A stretch of 64,000 nt of DNA from Archangium gephyra (GTDB lineage Bacteria; Myxococcota; Myxococcia; Myxococcales; Myxococcaceae), in contig NZ_CP011509.1 in NCBI RefSeq assembly GCF_001027285.1, positions 6,224,501 to 6,288,500 of the forward strand, read 5' to 3'. The translations under genes were made by a program, and so were the position numbers. The notes under the pieces were generated by a model. That model ran no database searches. It had not been told where the DNA came from and worked only from the letters and a program-made list of their open reading frames with translations. Shown in pieces: positions 1-64,000 of the stretch. Position 1 is the first letter of the stretch; the number at the start of each line of letters is the position of its first letter.

Positions 1-484
1 GGCCCTGCTCGCCGACCTCGTCAGCCCTCAACAGGCCGAGGAGATCGGCGTCCGGCTCAAGTTCCCCACCAAGACCATCGAGCGCGTCCGGCTGCTCATC
101 TCCCACGCCGCGCTCGAGCGGCATGTCGGAGACCCGGATCCCGCGCTCCGCCGGCTCCTGGCCAGGGTGGGGCTCGCGAATGTCGAGGCGCTGACCTCGG
201 TGGCTCGGGCCCGGATCCAGTCGCGGGACCCGGCCCGGCTGCCCGAGATGGATGCCCTCTTCGGGCGGCTGCGTGCGATTGCCGCTTCGAAGCCTCCGCT
301 GTCGGGGAAGGATCTCGCGCTCAATGGGGGCGCCATCATGGCCACCCTGGGCGTGGGGCCTTCTCCCATTGTCGGCGAGGCCACCCGGTTTCTTCTCGAG
401 CGGGTGCTCGATGAGCCCTCGCTCAACGAGGCGGAGAAGCTGAAGGAGCTGTTGCTGAGCTGGCAGCGGGAGCGGGGTTCCTGA
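1..484 (+). CDS. CCA-adding enzyme / poly(A) polymerase family, C-terminal fragment
   Basis: The gene is open at the left edge; reading from base 2 gives 160 residues before a TGA at 482-484. The helical C-terminal part carries the family pattern GKDLALNGG followed by GPSPIVGEATRFLLERVL and a closing NEAEKLKELL segment, as in the tail of class II CCA tRNA nucleotidyltransferases and bacterial poly(A) polymerases. That tail contacts the tRNA acceptor arm. The catalytic nucleotidyltransferase head lies outside the window, so CCA addition cannot be told from polyadenylation. The gene points towards mnmA, another tRNA-related gene, 151 bases downstream. Confidence 0.75.
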   Translation, partial: ALLADLVSPQQAEEIGVRLKFPTKTIERVRLLISHAALERHVGDPDPALRRLLARVGLANVEALTSVARARIQSRDPARLPEMDALFGRLRAIAASKPPLSGKDLALNGGAIMATLGVGPSPIVGEATRFLLERVLDEPSLNEAEKLKELLLSWQRERGS

Positions 485-510
485 GGTGGGTGGCAGGGGA
501 GGGGAGCAGG

Positions 511-550
511 GAGACCCTCACCCCGTCCCTCGCCCAGAGGGAGAGGGGAG
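511..550. repeat. REP-like palindromic repeat, copy 1
   Basis: This copy of the recurring element has the form ACCCTCACCCCGTCCCTC followed by a C-rich/G-rich palindrome ending GGGAGAGGGG. It lies between the CCA/PAP-family gene and mnmA. The same core recurs near 14529, 19351, 19405, 24807, 32879, 32945, 46662 and 59700. Confidence 0.75.
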
Positions 551-635
551 CTGAGCGGAGTTGTTTGTCCGGGTTGTTGTCCTCTTGCGTCAGTTGGGTC
601 GCACCCGGCCCGGCTGGCGTGTAGATAGGGGCGTC

Positions 636-1682
636 ATGCGAGTCGTCGTTGCCATGAGTGGTGGGGTGGACTCCTCCGCCGCCGCCGCCCTGCTCAAGGA
701 GCAGGGTCACGAGGTCATCGGTATCACCCTCCGGGTCTGGTCCTATGAGGGCAAGGCCCAGTGCGGCAGTTGCTGCAGCCCCGATGACATCGACGATGCC
801 CGCGCCGTCGCCCAGACGCTCGGCATCCCCTTCTACGTCGCCAACGCCGAGGAGCTCTTCAAGGACCGGGTCGTCAGCCCCTTCGTCCAGTCCTACCTCG
901 GGGGCAAGACGCCCATCCCCTGCGTCGCCTGCAACCGCGACGTGAAGTTCAACTTCCTCCTCAAGCGCGCCCGCGCCCTCGGCGCCCGGCTCGCCACCGG
1001 CCACTACGCCCGCGTCGAGCAGCAGGACGGCAGGTTCCTCCTCCGCCGCGCTGTCGATGCCGCCAAGGATCAGAGCTACTTCCTCTTCACGCTCGGCCAG
1101 CAGGAGCTCACCGACGTCCTCTTCCCCGTCGGTGGCATGACCAAGTCCGAGGTCCGCGCCGTCGCCGAGCGCCATGCCCTCCCCACCAGCCACAAGCCCG
1201 AGAGCATGGAGATCTGCTTCGTGCCCGATGGGGACTACGCTGGCTTCGTCGAGAAGGTCGCTGGCCCCCAGCAGGGCGGGGAGATCGTCGATACCGAGGG
1301 CCAGGTGCTCGGCACTCACGCGGGCGTGCACCGCTTCACCGTGGGTCAGCGCCGCGGCCTGAACCTCGGGGGCGGCGAGGCCCGCTACGTCCAGCGCATC
1401 GAGCCCGAGTCCCGCCGCGTCGTCGTGGGCCCCGCGGACGAGACCGCGCGCGACTCCTTCGGTCTGCTCCAGCCCCACTGGGTGGATGGGCCGCCGCCTC
1501 CCGAGAAGTCCGTGCTGGTCCGCATCCGCCACCGCCACCCTGGCGCTCCCGGCCGCGTGCGGGTCTCCGCGCATGGGCTCGTGTCCATCCACCTCGACTC
1601 CCCGGCCCGCGCCGTGACGCCCGGCCAGGCTGCCGTCGTGTATGACGGGGAGCACGTACTCGGCGGTGGGTGGATTGTTTGA
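636..1682 (+). CDS. mnmA: tRNA-specific 2-thiouridylase MnmA
   Basis: This enzyme thiolates uridine 34 (s2U) of tRNA Lys, Glu and Gln, using sulfur relayed from a cysteine desulfurase. The 348-residue product begins MRVVVAMSGGVDSS, with the PP-loop SGGVDSS at residues 8-14. The catalytic Cys96 sits in PIPCVACN and the persulfide Cys194 in ESMEICFV. The family motifs ATGHYAR and KDQSYFLF are present. I chose the ATG at 636 because the PP-loop strand begins there; an in-frame TTG at 561 would add 25 residues without family similarity. The length is usual for MnmA. Confidence 0.95.
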   Translation: MRVVVAMSGGVDSSAAAALLKEQGHEVIGITLRVWSYEGKAQCGSCCSPDDIDDARAVAQTLGIPFYVANAEELFKDRVVSPFVQSYLGGKTPIPCVACNRDVKFNFLLKRARALGARLATGHYARVEQQDGRFLLRRAVDAAKDQSYFLFTLGQQELTDVLFPVGGMTKSEVRAVAERHALPTSHKPESMEICFVPDGDYAGFVEKVAGPQQGGEIVDTEGQVLGTHAGVHRFTVGQRRGLNLGGGEARYVQRIEPESRRVVVGPADETARDSFGLLQPHWVDGPPPPEKSVLVRIRHRHPGAPGRVRVSAHGLVSIHLDSPARAVTPGQAAVVYDGEHVLGGGWIV

Positions 1683-1727
1683 ACCTCGCCGCAACAGCCA
1701 GGGCGTGACGCGGCGCGCGCACTGAAT

Positions 1728-1756
1728 TTGACCGGCCTGTAGGCGGGGCGTACCTT
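1728..1756 (+). promoter_or_regulatory. candidate sigma-70 promoter for the SPOR gene
   Basis: TTGACC (1728-1733) and TACCTT (1751-1756) are separated by exactly 17 bases, in the gap between mnmA and the SPOR-domain gene. The gap holds no gene. The call rests on consensus match and position only. Confidence 0.45.
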
Positions 1757-1834
1757 CCGGCCCACCTCGACGCTACAGGCCGCGACACTCGTGTGGCCGC
1801 GCCGGGGCGTTGTACACGCGAGGAACGCCACGTC

Positions 1835-2701
1835 ATGCGCGATGCCCACCGGATGAAAGAGAAGTTCGATGTTTCGCTCGACAACCGGCAGATCGTCAGC
1901 CTGTTGATCGCGGGGATCATCGTGATGGGCGCGGTGTTCGTGCTCGGCGTCGTGGTCGGCAAGAAGCTCGCCGGCAATGCCCAGACCGCCGCCGCGCCGG
2001 ATCTCCTCTCCGCGCTCGACGCCAACGCCCAGGCCCTCCAGCAGGCCCGCGAGACCGAGCAGCCGCTCACCTTCCAGGACGAGCTCACCCGCAAGAGTGG
2101 CTCCGACGCCTCCAAGCCCGGCACCGTCACGGTCGCCATCCCTCCGCCGGCTCCCAAGCCCAAGCCCGCCGAGCCGAAGCCGGAGCCCACGGCCGCCGAC
2201 ACCCAGGTGGCCGAGGCCCCCGCGGGCGAGCCCACCGCGTCGCCCACGGATGACGACTACGCGCCCCCCGCCACGGCCAAGGCCACCGAGCCCAAGCCGG
2301 AGCCCAAGCCCGTCGAGACCAAGGTGGCCGAGAGCAAGCCCGCTCCCGTGCCGGGCAAGGTGGAGGCCGCTCCCGTGCCTACCCGCACCACGACTCCGGC
2401 CCAGGGCAGTGGTCTGAAGGACGCCATCGCCCGTGCCACCCAGCGTCCCACCGAGGCGGCTCCCGGCGGCGCCTTCACCCTGCAGATCTCCGCCTTCCAG
2501 AACCGTCCGGAGGCCGAGCGTTTCGCGGCGAAGCTCCGGGACCGTGGCTACGCCCCGTACATCGTCACCGCCGAGGTCCCCAACAAGGGCACCTGGTACC
2601 GCGTCCGCATGGGCAGCTTCCCCTCGAAGGACGCCGCGTCGCGCTATCTGTCGGACTTCAAGCGCGAGACCCAGCTCCAGGCCTTCGTGGCCGCGAACTA
2701 G
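1835..2701 (+). CDS. SPOR-domain membrane protein
   Basis: This is a single-pass inner-membrane protein of 288 residues. A short cytoplasmic N-terminus is followed by one hydrophobic helix (about residues 20-42, including SLLIAGIIVMGAVFVLGVVV). A long Pro/Lys/Glu/Ala-rich periplasmic linker with repeated PKPEP motifs comes next, and then a C-terminal SPOR domain (about residues 210-285, from FTLQISAFQNRPEAERFA to GTWYRVRMGSF). SPOR domains bind denuded glycan strands at division sites, so a role in division or envelope assembly is inferred. Start: ATG at 1835 (MRDAHRMKEK); ATG at 1853 is an alternative. The linker is compositionally biased, as expected for a periplasmic spacer. Confidence 0.85.
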   Translation: MRDAHRMKEKFDVSLDNRQIVSLLIAGIIVMGAVFVLGVVVGKKLAGNAQTAAAPDLLSALDANAQALQQARETEQPLTFQDELTRKSGSDASKPGTVTVAIPPPAPKPKPAEPKPEPTAADTQVAEAPAGEPTASPTDDDYAPPATAKATEPKPEPKPVETKVAESKPAPVPGKVEAAPVPTRTTTPAQGSGLKDAIARATQRPTEAAPGGAFTLQISAFQNRPEAERFAAKLRDRGYAPYIVTAEVPNKGTWYRVRMGSFPSKDAASRYLSDFKRETQLQAFVAAN

Positions 2702-2782
2702 ATGGCCGCGAACCACGCCCACCGGGTCTGAGACCACCGGTGCATGGCGGGGCGGCGCCTGGAGTGCTATGGGCGCCGCTGA

Positions 2783-3981
2783 ATGGACCTCCTCGACAAC
2801 GTCATCCAGCCGTACGCCTGGGGCTCGCGGACCGCTATCGCCGAGCTGCTCGGGCAACCGTCGCCCTCCGCCGCATGCCAGGCCGAGCTGTGGATGGGAG
2901 CCCACCCGGGTGCCCCGTCGCGCGTGAAGCGGCTGGCGGGTGGGGTGTCGCTGCTGGAGGCCATCCGGGCCTCGCCGGAGCGGGAGCTCGGTGAGCAGGT
3001 GACGCGCCGGTTCGGCGCCGAGCTGCCCTTCCTGTTCAAGGTGCTCGCGGCGGAGACCCCGCTCTCCCTCCAGACCCACCCGAGTCTCACCCAGGCCCGT
3101 GAAGGGTACGCCCGGGAGAACGCGCTCGGTGTGCCCGTGGGGGCCCCGCACCGCAACTACAAGGACGCCAACCACAAGCCCGAGCTCATCTGCGCGCTGA
3201 CGCCGTTCGATGCGCTGTGTGGCTTCCGGAGCGCGGACGAGACGCTCGCCCTCTTCGATGGCCTTGGCGTGGGCGCCCTCGAGCCGCTGCTCGCCCCGCT
3301 GCGTGCATCACCCGATGCGAAGGGGATCGCTCGCATGTTCGAGGCCCTGATGACGCTGCCGCGCGAGGCGCGGGGGCCCCTGGTGGACACGGTGGTCGCG
3401 GCCTGCGCGGCGCGCGAAGGGAAGGGGGTCCGCTTCGCGGGAGAGCTGAAGTGGGCCCTGCGGCTCGGCGAGCTCTACCCGGGTGATCCCGGCGTCATCG
3501 GCGCGCTGATGCTCAACCTCGTGCGGCTGCGGCCGGGCGAGGCCATCTACCTGTCCGCGGGCAACCTCCACGCGTACCTGCGCGGTGTGGGTGTGGAGCT
3601 CATGGCCAACTCGGACAACGTGCTGCGCGGCGGGTGCACGCCCAAGCACGTGGACGTCCCGGAGCTGCTCCGCGTGCTGGACTTCCGGTGTGGCCCCATC
3701 GGCCTGGTGCCGGCGGCCACCACGGACGGGGTGGAGTCCGTCTACCCCACGCCCACGGACGAGTTCCGCCTCTCGCGCTTCCAGCTCCGTCCCGGGGTGT
3801 CCGCCCGGCCGCAGCGGCGCGGGCCGGAGATCCTCCTGTGCACCGAGGGCTCCGCCCGGCTGTCCGCCGTGGGCGAGTCGCTCGCGTTGCCCCGGGGGCC
3901 TCGGTGTTCGTGAGCGCGGCCGAGGGGGCCTATACGCTCGAGGGCGAGGGCGTCGTCTACCGCGCCACCTCGGGCCTCTGA
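2783..3981 (+). CDS. manA: mannose-6-phosphate isomerase, class I (frameshift near C-terminus)
   Basis: It interconverts fructose-6-phosphate and mannose-6-phosphate, feeding GDP-mannose and polysaccharide synthesis. The type I phosphomannose isomerase motifs are present: an N-terminal NVIQPYAWGS, the zinc ligands in LQTHPS and HKPEL, and YLSAGNLHAYLRGVGVELM with NSDNVLRGG. In the starting frame translation ends at 3913 with the unrelated tail LPRGPRCS. The next frame carries the expected ending, GASVFVSAAEGAYTLEGEG to a stop at 3981. One extra G in the G5 run at 3894-3898 would restore a 399-residue protein. Whether this is a real lesion or a base-calling error cannot be settled here. Confidence 0.85.
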
Positions 3982-3988
3982 GGGCGGC

Positions 3989-4612
3989 TCACTCGGCGGG
4001 AGTGCCGCGGCTCCACTTGTCCACGTTGCCGTCGCCATCCAGGTCCTCGCCGATGCGATCGACCTGGTTGTTCTCCCAGTACTCCCAGTAGTCCACGCGG
4101 CTGTCCCCGTTGGAGTCCCGCTCCTTCCGGGCCAGCCGCCCCTTCTCGTAGAAGATCCACACGTCCGGCTTGCCGTCCCCGTTCAGGTCCCGCTCCCGCC
4201 GGACGTTGATGCCCTTCTCGTAGAAGTAGACGGAGTCCACCTTCCCGTCGAAGTCCAGGTCCATCGCCTCGCGCTCCCGCTCCTCGCGGGCGTCGTAGTA
4301 CGTGGTGAGGTCCACCCGGCCATCCCAGTTGATGTCCAGCTCCTTGCGGACCCTCCGGCCGTCGTCCACCGAGAACACCCACACATCCGGTTTCTGATCG
4401 CCGTTGGTGTCCTTCTCCGTCACCTTCTCGTTGGCGGCCGGCGGGGGGCGGATGGGCTGGGGCGCCACCTCCTCCTTCGCCTGGGCCTCCTCCGGCTTCT
4501 TCACGGATTTGTCGGACGCACACCCACAAAGACCCACCAGCGCGACCCCCACCAGCCACCCGAGCTTCGAGGGCTTTACGACAGGGCTCGAAAACAGCGC
4601 TTCAAGGGACAT
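3989..4612 (-). CDS. lipoprotein with six calcium-loop-like repeats
   Basis: The 207-residue product has a signal segment (about 17-30) ending in the lipobox LCGC, with the lipidated Cys at 31. A Lys/Glu/Pro-rich linker follows, then six repeats of the form D-x-[ND]-x-D-x-x-x-D starting near residues 68, 93, 118, 142, 166 and 190 (for example DLNGDGKPD and DLDGDGNVD), spaced 24-25 residues. Between the loops lie aromatic strands such as VWIFYEKG. These loops resemble dockerin or thrombospondin-3 calcium sites, so calcium binding at the cell surface or periplasm is inferred. I chose the ATG at 4612 because a longer start would overlap the divergent gene at 4641. The specific function is unknown. 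Confidence 0.75.
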   Translation of the reverse strand: MSLEALFSSPVVKPSKLGWLVGVALVGLCGCASDKSVKKPEEAQAKEEVAPQPIRPPPAANEKVTEKDTNGDQKPDVWVFSVDDGRRVRKELDINWDGRVDLTTYYDAREEREREAMDLDFDGKVDSVYFYEKGINVRRERDLNGDGKPDVWIFYEKGRLARKERDSNGDSRVDYWEYWENNQVDRIGEDLDGDGNVDKWSRGTPAE

Positions 4613-4640
4613 GTAAGTCCATATATTTTCACATATCGCC
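4613..4640. promoter_or_regulatory. AT-rich divergent control region
   Basis: Only 28 bases separate the lipoprotein start (4612, minus) from the ribbon-helix-helix start (4641, plus). The stretch CATATATTTTCACATAT at 4620-4636 is strikingly AT-rich for this genome. TATATT at 4622-4627 could serve as a -10 element for the plus-strand gene, which has no visible Shine-Dalgarno sequence. It may also be an operator for the ribbon-helix-helix protein; that is inference. Confidence 0.35.
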
Positions 4641-4823
4641 ATGGCCCGAAAGAAGATCAGCACGACCATCTACATCACGCCGGAGCAGAACGACTTGCTC
4701 AAGGCGCTGAACCAGAAGACGAAGGTTCCCGTGGCCGAGTACATCCGGCAGGGGATCGATCTCGTGCTGGAGAAGTACAAGGCGCAGTTGCCGGGGCAGG
4801 CCTCCTTCGACGAGCTGAGCTGA
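4641..4823 (+). CDS. small ribbon-helix-helix DNA-binding protein
   Basis: This 60-residue protein begins [21 protein letters not shown] short beta strand (STTIYI) is followed by two helices, the second reading [17 protein letters not shown]. That is the CopG/Arc-type ribbon-helix-helix fold, which binds DNA as a dimer through the strand. The gene sits 10 bases upstream of the UDP-sugar decarboxylase gene, so the two are probably cotranscribed, and it faces the lipoprotein gene. It could regulate itself and both neighbours. There is no toxin partner next to it, so an antitoxin role is less likely. No ribosome-binding site is visible before the ATG. Confidence 0.8.
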
Positions 4824-4833
4824 GCCCCAGGTC

Positions 4834-5811
<978 letters not shown>

Positions 5812-5867
5812 CTTTCGCGCCAGACTTTTTCATCTGATGGCCACCTGGGAGTGGCGGGAGCGGCACG

Positions 5868-6794
5868 TTGAAAGTCCTGGTGACTGGTGGGGCGGGATTC
5901 ATCGGCTCGCATGTGTGCGACGCCTTCGTGCGCGCGGGGCATGAGGTCATCGCCCTCGACAATCTGTCGAGTGGCAAGAAGGAGAACCTGGACCCCCGGG
6001 TACGTCTGGAGGTCATGGACATCCGGGCGCCGGAGGCCGCGCAGCTCATCCGCGCCGAGCGCCCCCAGGTGATGTGCCACCTGGCCGCGCAGATGGACGT
6101 GCGCCGCAGCGTGGAGGATCCCCGTTTCGACGCGGAGGCCAACATCCTCGGCTTCCTCAACCTCCTGGAGGCCTCGCGCGTGGCGGGTGTCCAGAAGGTG
6201 GTGTTCAGCTCGACCGGCGGGGCCATCTACGGCGAGCAGGACGTCTTCCCCGCGCCCGAGTCCCACGCGACGCGGCCGGTGTCGCCCTATGGCGTCTCCA
6301 AGGCCTCGGGTGAGCTGTACCTCGGCTACTACAAGGCCCAATACGGGCTGAACTACGTGGCCCTGCGGTATGCCAATGTGTACGGCCCCCGGCAGAACCC
6401 GCACGGCGAGGCCGGCGTGGTGTCCATCTTCTGCCAGCGCCTGCTCGGCGGTCGCGAGTGCACCATCTACGGCGAGGGCAAGCAGACGCGCGACTTCGTC
6501 TACGTGGAGGACGTGGCGCGGGCCAACCTGCTGGCGGTGGAGAAGGACTACTCGGGCGCCATCAACATCGGGACGGGCGTGGAGACGGACATCAACCGGC
6601 TCTACACCCTGCTGGCCCAGTCGGCGGGGGTGGACAAGGCGGCCCTCCATGCCCCCGGCAAGCCCGGCGAGCAGATGCGCTCCTGCGTGGACAACGCCCT
6701 GGCCCGCCGGGTGCTCGGCTGGCAGCCCACCGTGGAGCTCCCCGAGGGGCTCCGCCGCACGGTGTCGTTCTTCCGCGAGCACACCTCCCGCTAG
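5868..6794 (+). CDS. NAD-dependent UDP-sugar 4-epimerase family protein
   Basis: This 308-residue extended SDR enzyme has TGGAGFIGSH at residues 6-15 and the active-site YGVSK in SPYGVSKASGE. The family segments FSSTGGAIYGE and ALRYANVYGPRQ are present, and a C-terminal LGWQPTVELPEGL segment is typical of GalE-like epimerases. The start is a TTG at 5868, supported by GGGAG seven bases upstream and by the immediate beginning of the Rossmann strand (MKVLVTGG). It probably acts with the upstream UXS-like enzyme in making nucleotide sugars. The precise substrate (UDP-glucose, -GlcNAc or -xylose) cannot be assigned. Confidence 0.85.
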   Translation: MKVLVTGGAGFIGSHVCDAFVRAGHEVIALDNLSSGKKENLDPRVRLEVMDIRAPEAAQLIRAERPQVMCHLAAQMDVRRSVEDPRFDAEANILGFLNLLEASRVAGVQKVVFSSTGGAIYGEQDVFPAPESHATRPVSPYGVSKASGELYLGYYKAQYGLNYVALRYANVYGPRQNPHGEAGVVSIFCQRLLGGRECTIYGEGKQTRDFVYVEDVARANLLAVEKDYSGAINIGTGVETDINRLYTLLAQSAGVDKAALHAPGKPGEQMRSCVDNALARRVLGWQPTVELPEGLRRTVSFFREHTSR

Positions 6795-6931
6795 CCCTCC
6801 CGTCCACCCAGCGGGGGAGGGGGGCGGCCCGGCGTCGTTCTGGTTGCACGCCGGGTGCGCGGACGCATGGATTTTGGTGGGGTTCGGTGTTACTCAAGCC
6901 GGCTTCGACGTAGCCCGAGGCCCCCCTACCC

Positions 6932-8743
<1,812 letters not shown>

Positions 8744-8746
8744 GGC

Positions 8747-9991
8747 ATGTCCACCACCAGCGCGACCAACGCCGCTCCGGGGCTCGAGGCCAGCATGGCC
8801 GCCCGCCGGACGCCGGAGCAGATCAAGGCCAGCCGCGCGCTGCTGTGGCGCGAGTTGCTCACCAGCCTGTGGGCCCCCCTGGTCGTCCTCGGGCTGGCGC
8901 TCATCCCCTACATCATCCTCATCGAGTTCGTGCCCCCGTCCGCCGACTGGGCCCAGCCGCTCATCCAGGGGCTGGCGGGGTTGATGCTGCTCTACTTCGG
9001 CGGGCTGCTCGTGCTGCGCTTCGCGTTGCCCAAACAGAGCCGCCTGCGCCACCTGCGGCACGAGGCGCGCGAGCTCATCGGGGAGATCGAGCGCATCCAC
9101 AAGAAGGTGCCGGGGAAGATCCCCGCCGAGGCGTCCACGCGGCTGGCCGAGCAGGCCATGCAGGTGGAGGCCGCCTCCCTGGCCGGGGACGCCGAGCGGC
9201 TGGAGAAGGAGACGAAGGCGCTCGACGCGCTGGCCACCCAGCTGCTGGCGGCGTGGCGCAAGCAGGACCTGGGGGACTTCGTCTCGGGCTTCGCCAAGGC
9301 GCTGGCCATCGCGGTCATCATCCGCGTCTTCATCATCGAGCCGTACCGCATCCCCTCCGGCTCCATGCTGCCCACGCTGGAGATCGGCGATCAGGTCTTC
9401 ATCAACAAGTTCATCTATGGGGTGCGGCTGCCCTTCACCAACTACGTGCCCTTCCAGATCGTCCGTCCGCCGGAGCGGGGAGACGTCATCGTCTTCAACA
9501 ACCCGGTGCAGCAGGAGCTGGACTTCATCAAGCGCGTGGTGGGCATCCCCGGGGACAAGGTGGAGCTCATCAACGGCGAGGTCGTCATCAACGGCGTGCC
9601 CCAGCCGCGCACGTTGGTGAACGAGGAGCACGTCGTCTACAACCGGCAGGACAACACGCCCTGGTACCCGGAGCGCCTGCGGCTGTACCACGAGAACCTG
9701 GACGGCAAGGTGCACGCCGTGCTGCAGCCGGGGAGCGTGGCCCGCATGGAGCACGAGGGGCCCTACGTCGTTCCCCCCGGCCAGGTCTTCGTCATGGGCG
9801 ACAACCGGGAGAACAGCCTGGACAGCCGCTACGGCCTGGGCGCCGGCCGGGGCGTGGAGTTCGTCCCGTACGGCCACATCAAGGGCAAGGCCATGGTCGT
9901 CTGGATGGCGCTCGGGTACGGGGGCTGGTTCAGCAACTTCTTCGAGGGGACCGGGCTGCGCACCGACCGGCTCTTCGAGCCGGTGCGTTGA
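8747..9991 (+). CDS. lepB: signal peptidase I with extended N-terminal membrane region
   Basis: It cleaves signal peptides at the outer face of the inner membrane. The 414-residue product has two hydrophobic helices near residues 40-58 and 70-85, then a charged helical loop of about 85 residues, then a third helix. The catalytic region follows: box B PYRIPSGSMLPTL with the nucleophile Ser, box D IKRVVGIPGD with the general-base Lys, and box E MGDNRENSLDSR. It is longer than the roughly 324-residue E. coli enzyme because of the N-terminal extension and an insert before box E. It is cotranscribed with lepA. Confidence 0.95.
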   Translation: MSTTSATNAAPGLEASMAARRTPEQIKASRALLWRELLTSLWAPLVVLGLALIPYIILIEFVPPSADWAQPLIQGLAGLMLLYFGGLLVLRFALPKQSRLRHLRHEARELIGEIERIHKKVPGKIPAEASTRLAEQAMQVEAASLAGDAERLEKETKALDALATQLLAAWRKQDLGDFVSGFAKALAIAVIIRVFIIEPYRIPSGSMLPTLEIGDQVFINKFIYGVRLPFTNYVPFQIVRPPERGDVIVFNNPVQQELDFIKRVVGIPGDKVELINGEVVINGVPQPRTLVNEEHVVYNRQDNTPWYPERLRLYHENLDGKVHAVLQPGSVARMEHEGPYVVPPGQVFVMGDNRENSLDSRYGLGAGRGVEFVPYGHIKGKAMVVWMALGYGGWFSNFFEGTGLRTDRLFEPVR

Positions 9992-10013
9992 AACCCCGCC
10001 GCGATGCTTGACG

Positions 10014-10041
10014 CCCCGCGCGTAGCGCTGCTACGCGGGGG
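10014..10041. other. GC-rich hairpin between lepB and the next gene
   Basis: An 8-base perfect stem (CGCGTAGC/GCTACGCG) with a 3-base loop is extended by outer C/G pairs after one mismatch. It ends just before the ATG at 10046. There is no T-run, so it is not a classic terminator. It could stabilise the lepA-lepB message or affect initiation of the next gene. Confidence 0.4.
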
Positions 10042-10045
10042 CCTC

Positions 10046-10462
10046 ATGCGTCATCCCTCTGGGAAGATCAGCTTTGGCGGCCTGGTGCTCCTCATCCTCG
10101 TCGCGGGGGGCATCTATCTGGGCGCGATGCTCGTGCCCTTCTACGTGGACAACCTGGACGTGAAGGAAGCCGTCACGGCGGCCTTCAACCGGTCCCCGAC
10201 CGCGGACGACGACTCGCTGCGCAGACTGATCATCGAGCGCACCGGTCAGATGGGCTCCCACTGGGAGACGGATCAGTTCGACCAGGACATCCTCGTGCCC
10301 GGACTCGGACTGACGGCCGACAACATCACCATCGAGCGCAGCAGCGTCTCTCCAGAGGTGCGCGTCGAGGTGGAGTACACGCGGCGGGTCCGCTTCAAGC
10401 CGACCCAGCACGTCCGCGTCCTGCGCTTCCACGTCGTGAAGGAAGGCATTCCCGGCAAGTAG
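10046..10462 (+). CDS. small single-pass membrane protein, DUF4845-like by position
   Basis: This 138-residue protein begins MRHPSGKISFGGLVLLI and has one transmembrane helix at about residues 9-30. A soluble domain follows, containing VEVEYTRRVRFKPTQHVRVLRF. Proteins of this layout (DUF4845) often sit directly downstream of lepB in proteobacteria, and this gene is in that place. The family link rests on position and architecture, not on a strong motif. The start was chosen at 10046, after the hairpin; an ATG at 10004 would lie before it. Function unknown. Confidence 0.6.
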   Translation: MRHPSGKISFGGLVLLILVAGGIYLGAMLVPFYVDNLDVKEAVTAAFNRSPTADDDSLRRLIIERTGQMGSHWETDQFDQDILVPGLGLTADNITIERSSVSPEVRVEVEYTRRVRFKPTQHVRVLRFHVVKEGIPGK

Positions 10463-10478
10463 GGCCCAGGGGGCACCG

Positions 10479-11372
10479 ATGAGACACCTGTTGGGAATCG
10501 AGGGCCTGCGGCGCGCGGACATCGAGGCGCTGCTCGGCCGGGCCGAGGCACACCTGCACGGTGGGCCGGATGCCTCGCACGTGCTGCGGGGCAGGGTGAT
10601 CGCCAACCTCTTCTTCGAGGACTCCACGCGCACCCGCACCTCCTTCGAGATGGCGGCGCACGCGCTGGGCGCCGAGGTGCTCAACTGGACGACGGCGGGC
10701 TCCTCCGTCTCCAAGGGCGAGACGCTGCTGGACACGGTGCGCAACATCGAGGCCACGGGCCCGGTGGCGCTCATCATCCGTCACCGCTCCTCGGGAGCCC
10801 CGCACCTGGTGGCGCGCCACGTGCGCTGCGCCGTCGTCAACGCCGGGGACGGCACCCACGAGCACCCCTCGCAGGCGCTGCTGGACGCCTTCACCCTGCG
10901 CCGCCGCTGGGGCCGCCTGGACGGGCGCACGGTGCTCATCGTGGGGGACATCCTCCACAGCCGCGTGGCCCGCTCCAACCTGCACTGCCTCACCGCGCTG
11001 GGCGCGAAGGTGGTGCTGTGCGGCCCACCCACGCTGCTGCCGCCCGGCCTGGAGTCCTTCGGCGCCGAGCTCACCACGAACCTGGACGCCGCGCTGCCCC
11101 GCGCCGATGCCGTCATGTGCCTGCGCGTGCAGTCGGAGCGGCAGGGGGAGAACTTCTTCCCCTCGACGCGTGAGTTCTCCCGCATGTACGGGCTCAACGC
11201 GGCCCGCGCCGAGCGGCTCAAGCCGGAGGCGCTCGTGCTGCACCCCGGCCCCATGAACCGGGGCGTGGAGATTGCCCCCGCCGTGGCGGATGGGCCCCGC
11301 AGTGTGATCCTGGAGCAGGTGGCGCATGGTGTGGCCGTGCGCCGCGCCATCCTCGAGGAGGTGTGCCGGTGA
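10479..11372 (+). CDS. pyrB: aspartate carbamoyltransferase catalytic subunit
   Basis: It condenses carbamoyl phosphate with aspartate in the first committed step of pyrimidine synthesis. The 297-residue product carries the carbamoyl-phosphate motif DSTRTRTSFE (about residues 48-57), GTHEHPSQALLD and the C-terminal HPGPMNRG. No pyrI regulatory subunit follows. It overlaps pyrC by four bases (GTGA), so the two are probably translationally coupled. Confidence 0.96.
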   Translation: MRHLLGIEGLRRADIEALLGRAEAHLHGGPDASHVLRGRVIANLFFEDSTRTRTSFEMAAHALGAEVLNWTTAGSSVSKGETLLDTVRNIEATGPVALIIRHRSSGAPHLVARHVRCAVVNAGDGTHEHPSQALLDAFTLRRRWGRLDGRTVLIVGDILHSRVARSNLHCLTALGAKVVLCGPPTLLPPGLESFGAELTTNLDAALPRADAVMCLRVQSERQGENFFPSTREFSRMYGLNAARAERLKPEALVLHPGPMNRGVEIAPAVADGPRSVILEQVAHGVAVRRAILEEVCR

Positions 11373-12670
11373 GCTCGACGATTCTCCTGAGCCGCGGGCG
11401 GGTGGTGGATCCGCGCAACGGCGTGGACGGTGTGCGGGACGTGCTGGTGCGCGACGGCACCATCGCCGAGGTGTCCGAGGCGCCCCTGAAGGTGCAGGAC
11501 GCGCGGGTGGTGGACGCCACGGGCAAGCTGGTGCTGCCGGGCTTCATCGACCTGCACGTGCACCTGCGCGAGCCGGGCGAGGAGGGCAAGGAGACGATCC
11601 TCACCGGCTGCATGGCGGCGGTGGCGGGCGGCTTCACCGCGGTGGTGGCCATGCCCAACACCAAGCCCGTCAACGACAGCGTGCTCGTCAGCGAGTACGT
11701 GAAGGCCAAGGCCCGCGAGGCGCGGCTGTGCCACGTGTACCTGGCGGGCGCCATCACCAAGGGCCTCCAGGGCGAGGAGATGGCGGAGATGGGGGCGCTC
11801 GTCGGCGCCGGCTGCGTCTGCATCACCGACGACGGCCGCCCGGTGATGAACGCCGGCCTCATGCGCCGCGCCCTCCAGTACGCCCAGCTCTTCAACCTCC
11901 CCGTCATGGTGCACGAGGAGGATCTGACGCTCTCGGGCAAGGGTGTGATGAACGAGGGCCGCGCCTCCACGCGCCTGGGCCTCACCGGCATCCCGCCCTC
12001 GGCCGAGGTGGCCATGGTGGCGCGCGACATGGTGCTCCTGGAGGAGACGAAGGGGCGGCTGCACGTCGCCCACGTCTCCTGTGAGGGCAGCGTGCGCCTC
12101 ATCCGCGAGGCCAAGCGCCGCGGCCTCAACGTCACCGCCGAGGCCACCCCGCACCACTTCATCCTGGATGACGAGGCCGTGGGCGCCTACGACACCCACG
12201 CCCGCATGAATCCGCCCCTGCGCACCCGCCGCGACATCGAGGCCGTGCGCGAGGGGCTCGTCGACGGCACCATCGACGCCATCGCCACGGACCACGCGCC
12301 CCACGGCGTGTTGGAGAAGCAGGTGGAGTTCGACAAGGCGTGGAACGGCGTGGTGGGGCTGGAGACGGCCCTGGGCCTGACGCTCTCCCTGGTGCGCGAG
12401 GGCGTGATGAGCCTGCAGCGGGCGGTGGCCCTGCTGACGGATGGGCCCGCGAGGGCATTCGGGCTGGCGGGCGGTCATCTGGCCGCCGGTGCTCCAGCGG
12501 ACATCACGGTAGTGGAGCCGGAGGCGGAGTGGACGGTGGATTCGGCGCGGTTCTTCTCCCGCAGCCGGAACACCCCCTTCCATGGCCGGCGTTTGACGGG
12601 CCGGGTCGCCCAGACGTGGGTGTCCGGGCGGCTCGTCTTCGAGGACGGTCAGATCAAGGAGTCCAGGTGA
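11369..12670 (+). CDS. pyrC: dihydroorotase, class I
   Basis: It cyclises N-carbamoyl-aspartate to dihydroorotate. This 433-residue amidohydrolase has the first metal motif [10 protein letters not shown], later metal ligands in HVAHVS and ATPHHF, and the catalytic Asp in ATDHAPH. Start: the GTG at 11369 overlaps the pyrB stop as GTGA; a GTG at 11363 would add two residues. The last base of its TGA is the first base of the carA ATG. Confidence 0.95.
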
Positions 12671-13788
12671 TGAAGCGGGCAGTGCTGGCATTGGCGGATG
12701 GCACCACCTTCGAGGGGCGCGCGCTCGGCGCCTCCGGCGAGACGGTCGGTGAAGTGGTGTTCAACACGTCGATGACCGGCTACCAGGAGATCCTCACGGA
12801 TCCCTCGTACGTCGGGCAGATCGTCACCATGGCGTACCCCGAGATGGGCAACGTGGGCGCCAACCCCGGGGACCAGGAGTCCGCGAAGCCGCACGCCGTG
12901 GGCATGGTGGTGCGCAACGCCACGGAGCAGGCCTCCAACTGGCGCGCCCAGGAGACGCTCGACGTCTACCTGAAGCGCCATGGCATCGTCGGTATCGAGG
13001 GCATCGACACCCGGCGCCTGGTGCGGCACGTGCGCACGCACGGCGCGCAGATGGGCGTCATCTCCACCGAGGACCACTCACCGGCCGCGCTCGTGGAGCG
13101 GGCCCGCAAGGCTCGCGGCATGGAGGGGTTGGATCTGGCCACCGGCGTGTCCACCCAGGAGTCCTACCTCTTCACCACCCCCAGCCCGAACCTGCTCGGC
13201 GAGGTTCCGCGTCCCGCCCCGGAGCCGCGCTTCGACGTGGTGGCCTATGACTACGGCCTCAAGCGCTCCATGCTCCACTTCCTGGTGGACGTGGGCTGCC
13301 GCGTGAAGGTGGTGCCCGCCGGCACCTCCGCCGAGGCCGTGCTCGCCGAGAAGCCCCACGGCATCTTCCTCGCCAACGGCCCGGGAGATCCCGCCGCCGT
13401 GAAGGGCGCCGACAAGGTCGTGGCCGGCCTGCTCGGCAAGGTGCCCGTGTTCGGCATCTGCTTGGGACACCAGATTCTCGCGCTCGCCCTGGGCGGGCGG
13501 ACGTACAAGATGAAGTTCGGCCACCGGGGCGCCAACCAGCCGGTCAAGGACCTGACCACCGGCAAGGTGGAGATCACCTCGCAGAACCACGGTTTCGCGG
13601 TGGATGATGCGAGCGTGAAGGGCAAGGCGGTGGTGAGCCACATCAACCTCAACGACGGTACGGTCGAGGGTCTGAGCATCCCCGACGCCCGCGCCTTCAG
13701 CGTGCAGTACCACCCGGAAGCTTCGCCTGGGCCCCATGACGCCCGGTACCTCTTCTCGCGTTTCGCGAAGCTCATGGCCGGAGAGTAG
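12670..13788 (+). CDS. carA: carbamoyl-phosphate synthase small subunit
   Basis: This glutamine amidotransferase subunit supplies ammonia to CarB for carbamoyl phosphate. The 372-residue product has an N-terminal CarA domain ([18 protein letters not shown]) and a class I amidotransferase domain. The nucleophile Cys is in FGICLGHQ near residue 264, and the His/Glu pair is in [11 protein letters not shown]. The start at 12670 shares one base with the pyrC stop (TGATG). The large subunit carB is not in the window and must be encoded elsewhere. The pyrB-pyrC-carA order groups the first three pyrimidine steps. Confidence 0.96.
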
Positions 13789-13802
13789 GATCTCGCTGCC
13801 CC

Positions 13803-14486
13803 ATGGACTCCCCCCTTTCGCCGCTGTCGTATCAGCCCTATCTCGACCAGCTCATCGCCTTTGGGAGCCAGGAGTCACGCAAGCCCGACCTGCTGGATGC
13901 CAAGGCGGAGTACCTCCGCCTCACCGGCGAGGTCTTCGAGGACGACAAGATCTTCGAGCTGCGGATGGCGTCCTTCCTGGACTACTACCTGTTCGATCGG
14001 GTCTCGCCCATCTCCAAGCTGACGCCCGCCGCCGAGCTGTACCAGCTGCGGCTGCAGGGCGCCTCGCCCGAGGAGGCCAACGCCTTCCGCTGCTTCACGG
14101 AGACCGTCCACGGCCTCTTCGAGGTGCGCAAGCTGGGCAAGGGCCTCGTGCGTCTGCGTGAGCTGTTCTCCGGCAAGGACTTCGACGTCACCGAGCGCCG
14201 CACCGTGGCGGGCCTGGAGACGGGTGACGTGCTGGAGGCCCGGCTCATCCCCTTCGCCGGGCATCTGCTGTTCTCCTCGGCCTTCTGCTTCCACCCTCGC
14301 GTCGCCGTGAAGCCCATCAAGGCCGAGGTGAAGCGCCGCAAGAAGAAGGAGCCGGATCGTCCTCCCACGGAGCTCGTCTGGGAGTGCGCCCGGCGCGCCG
14401 TGAAGGTCGAGCGCTACAAGCAGATCGCCATCGAGCGCATCTACGACTTCTCGCAGACCACGCCCTGGCTCGCTTCCGCCAGCTAG
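13803..14486 (+). CDS. conserved protein of unknown function downstream of carA
   Basis: This 227-residue soluble protein begins MDSPLSPLSYQPYLDQLI. It has no signal peptide or membrane helix. It is mostly helical at the N-terminus, with an aromatic cluster FLDYYLFDR, and ends with a basic stretch VKRRKKKEPDR at about residues 178-188 and a final helix. I do not recognise the family. It lies 14 bases after carA, so it may share the pyrimidine transcript. TAGGAT at 13786-13791 overlaps the carA stop and could be a -10 box for a separate, nearly leaderless transcript. Confidence 0.7.
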   Translation: MDSPLSPLSYQPYLDQLIAFGSQESRKPDLLDAKAEYLRLTGEVFEDDKIFELRMASFLDYYLFDRVSPISKLTPAAELYQLRLQGASPEEANAFRCFTETVHGLFEVRKLGKGLVRLRELFSGKDFDVTERRTVAGLETGDVLEARLIPFAGHLLFSSAFCFHPRVAVKPIKAEVKRRKKKEPDRPPTELVWECARRAVKVERYKQIAIERIYDFSQTTPWLASAS

Positions 14487-14528
14487 TGCCACACAGCGGG
14501 GCTCCCGGGTTCAACCCGGGGCCCTGCT

Positions 14529-14564
14529 ACCCTCACCCCGTCCCTCTCCCGGAGGGAGAGGGGA
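14529..14564. repeat. REP-like palindromic repeat, copy 2 (convergent gene ends)
   Basis: ACCCTCACCCCGTCCCTC is followed by CTCCC-GG-AGGGAG and GGGG. It lies between the convergent ends of the unknown gene (14486) and pyk (14587). The flank at 14505-14522 carries CCCGGGTTCAACCCGGG, matching the extended form of the element seen near 59685. Confidence 0.8.
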
Positions 14565-14586
14565 AATGTGTCTTGGTTGAGATGGC

Positions 14587-15990
14587 TCAGATGCGGTGCA
14601 CCGACATCATGTTGGTGCGCCCCGGCTCGTTGAGCGGCACTCCGGCCACGATCACCACGGGCGTCCCCACCTTGCAGATGCCCTCCTCGTGGCACAGCCG
14701 CCGCACCTGCCGCAGCATCGCGTCCGTCGACTGCAGGCGGCCCACCTGCAGCGCCTTCACGCCCCAGTAGAGCGCCATCCGGTTCACCGTGTCCGGGTTC
14801 GGCGTCAGCGCGATGATCTGCGCCGTCGGCCGGAACTCGGAGATGAGCCGCGCCGTCAGGCCCCGCTCCGTGTACGCCACGATGGTGCCGATCTTCATCT
14901 GCTCGGCCGCCGCCACCGCCGCCGCCGCCACGCCCGTGGAGATGTCGTCCTTCGCGTCCGGGAAGGGCGGGTGCTCCATCCTCCTCACCACTCCCGATTC
15001 CGTCTCCTCGACGATCCGGGCCATGGTGGCCACCGCCTGCACCGGGTACTTGCCCGCCGCCGTCTCCCCCGAGAGCATCACCGCGTCCGCTCCGTCCAGG
15101 ATGGCGTTGGCCACGTCCGAGACCTCGGCGCGCGTGGGCCTCGCGTTGTTCACCATGCTCTCCAGCATCTCCGTGGCGACGATGACCAGGCCCCCCATCC
15201 GGTTCACCGTGGCCACCATCCGCTTCTGGATGGCCGGCAGCTTCTCCAGCGGCATCTCCACGCCCAGGTCGCCTCGCGCCACCATGATGCCGTCCGCCGC
15301 GCGCGCGATCGCGTCCAGGTCCGCCACCGCCTGCGGCTTCTCGATCTTCGCGATCAGCGGCGTGTTGCGCTGCGCCACCAGCTTGCGCGCCTGATGGATG
15401 TCGTTCGCCGTGCGCACGAAGGAGAGCGCCACGTAGTCCACGCCCACCTCCTGCCCGAACGCCAGGTCCTCCTCGTCCTTCTCGGTGATGGTGGGCACCG
15501 ACACGTGCGCCCCCGGCAGGTTCAGGCCCTTGTGGTCCTTCAGCAGCCCGCCCAGCTCCACCGTGCAGGTGACGTCCTTGCCCTGGACCTTCTTCACCCT
15601 CAACCGCACCCGCCCGTCATCCAGCAGGATGGGGTGGCCCGGCTCCACGTCCTTGGGCAGCGACCGGATGGGGGTGGGGATGAGGTTCCCCTGGCCCAGC
15701 AGCTCCCGCGTCGTTACCACCACCGTCTGGCCCGTCTTCACCTCCAGGCACCCGCCCTCGAACTTGCCCAGGCGGATCTTCGGGCCCTGGATGTCCTGGA
15801 GAATGGCCACCGGCACTCCCAGCTTCTTCGCGGCCCGGCGGATCAGATTCACCCGGCGGCGGTGCTGGTCGTGCGTCCCGTGCGAGAAGTTGAGCCGCGC
15901 CACGTTCATCCCGGAGCGGATGAGTTCCTCGATGACCTCGGCCGAGTCGGAAGACGGCCCCAGCGTGCAGATGATCTTCGCCTTGCGCAT
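14587..15990 (-). CDS. pyk: pyruvate kinase
   Basis: It transfers phosphate from phosphoenolpyruvate to ADP in the last step of glycolysis. The 467-residue product has the N-terminal KIICTLGPSS, substrate-binding NFSHG, GPKIRLG, the catalytic IAKIEKPQAV, the MVARGDLGVEMP loop and the ATEMLESM segment. The C-terminal allosteric-type domain is present. I chose the ATG at 15990 because the conserved N-terminal strand begins there; an ATG at 16011 adds MRLGCAS. TAGGAT on the minus strand at 15999-16004 could be a -10 element giving a leaderless message. Confidence 0.96.
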   Translation of the reverse strand: MRKAKIICTLGPSSDSAEVIEELIRSGMNVARLNFSHGTHDQHRRRVNLIRRAAKKLGVPVAILQDIQGPKIRLGKFEGGCLEVKTGQTVVVTTRELLGQGNLIPTPIRSLPKDVEPGHPILLDDGRVRLRVKKVQGKDVTCTVELGGLLKDHKGLNLPGAHVSVPTITEKDEEDLAFGQEVGVDYVALSFVRTANDIHQARKLVAQRNTPLIAKIEKPQAVADLDAIARAADGIMVARGDLGVEMPLEKLPAIQKRMVATVNRMGGLVIVATEMLESMVNNARPTRAEVSDVANAILDGADAVMLSGETAAGKYPVQAVATMARIVEETESGVVRRMEHPPFPDAKDDISTGVAAAAVAAAEQMKIGTIVAYTERGLTARLISEFRPTAQIIALTPNPDTVNRMALYWGVKALQVGRLQSTDAMLRQVRRLCHEEGICKVGTPVVIVAGVPLNEPGRTNMMSVHRI

Positions 15991-16124
15991 GGACGCACAT
16001 CCTAGGCGCACGCCGCCGCCTTGACAGCTTTGCGTCCTCGGGAATACTTGGCGCCAACGCGGGCGACAGCGACGGCGTCGGCGGAAGCAGTCTTCATCTT
16101 CACGGCTTCGTGCCCACGTCGCGA

Positions 16125-16160
16125 GAAAGCCCGGCGTCCCTGGAGGGGGGCCGGGCTTTC
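16125..16160 (-). terminator. hairpin terminator downstream of the DUF151 gene
   Basis: The perfect 11-base inverted repeat GAAAGCCCGGC (16125-16135) / GCCGGGCTTTC (16150-16160) has a 14-base loop. It sits 30 bases past the stop of the minus-strand gene at 16190. The trailing T tract on the minus strand is short. Confidence 0.55.
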
Positions 16161-16189
16161 GCCTTTGCGGGATCCTGCTCGCGTGGACG

Positions 16190-16924
16190 CTAGAGGCTGA
16201 TCTCGTCCGTCTTGTCGGGCGCCAGCTTCGGAGCCAGGCCCGGCGGCGGCAGGCCGTGGTGCGGATCCATCGGCATCGGCTCGTCCATCAGGTTCGGGTC
16301 GCCACTGCCGCCCACGCCCGGGCCGCCCTCGCGCAGCGCGTCGATCTCCTCGCGGCTGATGCCGGCCTCATCCAGCACCTTGCGCGTCACCATGATGCGC
16401 GCCTCGCCATCCAGCGCCATGGCGATGGAGTCCGAGGGCCTCGCGTCCAGCGTCACCTTGCGCTTGCCCTGCTCGAGGAAGACGCGGCCCGTGTAGATGT
16501 CATCGCGCAGATCGTCGATGCGCACCTCGGTCACCTTCGCGCCCAGCTCCGTCACCACCGAGCCGAGCAGATCCTGCGAGAGCGGCTGCGGCGGCCTCAG
16601 GTGCGCGAGCCGGAAGGCGATGGCCACCGCGGCCGACTCGTCCACGAAGATGGGCAGCACCAGCGCCCCGTCCTCCGTGGTGAGCACCACCGCGTGCGTC
16701 TGCGCCTCGACGAGCGGAATCACATCCCGCACCTGCAGCCGCACCAGCTCCTTGCATGCGCCAGGGTTTCCCCCCTTTTTGGGCACGCAGGCCTCGCTGT
16801 CCTTGGGCGCCGCGGTCGCGTGCGCGGGGGGAGCGCCAAAGCCGGGGAGGAGGAGCACTCCCAGGGCGAGCAGCGCAGCGGACAGCGGGGCGAGGACGAA
16901 AGCGGCAGGGATGGACGTTTTCAC
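16190..16924 (-). CDS. exported protein with bifunctional nuclease (DUF151/BFN) domain
   Basis: The 244-residue product begins with an apparent signal peptide, ending near the AHA/TAA junction at about residue 37. A short Cys-containing segment (two Cys around residues 46 and 57) follows, then a BFN domain at about 60-190. That domain contains VLTTEDGALVLPIFVDESAA, DIYTGRVFLEQ and the family hallmark LDARPSDSIAMAL. The tail is Pro/Met/Asp-rich. BFN-domain proteins are usually cytoplasmic and some are nucleases, so the export signal is unusual. Nuclease activity is inferred from the family only. The hairpin at 16125 probably ends its transcript. Confidence 0.8.
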   Translation of the reverse strand: MKTSIPAAFVLAPLSAALLALGVLLLPGFGAPPAHATAAPKDSEACVPKKGGNPGACKELVRLQVRDVIPLVEAQTHAVVLTTEDGALVLPIFVDESAAVAIAFRLAHLRPPQPLSQDLLGSVVTELGAKVTEVRIDDLRDDIYTGRVFLEQGKRKVTLDARPSDSIAMALDGEARIMVTRKVLDEAGISREEIDALREGGPGVGGSGDPNLMDEPMPMDPHHGLPPPGLAPKLAPDKTDEISL

Positions 16925-17044
16925 CCTGCAAACGTGTGCATGTGCGCCGGGGGCGGGAGGGCTCCGCTTCGTGCCCGCCTGCTCCCCAGCCTCACACCAT
17001 TTGCTCCCCGCGAAAAACGGACCAACAGGGTAGACGGGCGAGCG

Positions 17045-17401
17045 TCAGCGCTCGTCCTCGTCCTCGTCCTCGTCGTAGTCCTCTTCGTCCTCCACGTCCT
17101 CGTCCTCGTCGAAGTCGAGCTCCTCGTCGTCGGACTCATCGTCCTCGTCGGACTCCTCGTCCTCGTCGAGCTCGTCCTCCAACTCCTCGGTTTCCAGTGC
17201 CATCGAGACGGCGAAGCGCTTGCCGAGCGCGGCCACCTGGGTCCGCATCTCGGTCAACGCCGAGACGAAGTCCTCCTGGATGTTCGTGGGGGCCTTCTGA
17301 CTGCAATGAGGGCAGGCGAGCTTCTCCGTCCCATCAATGAGATCCTGAACATCCAGCTCGAAGGTGCCCTCGCACTTCTGGCAAGTCAGATCGATCGTCA
17401 T
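17045..17401 (-). CDS. zinc-ribbon protein with polyacidic tail
   Basis: This 118-residue protein begins MTIDLTCQKCEGTFELDVQD. Two Cys pairs, CQKC and CPHC, at about residues 7-10 and 31-34, form a zinc ribbon. A short helix with FVSALTEMRTQVAALG follows, and then roughly 45 residues made almost entirely of Asp, Glu and Ser. Such tails often mimic nucleic acid or bind basic partners; no function is known. I chose the ATG at 17401 because the ribbon starts directly after it. It is divergent from the acyl-CoA synthetase gene. Confidence 0.8.
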   Translation of the reverse strand: MTIDLTCQKCEGTFELDVQDLIDGTEKLACPHCSQKAPTNIQEDFVSALTEMRTQVAALGKRFAVSMALETEELEDELDEDEESDEDDESDDEELDFDEDEDVEDEEDYDEDEDEDER

Positions 17402-17488
17402 GTGCGTGGCGCGGAATACATAGGGCTCCGGTGACCTGTCAACGCCCGTGGCGAGCCGCCACAAGGTTTCAGTAGCCTCGGATTCCCT

Positions 17489-19309
17489 ATGGACACTCCC
17501 AGGACGATGGTGCATGCGCTCCACGATCAGGCCAGCCGGCGGCAGCATCGTCCGGCTCTGTGGACGCGCAAGGGGCGCACGTATGTGCCCACCTCGTGGC
17601 ACGAATATGCCTCCCGGGTGAAGCGCTTCGCCCTGGGGTTGCTCTCGCTGGGCTTCCAGCGGGGAAACACCTTGCCCCTGCTGTCCTTCAACCGCGAGGA
17701 GTGGTTGGTGGCGGACCTTGCCGCCATGGCCCTGGGCGGCGTCCCCGTGGGCGTCTACGTCACCAGCAGCCCCGAGCAGGTCCAGTACCTCGTGGACCAT
17801 TGCGAGGCGGGCCACCTGGTGGTGGAGAACGAGCAGCACCTGGCCACCGCCCTCGCCGTGCGCGAGCGGGTGCCCCGGTTGCGCCACATCATCGTCCTGG
17901 ACCCTCCCGCGGCCCCGCTCCCCCCGGGCGTGCTGAGCTACGCCGAGGTGCTGGCGCGCGGCACCGGCATCGACGAGGGGCCCTACTGGGACGCCGTCAA
18001 CGCCCTCCAGCCCGAGGGGCTCGCCACCCTCATCTACACCTCGGGGACCACCGGCAACCCCAAGGGCGTCATGCTCAGCCACCAGAACCTGGTGTGGACG
18101 GCCACGCAGCTCATGCGCGCCACCCGGATGGCCGAGGACGACGAGGCGCTCCTGTCGTACCTGCCGCTGGCGCACATCGCCGAGCAGATGCTCAGCATCC
18201 ATGCGCCCATCCTCGTCGGCGCGGAGGTCTACTTCGCGCGCTCCCTGGAGAAGGTGCCGGAGGACCTGCGCGATGCCCGGCCCACCGTCTTCTTCGGTGT
18301 GCCCCGCGTCTGGGAGAAGCTCAAGGGCCGTCTCGAGGAGGGCCTCCGGGCGCTGCCCGCTCCCCGCCAGAGCGCGGTGGGCTGGGCCCGCGGGGTGGCC
18401 GTCCAGCGCAATGCGCTCGTCCTGCGCCATGAGCGTGTCCCCCTGTACCTCGAGGGCCAGTACCAGCTCGCCCGCCGCACCGTCTTCCCGGCCCTGCTCA
18501 CGAAGCTCGGCTTCGATCGCACCCACTTCTTCTCCAGCGGCGCCGCCCCCATCGGCCGCGACGTGCTCGAGTTCTTCGCCTCGCTCGACATCGTCATCCG
18601 CGAGGTCTACGGCCAGTCCGAGGTATGCGGGCCCACCACCCTCAACACCCCCGACGCCACGCGCCTGGGCACGCTCGGGCGCCCCCTGCTGGGCGTCGAG
18701 GTCCTCATCGCCGATGACGGGGAGATCCTCGTGCGCGGCGGCGGTGTCTGCCAGGGCTACTTCAAGGATCCCGCCGCCACCGCCGAGCTGCTCAAGGATG
18801 GCTGGTTGCACTCGGGCGACGTGGGCCACCTCGACTCCGAGGGGTTTCTCCACATCACCGGCCGCAAGAAGGAGCTCATCGTCACCTCCGGCGGAAAGAA
18901 GACCGCGCCGGCCCACATCGAGCTGCTCCTCAAGGCCGTGGCGCCCGTGGGCCATGCGCTCGTCTTCGGCGAGCGCCGCAACTACCTCGTGGCCCTCCTC
19001 ACCCTGGACCCCGAGCGCGCCCGCGCCCTCGCGCGCCAGAATGGCTGGCCCGAGGAGCTCTCCGTCCTCGCCGCCGATCCCCGCCTGCGCCAGCACCTGC
19101 ACGAGGCCCTCGAGCGCGAGGTGAATCCCCGCCTCGCCCGCTTCGAGACCATCAAGCGCTTCGCCGTCCTCGCCGAGGACTTCTCCATCGCCAACGGCGA
19201 ATTGACTCCCAGCATGAAGACCCGCCGCCAGGTGATCGAAGCCCGGTACAAGGCGCTCATCGAGTCCCTGTACGCGGACGAGCCCGCCGTTTCCGCCCGG
19301 GCGGGGTAG
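17489..19309 (+). CDS. long-chain fatty acid-CoA ligase (AMP-forming)
   Basis: It activates long-chain fatty acids with ATP and CoA. The 606-residue ANL-superfamily enzyme has the P-loop YTSGTTGNPKGVMLSH near residue 180, then LSYLPLAHIAEQ and FFGVPRVWEK. The motif VYGQSEVCGPTTLN and the hinge DGWLHSGDVGHLD follow, with ITGRKKELIVTSGGKK near the end. The pattern is the FAA1/long-chain type with the extended C-terminal helix. No membrane helix is present. TAGCCT at 17473-17478 lies ten bases before the ATG, which has no clear Shine-Dalgarno sequence. Confidence 0.9.
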   Translation: MDTPRTMVHALHDQASRRQHRPALWTRKGRTYVPTSWHEYASRVKRFALGLLSLGFQRGNTLPLLSFNREEWLVADLAAMALGGVPVGVYVTSSPEQVQYLVDHCEAGHLVVENEQHLATALAVRERVPRLRHIIVLDPPAAPLPPGVLSYAEVLARGTGIDEGPYWDAVNALQPEGLATLIYTSGTTGNPKGVMLSHQNLVWTATQLMRATRMAEDDEALLSYLPLAHIAEQMLSIHAPILVGAEVYFARSLEKVPEDLRDARPTVFFGVPRVWEKLKGRLEEGLRALPAPRQSAVGWARGVAVQRNALVLRHERVPLYLEGQYQLARRTVFPALLTKLGFDRTHFFSSGAAPIGRDVLEFFASLDIVIREVYGQSEVCGPTTLNTPDATRLGTLGRPLLGVEVLIADDGEILVRGGGVCQGYFKDPAATAELLKDGWLHSGDVGHLDSEGFLHITGRKKELIVTSGGKKTAPAHIELLLKAVAPVGHALVFGERRNYLVALLTLDPERARALARQNGWPEELSVLAADPRLRQHLHEALEREVNPRLARFETIKRFAVLAEDFSIANGELTPSMKTRRQVIEARYKALIESLYADEPAVSARAG

Positions 19310-19350
19310 GGGGCCTCAAACGCCAAGAGGGCCAAGGCGCGGGTCCACTG

Positions 19351-19440
19351 ACCCTCACCCCGGCCCTCAGAGGGAGAGGGTGCTCGGAACCCGTGGCCCG
19401 TGGCACCCTCACCCCGTCCCTCTCCCGAAGGGAGAGGGGA
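19351..19440. repeat. REP-like repeats, tandem copies 3a and 3b
   Basis: Two copies lie in the same orientation at about 19351-19382 and 19405-19440, separated by some 22 bases. They sit between the convergent ends of the acyl-CoA ligase (19309) and citrate synthase (19448). The second copy reads CCCTCACCCCGTCCCTC, then CTCCC-GAA-GGGAG and AGGGG. Confidence 0.8.
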
Positions 19441-19447
19441 CATGGCT

Positions 19448-20743
<1,296 letters not shown>

Positions 20744-20835
20744 GGGCGGGACTTTTCACAGGCGGCAGAGCGCTTTCAACAAAAAAGAACCGCACCCGGG
20801 GAGGCCGCGTTTCCCCCCGGGCATCGCCCGTTTTT

Positions 20836-22101
20836 TCAAGACGTCAGACGAACTCCTGTGCGCTCCAACTGCCGCCAGAAGCCCGGGAAGCTCTTCTCCA
20901 CGCATTCAGGTCCGGTGAGGGAGAGAGGCACACCGGATAGAACAGAGAGAGTAGCCGCGACCATGGCCAGGCGGTGATCTCCCCGGCTGTCCATGGAGAA
21001 GCGCGGCGGATGGGAGGTAGGAGGGTGGATTGTCAGCGTCTCGCCCTCCAGGTGGGTGTTTCCTCCAAAAGCGGACACCAGCGTGCGGATTCCCTCCAGC
21101 CGGTCGCTCTCCTTGAGGCGCAGCACCCCCACGTCGGTGAGGGTGGAGGGGCGCGGCAGCACACATGCCAGCGCGGCCAGGGTGGGCAGCAGGTCCGGGC
21201 ACTCCGTCCCCGAGGCCACCAGCCCGTCCCGGGCCGTCCCCGTCATCCGCAGGGTGTTGGTGCCGGCGCCGGGAACCGCCTTCAGGCCCGCGCGCTCCAC
21301 CAGCCGCACCAGCGCCTGATCCGGGTGGGCGCTGTCGAGGTCCGCCCGCTCCACGCTCCCTCCGGTGCGCCAGGCGATGAGCAGCAGGTAGCCCAGGGAG
21401 GACCAGTCGCCCGGCATCGCCGGGGTGCGCTCGGGGGCCCGGTAACCCGTCACCTCGAAGCGGCCCTCCTGCTCCTGCACGGAGAAGCCGAAGCGGCGCA
21501 GCCAGGAGACGGTGAGCTCCAGGTAGCCCGCGCTCGTCAGCGGGCCGATGATCTCCACCCGCCACGGGTGGCGCTCGCGCAGGTACAGGGCCGCGCAGCC
21601 CAGCAGCAGGCTGGAGGCGTACTGGCTGCTCTGCGCTCCCGGGACGCGGAAGACGGGCTCTCCCGTGCGATCGGCCGCCTTGATCTCCACCGGCCAGGGG
21701 TTGCCCTCCTTGAGCACCAGCCCCGAGGGGCCGAGTGCCTCGCGCAGGGACTCGAAGAGGGGGCCATGGGGCCGCTCGCCGAGCCGGGGCGTCCCCGTCA
21801 CGCGCACGTGCGTGCCCGGCGTCACCGCGGCCTGGGTGACGAAGATGCGGAAGGGGGCTCCGCCATCCGCGCAGTCCACGTCCCGCACGGTGCCGGACGG
21901 CTGGCGCAGGGTATGGATGCCCCGGGTCAGCACGTGCACGTCCGCGGGCAGGTAGTGCTCGGGCTCCTCCTGGAGCACGGGCAGGGGCCACGCGCCCGTG
22001 AGGTGCGCGAGCACCAGCGCCCGCTGCGCGTCCGACTTGGAGATGGGCGGCGTGAGGACCGCCGGAGTGAGCTGGCTCGGATCGACGTGCATCTGACTCA
22101 T
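20836..22101 (-). CDS. aroA: 3-phosphoshikimate 1-carboxyvinyltransferase (EPSP synthase), divergent
   Basis: It adds enolpyruvate to shikimate-3-phosphate, the sixth shikimate step. The 421-residue product has PISKSDAQRAL, keeping the Lys-Ser and Arg that bind phosphate. It also has LGERPHGPL, SSQYASSLLLG, RLKESDRLEGI with FGG, and DHRLAMVAATLS. The usual GNAGT glycine motif is replaced by DGGAPFR, so this is a divergent member. Start ATG at 22101 with GAGGAG eight bases upstream. Its ATG overlaps the aroB stop (ATGA). It is the last gene of the aro operon. Confidence 0.88.
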   Translation of the reverse strand: MSQMHVDPSQLTPAVLTPPISKSDAQRALVLAHLTGAWPLPVLQEEPEHYLPADVHVLTRGIHTLRQPSGTVRDVDCADGGAPFRIFVTQAAVTPGTHVRVTGTPRLGERPHGPLFESLREALGPSGLVLKEGNPWPVEIKAADRTGEPVFRVPGAQSSQYASSLLLGCAALYLRERHPWRVEIIGPLTSAGYLELTVSWLRRFGFSVQEQEGRFEVTGYRAPERTPAMPGDWSSLGYLLLIAWRTGGSVERADLDSAHPDQALVRLVERAGLKAVPGAGTNTLRMTGTARDGLVASGTECPDLLPTLAALACVLPRPSTLTDVGVLRLKESDRLEGIRTLVSAFGGNTHLEGETLTIHPPTSHPPRFSMDSRGDHRLAMVAATLSVLSGVPLSLTGPECVEKSFPGFWRQLERTGVRLTS

Positions 22102-23167
22102 GGGCGAACTCCTCGGCTCCAGGCCGGCCACAGCGCGCGCCACACGTCCGCGGTGACGTCACGCACCTCGGCGCGGCCCACGTCGGTGAGCAGCACCATC
22201 CGCAACTCGCCCGCGCTGCCGGTCTTCTTGTCCGCGGACAGCAGGGCCACCACGTCCTTGAGCGACGCCTCCTTCAGCAGGTCCGCCGTCCGCTCCCGGC
22301 CGAGCACTCCCGGCCCCTGGTGCAGCGCGTCCTCCACCTTCCAAGCCACGTCCTCGGGGTGACTCCCATGGCGCGCCCCACGTCCAGCGCGCACAGCATG
22401 CCCAGGCCCACCGCGTCCCCGTGCGACAGCTCGAAGTGCGAGACGCTCTCCAGCACGTGGCCGAAGGTGTGGCCGAAGTTGAGCACCCGCCGCAGGCCCT
22501 GCTGCTCGTACGGGTCCTGCGCGCAGACGGACTCCTTGAGACGCCGCGCGTCCTTCACCATCCGCTCCAGCGCGGGCGCCCGGCGCGTGTACGCGCGGAA
22601 GAGCTCCTCGTCGAGGCTCGCCACCATCTTCCAGGCCTCGAGCGCGCCCTCGCGGATCTGGGTGTCCGAGAGGCTCGCGTAGAACTCGGGGCACAGCCAC
22701 GCCTCGTCGGCGTAGTGGAAGACGCCCACCGGGTTCTTCACCACGCGCCCGCGCACGGTCATGTCCACCGCGCCCTTGCCGCCCAGGCTGCTGTCCACCG
22801 CCGCCAGCAGCGTGGTGGGCACCTGCACCAGCCGCACGCCCCGCTTCAGCAGGTGCGCGGCCACCGTGGACACGTCGCCGATGGTGCCTCCACCGATGGC
22901 GACCAGCGTGCCCGAGCGCGGCATCGACAGGCCCGCGGCCATCAACTGCTCCAGGGCCTCGAAGGTCTTCGCGCTCTCACCGCCGGCGAGCTGCACGATG
23001 GTGTGGGGCTTGCGCGCCTTGAGGGCCGGAATCAGGGTGGGGTGCAGACGGGCCACCCGGCGATCCACGACGGCGAAGCTGCCCTCGGGAAGGGTGGCGC
23101 ACAGACGCTTGAAGGAGCCCCACCGGTCGGTGGCGTGACGGTAGGCGCCAGGAGAGAGCTGGATCAT
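22098..23167 (-). CDS. aroB: 3-dehydroquinate synthase (frameshift near C-terminus)
   Basis: It cyclises DAHP to 3-dehydroquinate, with NAD and a divalent metal. The family motifs are clear: AIGGGTIGDVSTVAAHLLKR, VPTTLLAAVDSSLGGKGAVD, and metal-binding NFGHTFGHVLE with LSHGDAVGLGM. In the starting frame the protein continues into an unrelated Arg/Cys-rich tail and stops at 22274. The proper continuation (PEDVAWKVEDAL, then LLSADKKTGSAGELRMVLL) lies in the next frame and ends at 22098. One extra base in the G4 run at 22356-22359 (plus strand) would give a normal 356-residue protein. It overlaps aroC and aroA by four bases each. Confidence 0.88.
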
Positions 23168-24183
23168 GCGGAGTGGGGCCGGGCGTTGAGTTGAAGGACG
23201 AGGTCCGCCAGCACGAGCGAGACCATGGACTCCAGCACGGGCACGGCGCGCGGCATGATGCAGGGATCATGTCGCCCGCCCTTCGCGTGGTCCGCGAGCG
23301 TGGCTGGAGGCTTGAAGAAGACGCGCAGGGCGACGGGCTCGCCATTGGCCAGGCCACCCTGGATACCGCCGTAGGTGTCCTTCTGGGAGTGGAAGACGCT
23401 GCCGGGCTGTTCGATGCGCGCGAGCAGATCCGGCGGGCCCCAGACGACGCCGGTGACGGCGCCCACACTGCCCAGCGCGAGCGCGAACAGTGCCTTCATC
23501 TTGCCGAAGATGGGCTCGCCGAGGCCCACGGGAAGGCCGTCGACGCGGATGTCGATGCAGCCCCCGAGGCTGTCTCCGGCCTCCTTGGCGGCGAGGATCC
23601 GCTTGGACATCTCCTCGCGGGCCACGGGATCCGGGCAGCGCGTCGGGTGGGCATCCACCATCGCGCGGGTGAGGCCAGGCTCGGGAATGGCGGACACCAG
23701 GTTGCCCACCTGCGACACCCAGGCCACGGTGCGCACTCCGGGGAAGGCCTGGGCCAGGTAGGCCTCGGCGACGGCGCCTCCGATGACACGGCAGAGCGTC
23801 TCACGGCCGCTGGTGCGCCCGCCGCCCCGATGGTCACGGTGCTTGAAGCGCTCGCGCCAGACGGCATCGGCGTGGCCAGGACGGTCCTCGGACTTGAGCT
23901 TCTCGTAGTCCCCGGAGCGCTGGTTCGTGTTGCGCACGATGGCCGCGATGGGCGTGCCGAGCGTCTTGCCCTCGAAGACACCGGAGAGGATCTCCACCTG
24001 ATCTGGCTCGGCGCGCGCGGTGACGAGCGCGGACTGGCCGGGACGGCGGCGATCCAGGGCGGTCTGGATGAGCTCCCGCTCGAGGGGAATGCCCGCCGGA
24101 CAGCCATCGATGATGGAGCCGAGCGCGGGGCCGTGGCTCTCGCCGAAGGTGGTGAGGCGGAAGAGGGTACCAATCGTATTCAT
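23164..24183 (-). CDS. aroC: chorismate synthase
   Basis: It eliminates phosphate from EPSP to form chorismate, using reduced FMN. The 339-residue product has FGESHGPALG at the N-terminus, DRRRPGQS, EDRPGHADAV and GGGRTSGRETLCRV, and ends with TYGGIQGGLANGEPV and KGGRHDPCIMPRAVPV. It is slightly shorter than the usual 350-370 residues. It overlaps aroDE and aroB by four bases at each end, so coupled translation is likely. Confidence 0.96.
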   Translation of the reverse strand: MNTIGTLFRLTTFGESHGPALGSIIDGCPAGIPLERELIQTALDRRRPGQSALVTARAEPDQVEILSGVFEGKTLGTPIAAIVRNTNQRSGDYEKLKSEDRPGHADAVWRERFKHRDHRGGGRTSGRETLCRVIGGAVAEAYLAQAFPGVRTVAWVSQVGNLVSAIPEPGLTRAMVDAHPTRCPDPVAREEMSKRILAAKEAGDSLGGCIDIRVDGLPVGLGEPIFGKMKALFALALGSVGAVTGVVWGPPDLLARIEQPGSVFHSQKDTYGGIQGGLANGEPVALRVFFKPPATLADHAKGGRHDPCIMPRAVPVLESMVSLVLADLVLQLNARPHSA

Positions 24184-25457
24184 GAAGCGGTCTCCCAGAG
24201 GGCGCGCTGCTGTCGGGCCTGGGCGATGAACCAGGCCGCGCCGAGGAGCAGCGGAGTCCCCCCGCGGCGGGTGATTTCCGTGGCGATGCGGCGCGCCGGG
24301 GCTCCGTAGGCGATGACGGCGATGCGGGCACCCTCGAAGCGCAGGGTGTCGGGTGGGGTGATGCGATCCGGCCAGGTCCAGATGCCGGAGCCGGAGAGGG
24401 GTCCGGAGATCTCCGCGCGGCGCAGGAAGCGGAGCTGACAGCCCATCTCGGTGCCCACGACGCGGATGGCGGCACTGGCGCCCCCGTCACCGAGGACGAA
24501 CATGTCCCTGGCCCCGAGCCGCTCGAGGACGCTGCGAGCGCCAGCGGTATCGGTGTTGAAGGATTCCCAGCGGTCGCGGCGGCGGACGAGGGTGTTGATG
24601 GCGTCGAGCGGCGAGCCGGTGTGCCGGGCGAGGCGCATCTTGAAGGGGCTGGTGACGGCGAAGCCGCGGTAATGAGGGAGGAGAGCGTCGACGAGGGCCT
24701 CGACGGGGGCGTCCTCGGGGATGTCGATGCGATCGAAGGGCTGGCGGTGGATGCGAGGCGATCGCGAGTGCACGATCGAGGTCCCCAGGATCGCCAACCT
24801 GCCCGATTTCCCCTCGCCCTCCGGGAGAGGGACGGGGTGAGGGTGTCTCGCCTCTCGGGTTGCATCCGCGAGCAACCGCTGTCCCGGAGCGGCCTTCCAG
24901 TCACCGCCCACGGCGACGTAATCGAGCACATTGCGCCGGGCGAGCACGGCGCGCACGGGAAGCGCCGTGGGTCCCATCGCGAGCACCGTCACGCGCTCCT
25001 CTCCGAAACGGGCGCGCAGCCGGGCCTGGGTCTCCAGCAGCACGGAGATCCGCTCCCGCGACTCCACCCCGAGCGGCTCGATGTGCTTCACCAGCGAGCC
25101 AGCAGGAAGCGCCACGTCCCACAGACGAAGGGCCTCCTCGGTGGACAGGGGCCGCTCGGCATGATGCGAGGCCAGCAGCTTCCCGGCCGGAGCCGCGAGG
25201 TCCCCGGCGTGAACGACATCCCGATCCACCCACCGGGCGGCGGCCACCCACGCGGGAGGCAGGGGCGTCCCACGCTCGGACACGAGCAGCTCCAGGAGGC
25301 CCGCGAGCGCCGAGGCATCCACCGCGTCGGCGGGGTGCAGATCCGTGCGCACCTCCAGCACCTCCGCTCCCCGGCTCCGGGCATCGGCGGCGAAGCGCAG
25401 GGCCTCGGGGCCGCGGAGGCTCGGGGGGAGGGTGACGACGCGGCGGGCCGGCGTCAT
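24180..25457 (-). CDS. aroDE: fused 3-dehydroquinate dehydratase (type I) and shikimate dehydrogenase
   Basis: This 425-residue bifunctional enzyme carries out shikimate steps three and four. Residues 1-197 resemble a compact type I dehydroquinase: EVRTDL, the catalytic His near 98-99 in ASHHAE, the Schiff-base Lys124 in LVKHIEPL and a C-terminal APGQ. Residues 219-425 form shikimate dehydrogenase, with HSRSPRIH, VTSPFK, NTD and the nucleotide loop GDGGASAA. The linker (about 198-216) is encoded by a genome repeat, reading PHPVPLPEGEG. The fusion order matches the plant and chlamydial bifunctional enzymes. Start ATG at 25457 overlaps the aroK stop as ATGA. Confidence 0.88.
   Translation of the reverse strand: MTPARRVVTLPPSLRGPEALRFAADARSRGAEVLEVRTDLHPADAVDASALAGLLELLVSERGTPLPPAWVAAARWVDRDVVHAGDLAAPAGKLLASHHAERPLSTEEALRLWDVALPAGSLVKHIEPLGVESRERISVLLETQARLRARFGEERVTVLAMGPTALPVRAVLARRNVLDYVAVGGDWKAAPGQRLLADATREARHPHPVPLPEGEGKSGRLAILGTSIVHSRSPRIHRQPFDRIDIPEDAPVEALVDALLPHYRGFAVTSPFKMRLARHTGSPLDAINTLVRRRDRWESFNTDTAGARSVLERLGARDMFVLGDGGASAAIRVVGTEMGCQLRFLRRAEISGPLSGSGIWTWPDRITPPDTLRFEGARIAVIAYGAPARRIATEITRRGGTPLLLGAAWFIAQARQQRALWETAS
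24807..24868. repeat. REP-like repeat copy 4, inside aroDE
   Basis: The minus strand of this stretch reads CAACCCG(N)n, then ACCCTCACCCCGTCCCTC, then CTCCCGGAGGGCGAGG. That is the extended form of the repeat. It falls exactly between the two enzyme domains of aroDE and keeps the frame, adding about 19 codons. Confidence 0.85.
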
Positions 25458-26056
25458 GACGGGCTCCCGGAGGACGCGAAGGCGCGCAGGAAGTCGGCGA
25501 GGCTCACGGTGGGCACGGCCGCGTGGAGCACCTGGCGCTGGTGGTAGATGGAGTGAAGCTCCTCCTCCAGAGTCATCCCGGGACGCAGCCGGGGGCGCGT
25601 CTTGTCGGCGAGGAGCCGCTCGCGGTACGTCTCGAAGGAGATGGGCACGAGCAGGGTGTAGCAGGACTGAAGCGCTTCCGGATGGTGCGAGAGGAAGCCT
25701 CCGCCCAGGGCCACCACGGAGCCGCGAGGCAGCTCCAGGAACAGGCCGCGCTCCGCCTCGCGGAAGCCGTTGGTGTCCTGCGCCACCCAATCCCGGAGAC
25801 TCCGGCCCGAGCGGCGCTCGAGCTCGACATCCAGGTCCAGCCCCTGCTTGCCCAGCAGGGCGCTCACCAGGGGCAGCAGGCGCGTCTTGCCCGCGGAGCG
25901 ATGCCCGGCGATGGCCACCGTCTGCCCGGGCGTGGGCAGGAGCGGGGGACCGGGCCGGGCAAGCTCTTCCCTCAGCGCAGGCGCGAGCCGGGGATCCACG
26001 GCTCCGAGGATGCGCTGGACGAGCTGGTGCTTCTGCTCAGCGGACAGTCCCGACAT
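25454..26056 (-). CDS. aroK: shikimate kinase with N-terminal extension
   Basis: It phosphorylates shikimate at O3. The 200-residue product has the Walker A motif GHRSAGKT at about residues 51-58, a substrate-binding DLDVELERRSG, the ALGGGF glycine motif and the lid region with KTRPRLRPG. The first 45 residues precede the usual kinase start and are rich in Pro and charged residues. The start at 26056 overlaps the menG end by 20 bases; no better start is evident. Its stop overlaps the aroDE ATG. Confidence 0.88.
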   Translation of the reverse strand: MSGLSAEQKHQLVQRILGAVDPRLAPALREELARPGPPLLPTPGQTVAIAGHRSAGKTRLLPLVSALLGKQGLDLDVELERRSGRSLRDWVAQDTNGFREAERGLFLELPRGSVVALGGGFLSHHPEALQSCYTLLVPISFETYRERLLADKTRPRLRPGMTLEEELHSIYHQRQVLHAAVPTVSLADFLRAFASSGSPS

Positions 26057-26726
26057 AGACGTAAGATGTCCCGAACATCATCGGATGGGCCAACCTTTCT
26101 TTGTAGGAGTCGGCTTGCTCCATCAGTGAGAGGAACTTCTCACCCGCCGGGAAAGCGGCGGAGGTCCGAGGGAGGTACTCATAGGCCGCCCGGTTGCCGG
26201 TGAGCAGGCCGCCGATGGCGGGCATGATCACCTTGCTGTAGAGGCGGAACAGGCCTCCGAAGAGACCCGTGGGCTGGCCGAACTCGAGCACCACCACGCG
26301 GCCGCCAGGGCGCACCACCCGGGCCATCTCCTTGAGGCACTTCACCGGGTCATCCACGTTGCGGATGCCGAAGGCGATGGAGGCCACGTCGAAGGTGTTG
26401 TCCGCGAAGGGCAGCGCCATGGCATCGGCCACCTGGAACTCCACCTGGAGCCCCTCGCGGGCGGCCTTGGCTGGAGCGTTGTCCAGCATCTCCTTGCAGA
26501 AGTCGGTGCCCATCACCCGGCCCGAGGCGCCCACCGTGCGCTTGAAGGCCAGCGCCAGGTCTCCGGTGCCGGTGGCGCAGTCGAGGACGGCGTTGCCCTC
26601 CCGGGCACCGCTGAGCCGCACGGCCGCGCGCCGCCACAGCCGGTGGATACCAAAGGAGAGGACCTCGTTCGTCACGTCGTACCGCGTGGCGATGGAGGAG
26701 AACATCTGCCGGACTTCGGTGCTCAT
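26037..26726 (-). CDS. menG: demethylmenaquinone methyltransferase (MenG/UbiE family)
   Basis: It C-methylates demethylmenaquinone, the last step of menaquinone synthesis, with S-adenosylmethionine. The 229-residue product has [24 protein letters not shown], the SAM motif [26 protein letters not shown] and the family motif FGIRNVDD. Since the window encodes a menaquinone pathway and no ubiquinone genes, MenG is the likely role. Its presence inside the aro operon links chorismate supply to quinone finishing. The start overlaps the aroF stop as ATGA. Confidence 0.92.
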
Positions 26727-27619
26727 CGAGCCCCCGCGACCTGGGCCGGGAGCTCCGGCTGCCAGAGGTGACGATCCACGGCGGCCAGCACACCCGGCAG
26801 CCGCCTCATCAAGTGTTGGAAGCGCTCCGGCGTCAGGGCCTGCTGCCCGTCACACAGGGCCTGCTCGGGCCGCGGATGCACCTCGATCATCAGCCCGTCC
26901 GCCCCGGCCGCCGCCGCCGCCAGCGCCATGGGCTGGATGAGGTCCGGCTCGCCCGTGGCGTGCGACGGATCCACGATGACCGGCAGGTGCGTGCGCTGCT
27001 TGGCCAACGCCACCGCCGCCAGATCCAATGTGTTGCGCGTGGCCGTCTCGAAGGTGCGGATGCCGCGCTCACAGAGGATGACCTGCTCGTTGCCCCCGTC
27101 GAGCACGTACTCGGCCGCCAGCAGCCACTCCTGGAAGGTGGCCGCCAGGCCCCGCTTGAGCAGCACCGGCTTGCGCATCTTCCCCAGCGCCCGCAGCAGC
27201 GGGAAGTTCTGCATGTTGCGCGCGCCCACCTGGAGGACATCCACGTAGTCCTCCATCAGCGGCAGCTGCGTGGACTCCATCACCTCGCTGACGATGGGCA
27301 GCCCCACCTTGCGCGCCGCCTCGGCCAGCACGCGCAGGCCGGGCTCTCCCATGCCCTGGAAGGAGTAGGGGCTGGTGCGAGGTTTGAATACCCCACCGCG
27401 AAGGATGTGGGCACCGGCGGCGGCCACGGCGGAGGCGGTGTGCTCGGTCTGCTCCATACCTTCCACGGCACAGGGACCGGCCATCACCACGAAACCAGGG
27501 CCGCCCAGCTCCACTTGTCCTACACGGACACGCGTGCCCTGAGGCTTCCAGGCCCGGGCGACCCGGGGCGTACCTTCTCGGGGCGGACCTCCGCCCTGCT
27601 CACCTGGCTTGCCGCTCAC
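26723..27619 (-). CDS. aroF: DAHP synthase (type I-beta, AroF/AroG-Q family)
   Basis: It condenses phosphoenolpyruvate and erythrose-4-phosphate, opening the shikimate pathway. The 298-residue product has [45 protein letters not shown], and metal ligands in VDPSHATG and [10 protein letters not shown]. It lacks both a chorismate mutase domain and an extra regulatory domain; the N-terminal 45 residues are short. Start: GTG at 27619 with GGGAGG six bases upstream. It is the first gene of the minus-strand aro operon, and pathway flux is probably set by its promoter. Confidence 0.92.
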
Positions 27620-27649
27620 GGCCGCCTCCCTTTCCCTGTGGAGTTCACG

Positions 27650-27679
27650 TTGTTTTGAACCCCGTGATGCTTGTATAGC
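27650..27679 (+). promoter_or_regulatory. candidate promoter for the men operon
   Basis: TTGTTT (27650-27655) and TATAGC (27674-27679), 18 bases apart, lie 69 bases upstream of the menF ATG. The -10 overlaps that of the divergent aro promoter. Confidence 0.4.
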
Positions 27680-27699
27680 CAAACCGCCGTACAGAACAA
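27672..27699 (-). promoter_or_regulatory. candidate promoter for the aro operon
   Basis: On the minus strand, TTGTTC (27699-27694) and TATACA (27677-27672) are 16 bases apart, about 50 bases upstream of the aroF GTG. It shares its -10 bases with the divergent men promoter, so the two would compete for polymerase. Confidence 0.4.
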
Positions 27700-27747
27700 C
27701 AAGAGGTTGCTGCCTCGGCTGGTGGAGCGGCCTCGTGAGGAACGCAG

Positions 27748-29048
27748 ATGACGACGCTCGGACGCGGTGACGGAGGCCACTGGGTGGCGGGGACTTTGTC
27801 CCTGGCCGCGGTGGATCCGCTCGCGGGGGCGGAGGTGCTGGGCGAGCCGTCCGTCTATTGGGAGCGGCCACTGGCGGGCGAGGCGATGGCGGGGTGGGGC
27901 GAGGCGGCCTCGGTGGAGGCCGGCAGCGGTGCGCGAGCCCAGGCGGTGCTGAGGGAGTTGTCGGCACTGGACTCGGTGCGCTGGTTGGGCGCGGCGCCCT
28001 CGGCCCTGCCGGGACCCTGGTTCGGCGGGATGCGCTTCTCGACGGCGGGCGGGGACTCGGGGTGGGGGGCGTTCGGCTTCGGCCGGTGGACGCTGCCCGA
28101 GGTGATGGTGTGGCGCGAGGGCCCGGGCCTGATGGCGGCGGCCTTCGCTCCCGAGGGCCCCGGCGCCGAGGACGTGGTGCGCTCGCTGCTGGCGCGGGTG
28201 GGGGCGAACTTCCCCGCGGGGCACCGGCAGGCCCGGAATGGCTCGCAGGCGCTGCGGCTGGTCTCGTCGCGGCCGGACTTCGAGGGGCGGGTGGAGCGGG
28301 CGGTGGAGACGATCAACGCCGGGGGCCTCCAGAAGGTGGTGCTGGCCCGGGCGGTGGAGGTGGAGGGCGAGTCCACCTTTGATCGCGTGGACGTGCTGGC
28401 CCGGCTGCGCGAGCAGAACCCGCGCTGTGCCACCTTCCTCTTCCGGGCGCCGGACGGGGCGGCCTTCCTGGGCGCCACACCGGAGACGCTGTGCCGGGTG
28501 GAGGGGCGCCATCTTGAGACGGAGGCCCTGGCCGGCTCCGCGGCGCCCGCGCAGGCCGGGACGTTGGAGGGAAGCGACAAGGACTGCCGCGAGCACGAGG
28601 CGGTGGTGCGCTACATCCTCCGGGCGCTCAAGCCGCTGACGGAGAAGCTGGACGCGGACGCCGAGCCGGCGCTGCTCACCTTGAAGAACGTGGTGCACCT
28701 GCGCACGGGCATCCGCGCCGAGCTGCGCGAGGGGGTGGGGGTGGCCGAGCTGGTGGCGGCGCTGCACCCCACACCCGCGGTGGGAGGAACCCCCGGGAAC
28801 GCGCACTGGAGTTCCTGGTCGAGCACGAGGCGTTGGATCGGGGCTGGTACGCGGGGCCGGTCGGATGGGTAGGACCCGGGCGGGCGCACCAGATGGTGGC
28901 GCTGCGTTCGGCACGCATCAAGGGATCCCAGGCTCGACTCTTCGTGGGTGCTGGTATCGTGGCGGGCTCAAGCGCCGAGTCGGAGTGGCGCGAGACGGAG
29001 ATGAAGAGCCTGGCCATGCTGCGTGCGCTCGGAGGAGGACATGTCTGA
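27748..29048 (+). CDS. menF: isochorismate synthase (frameshift near C-terminus)
   Basis: It isomerises chorismate to isochorismate, committing it to menaquinone. The chorismate-binding domain is clear: [56 protein letters not shown] and [11 protein letters not shown]. In the starting frame it runs into an unrelated tail and stops at 28872. The expected end ([13 protein letters not shown], then [18 protein letters not shown] and EWRETEMK) is in another frame and stops at 29048. One extra C in the C5 run at 28790-28794 would give a normal 433-residue protein. The start ATG follows GAGGAA. Its corrected end overlaps menD by eight bases. Confidence 0.88.
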
Positions 29049-30810
29049 CGCCAACCTGAATCAACTGTGGGCGCGGGCATTGGTGGAGGAGTTGGTTCGG
29101 GGAGGCGTGAGGCACGCGGTGGTGTGCCCGGGTTCACGCTCCTCGCCCCTGGCGCTGGCGTGTGCCCGGACGGAGGGGATGCGCGCCTGGTCCGTCATCG
29201 ACGAGCGCAGCGCCGGTTTCTTCGCGCTGGGGCTGGCCAAGCAGTCGCGGGCGCCGGTGGTGCTGGTGGCCACGAGTGGCACGGCGGGCGCGCACTTCTA
29301 CCCGGCGGTCATCGAGGCGGCCATGTCGCAGGTGCCGCTGGTGGTGCTGACGGCGGACCGGCCCCTGGAGCTCCAGGGCTGGGGCGCGCCGCAGACGGTG
29401 CCGCAGGCGCGCTTCTTCGGAGACTTCGCGCGGCTGTACGCGGACGTGGGCCTGCCGGAGGCGGACGATGCGGCCCTGGTGCACCTGCGCGCCACCGTGG
29501 CCCGGGCCGTGTCCGTGGCCTCGCGGGCGCCCCGGGGCGCGGTGCAGCTCAACGTGCCGTTCCGCGAGCCGCTCGCGCCCACGCCGGGCTCCTTCGACGC
29601 CAAGCACCTCTCCTCGCTGGCGCGGGAGGGCAGGCCGGGAGCGCCGCTGACCCGCATCGTCCCACCGGCGCGCCAGCCGGACGCGCGGGTGCTGGAGGAG
29701 ATCCGCGCGCGGGTGGCGGCCACCGAGCGGGGCGTCATCGTCTGCGGACCCCGGGACGAGAACGATGGTTTCGCGGAGGCGATTGCCTCGCTGGCCGAGG
29801 CCACCGGCTACCCGGTGCTGGCCGAGGCCACCTCCCAGGCGCGCTACGGCGGCGGCCCGGCCACGGTGTCGCTCTATGACGCGATGCTGCGGCACGAGCC
29901 CTTCGCCCGGGCGCACCGGCCGGAGCTGGTGCTGCGCTTCGGCGGAGGCCTGACGCCCAAGGGGCCGCAGGCGTGGATCGACGGCTCGGGCGCGGAGATC
30001 GTGGTCTTCAGCGACGAGGGTGGGCTCTTCGATCCAGCGCACCGCGCGTCGCGGGTGGTGGAGGGCTCGTCGGTGGTGGCGTGCGAGGCGCTGAGCCAGG
30101 GGCTCTCGAGGGGCCTGGGCCCCTGGGCGCGCAGCTTCCTGTGGGCCGAGCAATGGACGCGGGCGGCGCTGGAGTCGGCGTTCTCGGAGGACCCGGCGCT
30201 GACGGAGATGCGCATCGCGCACGACGTGGTGTCGGCGATGCCGGACGGAGCGAACCTCTTCGTGTCCAGCAGCATGCCCATCCGGGACGTGGACGCCTTC
30301 GCGCCGTCCATGGGCCGGGGGCTGCGGGTGCTGGCCAACCGGGGCGCCAATGGCATCGACGGCATCGTCTCGAGCGCGCTCGGGGTGGCGGCGGCATCGG
30401 GGCGTCCCACGGTGCTGCTGACGGGAGACCTGGCCTTCCTGCACGACGTGGGCGGGCTGCTGACGGCGCGCCGGAGCGGGGTGCCCCTGACGGTGGTGGT
30501 GGTGAACAATGACGGAGGAGGCATCTTCTCCTTCCTTCCCATCGCCCAGGCCGAGGGAGTGAAGTCGCATTACGAGCCGCTGTGGGGCACGCCGCACGGG
30601 GTGGACCTGTCGCATGCGGCGGCGCTCTACCAGGCCCGCTTCCGGCGTCCGGACTCGCCCGCGTCGTTGCGGTCGGCCGTGGCCGAAGGGCTCAAGGGCG
30701 GGGTCCACCTGATTGAAGTCAAGGTGGCGGAGCGGGCGAGGAACGTGGATCTGCACCGGCAACTGTTCGCGAGGATGGCGGCCGCACTGGGAGAAGGCCC
30801 ATGGCTCTGA
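29041..30810 (+). CDS. menD: SEPHCHC synthase MenD
   Basis: This thiamine-diphosphate enzyme joins 2-oxoglutarate and isochorismate to give SEPHCHC. The 589-residue product has the N-terminal VVCPGSRSSPLALA with the ThDP Glu region, FALGLAKQSRAPVVLVATSG, and LVVLTADRPLELQGWGAPQT. The C-terminal diphosphate/Mg motif is GDLAFLHDVGGLL with NNDGGGIFSFLP. I chose the ATG at 29041 because GGAGGAGG lies directly upstream; a start at 29023 would add only six residues. It overlaps menF and menH, so coupled translation is likely. Confidence 0.95.
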   Translation: MSDANLNQLWARALVEELVRGGVRHAVVCPGSRSSPLALACARTEGMRAWSVIDERSAGFFALGLAKQSRAPVVLVATSGTAGAHFYPAVIEAAMSQVPLVVLTADRPLELQGWGAPQTVPQARFFGDFARLYADVGLPEADDAALVHLRATVARAVSVASRAPRGAVQLNVPFREPLAPTPGSFDAKHLSSLAREGRPGAPLTRIVPPARQPDARVLEEIRARVAATERGVIVCGPRDENDGFAEAIASLAEATGYPVLAEATSQARYGGGPATVSLYDAMLRHEPFARAHRPELVLRFGGGLTPKGPQAWIDGSGAEIVVFSDEGGLFDPAHRASRVVEGSSVVACEALSQGLSRGLGPWARSFLWAEQWTRAALESAFSEDPALTEMRIAHDVVSAMPDGANLFVSSSMPIRDVDAFAPSMGRGLRVLANRGANGIDGIVSSALGVAAASGRPTVLLTGDLAFLHDVGGLLTARRSGVPLTVVVVNNDGGGIFSFLPIAQAEGVKSHYEPLWGTPHGVDLSHAAALYQARFRRPDSPASLRSAVAEGLKGGVHLIEVKVAERARNVDLHRQLFARMAAALGEGPWL

Positions 30811-31673
30811 AGATGGCGTACGAGACGTGGGGAGAGGGTCCATACCCGCTCCTCCTCGTGCATGGCTTCACGGGGAACCGGTCGGCGTTCGATCACCTGC
30901 GTCCGCTGATGAGCAGCAAGGTGCGCGCCATCGCGGTGGATCTGCCGGGACATGGGGACACGCCGCTGCCCACGAAGACGGGACGCGACGGCTTCCTGGA
31001 GACGATCGACGCGGTGTTCCGGGTGCTGGACGAGGTGGGGGAGCCGAAGGCGAACCTGCTGGGGTACTCGCAGGGAGCGCGCTTCGCGCTGGCGGCGGCG
31101 CTGAGCCGGCCCGAGCGCTTCGGGCGGCTCATCATGGAGAGTGGCTCGCCGGGGCTGCACCGGCGCCAGCATCGGACGGAGCGGCGCGTGAGTGACGCGC
31201 AGCTGGCGGCGATGCTGCGGCAGAAGGGCGTGCCGGCCTTCATGGAGTACTGGGAGTCGCTGCCGTTGTTCGCGGGGGTGCGCAAGCTGCCGGAGGAGCA
31301 GCAGGCGGCGCTCCGGGCGCGGCGCCACCAGTGCACGGTGGAGGGGCTGGTGGGCGCGCTGGAGTGCCTGGGCCTGGCGGTGCAGCCGGACTACTGGCCG
31401 GAGCTCCAGCGCCAGCGGCTGCCCACGCTGCTGCTGACGGGGGCGCTGGACGACAAGTACACGCAGCTCGCCCGCCGGATGGCGGTGGATCTGCCGGTGG
31501 TGTGGAGGCGCACGTTCGAGGACTGCACCCATGCCCCGCATCTGGAAGTGCCGGAGGAGTACGCCCGGGAGGTGATCTCCTTCCTGCAGACGCCCTGGTA
31601 CGAGTCCCCCGAGTTCGAGAACGCCACGCCCGACGCCGTGCCCGACAAGAGCGCGGCCGGGGGCAACGGCTAG
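30801..31673 (+). CDS. menH: SHCHC synthase MenH-type alpha/beta hydrolase
   Basis: It eliminates pyruvate from SEPHCHC. The 290-residue alpha/beta-fold hydrolase has the oxyanion-hole HGFTGN, the nucleophile elbow GYSQGAR (Ser), DLPGHGDT, a late Asp in LTGALDDKY and the catalytic His in CTHAPHLE. The sequence matches MenH. A C-terminal tail of about 25 residues after the last helix is rich in Ala, Asp and Gly. It begins ten bases before the menD stop. Confidence 0.9.
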   Translation: MALKMAYETWGEGPYPLLLVHGFTGNRSAFDHLRPLMSSKVRAIAVDLPGHGDTPLPTKTGRDGFLETIDAVFRVLDEVGEPKANLLGYSQGARFALAAALSRPERFGRLIMESGSPGLHRRQHRTERRVSDAQLAAMLRQKGVPAFMEYWESLPLFAGVRKLPEEQQAALRARRHQCTVEGLVGALECLGLAVQPDYWPELQRQRLPTLLLTGALDDKYTQLARRMAVDLPVVWRRTFEDCTHAPHLEVPEEYAREVISFLQTPWYESPEFENATPDAVPDKSAAGGNG

Positions 31674-31694
31674 CTGTCGAGAGCCATTCATCCC

Positions 31695-32606
31695 ATGAAC
31701 GCGATTGCTCCCGCGGTGGAGGCCCCCCGCCCCACCTTGAAGACGTGGTTGATGGCCGCGAGGCCGAAGACGCTGACGGCGGCGCTGGTGCCGGTGATGG
31801 TGGGGACGGCGCTGGCGTACGGGCTGGGCGTGGGCCGGTGGCTGCCGGCGTTGGCGGCGCTGGTGGGTGCGATGCTGATCCAGATCGGCACGAACCTGAC
31901 GAACGACTACTACGACTTCAAGAAGGGGGCGGACACGGAGGAGCGGCTGGGGCCGCAGCGGGTGACGCAGAGCGGGCTGATCGCGCCGGGGGTGGTGCTG
32001 GCGAGCGCACTGACATGCTTCGGGCTGGCGGTGGCGACGGGCGTGTACCTGGTGGTGGTGGGAGGCTGGCCGATCGTGGCGATCGGGCTGGCGTCGGTGA
32101 CGGCGGGGTACGCGTACACGGGAGGCCCGTTCCCGCTGGCGTACCACGGGCTGGGAGACGTGTTCGTCTTCCTCTTCTTCGGGCTGGTGGCGGTGCCGGG
32201 GACGTTCTACGTGCAGACGCTGACAGTGGGCCCGGCGGCGTGGTGGGCGGCGATTCCGGTGGGCGCGATTGGCACGGCGCTGCTGGTGGTGAACAACCTG
32301 CGCGACGCGACGACGGACGTGAAGGCGGGCAAGAGGACGCTGGTGGTGCGTTTTGGCACGACGGCGGGCAAGGCGGAGTACGTGGTGCTGCTGGTGGCGG
32401 CGTTCGCGACCCCGCTGGCGATGTGGGGCCTGGGGCTGGCGAGCCCGTGGGTGCTGCTGGCGCTGCTGAGCGCGCCGGTGGCGGTGGCGCCGCTGAAGCT
32501 GGTGTTGGGAGCGCAGGGGGCGGCGTTGAACCCGGCGTTGGGCGGGACGGCGAAACTGCAGCTGGTGTTCGGGCTGTTGTTCTCGGTGGGGCTGTACCTG
32601 AGGTAG
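31695..32606 (+). CDS. menA: 1,4-dihydroxy-2-naphthoate polyprenyltransferase
   Basis: This integral-membrane prenyltransferase attaches the isoprenoid tail to DHNA. The 303-residue UbiA-family protein has the first Asp-rich motif NLTNDYYDFKKGADT, a second motif NNLRDATTDVKAGKRTL and about eight hydrophobic helices. Its place between menH and menC, four bases before menC, supports the DHNA substrate over other UbiA substrates. Confidence 0.93.
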   Translation: MNAIAPAVEAPRPTLKTWLMAARPKTLTAALVPVMVGTALAYGLGVGRWLPALAALVGAMLIQIGTNLTNDYYDFKKGADTEERLGPQRVTQSGLIAPGVVLASALTCFGLAVATGVYLVVVGGWPIVAIGLASVTAGYAYTGGPFPLAYHGLGDVFVFLFFGLVAVPGTFYVQTLTVGPAAWWAAIPVGAIGTALLVVNNLRDATTDVKAGKRTLVVRFGTTAGKAEYVVLLVAAFATPLAMWGLGLASPWVLLALLSAPVAVAPLKLVLGAQGAALNPALGGTAKLQLVFGLLFSVGLYLR

Positions 32607-32610
32607 GGCG

Positions 32611-33777
32611 ATGCGCATCACGAAGACGGCGCTCCATGCGCTGCGCCTGGAGATGGTGAACCCGCTGAAGACGGCGAGGGGCACCTACGCGGCGCGAGAG
32701 GGCTTCGTGGTGCGGTTGGAGGACGAGGAGGGGCGGGTCGGGCAGGGCGAGGCGATGCCGCTGGAGGAGTTCGGCACGGAGTCGCCAGGCGACTGCGAGC
32801 GGGCCCTGAGCCAGCTCCTGGTGACATTGCGCACCAGCACCAAGAACATCTCCTCGAACAATACCCCTCCGAACAACACCCCTCTCCCCCCGGGAGAGGG
32901 ACGGGGTGAGGGTATCTCGGCCCCCGGGTTGGATCCGTGTCTGCTCCCTCTCCCTCTGGGAGAGGGCTGGGGTGAGGGATTTCCCACCCGTACACCCGCG
33001 GCGAGACATGCCGTGGAACAAGCGCTCCTGGACCTCCTGGCCCAGCGCCGAGGGCTCCCCCTGAGCCAACTGCTCTCGAGTGACGCCAGAACAAACCTCC
33101 ACGTCAACGCGCTCCTGGGAGCGGCATCGCCGCAGACCCTCGCGGAAGAAGCGCGGAGGGCGGTAGCGGAGGGCTACGAAACACTGAAGCTCAAGGTCGC
33201 CGGGCGCCCACTGGCGGAGGACGTAGCGCGACTGTCCGCGGTGCGGAACGCGGTCGGAACCACCATCCGCCTCCGAGTCGACGCGAACGGGGCCTGGACG
33301 GAACCAGAGGCGCGAGCCGCGCTCGAGGCCCTGGGCCGCTACGAGCTCGAACTGTGCGAGCAGCCGGTGGCGCCCGAGAACCCCGAGGCCCTGGCCCGCC
33401 TTGGCGAGCACAGTCCCTGCCCACTGGCCGCGGACGAAGCCCTGTCTCTACCCGAGGCCACGCAGCACATCCTGAATCACCCCGGGACGGTGAAGATCCT
33501 GGTGCTCAAGCCGATGGTGCTGGGAGGCCTGATCCCCACGCTGAAGCTGGCGCGAGAGGCGGCGAGCAGAGGAATGGCCGCCTACGTGACGAGCTCGCTG
33601 GACGGAGTGATCGCGCGAGCAGGCGCGGCGCACCTGGCGGCGGCATTGCCGTCGGGGAGCTACGCGTCGGGGCTCGGGGTGGGGCACCTCTTCAAGGACG
33701 AGCCCGGGAACCATCCATTCCGTCCGGTGCGGGGCCGAATCCAGCTGCCGCGGACGCCGGGCCTGGGAGTGAACTGA
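32611..33777 (+). CDS. menC: o-succinylbenzoate synthase carrying a repeat-encoded insert
   Basis: This enolase-superfamily enzyme dehydrates SHCHC to o-succinylbenzoate. The 388-residue product has the catalytic KxK in LKLKV (Lys193, Lys195), and metal ligands Asp224 (VDANG), Glu250 (CEQP) and Asp275 (ADEAL), followed by a basic LKP (Lys300). Between the capping domain and the barrel, residues about 76-127 are foreign-looking: PLPPGEGRGEG and PLPLGEGWGEG, encoded by two tandem genome repeats. Without them the protein would be about 336 residues, close to the usual size. All catalytic residues survive. Its stop overlaps the menE ATG by one base. Confidence 0.9.
   Translation: MRITKTALHALRLEMVNPLKTARGTYAAREGFVVRLEDEEGRVGQGEAMPLEEFGTESPGDCERALSQLLVTLRTSTKNISSNNTPPNNTPLPPGEGRGEGISAPGLDPCLLPLPLGEGWGEGFPTRTPAARHAVEQALLDLLAQRRGLPLSQLLSSDARTNLHVNALLGAASPQTLAEEARRAVAEGYETLKLKVAGRPLAEDVARLSAVRNAVGTTIRLRVDANGAWTEPEARAALEALGRYELELCEQPVAPENPEALARLGEHSPCPLAADEALSLPEATQHILNHPGTVKILVLKPMVLGGLIPTLKLAREAASRGMAAYVTSSLDGVIARAGAAHLAAALPSGSYASGLGVGHLFKDEPGNHPFRPVRGRIQLPRTPGLGVN
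32879..32982. repeat. REP-like repeats, tandem copies 5a and 5b, inside menC
   Basis: Two copies in the same orientation lie at about 32879-32917 and 32945-32982, each ending in GGGGTGAGGG. They sit in frame inside menC. The spacer contains CCCGGGTTGGATCC, resembling the flank of other extended copies. Confidence 0.85.
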
Positions 33778-35219
33778 TGCAGTGGACGTGCCCCATCCGA
33801 ACCGGCGCCCAGACGCGGCCGGAGGCCCTGGCGCTCACCTTCGCGAACCGCCGGTGGACGTACCGCGAACTGGACGCCGAGGTCGGCCGGTGGGTGGCGG
33901 CGCTCCAGTCGAGGGGCGTGCGGCCAGGAGACAGGGTCGCACTGCTCGCGACGAACCACGCGGCGGTGGCACAGCTCTTCTTCGCACTCGGACGAGTCGG
34001 AGCGGTGCTGGCGCCGCTCAACGCGAGGCTCACCCGTGCGGAGCTCCAGCCGCTGTCCGACGACGTGACCCCGAGGCTCACCCTGGCACTCACGGGGCTC
34101 GTGGAGCGCCTCCCGGGAGCGGAGCCCCTCGAGACCTTCACGGACACGGTGAACACCTCCGTGCCCGACTGCGCGCCGCTGGAGGCTCACTCGCCTCGGG
34201 TCATCCTCTTCACCTCCGGGACGACGGGCCGACCGAAGGGGGCGGTGCTGACGGAGGGGAACTTCCGGGCCTCGGCGCGGGCGTCCGAGGCGAACCTGGG
34301 CTCCCATCCGGCGCCGCACTGGCTGGGCACCTTGCCGCTCTTCCACGTGGGGGGCCTGGGGATGCTCACGCGCACGGCGTACGACGGAGGCTGCCTGGTG
34401 CTGCGGGAGCGCTTCGAGGCGGAGGACACCAACCGGGCGATCGACGAGGAAGGCGTCACGCACGCGAGCTTCGTGGCGACGACCCTGGAGCGCGTGCTGG
34501 AGGCGCGGAAGGATCGCCCGGTGCCGTCCGCGTTCCGGTGTGCACTGATCGGCGGAGGACCAGTACCCGCGCCGCTGCTGGCCCGCGCGAGGGCGGCGGG
34601 AATCCTGGCGCTCCAGACCTACGGACTGACGGAGGCCTGCGCGCAGGTCACCACGGAGAGCCCGGACGAGGCCGACGGCCGCACGGCGGGCCGCCCCCTG
34701 CCAGGCCTGCGGGTGCGCATCGTGGGGCCCGGTGGAGAGCCCCTGGAGCCGGGGAGGGAAGGAGACATCGAGGTCCACGGCCCCACGGTGATGGCGGGCT
34801 ACCTGAACCGGCCCGAGGCCACGAGTGAGGCGTTCCGGGACGGCTGGCTGCGGACGAAGGACGTGGGGATGCTGGACGAGCGGGGCCGGCTGACGGTGCT
34901 CTCGAGGCGGACGGACCTGATCGTCCGGGGAGGGGAGAACATCTACCCGGCGGAGCTGGAGGCGGTGCTGGTGGCGCACCCGGCGGTCCAGGAGGCGGCG
35001 GTGGTGGGAGTCCCGGACGAGCGCTGGGGCGAGGTGCCGGTGGCGTTCGTGGCGACGCGCGACGGCGCACCACTACCGGAGGAACTGGGAGCCTGGTGCC
35101 GCGAGTCGCTGGCGGGCTTCAAGGTGCCGGCGCGTTTCCTGGGAATCGAGGCATTACCGCGCAACGCCATGGGGAAGATAGAGCGGACGGTGCTGCGCGA
35201 GCGGGCCCGGGGGGCCTGA
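33777..35219 (+). CDS. menE: o-succinylbenzoate-CoA ligase
   Basis: It activates o-succinylbenzoate with ATP and CoA. The 480-residue ANL-family ligase has LFTSGTTGRPKGAVLT, LPLFHVGGLGML (a MenE-type segment), QTYGLTEACAQV, the hinge DGWLRTKDVGMLDERG and the C-terminal NAMGKIERT with the catalytic Lys. The ATG at 33777 overlaps the menC stop (TGATG). It is the last gene of the men operon; the next enzyme, MenB, is absent from the window. Confidence 0.92.
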   Translation: MQWTCPIRTGAQTRPEALALTFANRRWTYRELDAEVGRWVAALQSRGVRPGDRVALLATNHAAVAQLFFALGRVGAVLAPLNARLTRAELQPLSDDVTPRLTLALTGLVERLPGAEPLETFTDTVNTSVPDCAPLEAHSPRVILFTSGTTGRPKGAVLTEGNFRASARASEANLGSHPAPHWLGTLPLFHVGGLGMLTRTAYDGGCLVLRERFEAEDTNRAIDEEGVTHASFVATTLERVLEARKDRPVPSAFRCALIGGGPVPAPLLARARAAGILALQTYGLTEACAQVTTESPDEADGRTAGRPLPGLRVRIVGPGGEPLEPGREGDIEVHGPTVMAGYLNRPEATSEAFRDGWLRTKDVGMLDERGRLTVLSRRTDLIVRGGENIYPAELEAVLVAHPAVQEAAVVGVPDERWGEVPVAFVATRDGAPLPEELGAWCRESLAGFKVPARFLGIEALPRNAMGKIERTVLRERARGA

Positions 35220-35220
35220 G

Positions 35221-35616
35221 TCACGCGGCGTCGAGCGCGTCGTCGGACGCGAGGAGCCAGGCCCGGGCCTCCTCCTCGCCATGGAAGCGGCGGAGGATGC
35301 GGTCCATGCCGCTGCCGCGCGCGATGCGGTTGAGCTGGAGGGCGGTGAGCTCGCTGCCGACGATCTCGGCGATCCGCCGCATGCCCGCCTTCATCGCGGC
35401 TTCCTGGCCCTGGCGCAGCACCTCCGCCGCCTCGGGCGAGGTGGTGCGCAACTGGCGCAGGTCGGCCAGGGCCCTGACGATCTGCCCGCCCTCCGCGAGC
35501 GACGTCACGGCGCTCACGGCCTGCTCGACGAACTGCTGCATCTCGTCCGCGCGGATGGTCCCTTCCAGGGTGACTTCCACGAGCGTGTTCGACTGATCGA
35601 CCTTGACCTGGAACAA
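35221..35616 (-). CDS. STAS-like (SpoIIAA-type) small protein
   Basis: This is a 131-residue soluble protein. The strand pattern FQVKVDQSNTLVEVTLEGTI is followed by helices (ADEMQQFVEQAVSAV), then IVRALADLRQL and a C-terminal WLLASDDALD. This resembles the SpoIIAA-like/STAS fold used in anti-anti-sigma factors and related regulators. I chose the TTG at 35616, where the first strand begins; another TTG at 35658 would add an Arg/Pro-rich stretch read through a G8 run. It is convergent with menE, one base apart. Partner unknown. Confidence 0.6.
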   Translation of the reverse strand: MFQVKVDQSNTLVEVTLEGTIRADEMQQFVEQAVSAVTSLAEGGQIVRALADLRQLRTTSPEAAEVLRQGQEAAMKAGMRRIAEIVGSELTALQLNRIARGSGMDRILRRFHGEEEARAWLLASDDALDAA

Positions 35617-35769
35617 GGGGGGGGAACCTCGCCTGAACGGAGCCCGGGAACGGGGCAATGTCCTACTCGGATTTCCTACCGCGTGCCAGATGCCCCAGGT
35701 GTGACGGCACGGTGAAAACCTTGGAAGGTGGGAAGGGGGCGGAAGTGTGGGGGAATCCCCGTCATGTTC

Positions 35770-35800
35770 TTGGCTGGCCCGGGGTGCTTTGGCCTAGAAT
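35770..35800 (+). promoter_or_regulatory. candidate promoter for pilT
   Basis: TAGAAT at 35795-35800 is a good -10 match. TTGGCT at 35770-35775 lies 19 bases upstream. Transcription would start near 35807, just before the GAGAGG at 35813-35819 and the CTG at 35828. Confidence 0.4.
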
Positions 35801-35827
35801 CCCCGGCCGACGAGAGAGGTCACTCCC

Positions 35828-36901
35828 CTGGATCAGGCAACGCTCAACAAGCTGCTCACGGTCGGCGTGCAGAACGGCGCCTCGGATATCCACTTCCGGC
35901 CGGGCGATCCTCCCATCTATCGGGTCAACGGTGTGCTGCGACCGCTGAAGATGGAGAAGCTCCATCCGGACCATACCAAACAGGTCGCGCTCCACATCAT
36001 CAACGATCCGTTGACGAAGACCCAGGTGGACAGCCTGCAGGAGTACGACACCTCCTACGGGCTGCCCGGGGTGGCGCGCTTCCGGGTGAACATCTACCGG
36101 CAACGGGGCACGCTGGCGTGCATCCTGCGCATCATCCCGGATGAGATCCCCACCATCGACGGGCTGGGGCTGCCGCAGGTGCTCAAGACGATCGCTGGCA
36201 ACGATCGCGGCCTCGTGCTGGTGACGGGGGCCACGGGCTCGGGCAAGAGCTCCACGCTCGCGGCCATGATCGATCAGATCAACCGCACCGAGAACCTGCA
36301 CATCCTCACCATCGAGGACCCGGTCGAGTTCATCTACAAGAACATCAAGTCCTCCATCTCCCAGCGGGAGATCGGCCCGGACACGGAGAACTTCGCCATC
36401 GCCCTGCGCGCGGCGCTGCGCCAGGACCCGGACGTCATCCTCGTGGGCGAGATGCGCGACACGGAGACGATCGACATCGCGCTCAAGGCCTCGGAGACGG
36501 GACACCTGGTGCTCTCGACGGTGCACACGACGGATGCCTCGAGGACCATCAACCGGCTCATCTCGGTGTTCCCCGCCGAGGAGCAGTCGATGGTGCGCAT
36601 GCGCCTGGCGGACAGCCTCAAGGCGACCATCTCGCAGCGGCTGCTGCCGAAGGCGGACGGCAAGGGGCGCACGGTGGCGCTGGAGATCATGGTCCAGACC
36701 AAGTCGGTGGAGCAGTACATCCGCGAGGACCGGGCCAACGAGCTCAAGGATGTCATCGAGAAGGGCCGGGACATGTTCGGCATGCAGTCCTTCGATCAGC
36801 ACCTGAGCTACCTCTACAAGCAGGGGGAGATCACCCTGGAGACGGCGCAGAGCGCGGCCACCAACCCGGCGGACTTCCAGCGCGCGCTCGAGTTCGAGTG
36901 A
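35828..36901 (+). CDS. pilT: type IV pilus retraction ATPase PilT family, probable CTG start
   Basis: This hexameric secretion ATPase powers pilus retraction. The PAS-like N-domain contains NGASDIHFRPG, then Walker A TGATGSGKSSTLAAM, the Asp box TIEDPVEFIY, Walker B ILVGEMRDTETI and the His box STVHTTDASRTINRL. The C-terminal region AVEIM-like (ALEIMV) follows. With the CTG at 35828 read as the initiator, the protein is 357 residues and begins MDQATLNKLLTVGVQNGASD, the expected PilT N-terminus. GAGAGG sits about eight bases upstream. No ATG, GTG or TTG lies in frame before the GTG at 35867, which would remove the first helix. PilT-type identity is strong; whether it is the main PilT or a paralogue is unclear. 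Confidence 0.88.
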   Translation: MDQATLNKLLTVGVQNGASDIHFRPGDPPIYRVNGVLRPLKMEKLHPDHTKQVALHIINDPLTKTQVDSLQEYDTSYGLPGVARFRVNIYRQRGTLACILRIIPDEIPTIDGLGLPQVLKTIAGNDRGLVLVTGATGSGKSSTLAAMIDQINRTENLHILTIEDPVEFIYKNIKSSISQREIGPDTENFAIALRAALRQDPDVILVGEMRDTETIDIALKASETGHLVLSTVHTTDASRTINRLISVFPAEEQSMVRMRLADSLKATISQRLLPKADGKGRTVALEIMVQTKSVEQYIREDRANELKDVIEKGRDMFGMQSFDQHLSYLYKQGEITLETAQSAATNPADFQRALEFE

Positions 36902-36920
36902 GCGCGGGCGGCCCGGCCCC

Positions 36921-38630
36921 TCAGCCGCGCGTGCGCTCCACGACGGCGGGGACCGGGCGGGATGGCCGGAAGTCCAGCCGTGTCTGGGCGAGGCTCCTCA
37001 CCGGCAGCACCTGGCCCGAGGGTCGCAGCCGGACCCCCTGCGGCCCGGACTCCCGGGGGGGCTGGGTGACGAGGGGCTCCGCGGCCCTGCTGGCGAGCAC
37101 CTCATGGACGGCGCGGGCGAGCAGGACCTGGCCCCGGGGATGGGGCGCGGCCTCGTCGGTCAGCGAGCACAGTTGCTCCCGCAGCCGCAGGGCGTCCGGG
37201 GTCCGCTCGTGCGGCTCCCACTGGAGCAGCTCCAGGACGATGGCATCCAGGAGCGGAGGCACCTCCGGGCGGAAGGCGGACGGTGGGGGGAAGGCCTTGG
37301 GGGTGAAGCCCCAGCGGGGATCCTGGTGGGCCTCGCAGGGGATGACGCGGCGGCCGGTGAGGGCCTCGTACAGGGTGAGGCCGAGCGCGAAGAGATCCGC
37401 GCGGGCATCGAAGGGCTCGGCGCGGGCCTGCTCCGGGGCCATGTACCCGGGCTTGCCGACGACCCGGCCCGCCAGCGTGAGCGAGACGTGGTGGGCCGCG
37501 CGGGCGATGCCGAAGTCCCCCAGCTTCACCTCGCCGATGCGGGACAGGAGGATGTTGGGCGGGTTGATGTCCCGGTGCACGAGGTTGAGCGGCGAGCCAT
37601 CGCTCGCGGTGCGGTGGTGGACGTAGTCGAGCCCGGCGGCGAGCTCGGCGCCCAGGTACGTCACCGCGGCCACGGGGAGCGGACCGCGGGCCCTGAGCAG
37701 CTCGCGCAAGGACACGCCCTCGATGAACTCCATGGCCATGAAGCAGGTGTCGCCGAAGCGGCCCACGTCGAGCACCTGGACGATGTTGGGGTGGTGCAGC
37801 AGCGAGCCCAACTCGGCCTCGCGCCGGAAGAGGGTGACGAAGTGGGGATCCCCGGCATGGCTCGGGAGGATGCGCTTGAGGGCCACCCGCTTCTCGAAGC
37901 CGCCCTCGGGGCTGTAGGTGGCGCGGAAGACCTCGGCCATGCCGCCCACGCCCAGCCGCTCATGGAGGAAGTATTTGCCGAGCAGCTCCCGGGCGCGCAC
38001 GGCGCGCAGGGCCTCCTCGGCCTTGCGCAGCAGGTGGCTGGCCACGAGCGCCGCGACACAGCCGGTGAGCAACAGGTACAGGGCGCGCAGGGTGATGAGC
38101 GGCGGAGACAGCATCAGGGGCACGGGGGCCTGTAGCCGGGGCCAGGCCAGCAACCAGTACAGGAGCAGCGACGCGGTGGCGGCGAGGGCGCCGGCGAAGA
38201 TGGCCAGCCTCCGGTTGGAGCGCATGGACGCGAGGATGATGAAGGCGCCCCACAGCAGCGAGGTGGGGTTGGTGAGCGCCTGCTCGGCGTTCTCGAAGTG
38301 CAGATCGAGCAGGAACTCGAAGACACCCACGGAGATCTCCAGGCTGACGTTGAACCAGCAGATGGCGGGGTGGAACCACCCGCGCTGGAGCACCCGGGAG
38401 AGGAGGCCGTAATAGACACCGTAGGCCGCCGCCATGCCGGCCACGGCGAGGGCCCGGGGCCAGCCGATGGCGGGTCCGAGCAGGAGCGTGGCGAGCACGA
38501 AGCACGCGGCGGCGGCGCAGATGAAGCGGGCGACCTCGGCCTCGCGCGTGGCGCCGTCCTCGCGCAGGTAGTCGGCGAGGAGCTGGGACCCCATCGAGCC
38601 GGAGGTATTCGGGGAAACTGCTTGTTGCAT
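36921..38630 (-). CDS. integral-membrane Ser/Thr protein kinase
   Basis: The 569-residue product is unusual in order. About six hydrophobic helices (roughly residues 33-200) come first, then a cytoplasmic Hanks-type kinase domain (about 220-500). Kinase motifs: a glycine loop LGVGGMAEVF, Lys252 in VALKRI, HRDINPPN with catalytic Asp354, DFGIA at 372-376 and GYMAPEQ. After the kinase comes a Pro/Arg-rich tail of about 50 residues. Key residues are all intact, so it is probably active. The start at 38630 is uncertain; 38651 is possible. It lies downstream of the EEP-OTU gene on the same strand, 143 bases away. Substrate unknown. Confidence 0.88.
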   Translation of the reverse strand: MQQAVSPNTSGSMGSQLLADYLREDGATREAEVARFICAAAACFVLATLLLGPAIGWPRALAVAGMAAAYGVYYGLLSRVLQRGWFHPAICWFNVSLEISVGVFEFLLDLHFENAEQALTNPTSLLWGAFIILASMRSNRRLAIFAGALAATASLLLYWLLAWPRLQAPVPLMLSPPLITLRALYLLLTGCVAALVASHLLRKAEEALRAVRARELLGKYFLHERLGVGGMAEVFRATYSPEGGFEKRVALKRILPSHAGDPHFVTLFRREAELGSLLHHPNIVQVLDVGRFGDTCFMAMEFIEGVSLRELLRARGPLPVAAVTYLGAELAAGLDYVHHRTASDGSPLNLVHRDINPPNILLSRIGEVKLGDFGIARAAHHVSLTLAGRVVGKPGYMAPEQARAEPFDARADLFALGLTLYEALTGRRVIPCEAHQDPRWGFTPKAFPPPSAFRPEVPPLLDAIVLELLQWEPHERTPDALRLREQLCSLTDEAAPHPRGQVLLARAVHEVLASRAAEPLVTQPPRESGPQGVRLRPSGQVLPVRSLAQTRLDFRPSRPVPAVVERTRG

Positions 38631-38773
38631 GACTCCCCGAGTATTCAACATTCCGACATGGACGACCAGACCTGTGGAGTAGGCCCGTGCGCTCGTGGAT
38701 GGGAAGGGCATGGAGTGGCTCGCAGGGTCACACGGCGAGCGGACATGCGGGCGAGAACGCTCTCTGCGCCCTC

Positions 38774-40345
38774 TCAGTCGAACCACACCGGGTGTTTCTT
38801 GAAGGCGTGGTCCACCAGGTAGTTCAGCATGCGAGTGGCCTTCAGCTCGTCGCTGGGCGTCTTGCGGGACATGGCCCTGTCGGCTCCCGGCATCATGCTC
38901 AGCTTCGACATGACGTAGCGCATCACGACGGACAGCTCCTCCTGATGGGGCTTGCGCCGCATGAGCGTCCGGATGCGCTTGGAGACGGTCTCGATGAGGA
39001 AGAGCTCCAAGGAGACGCGGCGCTGGCTCCCGCCGAAGCGGGGCGGTGGTGGGCGCCCCCGTCCGGCTTCCACGAGCGCATCGTAGTGGGCACCCGTGTA
39101 ATAGACGTGGTGCGGACCGCCGTTGCCTCCCTCGTTGATGCGCACGATGGTGCCGTCGAAACGGTAGACGACGATCTGGATGTCGAGCTGGTTGGCGAGG
39201 GCCACCAGCGCCAGGTGTCCCGCCCACACGCCATTGCCCGCCATGTCGGCCACGTACTCCGGGTGCTCGACGAAGCCCTGATACTGCTCCCAGTGGTTCA
39301 GCAGGTGCTGGACGGCGAGCGCCCGCAGCTCCACGTAGTCGCGGCCCGTCAGGTGGGCGATGGAGCGAAACAGACAGTTCCCATCGCCGGTGATGGGGAT
39401 CCGCCGGAAGCGCGAGGGGTAGGTGGGCACCGCGAACAGGGGCTTGCCGAGACCCTGGCTGGGGGACGACGCCTTGGAATCGCGCTTGCGGTCCAGCTCG
39501 GGGTACTCCACCAGGATGGGGCGATGGTCGAAGCCCGACTCATCGAGCACGGAGATGGATTGCTGCTCGGGGCGGACGTACGCCTTCTCCTCGGGAAGAC
39601 GGAACACGCGGCAGGGGACATTCGAAACCACGTAGTCGAGCAGGTTCCCGCTCGACCAGCGCGTGGGCCCGTCGGGGATGCAGGCGAACGCGCCCGCCAT
39701 GCCCACACCCTCGAGAGACAGCACCTGTCTCCCCTTGCCAGTGATGGACGACTCGTCGCACTTGAGCAGCTTGTGGGGTGGGCAGTTGAGGTCGCCCACG
39801 ATCATCCACGGCGTGTCGGGGTGCAGCTTGAGCAGCGCGGGGATGAGCTCCGCGAGGAGCTGCTTCTTGGCGGCGGAGTGGTTCGAGATGGCATGCAGCA
39901 TGTACACGTGCATGCCCTCCCGGGTGACCCAGTGGAGCGGTGCCCGCGCCGACAGGGCCTTGAAGGCATCCTCGAGCAGCTCGGTGTCGAGGGGGCCCTT
40001 GCTCAGGGTGCCGTAGCCCTTCTGCTTGCCCTCCTCGTGCATTTCAAAGCGCTCCTCGCGGTAGGAGGGCGTGTACGTGAATTGGAGCTGGCCGAGTGCT
40101 TCGTTCTGGGAGAACGTCTGAGCCACCTGCTTGTCGAAGAGCAGCTGGTTCTCGGGCTTGCGCCGGCTGGTGCGCTGTTTCTCGGGAAGGTCCACTTCCC
40201 GCAGCTTCTCGCTGGAGCGCATGACCTCGCAGAGCAGGGCGACGTCCACATCCATCTCGATGAGGAGCTGGGCCACCATCACCAGCCGCGCCGAGAGATG
40301 CTCCTCCGCGAGGCCCTGCATGTTGGCGAAGATGAAGCGCTTCAT
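38774..40345 (-). CDS. fusion of EEP nuclease/phosphatase-like domain and OTU cysteine-protease domain
   Basis: This is a 523-residue protein with no signal peptide or membrane helix. Residues 1-283 look like an endonuclease/exonuclease/phosphatase domain: FANMQG with Asn8, Glu40 in LLCEV, GDLNCPP (Asp185, Asn187), LLDYVVSN (Asp237) and FDHRPILVE (Asp273-His274). Residues about 311-430 match an OTU domain: ITGDGNCLFRSIA gives the Asp321/Cys324 pair, and GAHYDAL supplies His420. A helical C-terminal region (431-523) with RPPPPR follows. OTU enzymes cleave ubiquitin-like linkages in eukaryotes and in some bacterial effectors. The target here is unknown. The start at 40345 has GGGAGAG upstream. 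The flank to 40531 holds no gene. Confidence 0.82.
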   Translation of the reverse strand: MKRFIFANMQGLAEEHLSARLVMVAQLLIEMDVDVALLCEVMRSSEKLREVDLPEKQRTSRRKPENQLLFDKQVAQTFSQNEALGQLQFTYTPSYREERFEMHEEGKQKGYGTLSKGPLDTELLEDAFKALSARAPLHWVTREGMHVYMLHAISNHSAAKKQLLAELIPALLKLHPDTPWMIVGDLNCPPHKLLKCDESSITGKGRQVLSLEGVGMAGAFACIPDGPTRWSSGNLLDYVVSNVPCRVFRLPEEKAYVRPEQQSISVLDESGFDHRPILVEYPELDRKRDSKASSPSQGLGKPLFAVPTYPSRFRRIPITGDGNCLFRSIAHLTGRDYVELRALAVQHLLNHWEQYQGFVEHPEYVADMAGNGVWAGHLALVALANQLDIQIVVYRFDGTIVRINEGGNGGPHHVYYTGAHYDALVEAGRGRPPPPRFGGSQRRVSLELFLIETVSKRIRTLMRRKPHQEELSVVMRYVMSKLSMMPGADRAMSRKTPSDELKATRMLNYLVDHAFKKHPVWFD

Positions 40346-40531
40346 GTCGGCTCTCCCGTCAGGCAGCTGGGCTTCGCATGGCCCGACCGCCGAGCGTAAC
40401 ATGGGGACTCCGTGAGGCAGCCCTTCGAACTGGCCCTCTGGCCCGCTCGGCACCCGCGGACGGCGAGGTGAACGTGGGGAGGAACTTCGCGCCCGAGGGC
40501 GCGGTGCTGACACGCCCGCGGTGAGCGCGCG

Positions 40532-41551
40532 TCAGGGGCCCGAGGCCGCGGCGGCGGGAGTCGCGGCCGGGGCCCGCCCGCGGATGCGGAGCGAGAAGTC
40601 GTCGCGGTCCTGGGCGGCGAGGGCGAGCGTGTTGATGCGATGGCGCTCGCGCGTCTCGGCGAGGCCCACGTCGGAGTCGATCAACCCGAGTGCGAGGGCG
40701 AGCTCGTCGGAGTAGGCGGGCAGCAGGGTGCGGTGATCATAGGGAACGTTGGTCTCGCTGACCTTCTCCAGGTGCCGCACGAGGTTGGTGGTGCAGTTGT
40801 TGGTGAACGAGTTGTAGAACTCGGGCTGGGACTGAAGGCCCGTCATGCGCTGCACCATGTCGAGGAAGAAGGCGACGGTGCGCTCCTGGGAGGCGCGGAC
40901 GGGGTAGAGGTAGACGTCATCGCGGCGGTGGTTGCTGCGCAGCTGGATGAGGTCGCGCTCGTCGCCGACGACGTAGATGAGCTCGTACTGGCGGAACAAG
41001 CCCCCGAGGACCGAGTACGTCTCACCGCGCTCGCGGCGGATCTCCACGGAGAAGGAGACGAAGCGATCGCCGGAGAACTCGAAGCTGACCATGGTGTGGG
41101 CGGCGCCCTCGAAGCCGGAGAAGGGCTCGACGATGAACCAGGCGCGGACGAGGTCGCGGGTGTCGTAGGTGGCGGAGTACCAGGAGGCGTCCCAGTCGGT
41201 GGTGCTGCGGTAGCGGAAGTCGCGGATGTCGTGGAGGGTGACGCGGGAGCCCTGCACCTCGGCGCGAGCGGTGCGGACGAGATCCGGCGCCCAGTCGCGG
41301 GTGCTCGAGGGCCGCACGGTCCGCGTCCAGACGAACACGGCGGCGCAGAGCACGGCGAGTGTCCCGAGCGCGAGCCCCCGGGAGCCCAGGCGCCAGGCGA
41401 GGCCCACGGCCAGGACGAGGGCGAGGAGCACGGCATACCGCCACCAGGGGGCGCCCTGGGGACCCCCTCCGGTGAGGAGGACGGCGGGGACGAGCCACGC
41501 CATGCCGAGGGCGAAGAGGACGAGCGGACCGGCGAGGGAGAGGAGGCGCAT
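40532..41551 (-). CDS. membrane protein with DUF4105 (Lnb N-terminal periplasmic) domain
   Basis: The 339-residue product has three hydrophobic helices in the first 85 residues. A domain with SWYSATYDTRDLVRAWFIVEPF and FSVEIRRERGE follows, and then the family hallmark NSFTNNCTTNLVRHLEKV, with a likely catalytic Cys. This matches DUF4105, which forms the periplasmic part of Lnb, a lipoprotein N-acylating transacylase. The fold is cysteine-protease-like. A role in lipoprotein modification is possible but unproven, and the rest of Lnb is not seen. A Pro/Ala tail ends the protein. Confidence 0.72.
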   Translation of the reverse strand: MRLLSLAGPLVLFALGMAWLVPAVLLTGGGPQGAPWWRYAVLLALVLAVGLAWRLGSRGLALGTLAVLCAAVFVWTRTVRPSSTRDWAPDLVRTARAEVQGSRVTLHDIRDFRYRSTTDWDASWYSATYDTRDLVRAWFIVEPFSGFEGAAHTMVSFEFSGDRFVSFSVEIRRERGETYSVLGGLFRQYELIYVVGDERDLIQLRSNHRRDDVYLYPVRASQERTVAFFLDMVQRMTGLQSQPEFYNSFTNNCTTNLVRHLEKVSETNVPYDHRTLLPAYSDELALALGLIDSDVGLAETRERHRINTLALAAQDRDDFSLRIRGRAPAATPAAAASGP

Positions 41552-41710
41552 GAACGGCCGGGAGTATCCGTCACGGCCGCCCGGTCCGCAGCATCCGGGG
41601 GGAACCTTCTCGCCAGGGCAGCGGGCAGACGGCCAGCCCTGTCCGGGAGGCGAGTGAATGCCTCACCCGGAGGTCCACTCGAAAGGGTGACACACACGAG
41701 GAGGCTTCAC

Positions 41711-42340
41711 GTGAACGCATGGAAGAAGGGTTGGGTGCTGGTCCCCGCGCTGATCCTGGGCGGGACGGCTTGTGTGACTCCCGGCAAGAGGACCGCCACG
41801 GGCGCGGCGGCGGGAGCCATCGTGGGAGCGGGAGCGGGGGCGGTGGCGGGAAGGAGTTGGGAGGGCGCGGCCATCGGGGCCGGGGTGGGAGCGGTGGCGG
41901 GCGGAGCCGTGGGCAACTACCTCGACAAGCAGGCGCGAGAGCTGGAGCAGGTCGCGGAGACGCACCGGACGGACCACGGCATCCTGCTGAACCTGCGCAG
42001 CGAGCTGCTCTTCGAGACGGACAGCGCCGTGCTCACCGAGAGCGCCATTGCCCAGCTGACACGCATCGGCGACATCCTCGCGAAGTACCCGGAGGATCAC
42101 CTCCGCATCGAGGGCCACACGGACAGCCGGGGCACGGTGCCCTACAACGAGGTGCTCTCCCTGCGGCGAGCGGAGGCCGTCGCGCGCGTGTTGACCTCAC
42201 GAGGCGTGACGCCGAGGCAGATGCTGGTGCTGGGTCTGGGAGAGTCGGCGCCAGTGGCCTCGAACGACACCGATGCGGGCCGCTCCACCAACCGCCGCGT
42301 CCAGCTCCTCATCACGGTGCCTCAGGCGCCGCCCGTGTGA
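41711..42340 (+). CDS. OmpA-family lipoprotein with glycine zipper
   Basis: This 209-residue protein has a signal segment ending at a Cys (GGTAC, about residue 21), a weak lipobox. A glycine-zipper region with GAIVGAGAGAVAG and GAAIGAGVGAVAGGAVG is followed by a C-terminal OmpA domain. That domain has LLFETDSAVLT and the peptidoglycan-binding EGHTDSRGTVPYNEVLSLRRAEAV. It is probably anchored in the outer membrane and bound to peptidoglycan. The GTG start at 41711 is well supported by GAGGAGG seven bases upstream. It is divergent from the DUF4105 gene; the 159-base gap holds nothing else I recognise. Confidence 0.85.
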   Translation: MNAWKKGWVLVPALILGGTACVTPGKRTATGAAAGAIVGAGAGAVAGRSWEGAAIGAGVGAVAGGAVGNYLDKQARELEQVAETHRTDHGILLNLRSELLFETDSAVLTESAIAQLTRIGDILAKYPEDHLRIEGHTDSRGTVPYNEVLSLRRAEAVARVLTSRGVTPRQMLVLGLGESAPVASNDTDAGRSTNRRVQLLITVPQAPPV

Positions 42341-42379
42341 ACCCATCGGCCCTTGGCATTTTGAGCTACCGTGCTTCCC

Positions 42380-43075
42380 ATGTCCCGGGCCTCCCGCCTG
42401 CTCGAGCTCATCCAGGTATTGCGCCGTCACCGCGCGCCGATCACCGGCCCGGCATTGGCCGAGGAGCTCGGCATTTCCATCCGTACCCTCTACCGAGACA
42501 TCGCGACGCTGCAGGCGCAGGGCGCCGATATCCGGGGTGAACCGGGCGTGGGTTATGTGCTGCAACCCGGCTTCACCCTGCCGCCCCTGATGTTCTCGGC
42601 GGACGAGCTCGAGGCCTTGGTGCTCGGTTCGCGCTGGGTCGCGGTGCGGGGTGATGCACGGCTCGGGGCCGCGGCGCGCAACGCCGTGGCGAAAATCCGC
42701 GCCGTGCTGCCCGGCGACCTCCGCGAGAGCGTCGATGCCGCCACCCTCACCGTGCCGATGTTCCGCGGCGAGCCGGTCGCCATCGACGTCTCGGTGATCC
42801 GCGCCGCGATCCGCGCGGAGCACAAGCTCGTCATCACCTATCGCGACAATGACGGCGCCGGCACGACCCGCACCATCTGGCCGCTGCTGATCGGCTTCTT
42901 CGACAAGGTGCTGGTGCTCGCCGCCTGGTGCGAGCTCAGGCAGGACTACCGCGCCTTCCGTGTCGACCGCATCCAGTCGGTCGAGCCGAGGGACGAGCGC
43001 TATCCGCGCCGCCGTGCCGTGCTGGTAGGGGAGTGGCGGGTCAGGCAGAACATTCCCGCTACTGCCGGAAACTGA
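42380..43075 (+). CDS. YafY-type WYL-domain transcriptional regulator
   Basis: The 231-residue product has an N-terminal HTH_11 domain (SRASRLLELIQVLRRHR, then ISIRTLYRDIATLQAQG). A WYL domain at about 130-215 follows, containing LVITYRDNDG, WPLLIGFF, VLAAWCELRQDYRAFRVDRI. WYL domains sense ligands, often nucleotides or oligonucleotides. It precedes a VOC-family gene by 52 bases. This regulator-VOC pairing is common in rhizobia and other Proteobacteria, and the sequence looks proteobacterial, so transfer is possible. The ATG at 42380 was chosen over the GTG at 42371. Confidence 0.85.
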   Translation: MSRASRLLELIQVLRRHRAPITGPALAEELGISIRTLYRDIATLQAQGADIRGEPGVGYVLQPGFTLPPLMFSADELEALVLGSRWVAVRGDARLGAAARNAVAKIRAVLPGDLRESVDAATLTVPMFRGEPVAIDVSVIRAAIRAEHKLVITYRDNDGAGTTRTIWPLLIGFFDKVLVLAAWCELRQDYRAFRVDRIQSVEPRDERYPRRRAVLVGEWRVRQNIPATAGN

Positions 43076-43127
43076 CAGTCGCGAGGCGCAAACCCTCCCC
43101 ATCAACCCGATGGCGATGGAGATGCCC

Positions 43128-43502
43128 ATGCGTACCCTCAACTACCTGCTGCTGGCCGTCCGCAATCCGCTCGCGAGCGCCGAGCTCTATTCGAAGCTCC
43201 TCGGCCGCGAGCCGGTCGAGAAGTCCAGGACCTTTGTTCTCTACGTACTGCCGACCGGCCTGAAGATCGGCCTCTGGCTTGCCGACGAGGTGGCGCCGGC
43301 ACCGAAGCCCGCGGGCGGCATCGAGCTCTCGTTCAGCGAGGAGAGCAGGGACGCCGTTCGCGCGACCCATGCCGAGTGGACCCGGCTCGGCCTCAAGGTG
43401 GTGCAGGAGCCCACCGAGATGGATTTCGGCTTCACCTTCGTGGCCGAGGACCCGGACGGGCATCGCCTCCGCCCCTTCGTCCTCGCCGACAAGCCGCGGT
43501 AG
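43128..43502 (+). CDS. VOC-family (glyoxalase/bleomycin-resistance fold) protein
   Basis: This 124-residue single-domain protein runs from MRTLNYLLLAVRNPLASAELYSKLLG to FTFVAEDPDGHRLRPFV. It has two beta-alpha-beta repeats of the vicinal-oxygen-chelate fold. Several in-frame ATGs (43110, 43116, 43122) precede the chosen one; GGAG at 43118-43121 supports 43128. It is probably cotranscribed with the WYL regulator upstream, which may control it. The substrate is unknown; a role in detoxification or drug binding is a guess. Confidence 0.8.
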   Translation: MRTLNYLLLAVRNPLASAELYSKLLGREPVEKSRTFVLYVLPTGLKIGLWLADEVAPAPKPAGGIELSFSEESRDAVRATHAEWTRLGLKVVQEPTEMDFGFTFVAEDPDGHRLRPFVLADKPR

Positions 43503-43541
43503 TTGCAACGAGCGCCTGGGGGTCTACGTTCCCCGCTCGAG

Positions 43542-44195
43542 ATGCCAACCACCGACGAACAGGAACAGGGAGTCCGGAAGGTGTACGGGGAGATCGCCGA
43601 AGTCTACGAGACGTTCTTCCCGTCGCTGCAGCGGTACGAGGGGCGGGTGGAGCGGTTCCTCGGGGAGACGGTGGCGCCGGGCCTCCGGGTGCTCGATGTG
43701 GGATGTGGCCCGGGGCAGCTGACGCGGGACCTGGAGCCGACCGTACAGGTCGTGGGGTTGGATCTCTCACCCGAGATGATCGAGCGGGCACGCCAGGGCC
43801 GGCCGTCGGGCGAGTACCGGGTGTACAGCTACCGCGATTCCGTGCCCGGGGAGCTCGGCCGCTTCGACGTGGCGCTGGCGGTGGGGTGCCTCGACTTCTG
43901 CGACGAACTGGCGCGGACGTTGGGCCACGTGTCCGAGGCGCTGAAACCGGGAGGGCGCCTGCTCTTCACGGTGCTCGAGCGCCGCCCGGGGCTGGAGGGG
44001 CACGAGGAGGCCCGGCGCCAGATCCAGACGGCGGACCAGGACGTCACGCTGTACTTCTGGTCCTTCGTGGAGACGGCGAGGGCGCTCGAGGCCGCGAACC
44101 TCCTGCCGCGCACCTACGGGCACGGGCCCGGCTGGGTGCAGCTCCTGGAACAGCGGACGATGCACTTCGGCTGGTGGGACGTGGAGCGGCGCTGA
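43542..44195 (+). CDS. class I SAM-dependent methyltransferase
   Basis: The 217-residue product begins MPTTDEQEQGVRKVYGEIAEVYE and has the SAM-binding motif LDVGCGPGQLTRDL (about residues 46-59). The acidic loop VVGLDLSPEM, VGCLDFCDE and the post-motif LKPGGRLLFTV follow. It is a typical small-molecule methyltransferase. The start at 43542 is chosen over a TTG at 43503. The substrate cannot be assigned. The 201-base gap to icd contains a possible TTGACG (44319) but no convincing -10. Confidence 0.8.
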   Translation: MPTTDEQEQGVRKVYGEIAEVYETFFPSLQRYEGRVERFLGETVAPGLRVLDVGCGPGQLTRDLEPTVQVVGLDLSPEMIERARQGRPSGEYRVYSYRDSVPGELGRFDVALAVGCLDFCDELARTLGHVSEALKPGGRLLFTVLERRPGLEGHEEARRQIQTADQDVTLYFWSFVETARALEAANLLPRTYGHGPGWVQLLEQRTMHFGWWDVERR

Positions 44196-44396
44196 ACGGC
44201 CCACGTACCCTCCGGAGTAGGGTCGGAAACAGGGCGGGTAGTTCGCGTCCTTCGAGACGCAGCGCTGTTGGGGATTGGATCCGATAAGTCAGGCCGTACG
44301 GAGGGCAGCCGAACATCCTTGACGCGAGGGGCCAGTGTTGCAAAGCATCCGCCGCCCACAAGGTCACACCCTTCCCAAGTGTCAGGAGCTTCCTTC

Positions 44397-46655
<2,259 letters not shown>

Positions 46656-46661
46656 TGAACC

Positions 46662-46702
46662 CCCCCCTCTCCCTCTGGGAGAGGGCCAGGGTGAGGGTCT
46701 TC
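46662..46702. repeat. REP-like palindromic repeat, copy 6
   Basis: CCCTCTCCCTCTGGGAGAGGG is followed by GGGTGAGGG in the variant form (CCAGGGTGAGGG). It starts seven bases after the mdh stop. The remainder of the 272-base gap to sdhA holds no gene; a possible promoter near 46812-46840 is not clear. Confidence 0.75.
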
Positions 46703-46927
46703 CCCAGGTACCGCGTGACGGCCCTCACCCAACCCCACGAGCGGGGCTGATGCCGGAGATGGAGTGGGCTTATCCCTCCGCTCCGGTAATCTTTGCGGCT
46801 CGCTGAATTCACCAGTTAACTAGCCGGTAGCATTCGCACCGGAGGTCCGAGCGTCGCACTCGTGGAGTCGCGGCGCTGGCCCTGCCCCCAGAGGCGTCTG
46901 GTCCTCCGGTCACCAAGGAGACGCAGC

Positions 46928-48805
46928 ATGGCAGCAGCAGCGCGGTTCACGGTGGTGGGCGGCGGACTCGCCGGGCTGATGACCACCATCAAGCTTGCCG
47001 AGGCCGGTCATCAGGTCGACATCCTGTCGCTCGTGCCGGTGAAGCGTTCCCATTCGGTCTGCGCCCAGGGCGGTATCAACGGCGCGGTGAACACGAAGGG
47101 TGAGGGTGACTCCCCGGACATCCACGTGAAGGACACGCTGCGCGGCGGCGACTTCCTGGCCGAGCAGATCTCCGTCAAGGGCATGTGCCATGCGGCGCCG
47201 GGCATCATCTACCTGCTCGACCGCATGGGCGTGACGTTCAACCGCACGTCCGAGGGTCTGCTGGACTTCCGGCGCTTCGGCGGCACGCTGCACCACCGCA
47301 CGGCCTTCGCGGGCGCCACCACCGGCCAGCAGCTGCTGTACGCGCTGGACGAGCAGGTGCGCCGCTGGGAGTCCGAGGGCCGCGTCACCAAGTACGAGCA
47401 CTGGGAGTGGCTGGGCACGGTGAAGGATGGCGCGGGCCGCGTCATCGGCAGCGTGGCCATGGATCTGCGCACCAACGAGATCCGCACCTTCCCGGCCGAG
47501 GCCGTGTGCCTCGCCACGGGTGGCCCGGGCATCGTCTTCGGGCGCTCCACCAACTCCATCATCAACACCGGTACCGCCGCCGGCCGCGCCTACATGGAGG
47601 GCGCCATCTACTCCAACGGCGAGTTCATCCAGGTGCACCCCACCTCCATTCCGGGTGAGGACAAGCTGCGCCTGATGAGCGAGTCGGTGCGTGGCGAGGG
47701 TGGCCGCGTCTGGGTGCCCAAGAAGAAGGGCGACGTTCGCGATCCCAAGGACATCCCCGAGAGCGAGCGCTTCTACTTCCTCGAGGAGAAGTACCCCAAG
47801 TACAAGAACCTGGTGCCGCGCGACGTGGCCACCCGGGAGATCTTCACGGTGTGCCGCGAGATGGGCCTGGGTCTGGGCGGCGGCGACGCCGTGTACCTGG
47901 ACGTCACGCACATCCCCGGCCACGTGCTCACCGCCAAGCTGGGCGGCGTGATGGAGATCTACGAGAAGTTCGTGGGTGACGACCCGCGCCACGTGCCCAT
48001 GAAGATCTTCCCGGGCATGCACTACTCGATGGGCGGCCTGTACGTGCAGTTCGAGGCGGGCTCCAACATGGAGCCGCTGGTGGGCAGCCCCGTCAACCAG
48101 TCCACCAACATCCCCGGCCTGTATGCCGCGGGCGAGGCGGACTACGCCTACCACGGCGCGAACCGCCTGGGCGCCAACTCGCTGCTCTCCTGCATCTACA
48201 GCGGCATGATCGGCGGCCCGGCCATGGCGGCCTTCGCCAAGAGCCAGTCCAAGAGCGCCACCGACGCGGACAACCAGAAGTACTTCGCCGACGCGCAGAA
48301 GTACTGGGCGGATCGCTTCGCCACCATCAAGAAGATGGACGGCACCGAGAACGCGTACGGGCTCACCAAGGAGCTCGGCGATCTGATGACGGAGAACTGC
48401 ACCGTCGTCCGCTACAACGACCGGCTCAAGAAGTCGCTGGAGAAGATCCGCGACTTCAAGGCCCGCTGGAAGAACATCAACGCGCTGGACACGGGCAACG
48501 TGGCCAACCGGAGCATCTCCTACGTCAACCAGCTCTGGAACATGTTCGAGCTGGCCGAGGTGATCGCCAAGAGCGCGTTGCTGCGCGACGAGAGCCGCGG
48601 CGCCCACTACAAGCCGGAGTTCTCGCTGCCCGAGCCCAAGGTGAAGGATCCGACGAAGGATCCCGAGTGGATGGCGCTGTGGAAGAAGCGCCACGAGAAG
48701 TGGGCCAAGACGACCATGGCCGCCTACTCGGTCGAGGGCCCGCAGATCACCTATCAGGACATCCCCACGCCCGTGCTCGATCCCGAGCCGCGCTGGTACG
48801 CCTAA
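46928..48805 (+). CDS. sdhA: succinate dehydrogenase flavoprotein subunit
   Basis: It oxidises succinate to fumarate and covalently binds FAD. The 625-residue product has VVGGGLAGLMTTIKLAE, the FAD-linking HSVCAQGGINGAV, FGGTLHHRTAFAG, and IQVHPTSIPGE. The later segments GMHYSMGGLYV and GLYAAGEADYAYHGANRLGANSL are present. The sequence type is the Bacillus/epsilon-like (B-type) family. Start ATG at 46928 with AAGGAG eight bases upstream. No sdhC membrane anchor gene precedes it, although the B-type operon is usually sdhCAB. Confidence 0.95.
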   Translation: MAAAARFTVVGGGLAGLMTTIKLAEAGHQVDILSLVPVKRSHSVCAQGGINGAVNTKGEGDSPDIHVKDTLRGGDFLAEQISVKGMCHAAPGIIYLLDRMGVTFNRTSEGLLDFRRFGGTLHHRTAFAGATTGQQLLYALDEQVRRWESEGRVTKYEHWEWLGTVKDGAGRVIGSVAMDLRTNEIRTFPAEAVCLATGGPGIVFGRSTNSIINTGTAAGRAYMEGAIYSNGEFIQVHPTSIPGEDKLRLMSESVRGEGGRVWVPKKKGDVRDPKDIPESERFYFLEEKYPKYKNLVPRDVATREIFTVCREMGLGLGGGDAVYLDVTHIPGHVLTAKLGGVMEIYEKFVGDDPRHVPMKIFPGMHYSMGGLYVQFEAGSNMEPLVGSPVNQSTNIPGLYAAGEADYAYHGANRLGANSLLSCIYSGMIGGPAMAAFAKSQSKSATDADNQKYFADAQKYWADRFATIKKMDGTENAYGLTKELGDLMTENCTVVRYNDRLKKSLEKIRDFKARWKNINALDTGNVANRSISYVNQLWNMFELAEVIAKSALLRDESRGAHYKPEFSLPEPKVKDPTKDPEWMALWKKRHEKWAKTTMAAYSVEGPQITYQDIPTPVLDPEPRWYA

Positions 48806-48826
48806 GGAAGGGACGGAGGGAACGCC

Positions 48827-49657
48827 ATGGACAACGCGACCGCGCAGGCGCCTGTCAGCACCACCACGAAGCACGTCACCTTCCGCATCTGGCGGCAGGA
48901 CGGCCCGGATGCTCCGGGTCACTTCGACGAGTTCCGCGTCCCGTACGGCAAGGGCGCGAACGTCATCTCCTGCCTCATGGAGATCCAGCGCAACCCGGTC
49001 ACCACCGACGGGCGCAAGGTGGCTCCGGCCATCTATGACGCCGCGTGCCTCGAGGAGGTGTGCGGCAGCTGCGCCATGAACATCAACGGGCGGGTCCGCA
49101 TGGCCTGCTCGGCGCTGATCGACCGCATCATCGGGGACGGGGAGCCCATCATCACCCTGGAGCCGATGAAGAAGTTCCCGGTCGCCCGCGACCTGTCGGT
49201 CAAGCGCGACCGCATGTTCGAGGCGCTCAAGCGCGTCAAGGCGTGGATCAACATCGACGGCACGCACAACCTCGGCCCCGGCCCGCGCCAGTCCCAGGCG
49301 GACCACACGGTGATGTACAAGCTGTCCACGTGCATCACGTGCGGCAGCTGCCTCGAGGCGTGCCCGCAGGTGACGATCGACAACGACTTCATGGGCGCCG
49401 CCGCCATCAGCCAGGCCCGGCTCTTCAACATGAACCCCACCGGCAAGATGAACTCCGAGGAGCGCGTCCGGGGTCTCATGGGTCCGGGCGGCATCCAGGA
49501 CTGCGGCAAGGCCCAGAACTGCGTGAAGGTGTGCCCCAAGGAGATCCCGCTCACCACCTCCATCGCGGTGATGAACCGCGAGGTGACCAAGCAGGTCATC
49601 AAGGACATCTTCTTCGACCTGGGTGGTGAGAAGACGTCCGCGGGCGGTCCGGGGTAG
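48827..49657 (+). CDS. sdhB: succinate dehydrogenase iron-sulfur subunit
   Basis: It passes electrons from SdhA to the quinone pool. The 276-residue protein has the [2Fe-2S] ligands in CLEEVCGSCAMNING and the [4Fe-4S]/[3Fe-4S] set in CITCGSCLEACPQ and CVKVCPKEIPL. It lies 21 bases after sdhA. A terminator follows at 49690. Confidence 0.95.
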   Translation: MDNATAQAPVSTTTKHVTFRIWRQDGPDAPGHFDEFRVPYGKGANVISCLMEIQRNPVTTDGRKVAPAIYDAACLEEVCGSCAMNINGRVRMACSALIDRIIGDGEPIITLEPMKKFPVARDLSVKRDRMFEALKRVKAWINIDGTHNLGPGPRQSQADHTVMYKLSTCITCGSCLEACPQVTIDNDFMGAAAISQARLFNMNPTGKMNSEERVRGLMGPGGIQDCGKAQNCVKVCPKEIPLTTSIAVMNREVTKQVIKDIFFDLGGEKTSAGGPG

Positions 49658-49689
49658 GGCGGGACCGCAGCCGTTACAGCACTGTTTCA

Positions 49690-49743
49690 CGAGGCCCCGC
49701 GTCCGGCTGTTCCCCGCCGGTCCGGGGCCTCGGTTCTTTCTGG
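49690..49743 (+). terminator. rho-independent terminator after sdhB
   Basis: The perfect 10-base stem CGAGGCCCCG (49690-49699) / CGGGGCCTCG (49723-49732) is followed by GTTCTTTCTGG. It lies 32 bases past the sdhB stop and separates sdhAB from sucCD. Confidence 0.7.
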
Positions 49744-49759
49744 TCCGTCTGATTGGCCC

Positions 49760-49790
49760 TTGACAGTAGGGCCTTGCCAAGCGGGCCATT
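49760..49790 (+). promoter_or_regulatory. possible promoter for sucC
   Basis: A perfect -35 TTGACA at 49760-49765 lies downstream of the sdhB terminator. No good -10 is seen at the right spacing; CATT near 49787 is weak. This is a tentative call from the -35 and position. Confidence 0.25.
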
Positions 49791-49880
49791 CTGCGCGAGA
49801 GAGGCAGCCGCGCCGTTCCGCCCCGGAGGCTCGCTTCCGGGTGCCAGTCTCTCGCATCACTCGCGTTACCCGGAGCCTCG

Positions 49881-51041
<1,161 letters not shown>

Positions 51042-51065
51042 TCCAGGCAGAGAAAGGTTCAAGCC

Positions 51066-51968
<903 letters not shown>

Positions 51969-52003
51969 TTCCACCTCCCACACGTCAGACGAGGACCATC
52001 ACC

Positions 52004-52447
52004 ATGGCCATCGAGCGTACGCTGTCCATCATCAAGCCCGACGGGCTCCAGAAGGGCGTCATTGGCAAGGTCATCTCCCGCTTCGAGGAGAAGGGCCTGA
52101 AGCCCGTTGCCATCCGCCTGCAGCACCTGTCCCAGGCCCAGGCCGAGGGGTTCTACGCCGTCCACAAGGCGCGCCCCTTCTTCAAGGACCTGGTCAACTT
52201 CATGATCTCCGGCCCCGTGGTGCTGATGGTGCTGGAGGGTGAGAACGCCGTCCTGGCCAACCGCGACATCATGGGCGCCACCAACCCGGCCAACGCCGCC
52301 CCGGGCACCATCCGCCGCGACTTCGCCACCAGCATCGACCAGAACACGGTGCACGGCTCGGACAGCCTGGAGAACGCGAAGAACGAGATCGCGTACTTCT
52401 TCCGCGAGACCGAGATCGCCCCCTACGAGTACACCAGCAAGAAGTAG
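52004..52447 (+). CDS. ndk: nucleoside diphosphate kinase
   Basis: It equilibrates nucleoside triphosphates. The 147-residue protein has [28 protein letters not shown] and the active-site His in NTVHGSDS. It follows sucD closely, which fits recycling of the nucleotide made by succinyl-CoA synthetase. A terminator follows. Confidence 0.96.
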
Positions 52448-52472
52448 CTGGGAGGGCCTCGCGCCCGGGACA

Positions 52473-52517
52473 CGGCCCGGCTCCCGCGCTCCTCCGCGGG
52501 GACCGGGCCGCCGTCTT
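52473..52517 (+). terminator. rho-independent terminator after ndk
   Basis: The stem CGGCCCGG (52473-52480) / CCGGGCCG (52503-52510) has an inner CCCGCG/CGCGGG pairing and is followed by CCGTCTTTTCT. It lies 26 bases past the ndk stop. Confidence 0.7.
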
Positions 52518-52668
52518 TTCTACATCCCTCGCAGGGTAGGGGAGGGGACGGGCCCTCCTTTGACTCCGAGTCCTATCTTGTGGGAAGTCACACCCACGCT
52601 CCCCCCGTTGGAACCATGATGATGCAGCCCGAGTCCACCCCCCCAACGCCGACCTCACGGCCACTCCC

Positions 52669-53781
52669 GTGCCCGAGCAGGCCCCCGCGCCCGCGAAGCT
52701 CACGGAGGTCTCCAGCCTCACCCTGGAGGGGCTCACCCGCTTCTTCACCGAGGAGCTGGGCGAGCGTGCGTTCCGGGCCGGCCAGCTCTACCGGTGGATC
52801 CACCAGCGCGGCGCCACCTCGTTCGACGAGATGACGGACCTCTCCAAGGCCCTGCGCGAGAAGCTCAAGACGCGCGCGGAGATCGTCCCCCTGGTGAAGG
52901 ACGCCGAGCAGCGCTCGGTGGATGGCACCATCAAGTACCGCTGGAAGACGCGCGACGGCCGCTACATCGAGTCCGTCTACATGCCCTCCGAGGACCGCAA
53001 GACGCTCTGTGTGTCCACCCAGGTGGGCTGCGCCATGGCGTGCACCTTCTGCATGACGGGCACCCTCGGCCTCAAGCGCAACCTCACCCCGGGTGAGATC
53101 GTCGCCCAGGTGCACGCGGTGAACCGCGAGGTGCGCAAGCTGGAGAAGCTGGAGACCTACCGCCCGCTCTCCAACCTGGTCTTCATGGGCATGGGCGAGC
53201 CCCTGCACAACTTCGAGAACCTGAAGACGGCCCTCTCCATCCTCCAGTCGGTGGAAGGCCCCAACTTCAGCCACCGCCACATCACCGTGTCCACGGTGGG
53301 CCTGGTGCCGATGATCGAGCGCTTCGGCCAGGAGACGGACGTGAAGCTCGCCATCTCGCTCAACGCGAGCACGGACGAGCAGCGCTCCAAGACGATGCCC
53401 GTCAACCGCAAGTGGAACATCGCGGCGCTGCTCGACGCCTGCCGCAAGTTCCCCCTGCGCCAGGGCCGCCGCATCACCTTCGAGTACGTCCTCCTGCGGG
53501 ACTTCAACGACAGCGACGAGGACGCCTTCCGCCTCATCGAGCTGCTCAAGGACATCCCCGCCAAGGTCAACCTCATCCCCTACAACGAGAACCCCGGGCT
53601 CGGCTTCAAGACGACCATGGACGAGCGGGCCGAGCGCTTCCGGGAGCTGCTCACCGACGGGCACGTGGCCGCCTTCATCCGGCAGAACCGGGGCCGCGAT
53701 ATCGCCGGCGCCTGTGGCCAGCTGGCCAACCGGGGTGGCGAAAATGCGTCGGAATCGACGCAAAACCCCGAGCTTCCTTGA
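52669..53781 (+). CDS. rlmN: 23S rRNA (adenine-2503-C2)-methyltransferase RlmN
   Basis: This radical-SAM enzyme methylates A2503 of 23S rRNA and A37 of some tRNAs. The 370-residue form from the GTG at 52669 has FRAGQLYRWIHQRG, the [4Fe-4S] motif CAMACTFCMTG, FMGMGEPLHNFEN, SLNASTDEQR and the C-terminal RDIAGACGQLA with the methyl-carrying Cys. An ATG at 52616 reads into the same protein only if one base is added to the C7 run at 52638-52644; this would give 388 residues. Neither start has a good ribosome-binding site, so the N-terminus is uncertain. Confidence 0.92.
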   Translation: MPEQAPAPAKLTEVSSLTLEGLTRFFTEELGERAFRAGQLYRWIHQRGATSFDEMTDLSKALREKLKTRAEIVPLVKDAEQRSVDGTIKYRWKTRDGRYIESVYMPSEDRKTLCVSTQVGCAMACTFCMTGTLGLKRNLTPGEIVAQVHAVNREVRKLEKLETYRPLSNLVFMGMGEPLHNFENLKTALSILQSVEGPNFSHRHITVSTVGLVPMIERFGQETDVKLAISLNASTDEQRSKTMPVNRKWNIAALLDACRKFPLRQGRRITFEYVLLRDFNDSDEDAFRLIELLKDIPAKVNLIPYNENPGLGFKTTMDERAERFRELLTDGHVAAFIRQNRGRDIAGACGQLANRGGENASESTQNPELP

Positions 53782-53807
53782 CAATCCGCTTGTGGCGGCG
53801 CTAAGAG
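53778..53807 (+). promoter_or_regulatory. promoter for the rpsP operon
   Basis: A perfect TTGACA at 53778-53783 overlaps the rlmN stop codon. TAAGAG follows at 53802-53807 with an 18-base spacer. It lies 63 bases upstream of rpsP. Confidence 0.5.
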
Positions 53808-53869
53808 CGCCCCCCTCCAAGCTGATCACCTTCTTGTCTCACCTTCAGTTTTCACCTGGAGCATCAGAA

Positions 53870-54133
53870 ATGGCCGTTGTCCTCCGTCTTGCCCGCGCGG
53901 GCGCCAAGAAGAAGCCGTACTACCACGTGGTGGCCACCGACTCCCGTAACCCCCGGGATGGCAAGTTCCTCGAGGCCGTGGGTTCCTACGACCCCAACCA
54001 CAAGCCCGCCAAGGTGGAGTTCGCCGCGGAGCGTCTGGAGTACTGGCTGAAGGCCGGCGCGGTGCCCTCCGAGACCGTGGGCGAGCTCATCAAGCGCCAC
54101 AAGCGCGCCGCCCCCGCCGCCAAGCCCGCTTAG
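53870..54133 (+). CDS. rpsP: 30S ribosomal protein S16
   Basis: This 87-residue small-subunit protein has MAVVLRLARAGAKKKPYYHVV, DSRNPRDGKFLEAVGSYDP and AERLEYWLKAGAVPSETV. It heads the conserved rpsP-khpA-rimM-trmD-rplS cluster. The Ala/Pro tail is short. Confidence 0.97.
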   Translation: MAVVLRLARAGAKKKPYYHVVATDSRNPRDGKFLEAVGSYDPNHKPAKVEFAAERLEYWLKAGAVPSETVGELIKRHKRAAPAAKPA

Positions 54134-54158
54134 TCTCCTCGCAGGCCGAGCGGACAGC

Positions 54159-54449
54159 GTGGAGCAGCTCATCATCTATCTCGCGCGGGCCCTGGTCGAT
54201 CAACCAGACCAGGTGAGCCTGCGCGCGTCCGACGTCGAGGGGGCCCGGCTCTATGAGCTGAAGGTCGCCCCCGAGGACGTGGGCAAGGTCATCGGCCGGG
54301 ACGGTCGCACCGTAGGTGCCCTCCGGACGTTGGTCGGTGCCGCGGCCCAGAAGCAGGGCCAGAAGGTCCGCCTGGAAATCCAGGACGACCGGCGCCAGCC
54401 AACCCAGGCCGGGACCCCCACGCCCGCCACACCCCCTGAAGGCCAGTGA
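54159..54449 (+). CDS. khpA: KH-domain RNA-binding protein KhpA
   Basis: This 96-residue protein has the KH GxxG loop in [18 protein letters not shown] (about residues 46-63). KhpA/YlqC proteins bind RNA, often with KhpB. The GTG start at 54159 fits the spacing to rpsP. A Pro/Thr-rich tail ends the protein. Its stop overlaps the rimM start (GTGA). Confidence 0.92.
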
Positions 54450-54994
54450 CACTCAAACCCCATCTCGAGCTGGGCTATGTGGCCCGCGCCCATGGTCTCC
54501 AGGGAGAGGTGGCCGTCCGCACCTTCGACCCGGCATCCGAGACGCTCGACTTCGTCGAGCGCGTCCTCGTGCGTCCCCGTACGGGCGCCGAGCGCGTCCT
54601 GCGGATTGTCTCCGTGCGGCCCACGCCCAAGGAGACCCTCGTGGTCTTCGAGGACGTGAAGGGCCGCACCGCCGCCGAGGCGCTGGTGGGCGCTACCGTG
54701 CTCGCCTTCCGGGAGGATCTCGAGCCTCCCGCCGAGGACGAGTACTTCCAGGGGGACCTGGTGGGGCTCACCGCGGTGGACGCGTCCGGCAAGGTGCTCG
54801 GCCGCGTGGAGGAGATCTGGGAGACCGGCGAGGTCCCCAACCTCGTCATCCGCGCCGAGGGCCAGGAAGAGCTGGTGGTGCCCTTCGTCGACGACTTCGT
54901 CTCCACCGTGGACATCCCGGGCGGCCGGCTCGTGGTGAAGCCTCCGGAGTTCCTGGAGGTGGGCGGAGAGGCGCCGGAAGGGGGCGAGGGCTGA
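54446..54994 (+). CDS. rimM: ribosome maturation factor RimM
   Basis: It assists 30S maturation around S19. The 182-residue product has the N-terminal [18 protein letters not shown] and a C-terminal PRC-barrel with [26 protein letters not shown] and [20 protein letters not shown]. The GTG start overlaps the khpA stop; its own stop shares one base with the trmD ATG. Confidence 0.95.
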
Positions 54995-55728
54995 TGTACC
55001 CCGTGGAGGTGGTGACCCTCTTCCCGGACAGCGTCTCGGGCTACCTGGGAGCGAGCATCCTCGGGAAGGCCCAGGAGAAGGGACTGCTGGGCGTCACCGT
55101 CACCTACATCCGCGATTACGCCGAGGGAAAGCACCGCGTCACCGACGACACGCCCTACGGGGGCGGTGCCGGCATGGTGATGAAGCCGGAGCCGCTGGTG
55201 GCCGCCATCGAGGCCGCCCGGGCCCGTGCCCCCGCCGGGGCGAAGGTGCTGCTGATGAGCCCTCGGGGCCCCGTCTTCACCCAGGCGCGGGCGCGCGAGC
55301 TGGCGAAGGAGCCCGGGCTGATCCTCGTCTGCGGCCGCTACGAGGGCGTGGACGAGCGCGTCATGCCGTACCTGGACGGGGAGGTGTCCCTGGGGGATTT
55401 CATCCTCACCGGGGGTGAAGTGGCCGCCCTGGCCGTGGTGGACGCCGTGGCCCGGCTGCTGCCCGGGGTGCTGGGCAACGAGGTCTCCAGCGTCACGGAG
55501 AGCTTCGAGGAGGGCCTGCTGGAGCACCCCCACTACACCCGGCCTCCCGTCTTCCGCGGCGCCGAGGTGCCCGCCGCCCTCCAGTCCGGAGACCACGCGC
55601 GGATTGCCCGCTGGCGCCGCTGGAAGGCCCTGCAGCTCACCCGGGAACGGCGCCCGGACCTGTATGCCCGCCTGGAGTTCAACAAGGCGGATTTGAAGCT
55701 GTTGTCGAAGAAAGAGGAGGAGCTGTAG
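54994..55728 (+). CDS. trmD: tRNA (guanine-37-N1)-methyltransferase TrmD
   Basis: It makes m1G37, which prevents frameshifting. The 244-residue SPOUT enzyme has [44 protein letters not shown] and [19 protein letters not shown]. The Tyr-Glu-Gly knot motif is intact. ATG at 54994. Confidence 0.97.
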
Positions 55729-55771
55729 CCCCTCCGACGGTTCCTGGGCCATTGGTCGGTGTTCAGCGGGC

Positions 55772-55800
55772 TTGTCCGACCCCCGGCTCTCTGGTAGTAC
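55772..55800 (+). promoter_or_regulatory. candidate promoter for rplS
   Basis: TTGTCC (55772-55777) and TAGTAC (55795-55800) are 17 bases apart in the 123-base trmD-rplS gap. It may give rplS extra expression beyond operon readthrough. Confidence 0.4.
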
Positions 55801-55851
55801 GGCCCGCTCTCAGTTTTCGTACCCCGAGTCCGAGCTTTTCTGGAGTCAGTC

Positions 55852-56286
55852 ATGCGTCGCAGCGCGATCGAGTACGTGGAGGCCAAGAACCTCCGTAAGG
55901 ACGTCACCGAGTTCCGTACCGGTGACTCGGTTCGAGTCCACTGGAAGGTCAAGGAGGGCGACAAGGAGCGCGTGCAGGCGTTCGAGGGTGTCGTCATCCG
56001 CAAGAAGAAGGGCCACAACCGCTCTACCTTCACCGTCCGCAAGGTCTCCTTCGGCGTCGGCGTGGAGCGCATCTTCCCGATGCACAGCCCGCGCTACGAG
56101 AAGATCGAGGTCCTCTCCCGCGGTAACGTGAGCCGCAACCGCCTCTTCTACCTCCGCGCCCTCAAGGGCAAGGCCTCCCGCGTGGAGACCATGGAGGACG
56201 CGGAGATGCGCCGCGCCGCCGCCGTCAGCCACGCGGCCGCCAGCCACGCCTCCGGCAAGACGACCGCCAAGGGTCCGACCGCCTGA
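55852..56286 (+). CDS. rplS: 50S ribosomal protein L19
   Basis: This 144-residue protein lies at the 30S-50S interface. It has [54 protein letters not shown] and the end [15 protein letters not shown]. An Ala/Ser/His-rich extension of about 25 residues goes beyond the usual L19 end. Two terminators follow. Confidence 0.97.
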
Positions 56287-56292
56287 TTGCTC

Positions 56293-56352
56293 GCCGGCCC
56301 TCGTGGCCGGTGCTTTTTTGGGGAGCGTCCTGATGAGGGCGCTCCCTTTTTT
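56293..56352 (+). terminator. two tandem rho-independent terminators after rplS
   Basis: First: CCGGCC (56294-56299) / GGCCGG (56305-56310), then TGCTTTTTT. Second: GGGAGCG (56321-56327) / CGCTCCC (56340-56346), then six Ts. Both are strong and close the ribosomal operon. Confidence 0.8.
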
Positions 56353-56382
56353 CATGCCCATGCGCGCTAGAATGGGGGGCGC

Positions 56383-58380
56383 ATGCACTTCGTCGAGGTT
56401 GCCGTCCAGAACGTCCGGGGTTTCTCTCCGGCGGGCCGTTTCGCCCTCAAGACCGGGTATCTGGTCCTCAAGCCCCCCACGCCGGAGCTGAGCCCGCTGG
56501 CGGCGCTGTCATTCGCGCTGCTCTACGCGGATGGCCGGGGCGGTGATGCCGCGCTCGCCGCCTCGCCGCAGAAGGCGGGCAAGGCCGCGCTCACCTTCGT
56601 GGGACAGGACTCCGTCACCTACCGCGTGTTGCGCGAGCTGGGGGGTGGTGGCTCGCTGCACCGGCTCAACCCCACCACGAAGCAGCCGGAGCTGGTGACG
56701 CAGGACACCGCCGAGGCGAACCAGTTCCTCCGCGGCCAGGTGGGTCTGCCGCCGCGCACCACCTTCGAGCATCTCTTCTGCCTCCAGGCGGCGCAGCTGC
56801 CCTCGCGCCGTCCCCGGGGCGCGGGCCGTCCGGCCTCCACGTCGGGCCTGCGCACGCACTCGTCTCCGGGCATGCCGGGACTGCACTCGCCGTCGTCCGC
56901 GGGCATGCCCGCGCTGCGCTCGCCCACGTCTCCGGGCATGGCGGCCATCTCCTCTCCCGGCATGTCCATCTCGTCTCCGGGCGTGCTGCCCGTCTCGGAC
57001 ATCCCCGCCGCCGAGGCGAAGGTGCGCGAGCTCGAGAAGGAGCTGGTGCTCTGCAGGGAGGTGGACAACCTCCAGTTCGAGGTGGACGGGCTCAACTCCC
57101 AGGTCTTCGATCTCGAGTCGAAGCTGCGCAGCACCGACGGCCTCAAGGAGAAGGTGCGTCAGGCGGAGGAGGCCTGGAACGCCGAGGCCACGCCCGAGTC
57201 GTTCGGTCTGCCCCAGGACATCGTGGCCCGTGCGGAGCGCTACCCGCGCTCGCTCGCGCGCCGTGACGAGGCGCTGGCGCGTCTGCAGTCCGAGCGCGAG
57301 GCGGCCGAGGAGGAGCTGCAGCGGCTGCCGGACATCGAGCCGCTCGTGCGCAACCGCAACTTCTGGATCGCCGTGGCCGCGGGCGTGGCGTGCTTCATCG
57401 CCAGCTTCTTCATGAACGACTGGGCCCGGTACGTGGCGCTGCTGGACATCCCGGCCTTTGGCTTCGCCGCGGTGCTCGCCATCCGCTACGTGGACGAGCT
57501 GCAGGACAAGGACCGGTTGAGCCGCCGCGGCGAGATGTTCGTCGTGCGCGAGAAGAAGATCCTCGAGGAGTTCGAGGCCGACGCGGGGCCCGTGCGCAAG
57601 GCCCTGGAAGTGTTCGACGTGGACACGCCCAAGGAGATCCCGCTCCGTCTCCAGCGCCGCGAGCAGCTCGGCGCCGAGGTGGCGCAGCTGCGCGCCCAGC
57701 TCATCTCGATGGAGAAGCACCCGGAGTTCGTGGAGGCCGTCCGCCAGCTGCCGGTGCTCCGCCAGCAGATCGAGCTGCTCAACGCGAAGATCTCCGAGAA
57801 GGGCGCCTTCGTGCGCGACCTGCGCGAGGTGGAGCGGGAGCTCGCCCGGCTCAAGGAGTCCATCGCGCTCGCGCGCAACCCGCAGCTGGCCGGCATGGGC
57901 ATGGCCGGAGCCGAGGTGGCCGGTGGCGGCATGGAGCCCCTGGAGGATCCGGCGCCGCTGGTGCTCGGACTGGCGGGGGACCTGCTGGCCACGGACGTGG
58001 CCGCCGTGATTGGCATGATGCGCGAGCGGTGCGTGCAGTACTTCAGCGCGCTCACCGAGCGCCGCTACACCAGCGTGGAGTGGAGCCGGGAAGGGCGGAC
58101 CATGGTGGTGACCTCGGCGGGCCGGCGCATGCCCGTGGGCGAGCTGCCTCCGCGCGAGGTGGATCTCTTCTTCCTCAGCCTCCGGTTGACGGTGGTGGAG
58201 AAGGTGAGCCCCCGGGTGAAGCTGCCGCTGCTCGTGGAGGACGCGCTGGTGGGCCTGGACGAGTCCCGGCTGCCGCTGCTGGGGCGGATGCTCAAGCACC
58301 TGGGCACGCTGACGCAGGTGCTGCACGTCACGCCGCATCCCGGCCTGGCGCAGCTGTCGGACGGGCCTGTCAATCTGTAG
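56383..58380 (+). CDS. membrane-spanning SMC/YhaN-like protein with degenerate P-loop
   Basis: This 665-residue protein has the overall order of a RecF/SMC-type ATPase. An N-terminal half (VEVAVQNVRGF, then LAALSFALLY) is followed by a Ser/Pro/Met-rich spacer with SPGM repeats (about 145-200), coiled-coil arms (about 205-325 and 375-505), and a C-terminal half. The C-terminal half has a signature-like LPPREVDLFFLSLRL and a Walker B/D-loop-like LLVEDALVGLDESRLP. Two hydrophobic helices (about 327-344 and 352-370) interrupt the coil. The Walker A GxxGxGKS is missing; PPTPELSP stands there instead. It resembles YhaN-type AAA proteins. TAGAAT at 56368-56373 could drive a leaderless message. Function unknown. 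Confidence 0.7.
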   Translation: MHFVEVAVQNVRGFSPAGRFALKTGYLVLKPPTPELSPLAALSFALLYADGRGGDAALAASPQKAGKAALTFVGQDSVTYRVLRELGGGGSLHRLNPTTKQPELVTQDTAEANQFLRGQVGLPPRTTFEHLFCLQAAQLPSRRPRGAGRPASTSGLRTHSSPGMPGLHSPSSAGMPALRSPTSPGMAAISSPGMSISSPGVLPVSDIPAAEAKVRELEKELVLCREVDNLQFEVDGLNSQVFDLESKLRSTDGLKEKVRQAEEAWNAEATPESFGLPQDIVARAERYPRSLARRDEALARLQSEREAAEEELQRLPDIEPLVRNRNFWIAVAAGVACFIASFFMNDWARYVALLDIPAFGFAAVLAIRYVDELQDKDRLSRRGEMFVVREKKILEEFEADAGPVRKALEVFDVDTPKEIPLRLQRREQLGAEVAQLRAQLISMEKHPEFVEAVRQLPVLRQQIELLNAKISEKGAFVRDLREVERELARLKESIALARNPQLAGMGMAGAEVAGGGMEPLEDPAPLVLGLAGDLLATDVAAVIGMMRERCVQYFSALTERRYTSVEWSREGRTMVVTSAGRRMPVGELPPREVDLFFLSLRLTVVEKVSPRVKLPLLVEDALVGLDESRLPLLGRMLKHLGTLTQVLHVTPHPGLAQLSDGPVNL

Positions 58381-58435
58381 GGCGCGCCACGGTGGCGCGA
58401 GGGGCCCCCACGGGTGGGGGCCTGGGAGGGGTGGG

Positions 58436-58816
58436 ATGGGACGGGCAGGGGTGGTGGATCGGAAGGGGTATGGGGACGAGGGAGAGGAGGCGGCGGTCCG
58501 TTTCCTGGAGGCACGGGGCTACCGGGTGCGTGCGCGCAACTTCTCCTGCCGCTACGGGGAGCTGGACGTGGTGGCCGAGCATGGGGACACCGTGTGTTTC
58601 GTGGAGGTGCGGATGCGCTCCACGGCGGTGTGGGGAGATCCTTCCCACACGGTGTCCTTCGCCAAGCAGCGCAAGGTGGTGAAGGCCGCGCTGCATTACC
58701 TCCTGGCCCACCGGCTGCGGGACAGGATGATCCGTTTCGATGTCATCTCGGTGGTGGGCCGCGGCGAGCACGCAACGGTGGAGCACCTGCCGGGCGCCTT
58801 CGACGCGGGGATGTGA
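58436..58816 (+). CDS. yraN: YraN family (UPF0102) endonuclease-like protein
   Basis: This 126-residue protein has GDEGEEAAVRFLEARGYRVRARNF, then RYGELDVVAEHGDTVCFVEVRMR and KVVKAALHYLLAHRL. This is the PD-(D/E)XK-like Holliday-junction-resolvase fold, with GELD and the FVEVR acid/basic pair. In many genomes yraN lies beside rsmI, as here. The cellular role is unsettled. It begins 55 bases after the YhaN-like gene. Confidence 0.92.
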   Translation: MGRAGVVDRKGYGDEGEEAAVRFLEARGYRVRARNFSCRYGELDVVAEHGDTVCFVEVRMRSTAVWGDPSHTVSFAKQRKVVKAALHYLLAHRLRDRMIRFDVISVVGRGEHATVEHLPGAFDAGM

Positions 58817-58825
58817 GGAACGGAT

Positions 58826-59656
58826 ATGTCGGGGACGCTCTATCTGGTGGCCACGCCCATCGGGAACCTGGGGGACATCTCCTCGCGCGCCCTGGAGACG
58901 CTGCGCGCGGTGTCCTTCGTGGCCTGCGAGGACACGCGGCACTCACGCGTGCTGTTGGACCACTTCGGTATCTCCGCGGACACGGTGAGCCTGCCGGCCT
59001 TCGCCGAGGGCCAGCGCGCCGGCCGCATCCTGGAGCGGCTCGAGGCCGGGGAGGACTGCGCGCTGGTGACGGACGCGGGCAGCCCGGGGATCAGCGATCC
59101 CGGGGAGAAGCTGGTGGCCGAGGCCATCGAGCGCGGGGTGAAGGTGGTGCCGATCCCGGGCCCCACGGCGCTGGTGGCGGCGCTGAGCGCCTCGGGGCTG
59201 CCCACCGGGCGCTTCCACTTCCTGGGCTTCCTGCCGCGCAAGGGACCGGAGCGCCAGGCCATGCTGGAGGAGGTGGCGCCGCTCTCGGCCACGGTGGGGA
59301 TCTACGAGTCCCCGCGCCGGCTGGCCGAGACGCTGCTGGATTTGAAGGAGGCCCTGGGAGAGCGGCGCGCGGTGGTGGCGCGGGAGCTGACCAAGGTGCA
59401 CGAGGAGTTCGTGCGCGGCACGCTGTCGGCGCTCGCGGAGCGCTACGCGGCCGAGGAGCCCCGGGGTGAGGTGGTGGTGCTGGTGGAGGGGCGCACCGGA
59501 GAGCGGCGCTGGTCCGAGGAGGAGCTGCAGCGGGCGCTGGAGGAGGGGCTCGGGCGAGGCGAGAAGCTCAAGGCGCTCAGCACCGAGCTGGCCCGGCGCG
59601 CCGGTTGGTCCGGACAGGACGTGTACCGGCTGGGGCTCGGACTCAAGAAGCGGTGA
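58826..59656 (+). CDS. rsmI: 16S rRNA (cytidine-1402-2'-O)-methyltransferase RsmI
   Basis: It 2'-O-methylates C1402 in the decoding centre, with RsmH. The 276-residue product has LYLVATPIGNLGDISSRALE, VACEDTRHSRVLL, VTDAGSPGISDPG, PIPGPTALVAALSASGLPT and GFLPRKG. This is the tetrapyrrole-methylase fold. It follows yraN by nine bases. Confidence 0.96.
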   Translation: MSGTLYLVATPIGNLGDISSRALETLRAVSFVACEDTRHSRVLLDHFGISADTVSLPAFAEGQRAGRILERLEAGEDCALVTDAGSPGISDPGEKLVAEAIERGVKVVPIPGPTALVAALSASGLPTGRFHFLGFLPRKGPERQAMLEEVAPLSATVGIYESPRRLAETLLDLKEALGERRAVVARELTKVHEEFVRGTLSALAERYAAEEPRGEVVVLVEGRTGERRWSEEELQRALEEGLGRGEKLKALSTELARRAGWSGQDVYRLGLGLKKR

Positions 59657-59680
59657 AGTCCCAGGGGGACTCGAGGGGAG

Positions 59681-59740
59681 GGTCAACCCGGGAGCCGAGA
59701 GACCCTCACCCCGTCCCTCTCCCGAGGGGAGAGGGGACAT
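59681..59740. repeat. REP-like repeat, copy 7 (extended form, convergent gene ends)
   Basis: The most complete copy reads GTCAACCCGGGAGCCGAGAG, then ACCCTCACCCCGTCCCTC, then CTCCCGAGGGGAGAGGGG. It lies between the convergent ends of rsmI (59656) and the outer-membrane protein gene (59747). Confidence 0.85.
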
Positions 59741-59746
59741 TGCCTC

Positions 59747-61039
59747 CTAGAACCGCAGGGTGGCGCTGACGTCCAGGCGGAAGTCCTTGCTCTCGGTGGC
59801 GAGGAAGCGCCGCGAGACGAAGTCCGTGCGGTAGTCGAAGTTGGGGTTCAGCTCGCTCGGATTCATCGTGATGTCCACCGAGCCGTTGCCGTCCACGTCC
59901 CTGCCGATCTTCTCATCGGTGAGCACGTGGTCCGTGTTGTACAGGTACATGCCCGAGCCCCGGACGGACAGGAAGTCGGAGAGCTGGGCCGTCAGGGCGA
60001 ACTGACCGCCGATCTGGATGTAGTCCCCGGTGGCGAGCAGCTTGCGCAGCGGGCCGCTCAGCTCGTTGTAGTAGCGGCCCTCGGACACGTAGTTGCTCAT
60101 GGCGCGCAGGTCCAGCTTGAACTTGCGCGTGGGCGTGTCGAGCACCTGGAACTCGGAGCCGAACATCACACCGGCCACGTGCGGCGCCTGGATGCCCGTC
60201 TCCTTGCGCTCCCACCCCGGGGCGCCGCAGTTCTGCGGGTGGCCGAGGTTCTGCGGATCCACGTTGCGGTTGTTGCAGTTGGTCCACGCGCCCGGGCCGC
60301 GCACGGGGATGGTGTAGTGCATCCGGAAGTACGGCTCCGCCAGGCCAATCTGCCGCGAGAGCGCCGTGGACACCGTGTACTTGTGCACCCGGTCACCGAC
60401 GGGGCCCCGGTCCTCCTTGGACGTCACGAAGCTCGGATCCAACAGCTTCGCCGTGGGCGCCTCGTAGTCCAGCCCCACCGTCCACGTGGGCTTCGTCTCG
60501 TCCTTGCGCTGGTTGAAGATGGACCACGCGAACCCGAAGCGCGCATTGCCCAGGCCACCGCGGAACGTCTCGAAGAACCCCTGCGCGGGCATGTTGAAGA
60601 GCGGCTCGGGGCTCGTGAGCGAGCAGGGCGCGCCCGAGCCCCCGCAGTTGTTGCGCACGAAGTTGTTGGTGATGGTGGAGTTGCCCGGGTTCGTGCCCGA
60701 CACGAACGCCCAGGACTCATCCTGGAGGAGCACGATGGGCAGCCCGAACGACAGCTCCACGTCCTGGGCGATGCCGAACGCCACGTCCAGGTTCAAGCGC
60801 GTGTCGTAGCTCCTGTACCAGAGCTCGCCCTGGTACTGACGCGTCGCGCCCGCAGTGGTGGGCAGGGCCTCGCGGACGATCTTCGTGCGCCGCTGCGAGT
60901 GCTCGATGCCCACATCGATGAACATCCCGAATGGATCCTCGTCCTCGAAGGACGAAGCGACGCGGGTGACATCCGCCGCGGTGGCGACGAACGGCACTCC
61001 CAGCGTCAGCGCGGCGACTACGGCGCGAAGCCTGGACAT
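59747..61039 (-). CDS. outer-membrane beta-barrel protein of unknown function
   Basis: The 430-residue product has a signal peptide (MSRLRAVVAALTLGVPFVATAA) cleaved near residue 22. It has alternating hydrophobic/polar strands typical of a beta-barrel and ends in a C-terminal Phe (LDVSATLRF), the Omp85 recognition signature. Several strands begin with aromatic residues (ELWYRSYDTRLNLDVAFG, TWTVGLDYEAP). There are a few Cys residues in a long loop (NNCGGSGAPC and NCNNRN). No family is recognised. Start ATG at 61039 follows GGAGG. A minus-strand promoter is seen at 61139-61167. Confidence 0.8.
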   Translation of the reverse strand: MSRLRAVVAALTLGVPFVATAADVTRVASSFEDEDPFGMFIDVGIEHSQRRTKIVREALPTTAGATRQYQGELWYRSYDTRLNLDVAFGIAQDVELSFGLPIVLLQDESWAFVSGTNPGNSTITNNFVRNNCGGSGAPCSLTSPEPLFNMPAQGFFETFRGGLGNARFGFAWSIFNQRKDETKPTWTVGLDYEAPTAKLLDPSFVTSKEDRGPVGDRVHKYTVSTALSRQIGLAEPYFRMHYTIPVRGPGAWTNCNNRNVDPQNLGHPQNCGAPGWERKETGIQAPHVAGVMFGSEFQVLDTPTRKFKLDLRAMSNYVSEGRYYNELSGPLRKLLATGDYIQIGGQFALTAQLSDFLSVRGSGMYLYNTDHVLTDEKIGRDVDGNGSVDITMNPSELNPNFDYRTDFVSRRFLATESKDFRLDVSATLRF

Positions 61040-61138
61040 CCGACCTCCGGAACCACTTCCTCGGGGGTCGGGGCGAGGGGTCCGCTTGGACCACCCGTGC
61101 CGCGTAACCCCCGGGAAATGTTGAGAAATTGTCCGGGG

Positions 61139-61167
61139 ACGCTAGCCGCCGCAAGCAGGGGTGTCAA
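61139..61167 (-). promoter_or_regulatory. promoter for the outer-membrane protein gene
   Basis: On the minus strand, TTGACA (61167-61162) and TAGCGT (61144-61139) are separated by exactly 17 bases. They lie about 100 bases before the start at 61039. Confidence 0.5.
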
Positions 61168-61180
61168 GAAAGCGATGGCT

Positions 61181-62290
61181 TCAGCCGCCGGCTACGGTGG
61201 TGCCGAGCAGGCCATCCTGCCGGCGCACCTCGGCATCGAAGGCCGCGCGCTGGCCCGCCGCGAGCGAGCGCCGGTAGGTGCGGTGGCTCTCGTACGGATC
61301 CAGCACGCGCTCGTCACCGGCCTCGAGCTGATAGTGCAGGTGGGGCGCGAAGGAGCGGCCGCTGTTGCCGCTGCGGCCCAGCATGGTGCCCACGTTGAAG
61401 CGGTCTCCCACCTTGAGCGAGCGCGGCAGCTCATCCATGTGCAGGAAGAGCGCGCGGCGGTGCTTGCCGCCAATTTCCTCCAGCTCGATGCAGTTGCCGT
61501 TGAAGCGGAAGCTCCAGTTCTTGCGGCGGACGATGCCCGTGAAGGGCGCCTTCACCGGAGTGCCCACGGGCGTCTTGAAGTCCACGCCCTTGTGCCGGCG
61601 GCCATCGCGCAGCAGCGACGTCACCTGCTCGTAGTCCTCCAGGGGCGAGTTCTCCAGGCGCAGCTCCAGCTCCTCGCCGCTGGGCAGGTAGTAGCGGGGG
61701 TTCTTGTCGCCCTCGGGCTGGAAGCGGTAGGCGCGGTGCGTCTGGCCCGTCTTGTTGCTGGTGAAGCGCACCGCGTACACGAGGGGCTCCTCGTTGGGGC
61801 GCACCTGGTAGAGGATGTCGAGCGTGTCCCCCCGCCGCAGGTCACCCGGCACGTCCACCCACCACACGAGCGTGCGCGTCACCACCTGGGCGAGCGCGGG
61901 GCCCACTTCGGGGCCGGCGGCGGCGGTGACGGCCGTCTCCATGGGCCCATCAATGCGGATGGTGGCGCGGGACAGCCCGGCGGCCGTGAGCGGATCCGAG
62001 GGGGCGGCCGCGATGGGCGCGGCGGCGGAAGGGGCCGTCGCCGAAGGAGGGGGGGCGGAAGGGCCGGTGGCGGAAGGAGTGGCGGCGGTGGCGCCGGCCT
62101 CCCCGGAGCCCATGGCCACGGGCGCGGTGAGCTGCTGCTCGGTCGTGGCGGGAGGCGTCTCCGAGGCGAGCCGTTGCTTCCACCACCATACGCCTCCAGC
62201 GCTCAGACCGAGCAGCAAGGAGACGACCATCACCGGACCTACAGGGCTTTTCTTCGGCTGTGGTCCGAGGGTGGGAAGAGGCGGCCGCAT
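61181..62290 (-). CDS. membrane-anchored M23 metallopeptidase
   Basis: The 369-residue product has one N-terminal transmembrane helix (about residues 17-37) and an Ala/Pro/Thr-rich spacer with repeated SATAPSA-like units (to about 100). A domain with [11 protein letters not shown] and [13 protein letters not shown] follows. The C-terminal M23 peptidase (about 225-330) has the zinc motif [29 protein letters not shown] and [10 protein letters not shown]23 enzymes cleave peptidoglycan cross-bridges, so a wall-remodelling role in the periplasm is inferred. The zinc ligands are intact. Confidence 0.9.
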
Positions 62291-62348
62291 TCAAGCTCCC
62301 AGAGAGGAAAGGGGTTGTGGCCGGGACCGAACCGATGGTTTCGCGGCG

Positions 62349-62365
62349 ATATTTCGCCGTCCCGA

Positions 62366-62376
<11 letters not shown>
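62349..62376 (-). promoter_or_regulatory. promoter for the M23 peptidase gene
   Basis: On the minus strand, TTGACG (62376-62371) and AAATAT (62354-62349) are 16 bases apart. The -35 lies inside the last codons of the upstream regulator gene. The start is 59 bases downstream. Confidence 0.4.
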
Positions 62377-63784
<1,408 letters not shown>

Positions 63785-63810
63785 GGGGGGCTGGCGGGGG
63801 CTCCGCCGGA

Positions 63811-64000
63811 CTAGCCGCGGTTCGGCGTGGATTCCAGGGTGCAGATGGAGTCGGGGTGCTTGATGCGGAGGATGAGCGACTCCAGCACCCGGAAGGGATG
63901 GTTCATCCGCGAGGCGCCCAGGTAGGCGGCCACCATGTCCATGGCCACCGCCAGGTCCATGTTCTCGCGGCCGGTGGAGACGACCACGCCCGAGTCGCCG
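63811..64000 (-). CDS. encA: encapsulin shell protein, C-terminal fragment
   Basis: The 62-residue C-terminal end enters from the right edge and stops at 63811. It reads [38 protein letters not shown], then [18 protein letters not shown]. This is nearly identical to the end of the Myxococcus xanthus EncA shell protein as I recall it. EncA forms the icosahedral iron-storage nanocompartment that packages the ferritin-like EncB, EncC and EncD. The rest of the gene and any cargo genes lie outside the window. Confidence 0.93.

Follow-up and report, generated by a model that had tools for sequence, protein, structure and literature searches.

A pair of palindromic boxC repeats lies in frame within menC, the gene for o-succinylbenzoate synthase, in Archangium gephyra, and we think it probable that the pair stems from an old insertion that has been tolerated as a loop of the enzyme while its stems were maintained by some process acting on the whole repeat family. 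The window that we analyzed is a 64,000-nucleotide stretch of the 12,489,432-bp single contig of the source genome, and menC is found there within a men cluster together with the parts of the repeat element:

27748-28872, plus strand: menF-like gene (isochorismate synthase), upstream of menC; NCBIfam match below the curated cut-off
29023-30810, plus strand: menD, upstream of menC; NCBIfam match above the curated cut-off
30801-31673, plus strand: menH, upstream of menC; NCBIfam match above the curated cut-off
31695-32606, plus strand: menA, upstream of menC; NCBIfam match above the curated cut-off
32611-33777, plus strand: menC, o-succinylbenzoate synthase, 388 aa; open reading frame with NCBIfam and Pfam matches
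32880-32912, plus strand: boxC/TMECO unit 1, translating as PLPPGEGRGEG; from repeat comparison and the TMECO pattern
32913-32945, plus strand: spacer of the composite element
32946-32978, plus strand: boxC/TMECO unit 2, translating as PLPLGEGWGEG; from repeat comparison and the TMECO pattern
33777-35219, plus strand: menE, downstream of menC; TIGR01923 match above cut-off

Membership of the product in the MenC family is indicated by a passed equivalog model, by the invariance of six named residues and by the location of the gene within the men cluster. TIGR01927 (menC_gam_Gplu) scores 132.7 bits on the protein, above the cut-off of 130.55; the muconate cycloisomerase model TIGR02534 reaches a higher score (158.8), yet one far below its own cut-off. 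Enolase-superfamily enzymes are the top Foldseek matches of the predicted structure, with dipeptide epimerases leading. The six residues, Lys193, Lys195, Asp224, Glu250, Asp275 and Lys300, which we take to be the catalytic ones, show no variation across 21 aligned MenCs, and the rest of the protein outside the loop is conserved. Thus, as the initial annotation had claimed, the catalytic residues remain in frame, and the gene continues normally past the repeats, with the frame open wherever menC could be read through. The product of the MenC pathway is menaquinone, or vitamin K2, and since the genome has a men cluster and a search of it for the futalosine-pathway family PF02621 gave no match, gene content suggests that the enzyme is probably needed by the cell.

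The two units are direct copies of 33 nt each, 88% alike, that start 66 nt apart, and both the presence of two repeat copies inside the menC reading frame and the two peptides proposed for them are borne out by our analysis. In each unit a loop of 3 nt separates a C-rich stem (CCCTCTCCC) from its complement (GGGAGAGGG), and a G-rich third block (GGGGTGAGGG) follows after 2 nt; a single unit is free of stops in five of the six frames. The third-position GC content of codons 90-123 is 0.65, compared with 0.85 in the rest of the gene. At the 5' edge of the element (window 32860-32885), some 15 bp appear to be tandemly duplicated in the source genome (G000), and a duplication of this kind also appears in A. 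lansinium MIWBW (G002, locus L010), where it would have arisen either separately from that of G000 or jointly with it.

The menC repeat is the known boxC/TMECO triplex motif and not a GTAG/CGTC REP, because it matches both the published TMECO pattern and the published table of E. coli copies. TMECO is the motif formerly named boxC or PIT (PMC4666352), and its pattern was published as CCCTCNCCC N3-6 GGGNGAGGG N3 GGGNGAGGG. The accessible part of that paper counts 3610 copies in 262 proteobacterial genomes (at most 143 per genome), describes the copies of E. coli MG1655 as "always located intergenically", gives five inverted pairs for E. coli and assigns the motif no function; an intrastrand triplex is described there for the E. 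coli sequence in vitro as a single strand, and as not observed in duplex or in vivo (PMC4666352). The window holds eight matches to the TMECO pattern, namely both menC units and six others, versus none in 100 shuffles, and a looser scan returned the same eight units plus two out-of-register matches with five mismatches, with none in 20 shuffled windows. The stems of the unit are identical to the E. coli boxC stems given in Table 1 of PMC4666352, and the likeness extends to the layout of a 9-nt C-rich stem, a 9-nt G-rich stem and a third G-rich strand, which the window units fit exactly. A BLAST search of the 35-nt unit against E. coli gave no match, which carries little weight, the query being short and of low complexity, and the four Rfam matches all fell below gathering scores. 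The Archangium copies differ from those of E. coli MG1655 in lying also in frame within genes, and from the five inverted pairs of E. coli in often forming direct pairs about 66 nt apart (PMC4666352). Intergenic location, which the menC units lack, is a reported property of boxC and not part of the definition of the motif.

The initial annotation had described a mobile or REP-type repeat that became coding sequence, and the notion of a dispersed, REP-type repeat serving as coding sequence holds; the family is boxC/TMECO, so the reading as a GTAG/CGTC REP falls away, and mobility of the repeat can be supposed. A RAYT-associated REP was the identity that we considered and rejected, with no consistent GTAG/CGTC tag at the unit ends (printed copies, judged by eye) and no tyrosine transposase linked to the units. 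The tyrosine transposase family PF01797 has a patchy distribution, with matches in 13 of 92 family genomes and none in the repeat-rich genomes G001 (of a genus other than Archangium), G004, G005 and G080; G000 has a single match, whose 3.2-kb locus contains no repeat unit, and none was found near the PF01797 genes at the 12 of 23 matches that were looked at.

The repeat is abundant in the source genome. The menC pair has at least 42 matches there (40 of 471 candidates scored), the hairpin-unit pattern has 278 matches, at least one site being counted twice, and the 21-mer GGGAGAGGGNNGGGGTGAGGG occurs exactly 412 times, versus zero for a reversed-pattern control. This number may be set against the 143 motifs of the richest genome in the accessible part of PMC4666352, bearing in mind that the patterns and the genome sizes differ. 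Across the family the 21-mer is present in 23 of 92 genomes, with 215-466 copies in the six genomes of the same genus and 202 in G080, an incomplete metagenome-assembled genome of Archangium sp. SZUA-606 that is listed under another genus (g20); zero or one copy is found in those of the 92 that are of Myxococcus, Corallococcus or Hyalangium type or belong to g6. G001 and the genomes of g3 and g17 carry tens to hundreds of repeats and G012 of g3 has none, so that the distribution is patchy. A script found 39 distinct pairs over 128 loci, many of them chosen as best matches to the menC pair, and their spacing was 66 nt in 27 cases, 65 in 8 and 67 in 4. Since pairs recur at about 66 nt across the genus, the menC pair is one composite element and not the product of a local tandem duplication; of the earlier description as two tandem genome repeats, the genome-wide family is thus retained and the tandem arrangement is not. 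The forward frame used in menC is open in only 28 of the 39 extracted pairs.

We found MenC-like matches in 95 of the 96 family genomes searched. A motif-based parse covered 72 of 130 MenC loci, some genomes being counted twice; the 58 others are mostly distant MenCs, plus Archangium loci L011, L013, L039 and L253 and locus L041 of G034, of which L011, L013, L039 and L041 were read directly and L253 duplicates L013. A unit occupies the same place in menC in all seven Archangium-clade genomes examined, with one or two units each and the frame open. The full pair is present in G000, G002, G006 and G080, G003 has the tail of the spacer and unit 2, G005 has one unit, and in G004 (A. violaceum Cb vi76) unit 1 is present and the contig then breaks off, the frame being readable only to that point. 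In the A. violaceum assembly the break falls within the menC repeat and divides the gene between contigs C277 and C278 (loci L013 and L039). Among the parsed loci, eight have a unit and all are from Archangium, and the other 64, of other lineages, have none. Mapping the insert onto menC of relatives, as the initial annotation had proposed, therefore places it in all seven clade genomes examined and in none of those 64 loci; the insertion is not private to the source genome, and it is trimmed in some of the others. A distant MenC with the same loop and no repeat DNA had been named as the observation that would speak against a repeat origin; none was found, most distant MenCs lying outside the parse.

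The repeat-encoded stretch is predicted to form a loop inside the N-terminal capping domain:

32842-32988, plus strand: codons 78-126 of menC, predicted disordered loop with pLDDT below 50, between helices 59-76 and 129-147

In the AlphaFold2 model, built with 21 sequences in the alignment and having a mean pLDDT of 81.5, residues 78-126 fall below 50. The insert is placed inside the capping domain because of the flanking helices and because the Pfam N-terminal domain, after MenC_N at 13-79, resumes as MR_MLE_N at 128-155, with the C-terminal MR_MLE_C starting at 177; the earlier placement between the capping and barrel domains thus has to be moved. The accompanying suggestion that the repeat had been accommodated as a surface loop fares better, in that we find a predicted disordered loop in an apparently intact enzyme gene. 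The stretch between the two helices measures 33 residues in one distant MenC, 46-55 in several, 69-71 in the MenCs of Myxococcus, Corallococcus and Hyalangium, where a loop of comparable length has a sequence unrelated to the repeat, and 75-84 in the three parsed full-pair Archangium genomes. Because this length varies among MenCs, the site tolerates length change. The figure of about 50 extra residues given at first depends on the comparison made, the excess being 31 residues over G031-G033 and 13 over Myxococcus-type MenCs.

The repeat is found in frame in further genes. We screened 132 sampled copy clusters, with 170 units in all, by a codon score that missed menC at the strict threshold and was then loosened; the loosened screen made 10 calls, of which eight were judged real by eye and two (L098 and L219) were dropped. 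Four of the eight candidates, menC among them, were compared with relatives; the other members of the set are as follows:

24180-25466, minus strand: gene for an AroE-like fusion protein; open reading frame with the start chosen by hand, sub-threshold matches only
24811-24843, plus strand: boxC unit in the linker of the AroE-like fusion, with the minus-strand reading PHPVPLPEGEG
L074:3476-3574: full pair in a TopB-RecQ fusion, within the linker and using the menC frame
L216:3736-3828: repeat pair in the N-terminal linker of RecG
L213:3628-3726: candidate in-frame copy in an open reading frame without a Pfam match, the weakest of the eight
L214:3898-3930: candidate in-frame copy in an MFS/spermidine-synthase-like protein
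L215:5587-5619: candidate in-frame copy in a ClpX zinc finger protein
L224:3524-3621: candidate in-frame copy in a TonB/TonB-receptor-like fusion

The frame is open through the repeat in menC, the AroE-like fusion gene, topB-recQ and recG, which suggests that the repeat is translated in all of them. The C-terminal half of the AroE-like fusion resembles the shikimate dehydrogenase AroE; the N-terminal half has no match, and AroD would be a guess. Its linker carries a unit in all seven Archangium-clade genomes versus none of 10 others. The TopB-RecQ linker has a unit in the same seven genomes (a single one in G004), and a single unit is also present in G001, with none in G033, G034 or G063. RecG has one or two units in the six Archangium genomes in which RecG was found, the incomplete G080 giving no RecG match; a unit in a different frame is present in RecG of G001, and G033, G034 and G063 have none. 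Two frames account for most of the in-frame cases, PLP.GEGxGEG forward and PHP.PLPEGEG in reverse, although the sampling partly used those frames, 20 of the 80 sampled loci having been chosen partly by translated matches in them. Among clusters sampled in position order, 1 of 96 was judged in frame, against 5 of 29 chosen through matches and 2 of 7 in the window; given the 1 in 96 of the position-order sample, the clean estimate of their frequency is low.

The presence of the menC element, its open frame, its distribution and the conservation of its stems are direct observations, and the history that probably connects them would run as follows. A composite boxC element of two direct TMECO units 66 nt apart would have entered menC once, before the sampled Archangium species diverged, landing where the first and second helices of the enolase-fold capping domain are separated by a gap of variable length. 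It could be read there as a loop because its units are stop-free in five of six frames and the 66-nt spacing holds both in one frame, and it would have formed a disordered stretch rich in Pro, Gly and Glu that left the enzyme intact and may have been neutral for its function. Later deletions would then have reduced it to one unit in some species.

An alternative for the arrival of the element is that it came more than once, with linkers acting as hot spots at which fresh copies are inserted or replaced in each species, so that the units look young; we regard this as rather unlikely. Units near the consensus are found in every species, which also fits repeated insertion at hot spots and counts against a single old event. 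Moreover, the G000 menC pair is closer to a non-menC pair of G006 (93%) than to the G006 menC pair (90%), in G004, the nearest relative of G000 on the MenC-core tree, the spacer begins differently after unit 1, at the contig end, and G001, from another genus, has units of its own in the TopB-RecQ and RecG linkers. The MenC-core tree does not firmly group the insert-bearing rows as one clade; it needs two changes, with a single change in 28% of bootstraps, and is compatible with one origin. Against recurrent arrival, place, orientation and frame of the menC unit are identical in seven of seven genomes, and copies elsewhere in the region also occupy positions shared between genomes. Spacers that are alike by eye, G006 with G003 and G000 with G002, belong to genomes that are close on the MenC-core tree, and G000 and G002 are also alike at the 3' junction of the element, which G004 shares.

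The second part of our preferred reading, an old insertion with stems maintained family-wide, concerns the near constancy of the stems despite their coding freedom. In the units of menC and TopB-RecQ, 1 of 17 fourfold-degenerate columns varies in the stems and 5 of 8 in the loops, compared with 78 of 120 in the menC flanks of six genomes and 69 of 130 in those of four genomes. Fisher's test of stems versus the six-genome flanks gives p = 3e-6, a guide only, as it treats columns as independent and pools menC and TopB-RecQ units of five to seven genomes against menC flanks of six. Over the six comparisons among the four full-pair genomes, third positions agree at 121 of 132 in the units and 1268 of 1944 in the menC flanks, and for the extreme pair, G000 versus G080, at 22 of 22 and 197 of 324. 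When copies at corresponding places are compared, 1015 of 1036 stem positions, 112 of 185 loop positions and 6113 of 7746 flank positions are identical, the loop divergence being overstated, since the comparison sets one unit of a pair against the other at certain places (19406 and probably others). Five copies that received no in-frame call (515, 14530, 19406, 46665 and 59703) have counterparts at corresponding places in between one and four of the four relatives compared over the 64-kb region, where G003 and G006 were alignable only over 14.6-52.5 kb; the corresponding region of G033 has no repeat unit. The position of the copy at 19406-19438 is common to four relatives, with two units in G002 and one in G000; G003, G005 and G006 have one unit each, which resembles the other member of an ancestral pair. 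In the five copies not called in frame, stems agree at 493 of 504 positions and flanks at about 2795 of 3596, and in the menC and AroE-like gene copies stems agree at 522 of 532. Copies not called in frame are thus equally frozen, and the maintenance of the stems is therefore not specific to coding. The stems may be kept either by homogenization between copies or by selection on the DNA or RNA form of the element.

A related proposal, which overlaps with the preferred reading on how the element arrived and differs on why it stays, is that units are kept in genes because an mRNA or DNA hairpin or triplex acts there, for example by slowing ribosomes where two domains meet or by binding a factor. 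Such a function would suit the near absence of change at synonymous sites of the stems, in contrast to the loops and flanks, the location of the TopB-RecQ unit between two enzyme domains, and the identity of the stems with the E. coli boxC ones (PMC4666352). Nevertheless, the same freezing in copies outside the genes called in frame means that nothing coding-specific is required, the menC site is at no domain boundary, and menC of G003 and G005 manages with one unit. Moreover, RNA folding gives the menC stretch no advantage in stability over shuffles (z -0.5), and DNA folding a modest one (z -2.1). A function of this kind inside genes is in our judgment unlikely. A broader version, in which boxC stems are under sequence-specific selection everywhere, even where translated, through recognition by some factor or through a triplex or hairpin role in DNA or mRNA, strikes us as doubtful, if conceivable. 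If it is true, the coding copies would serve two ends at once, as a peptide linker and as a nucleic-acid element with a function of its own.

That the repeat marks a menC in decay or an assembly misjoin is very improbable: the A. violaceum assembly does break exactly within the repeat, but no stop interrupts the frame across it in G000, G005 and G006 (each a single contig) or in G002 (two contigs), and both the catalytic residues and the remaining protein are conserved. Hardly credible at all is an ordinary ancestral low-complexity loop resembling the repeat by chance, as the Myxococcus-type loop has a similar length and a peptide SPFPP.VARGEG, but its DNA at the site is unlike the repeat (examples, judged by eye) and the expected number of chance pattern matches is zero.

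In-frame palindromic repeats are already known, and boxC adds a further case in which the conservation of the stems is the unusual part. Rickettsia palindromic elements (RPEs) lie in frame in 19 reading frames of conserved proteins, and a Rickettsia guanylate kinase with an RPE insert is translated and active with a changed substrate affinity, according to the accessible part of PMC2229807. The menC element is like an RPE in being a dispersed palindromic repeat with open frames, in frame within conserved proteins and tolerated; it differs in its GC-rich myxobacterial host, in being a short triplex motif and in the nearly frozen synonymous sites of its stems. We presume that the RPE sequence itself is unrelated to the boxC unit. 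Intragenic GTAG/CGTC REPs, as singles or dimers in reading frames such as uvrA, dnaE2 and recB, offer a second parallel, and many of the frames concerned are DNA synthesis or repair genes (PMC3733652, in the part accessible). Host genes of the repair type recur here with RecG and TopB-RecQ, whereas the Archangium units differ from those REPs in lacking a consistent tag and a linked tyrosine transposase that we could find. Among the matches listed in a search of the open-access literature, no title or abstract beginning mentioned a translated boxC.

These cases show that normally intergenic repeat DNA can turn into coding sequence and be retained, and that bacterial repeat DNA is a source of new enzyme loops and linkers. 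The nearly frozen synonymous sites suggest that boxC is maintained independently of an intergenic position. Furthermore, with boxC in frame in four genes, its roles in the protein and in the nucleic acid could be separated by synonymous recoding of the stems, or by the reverse.
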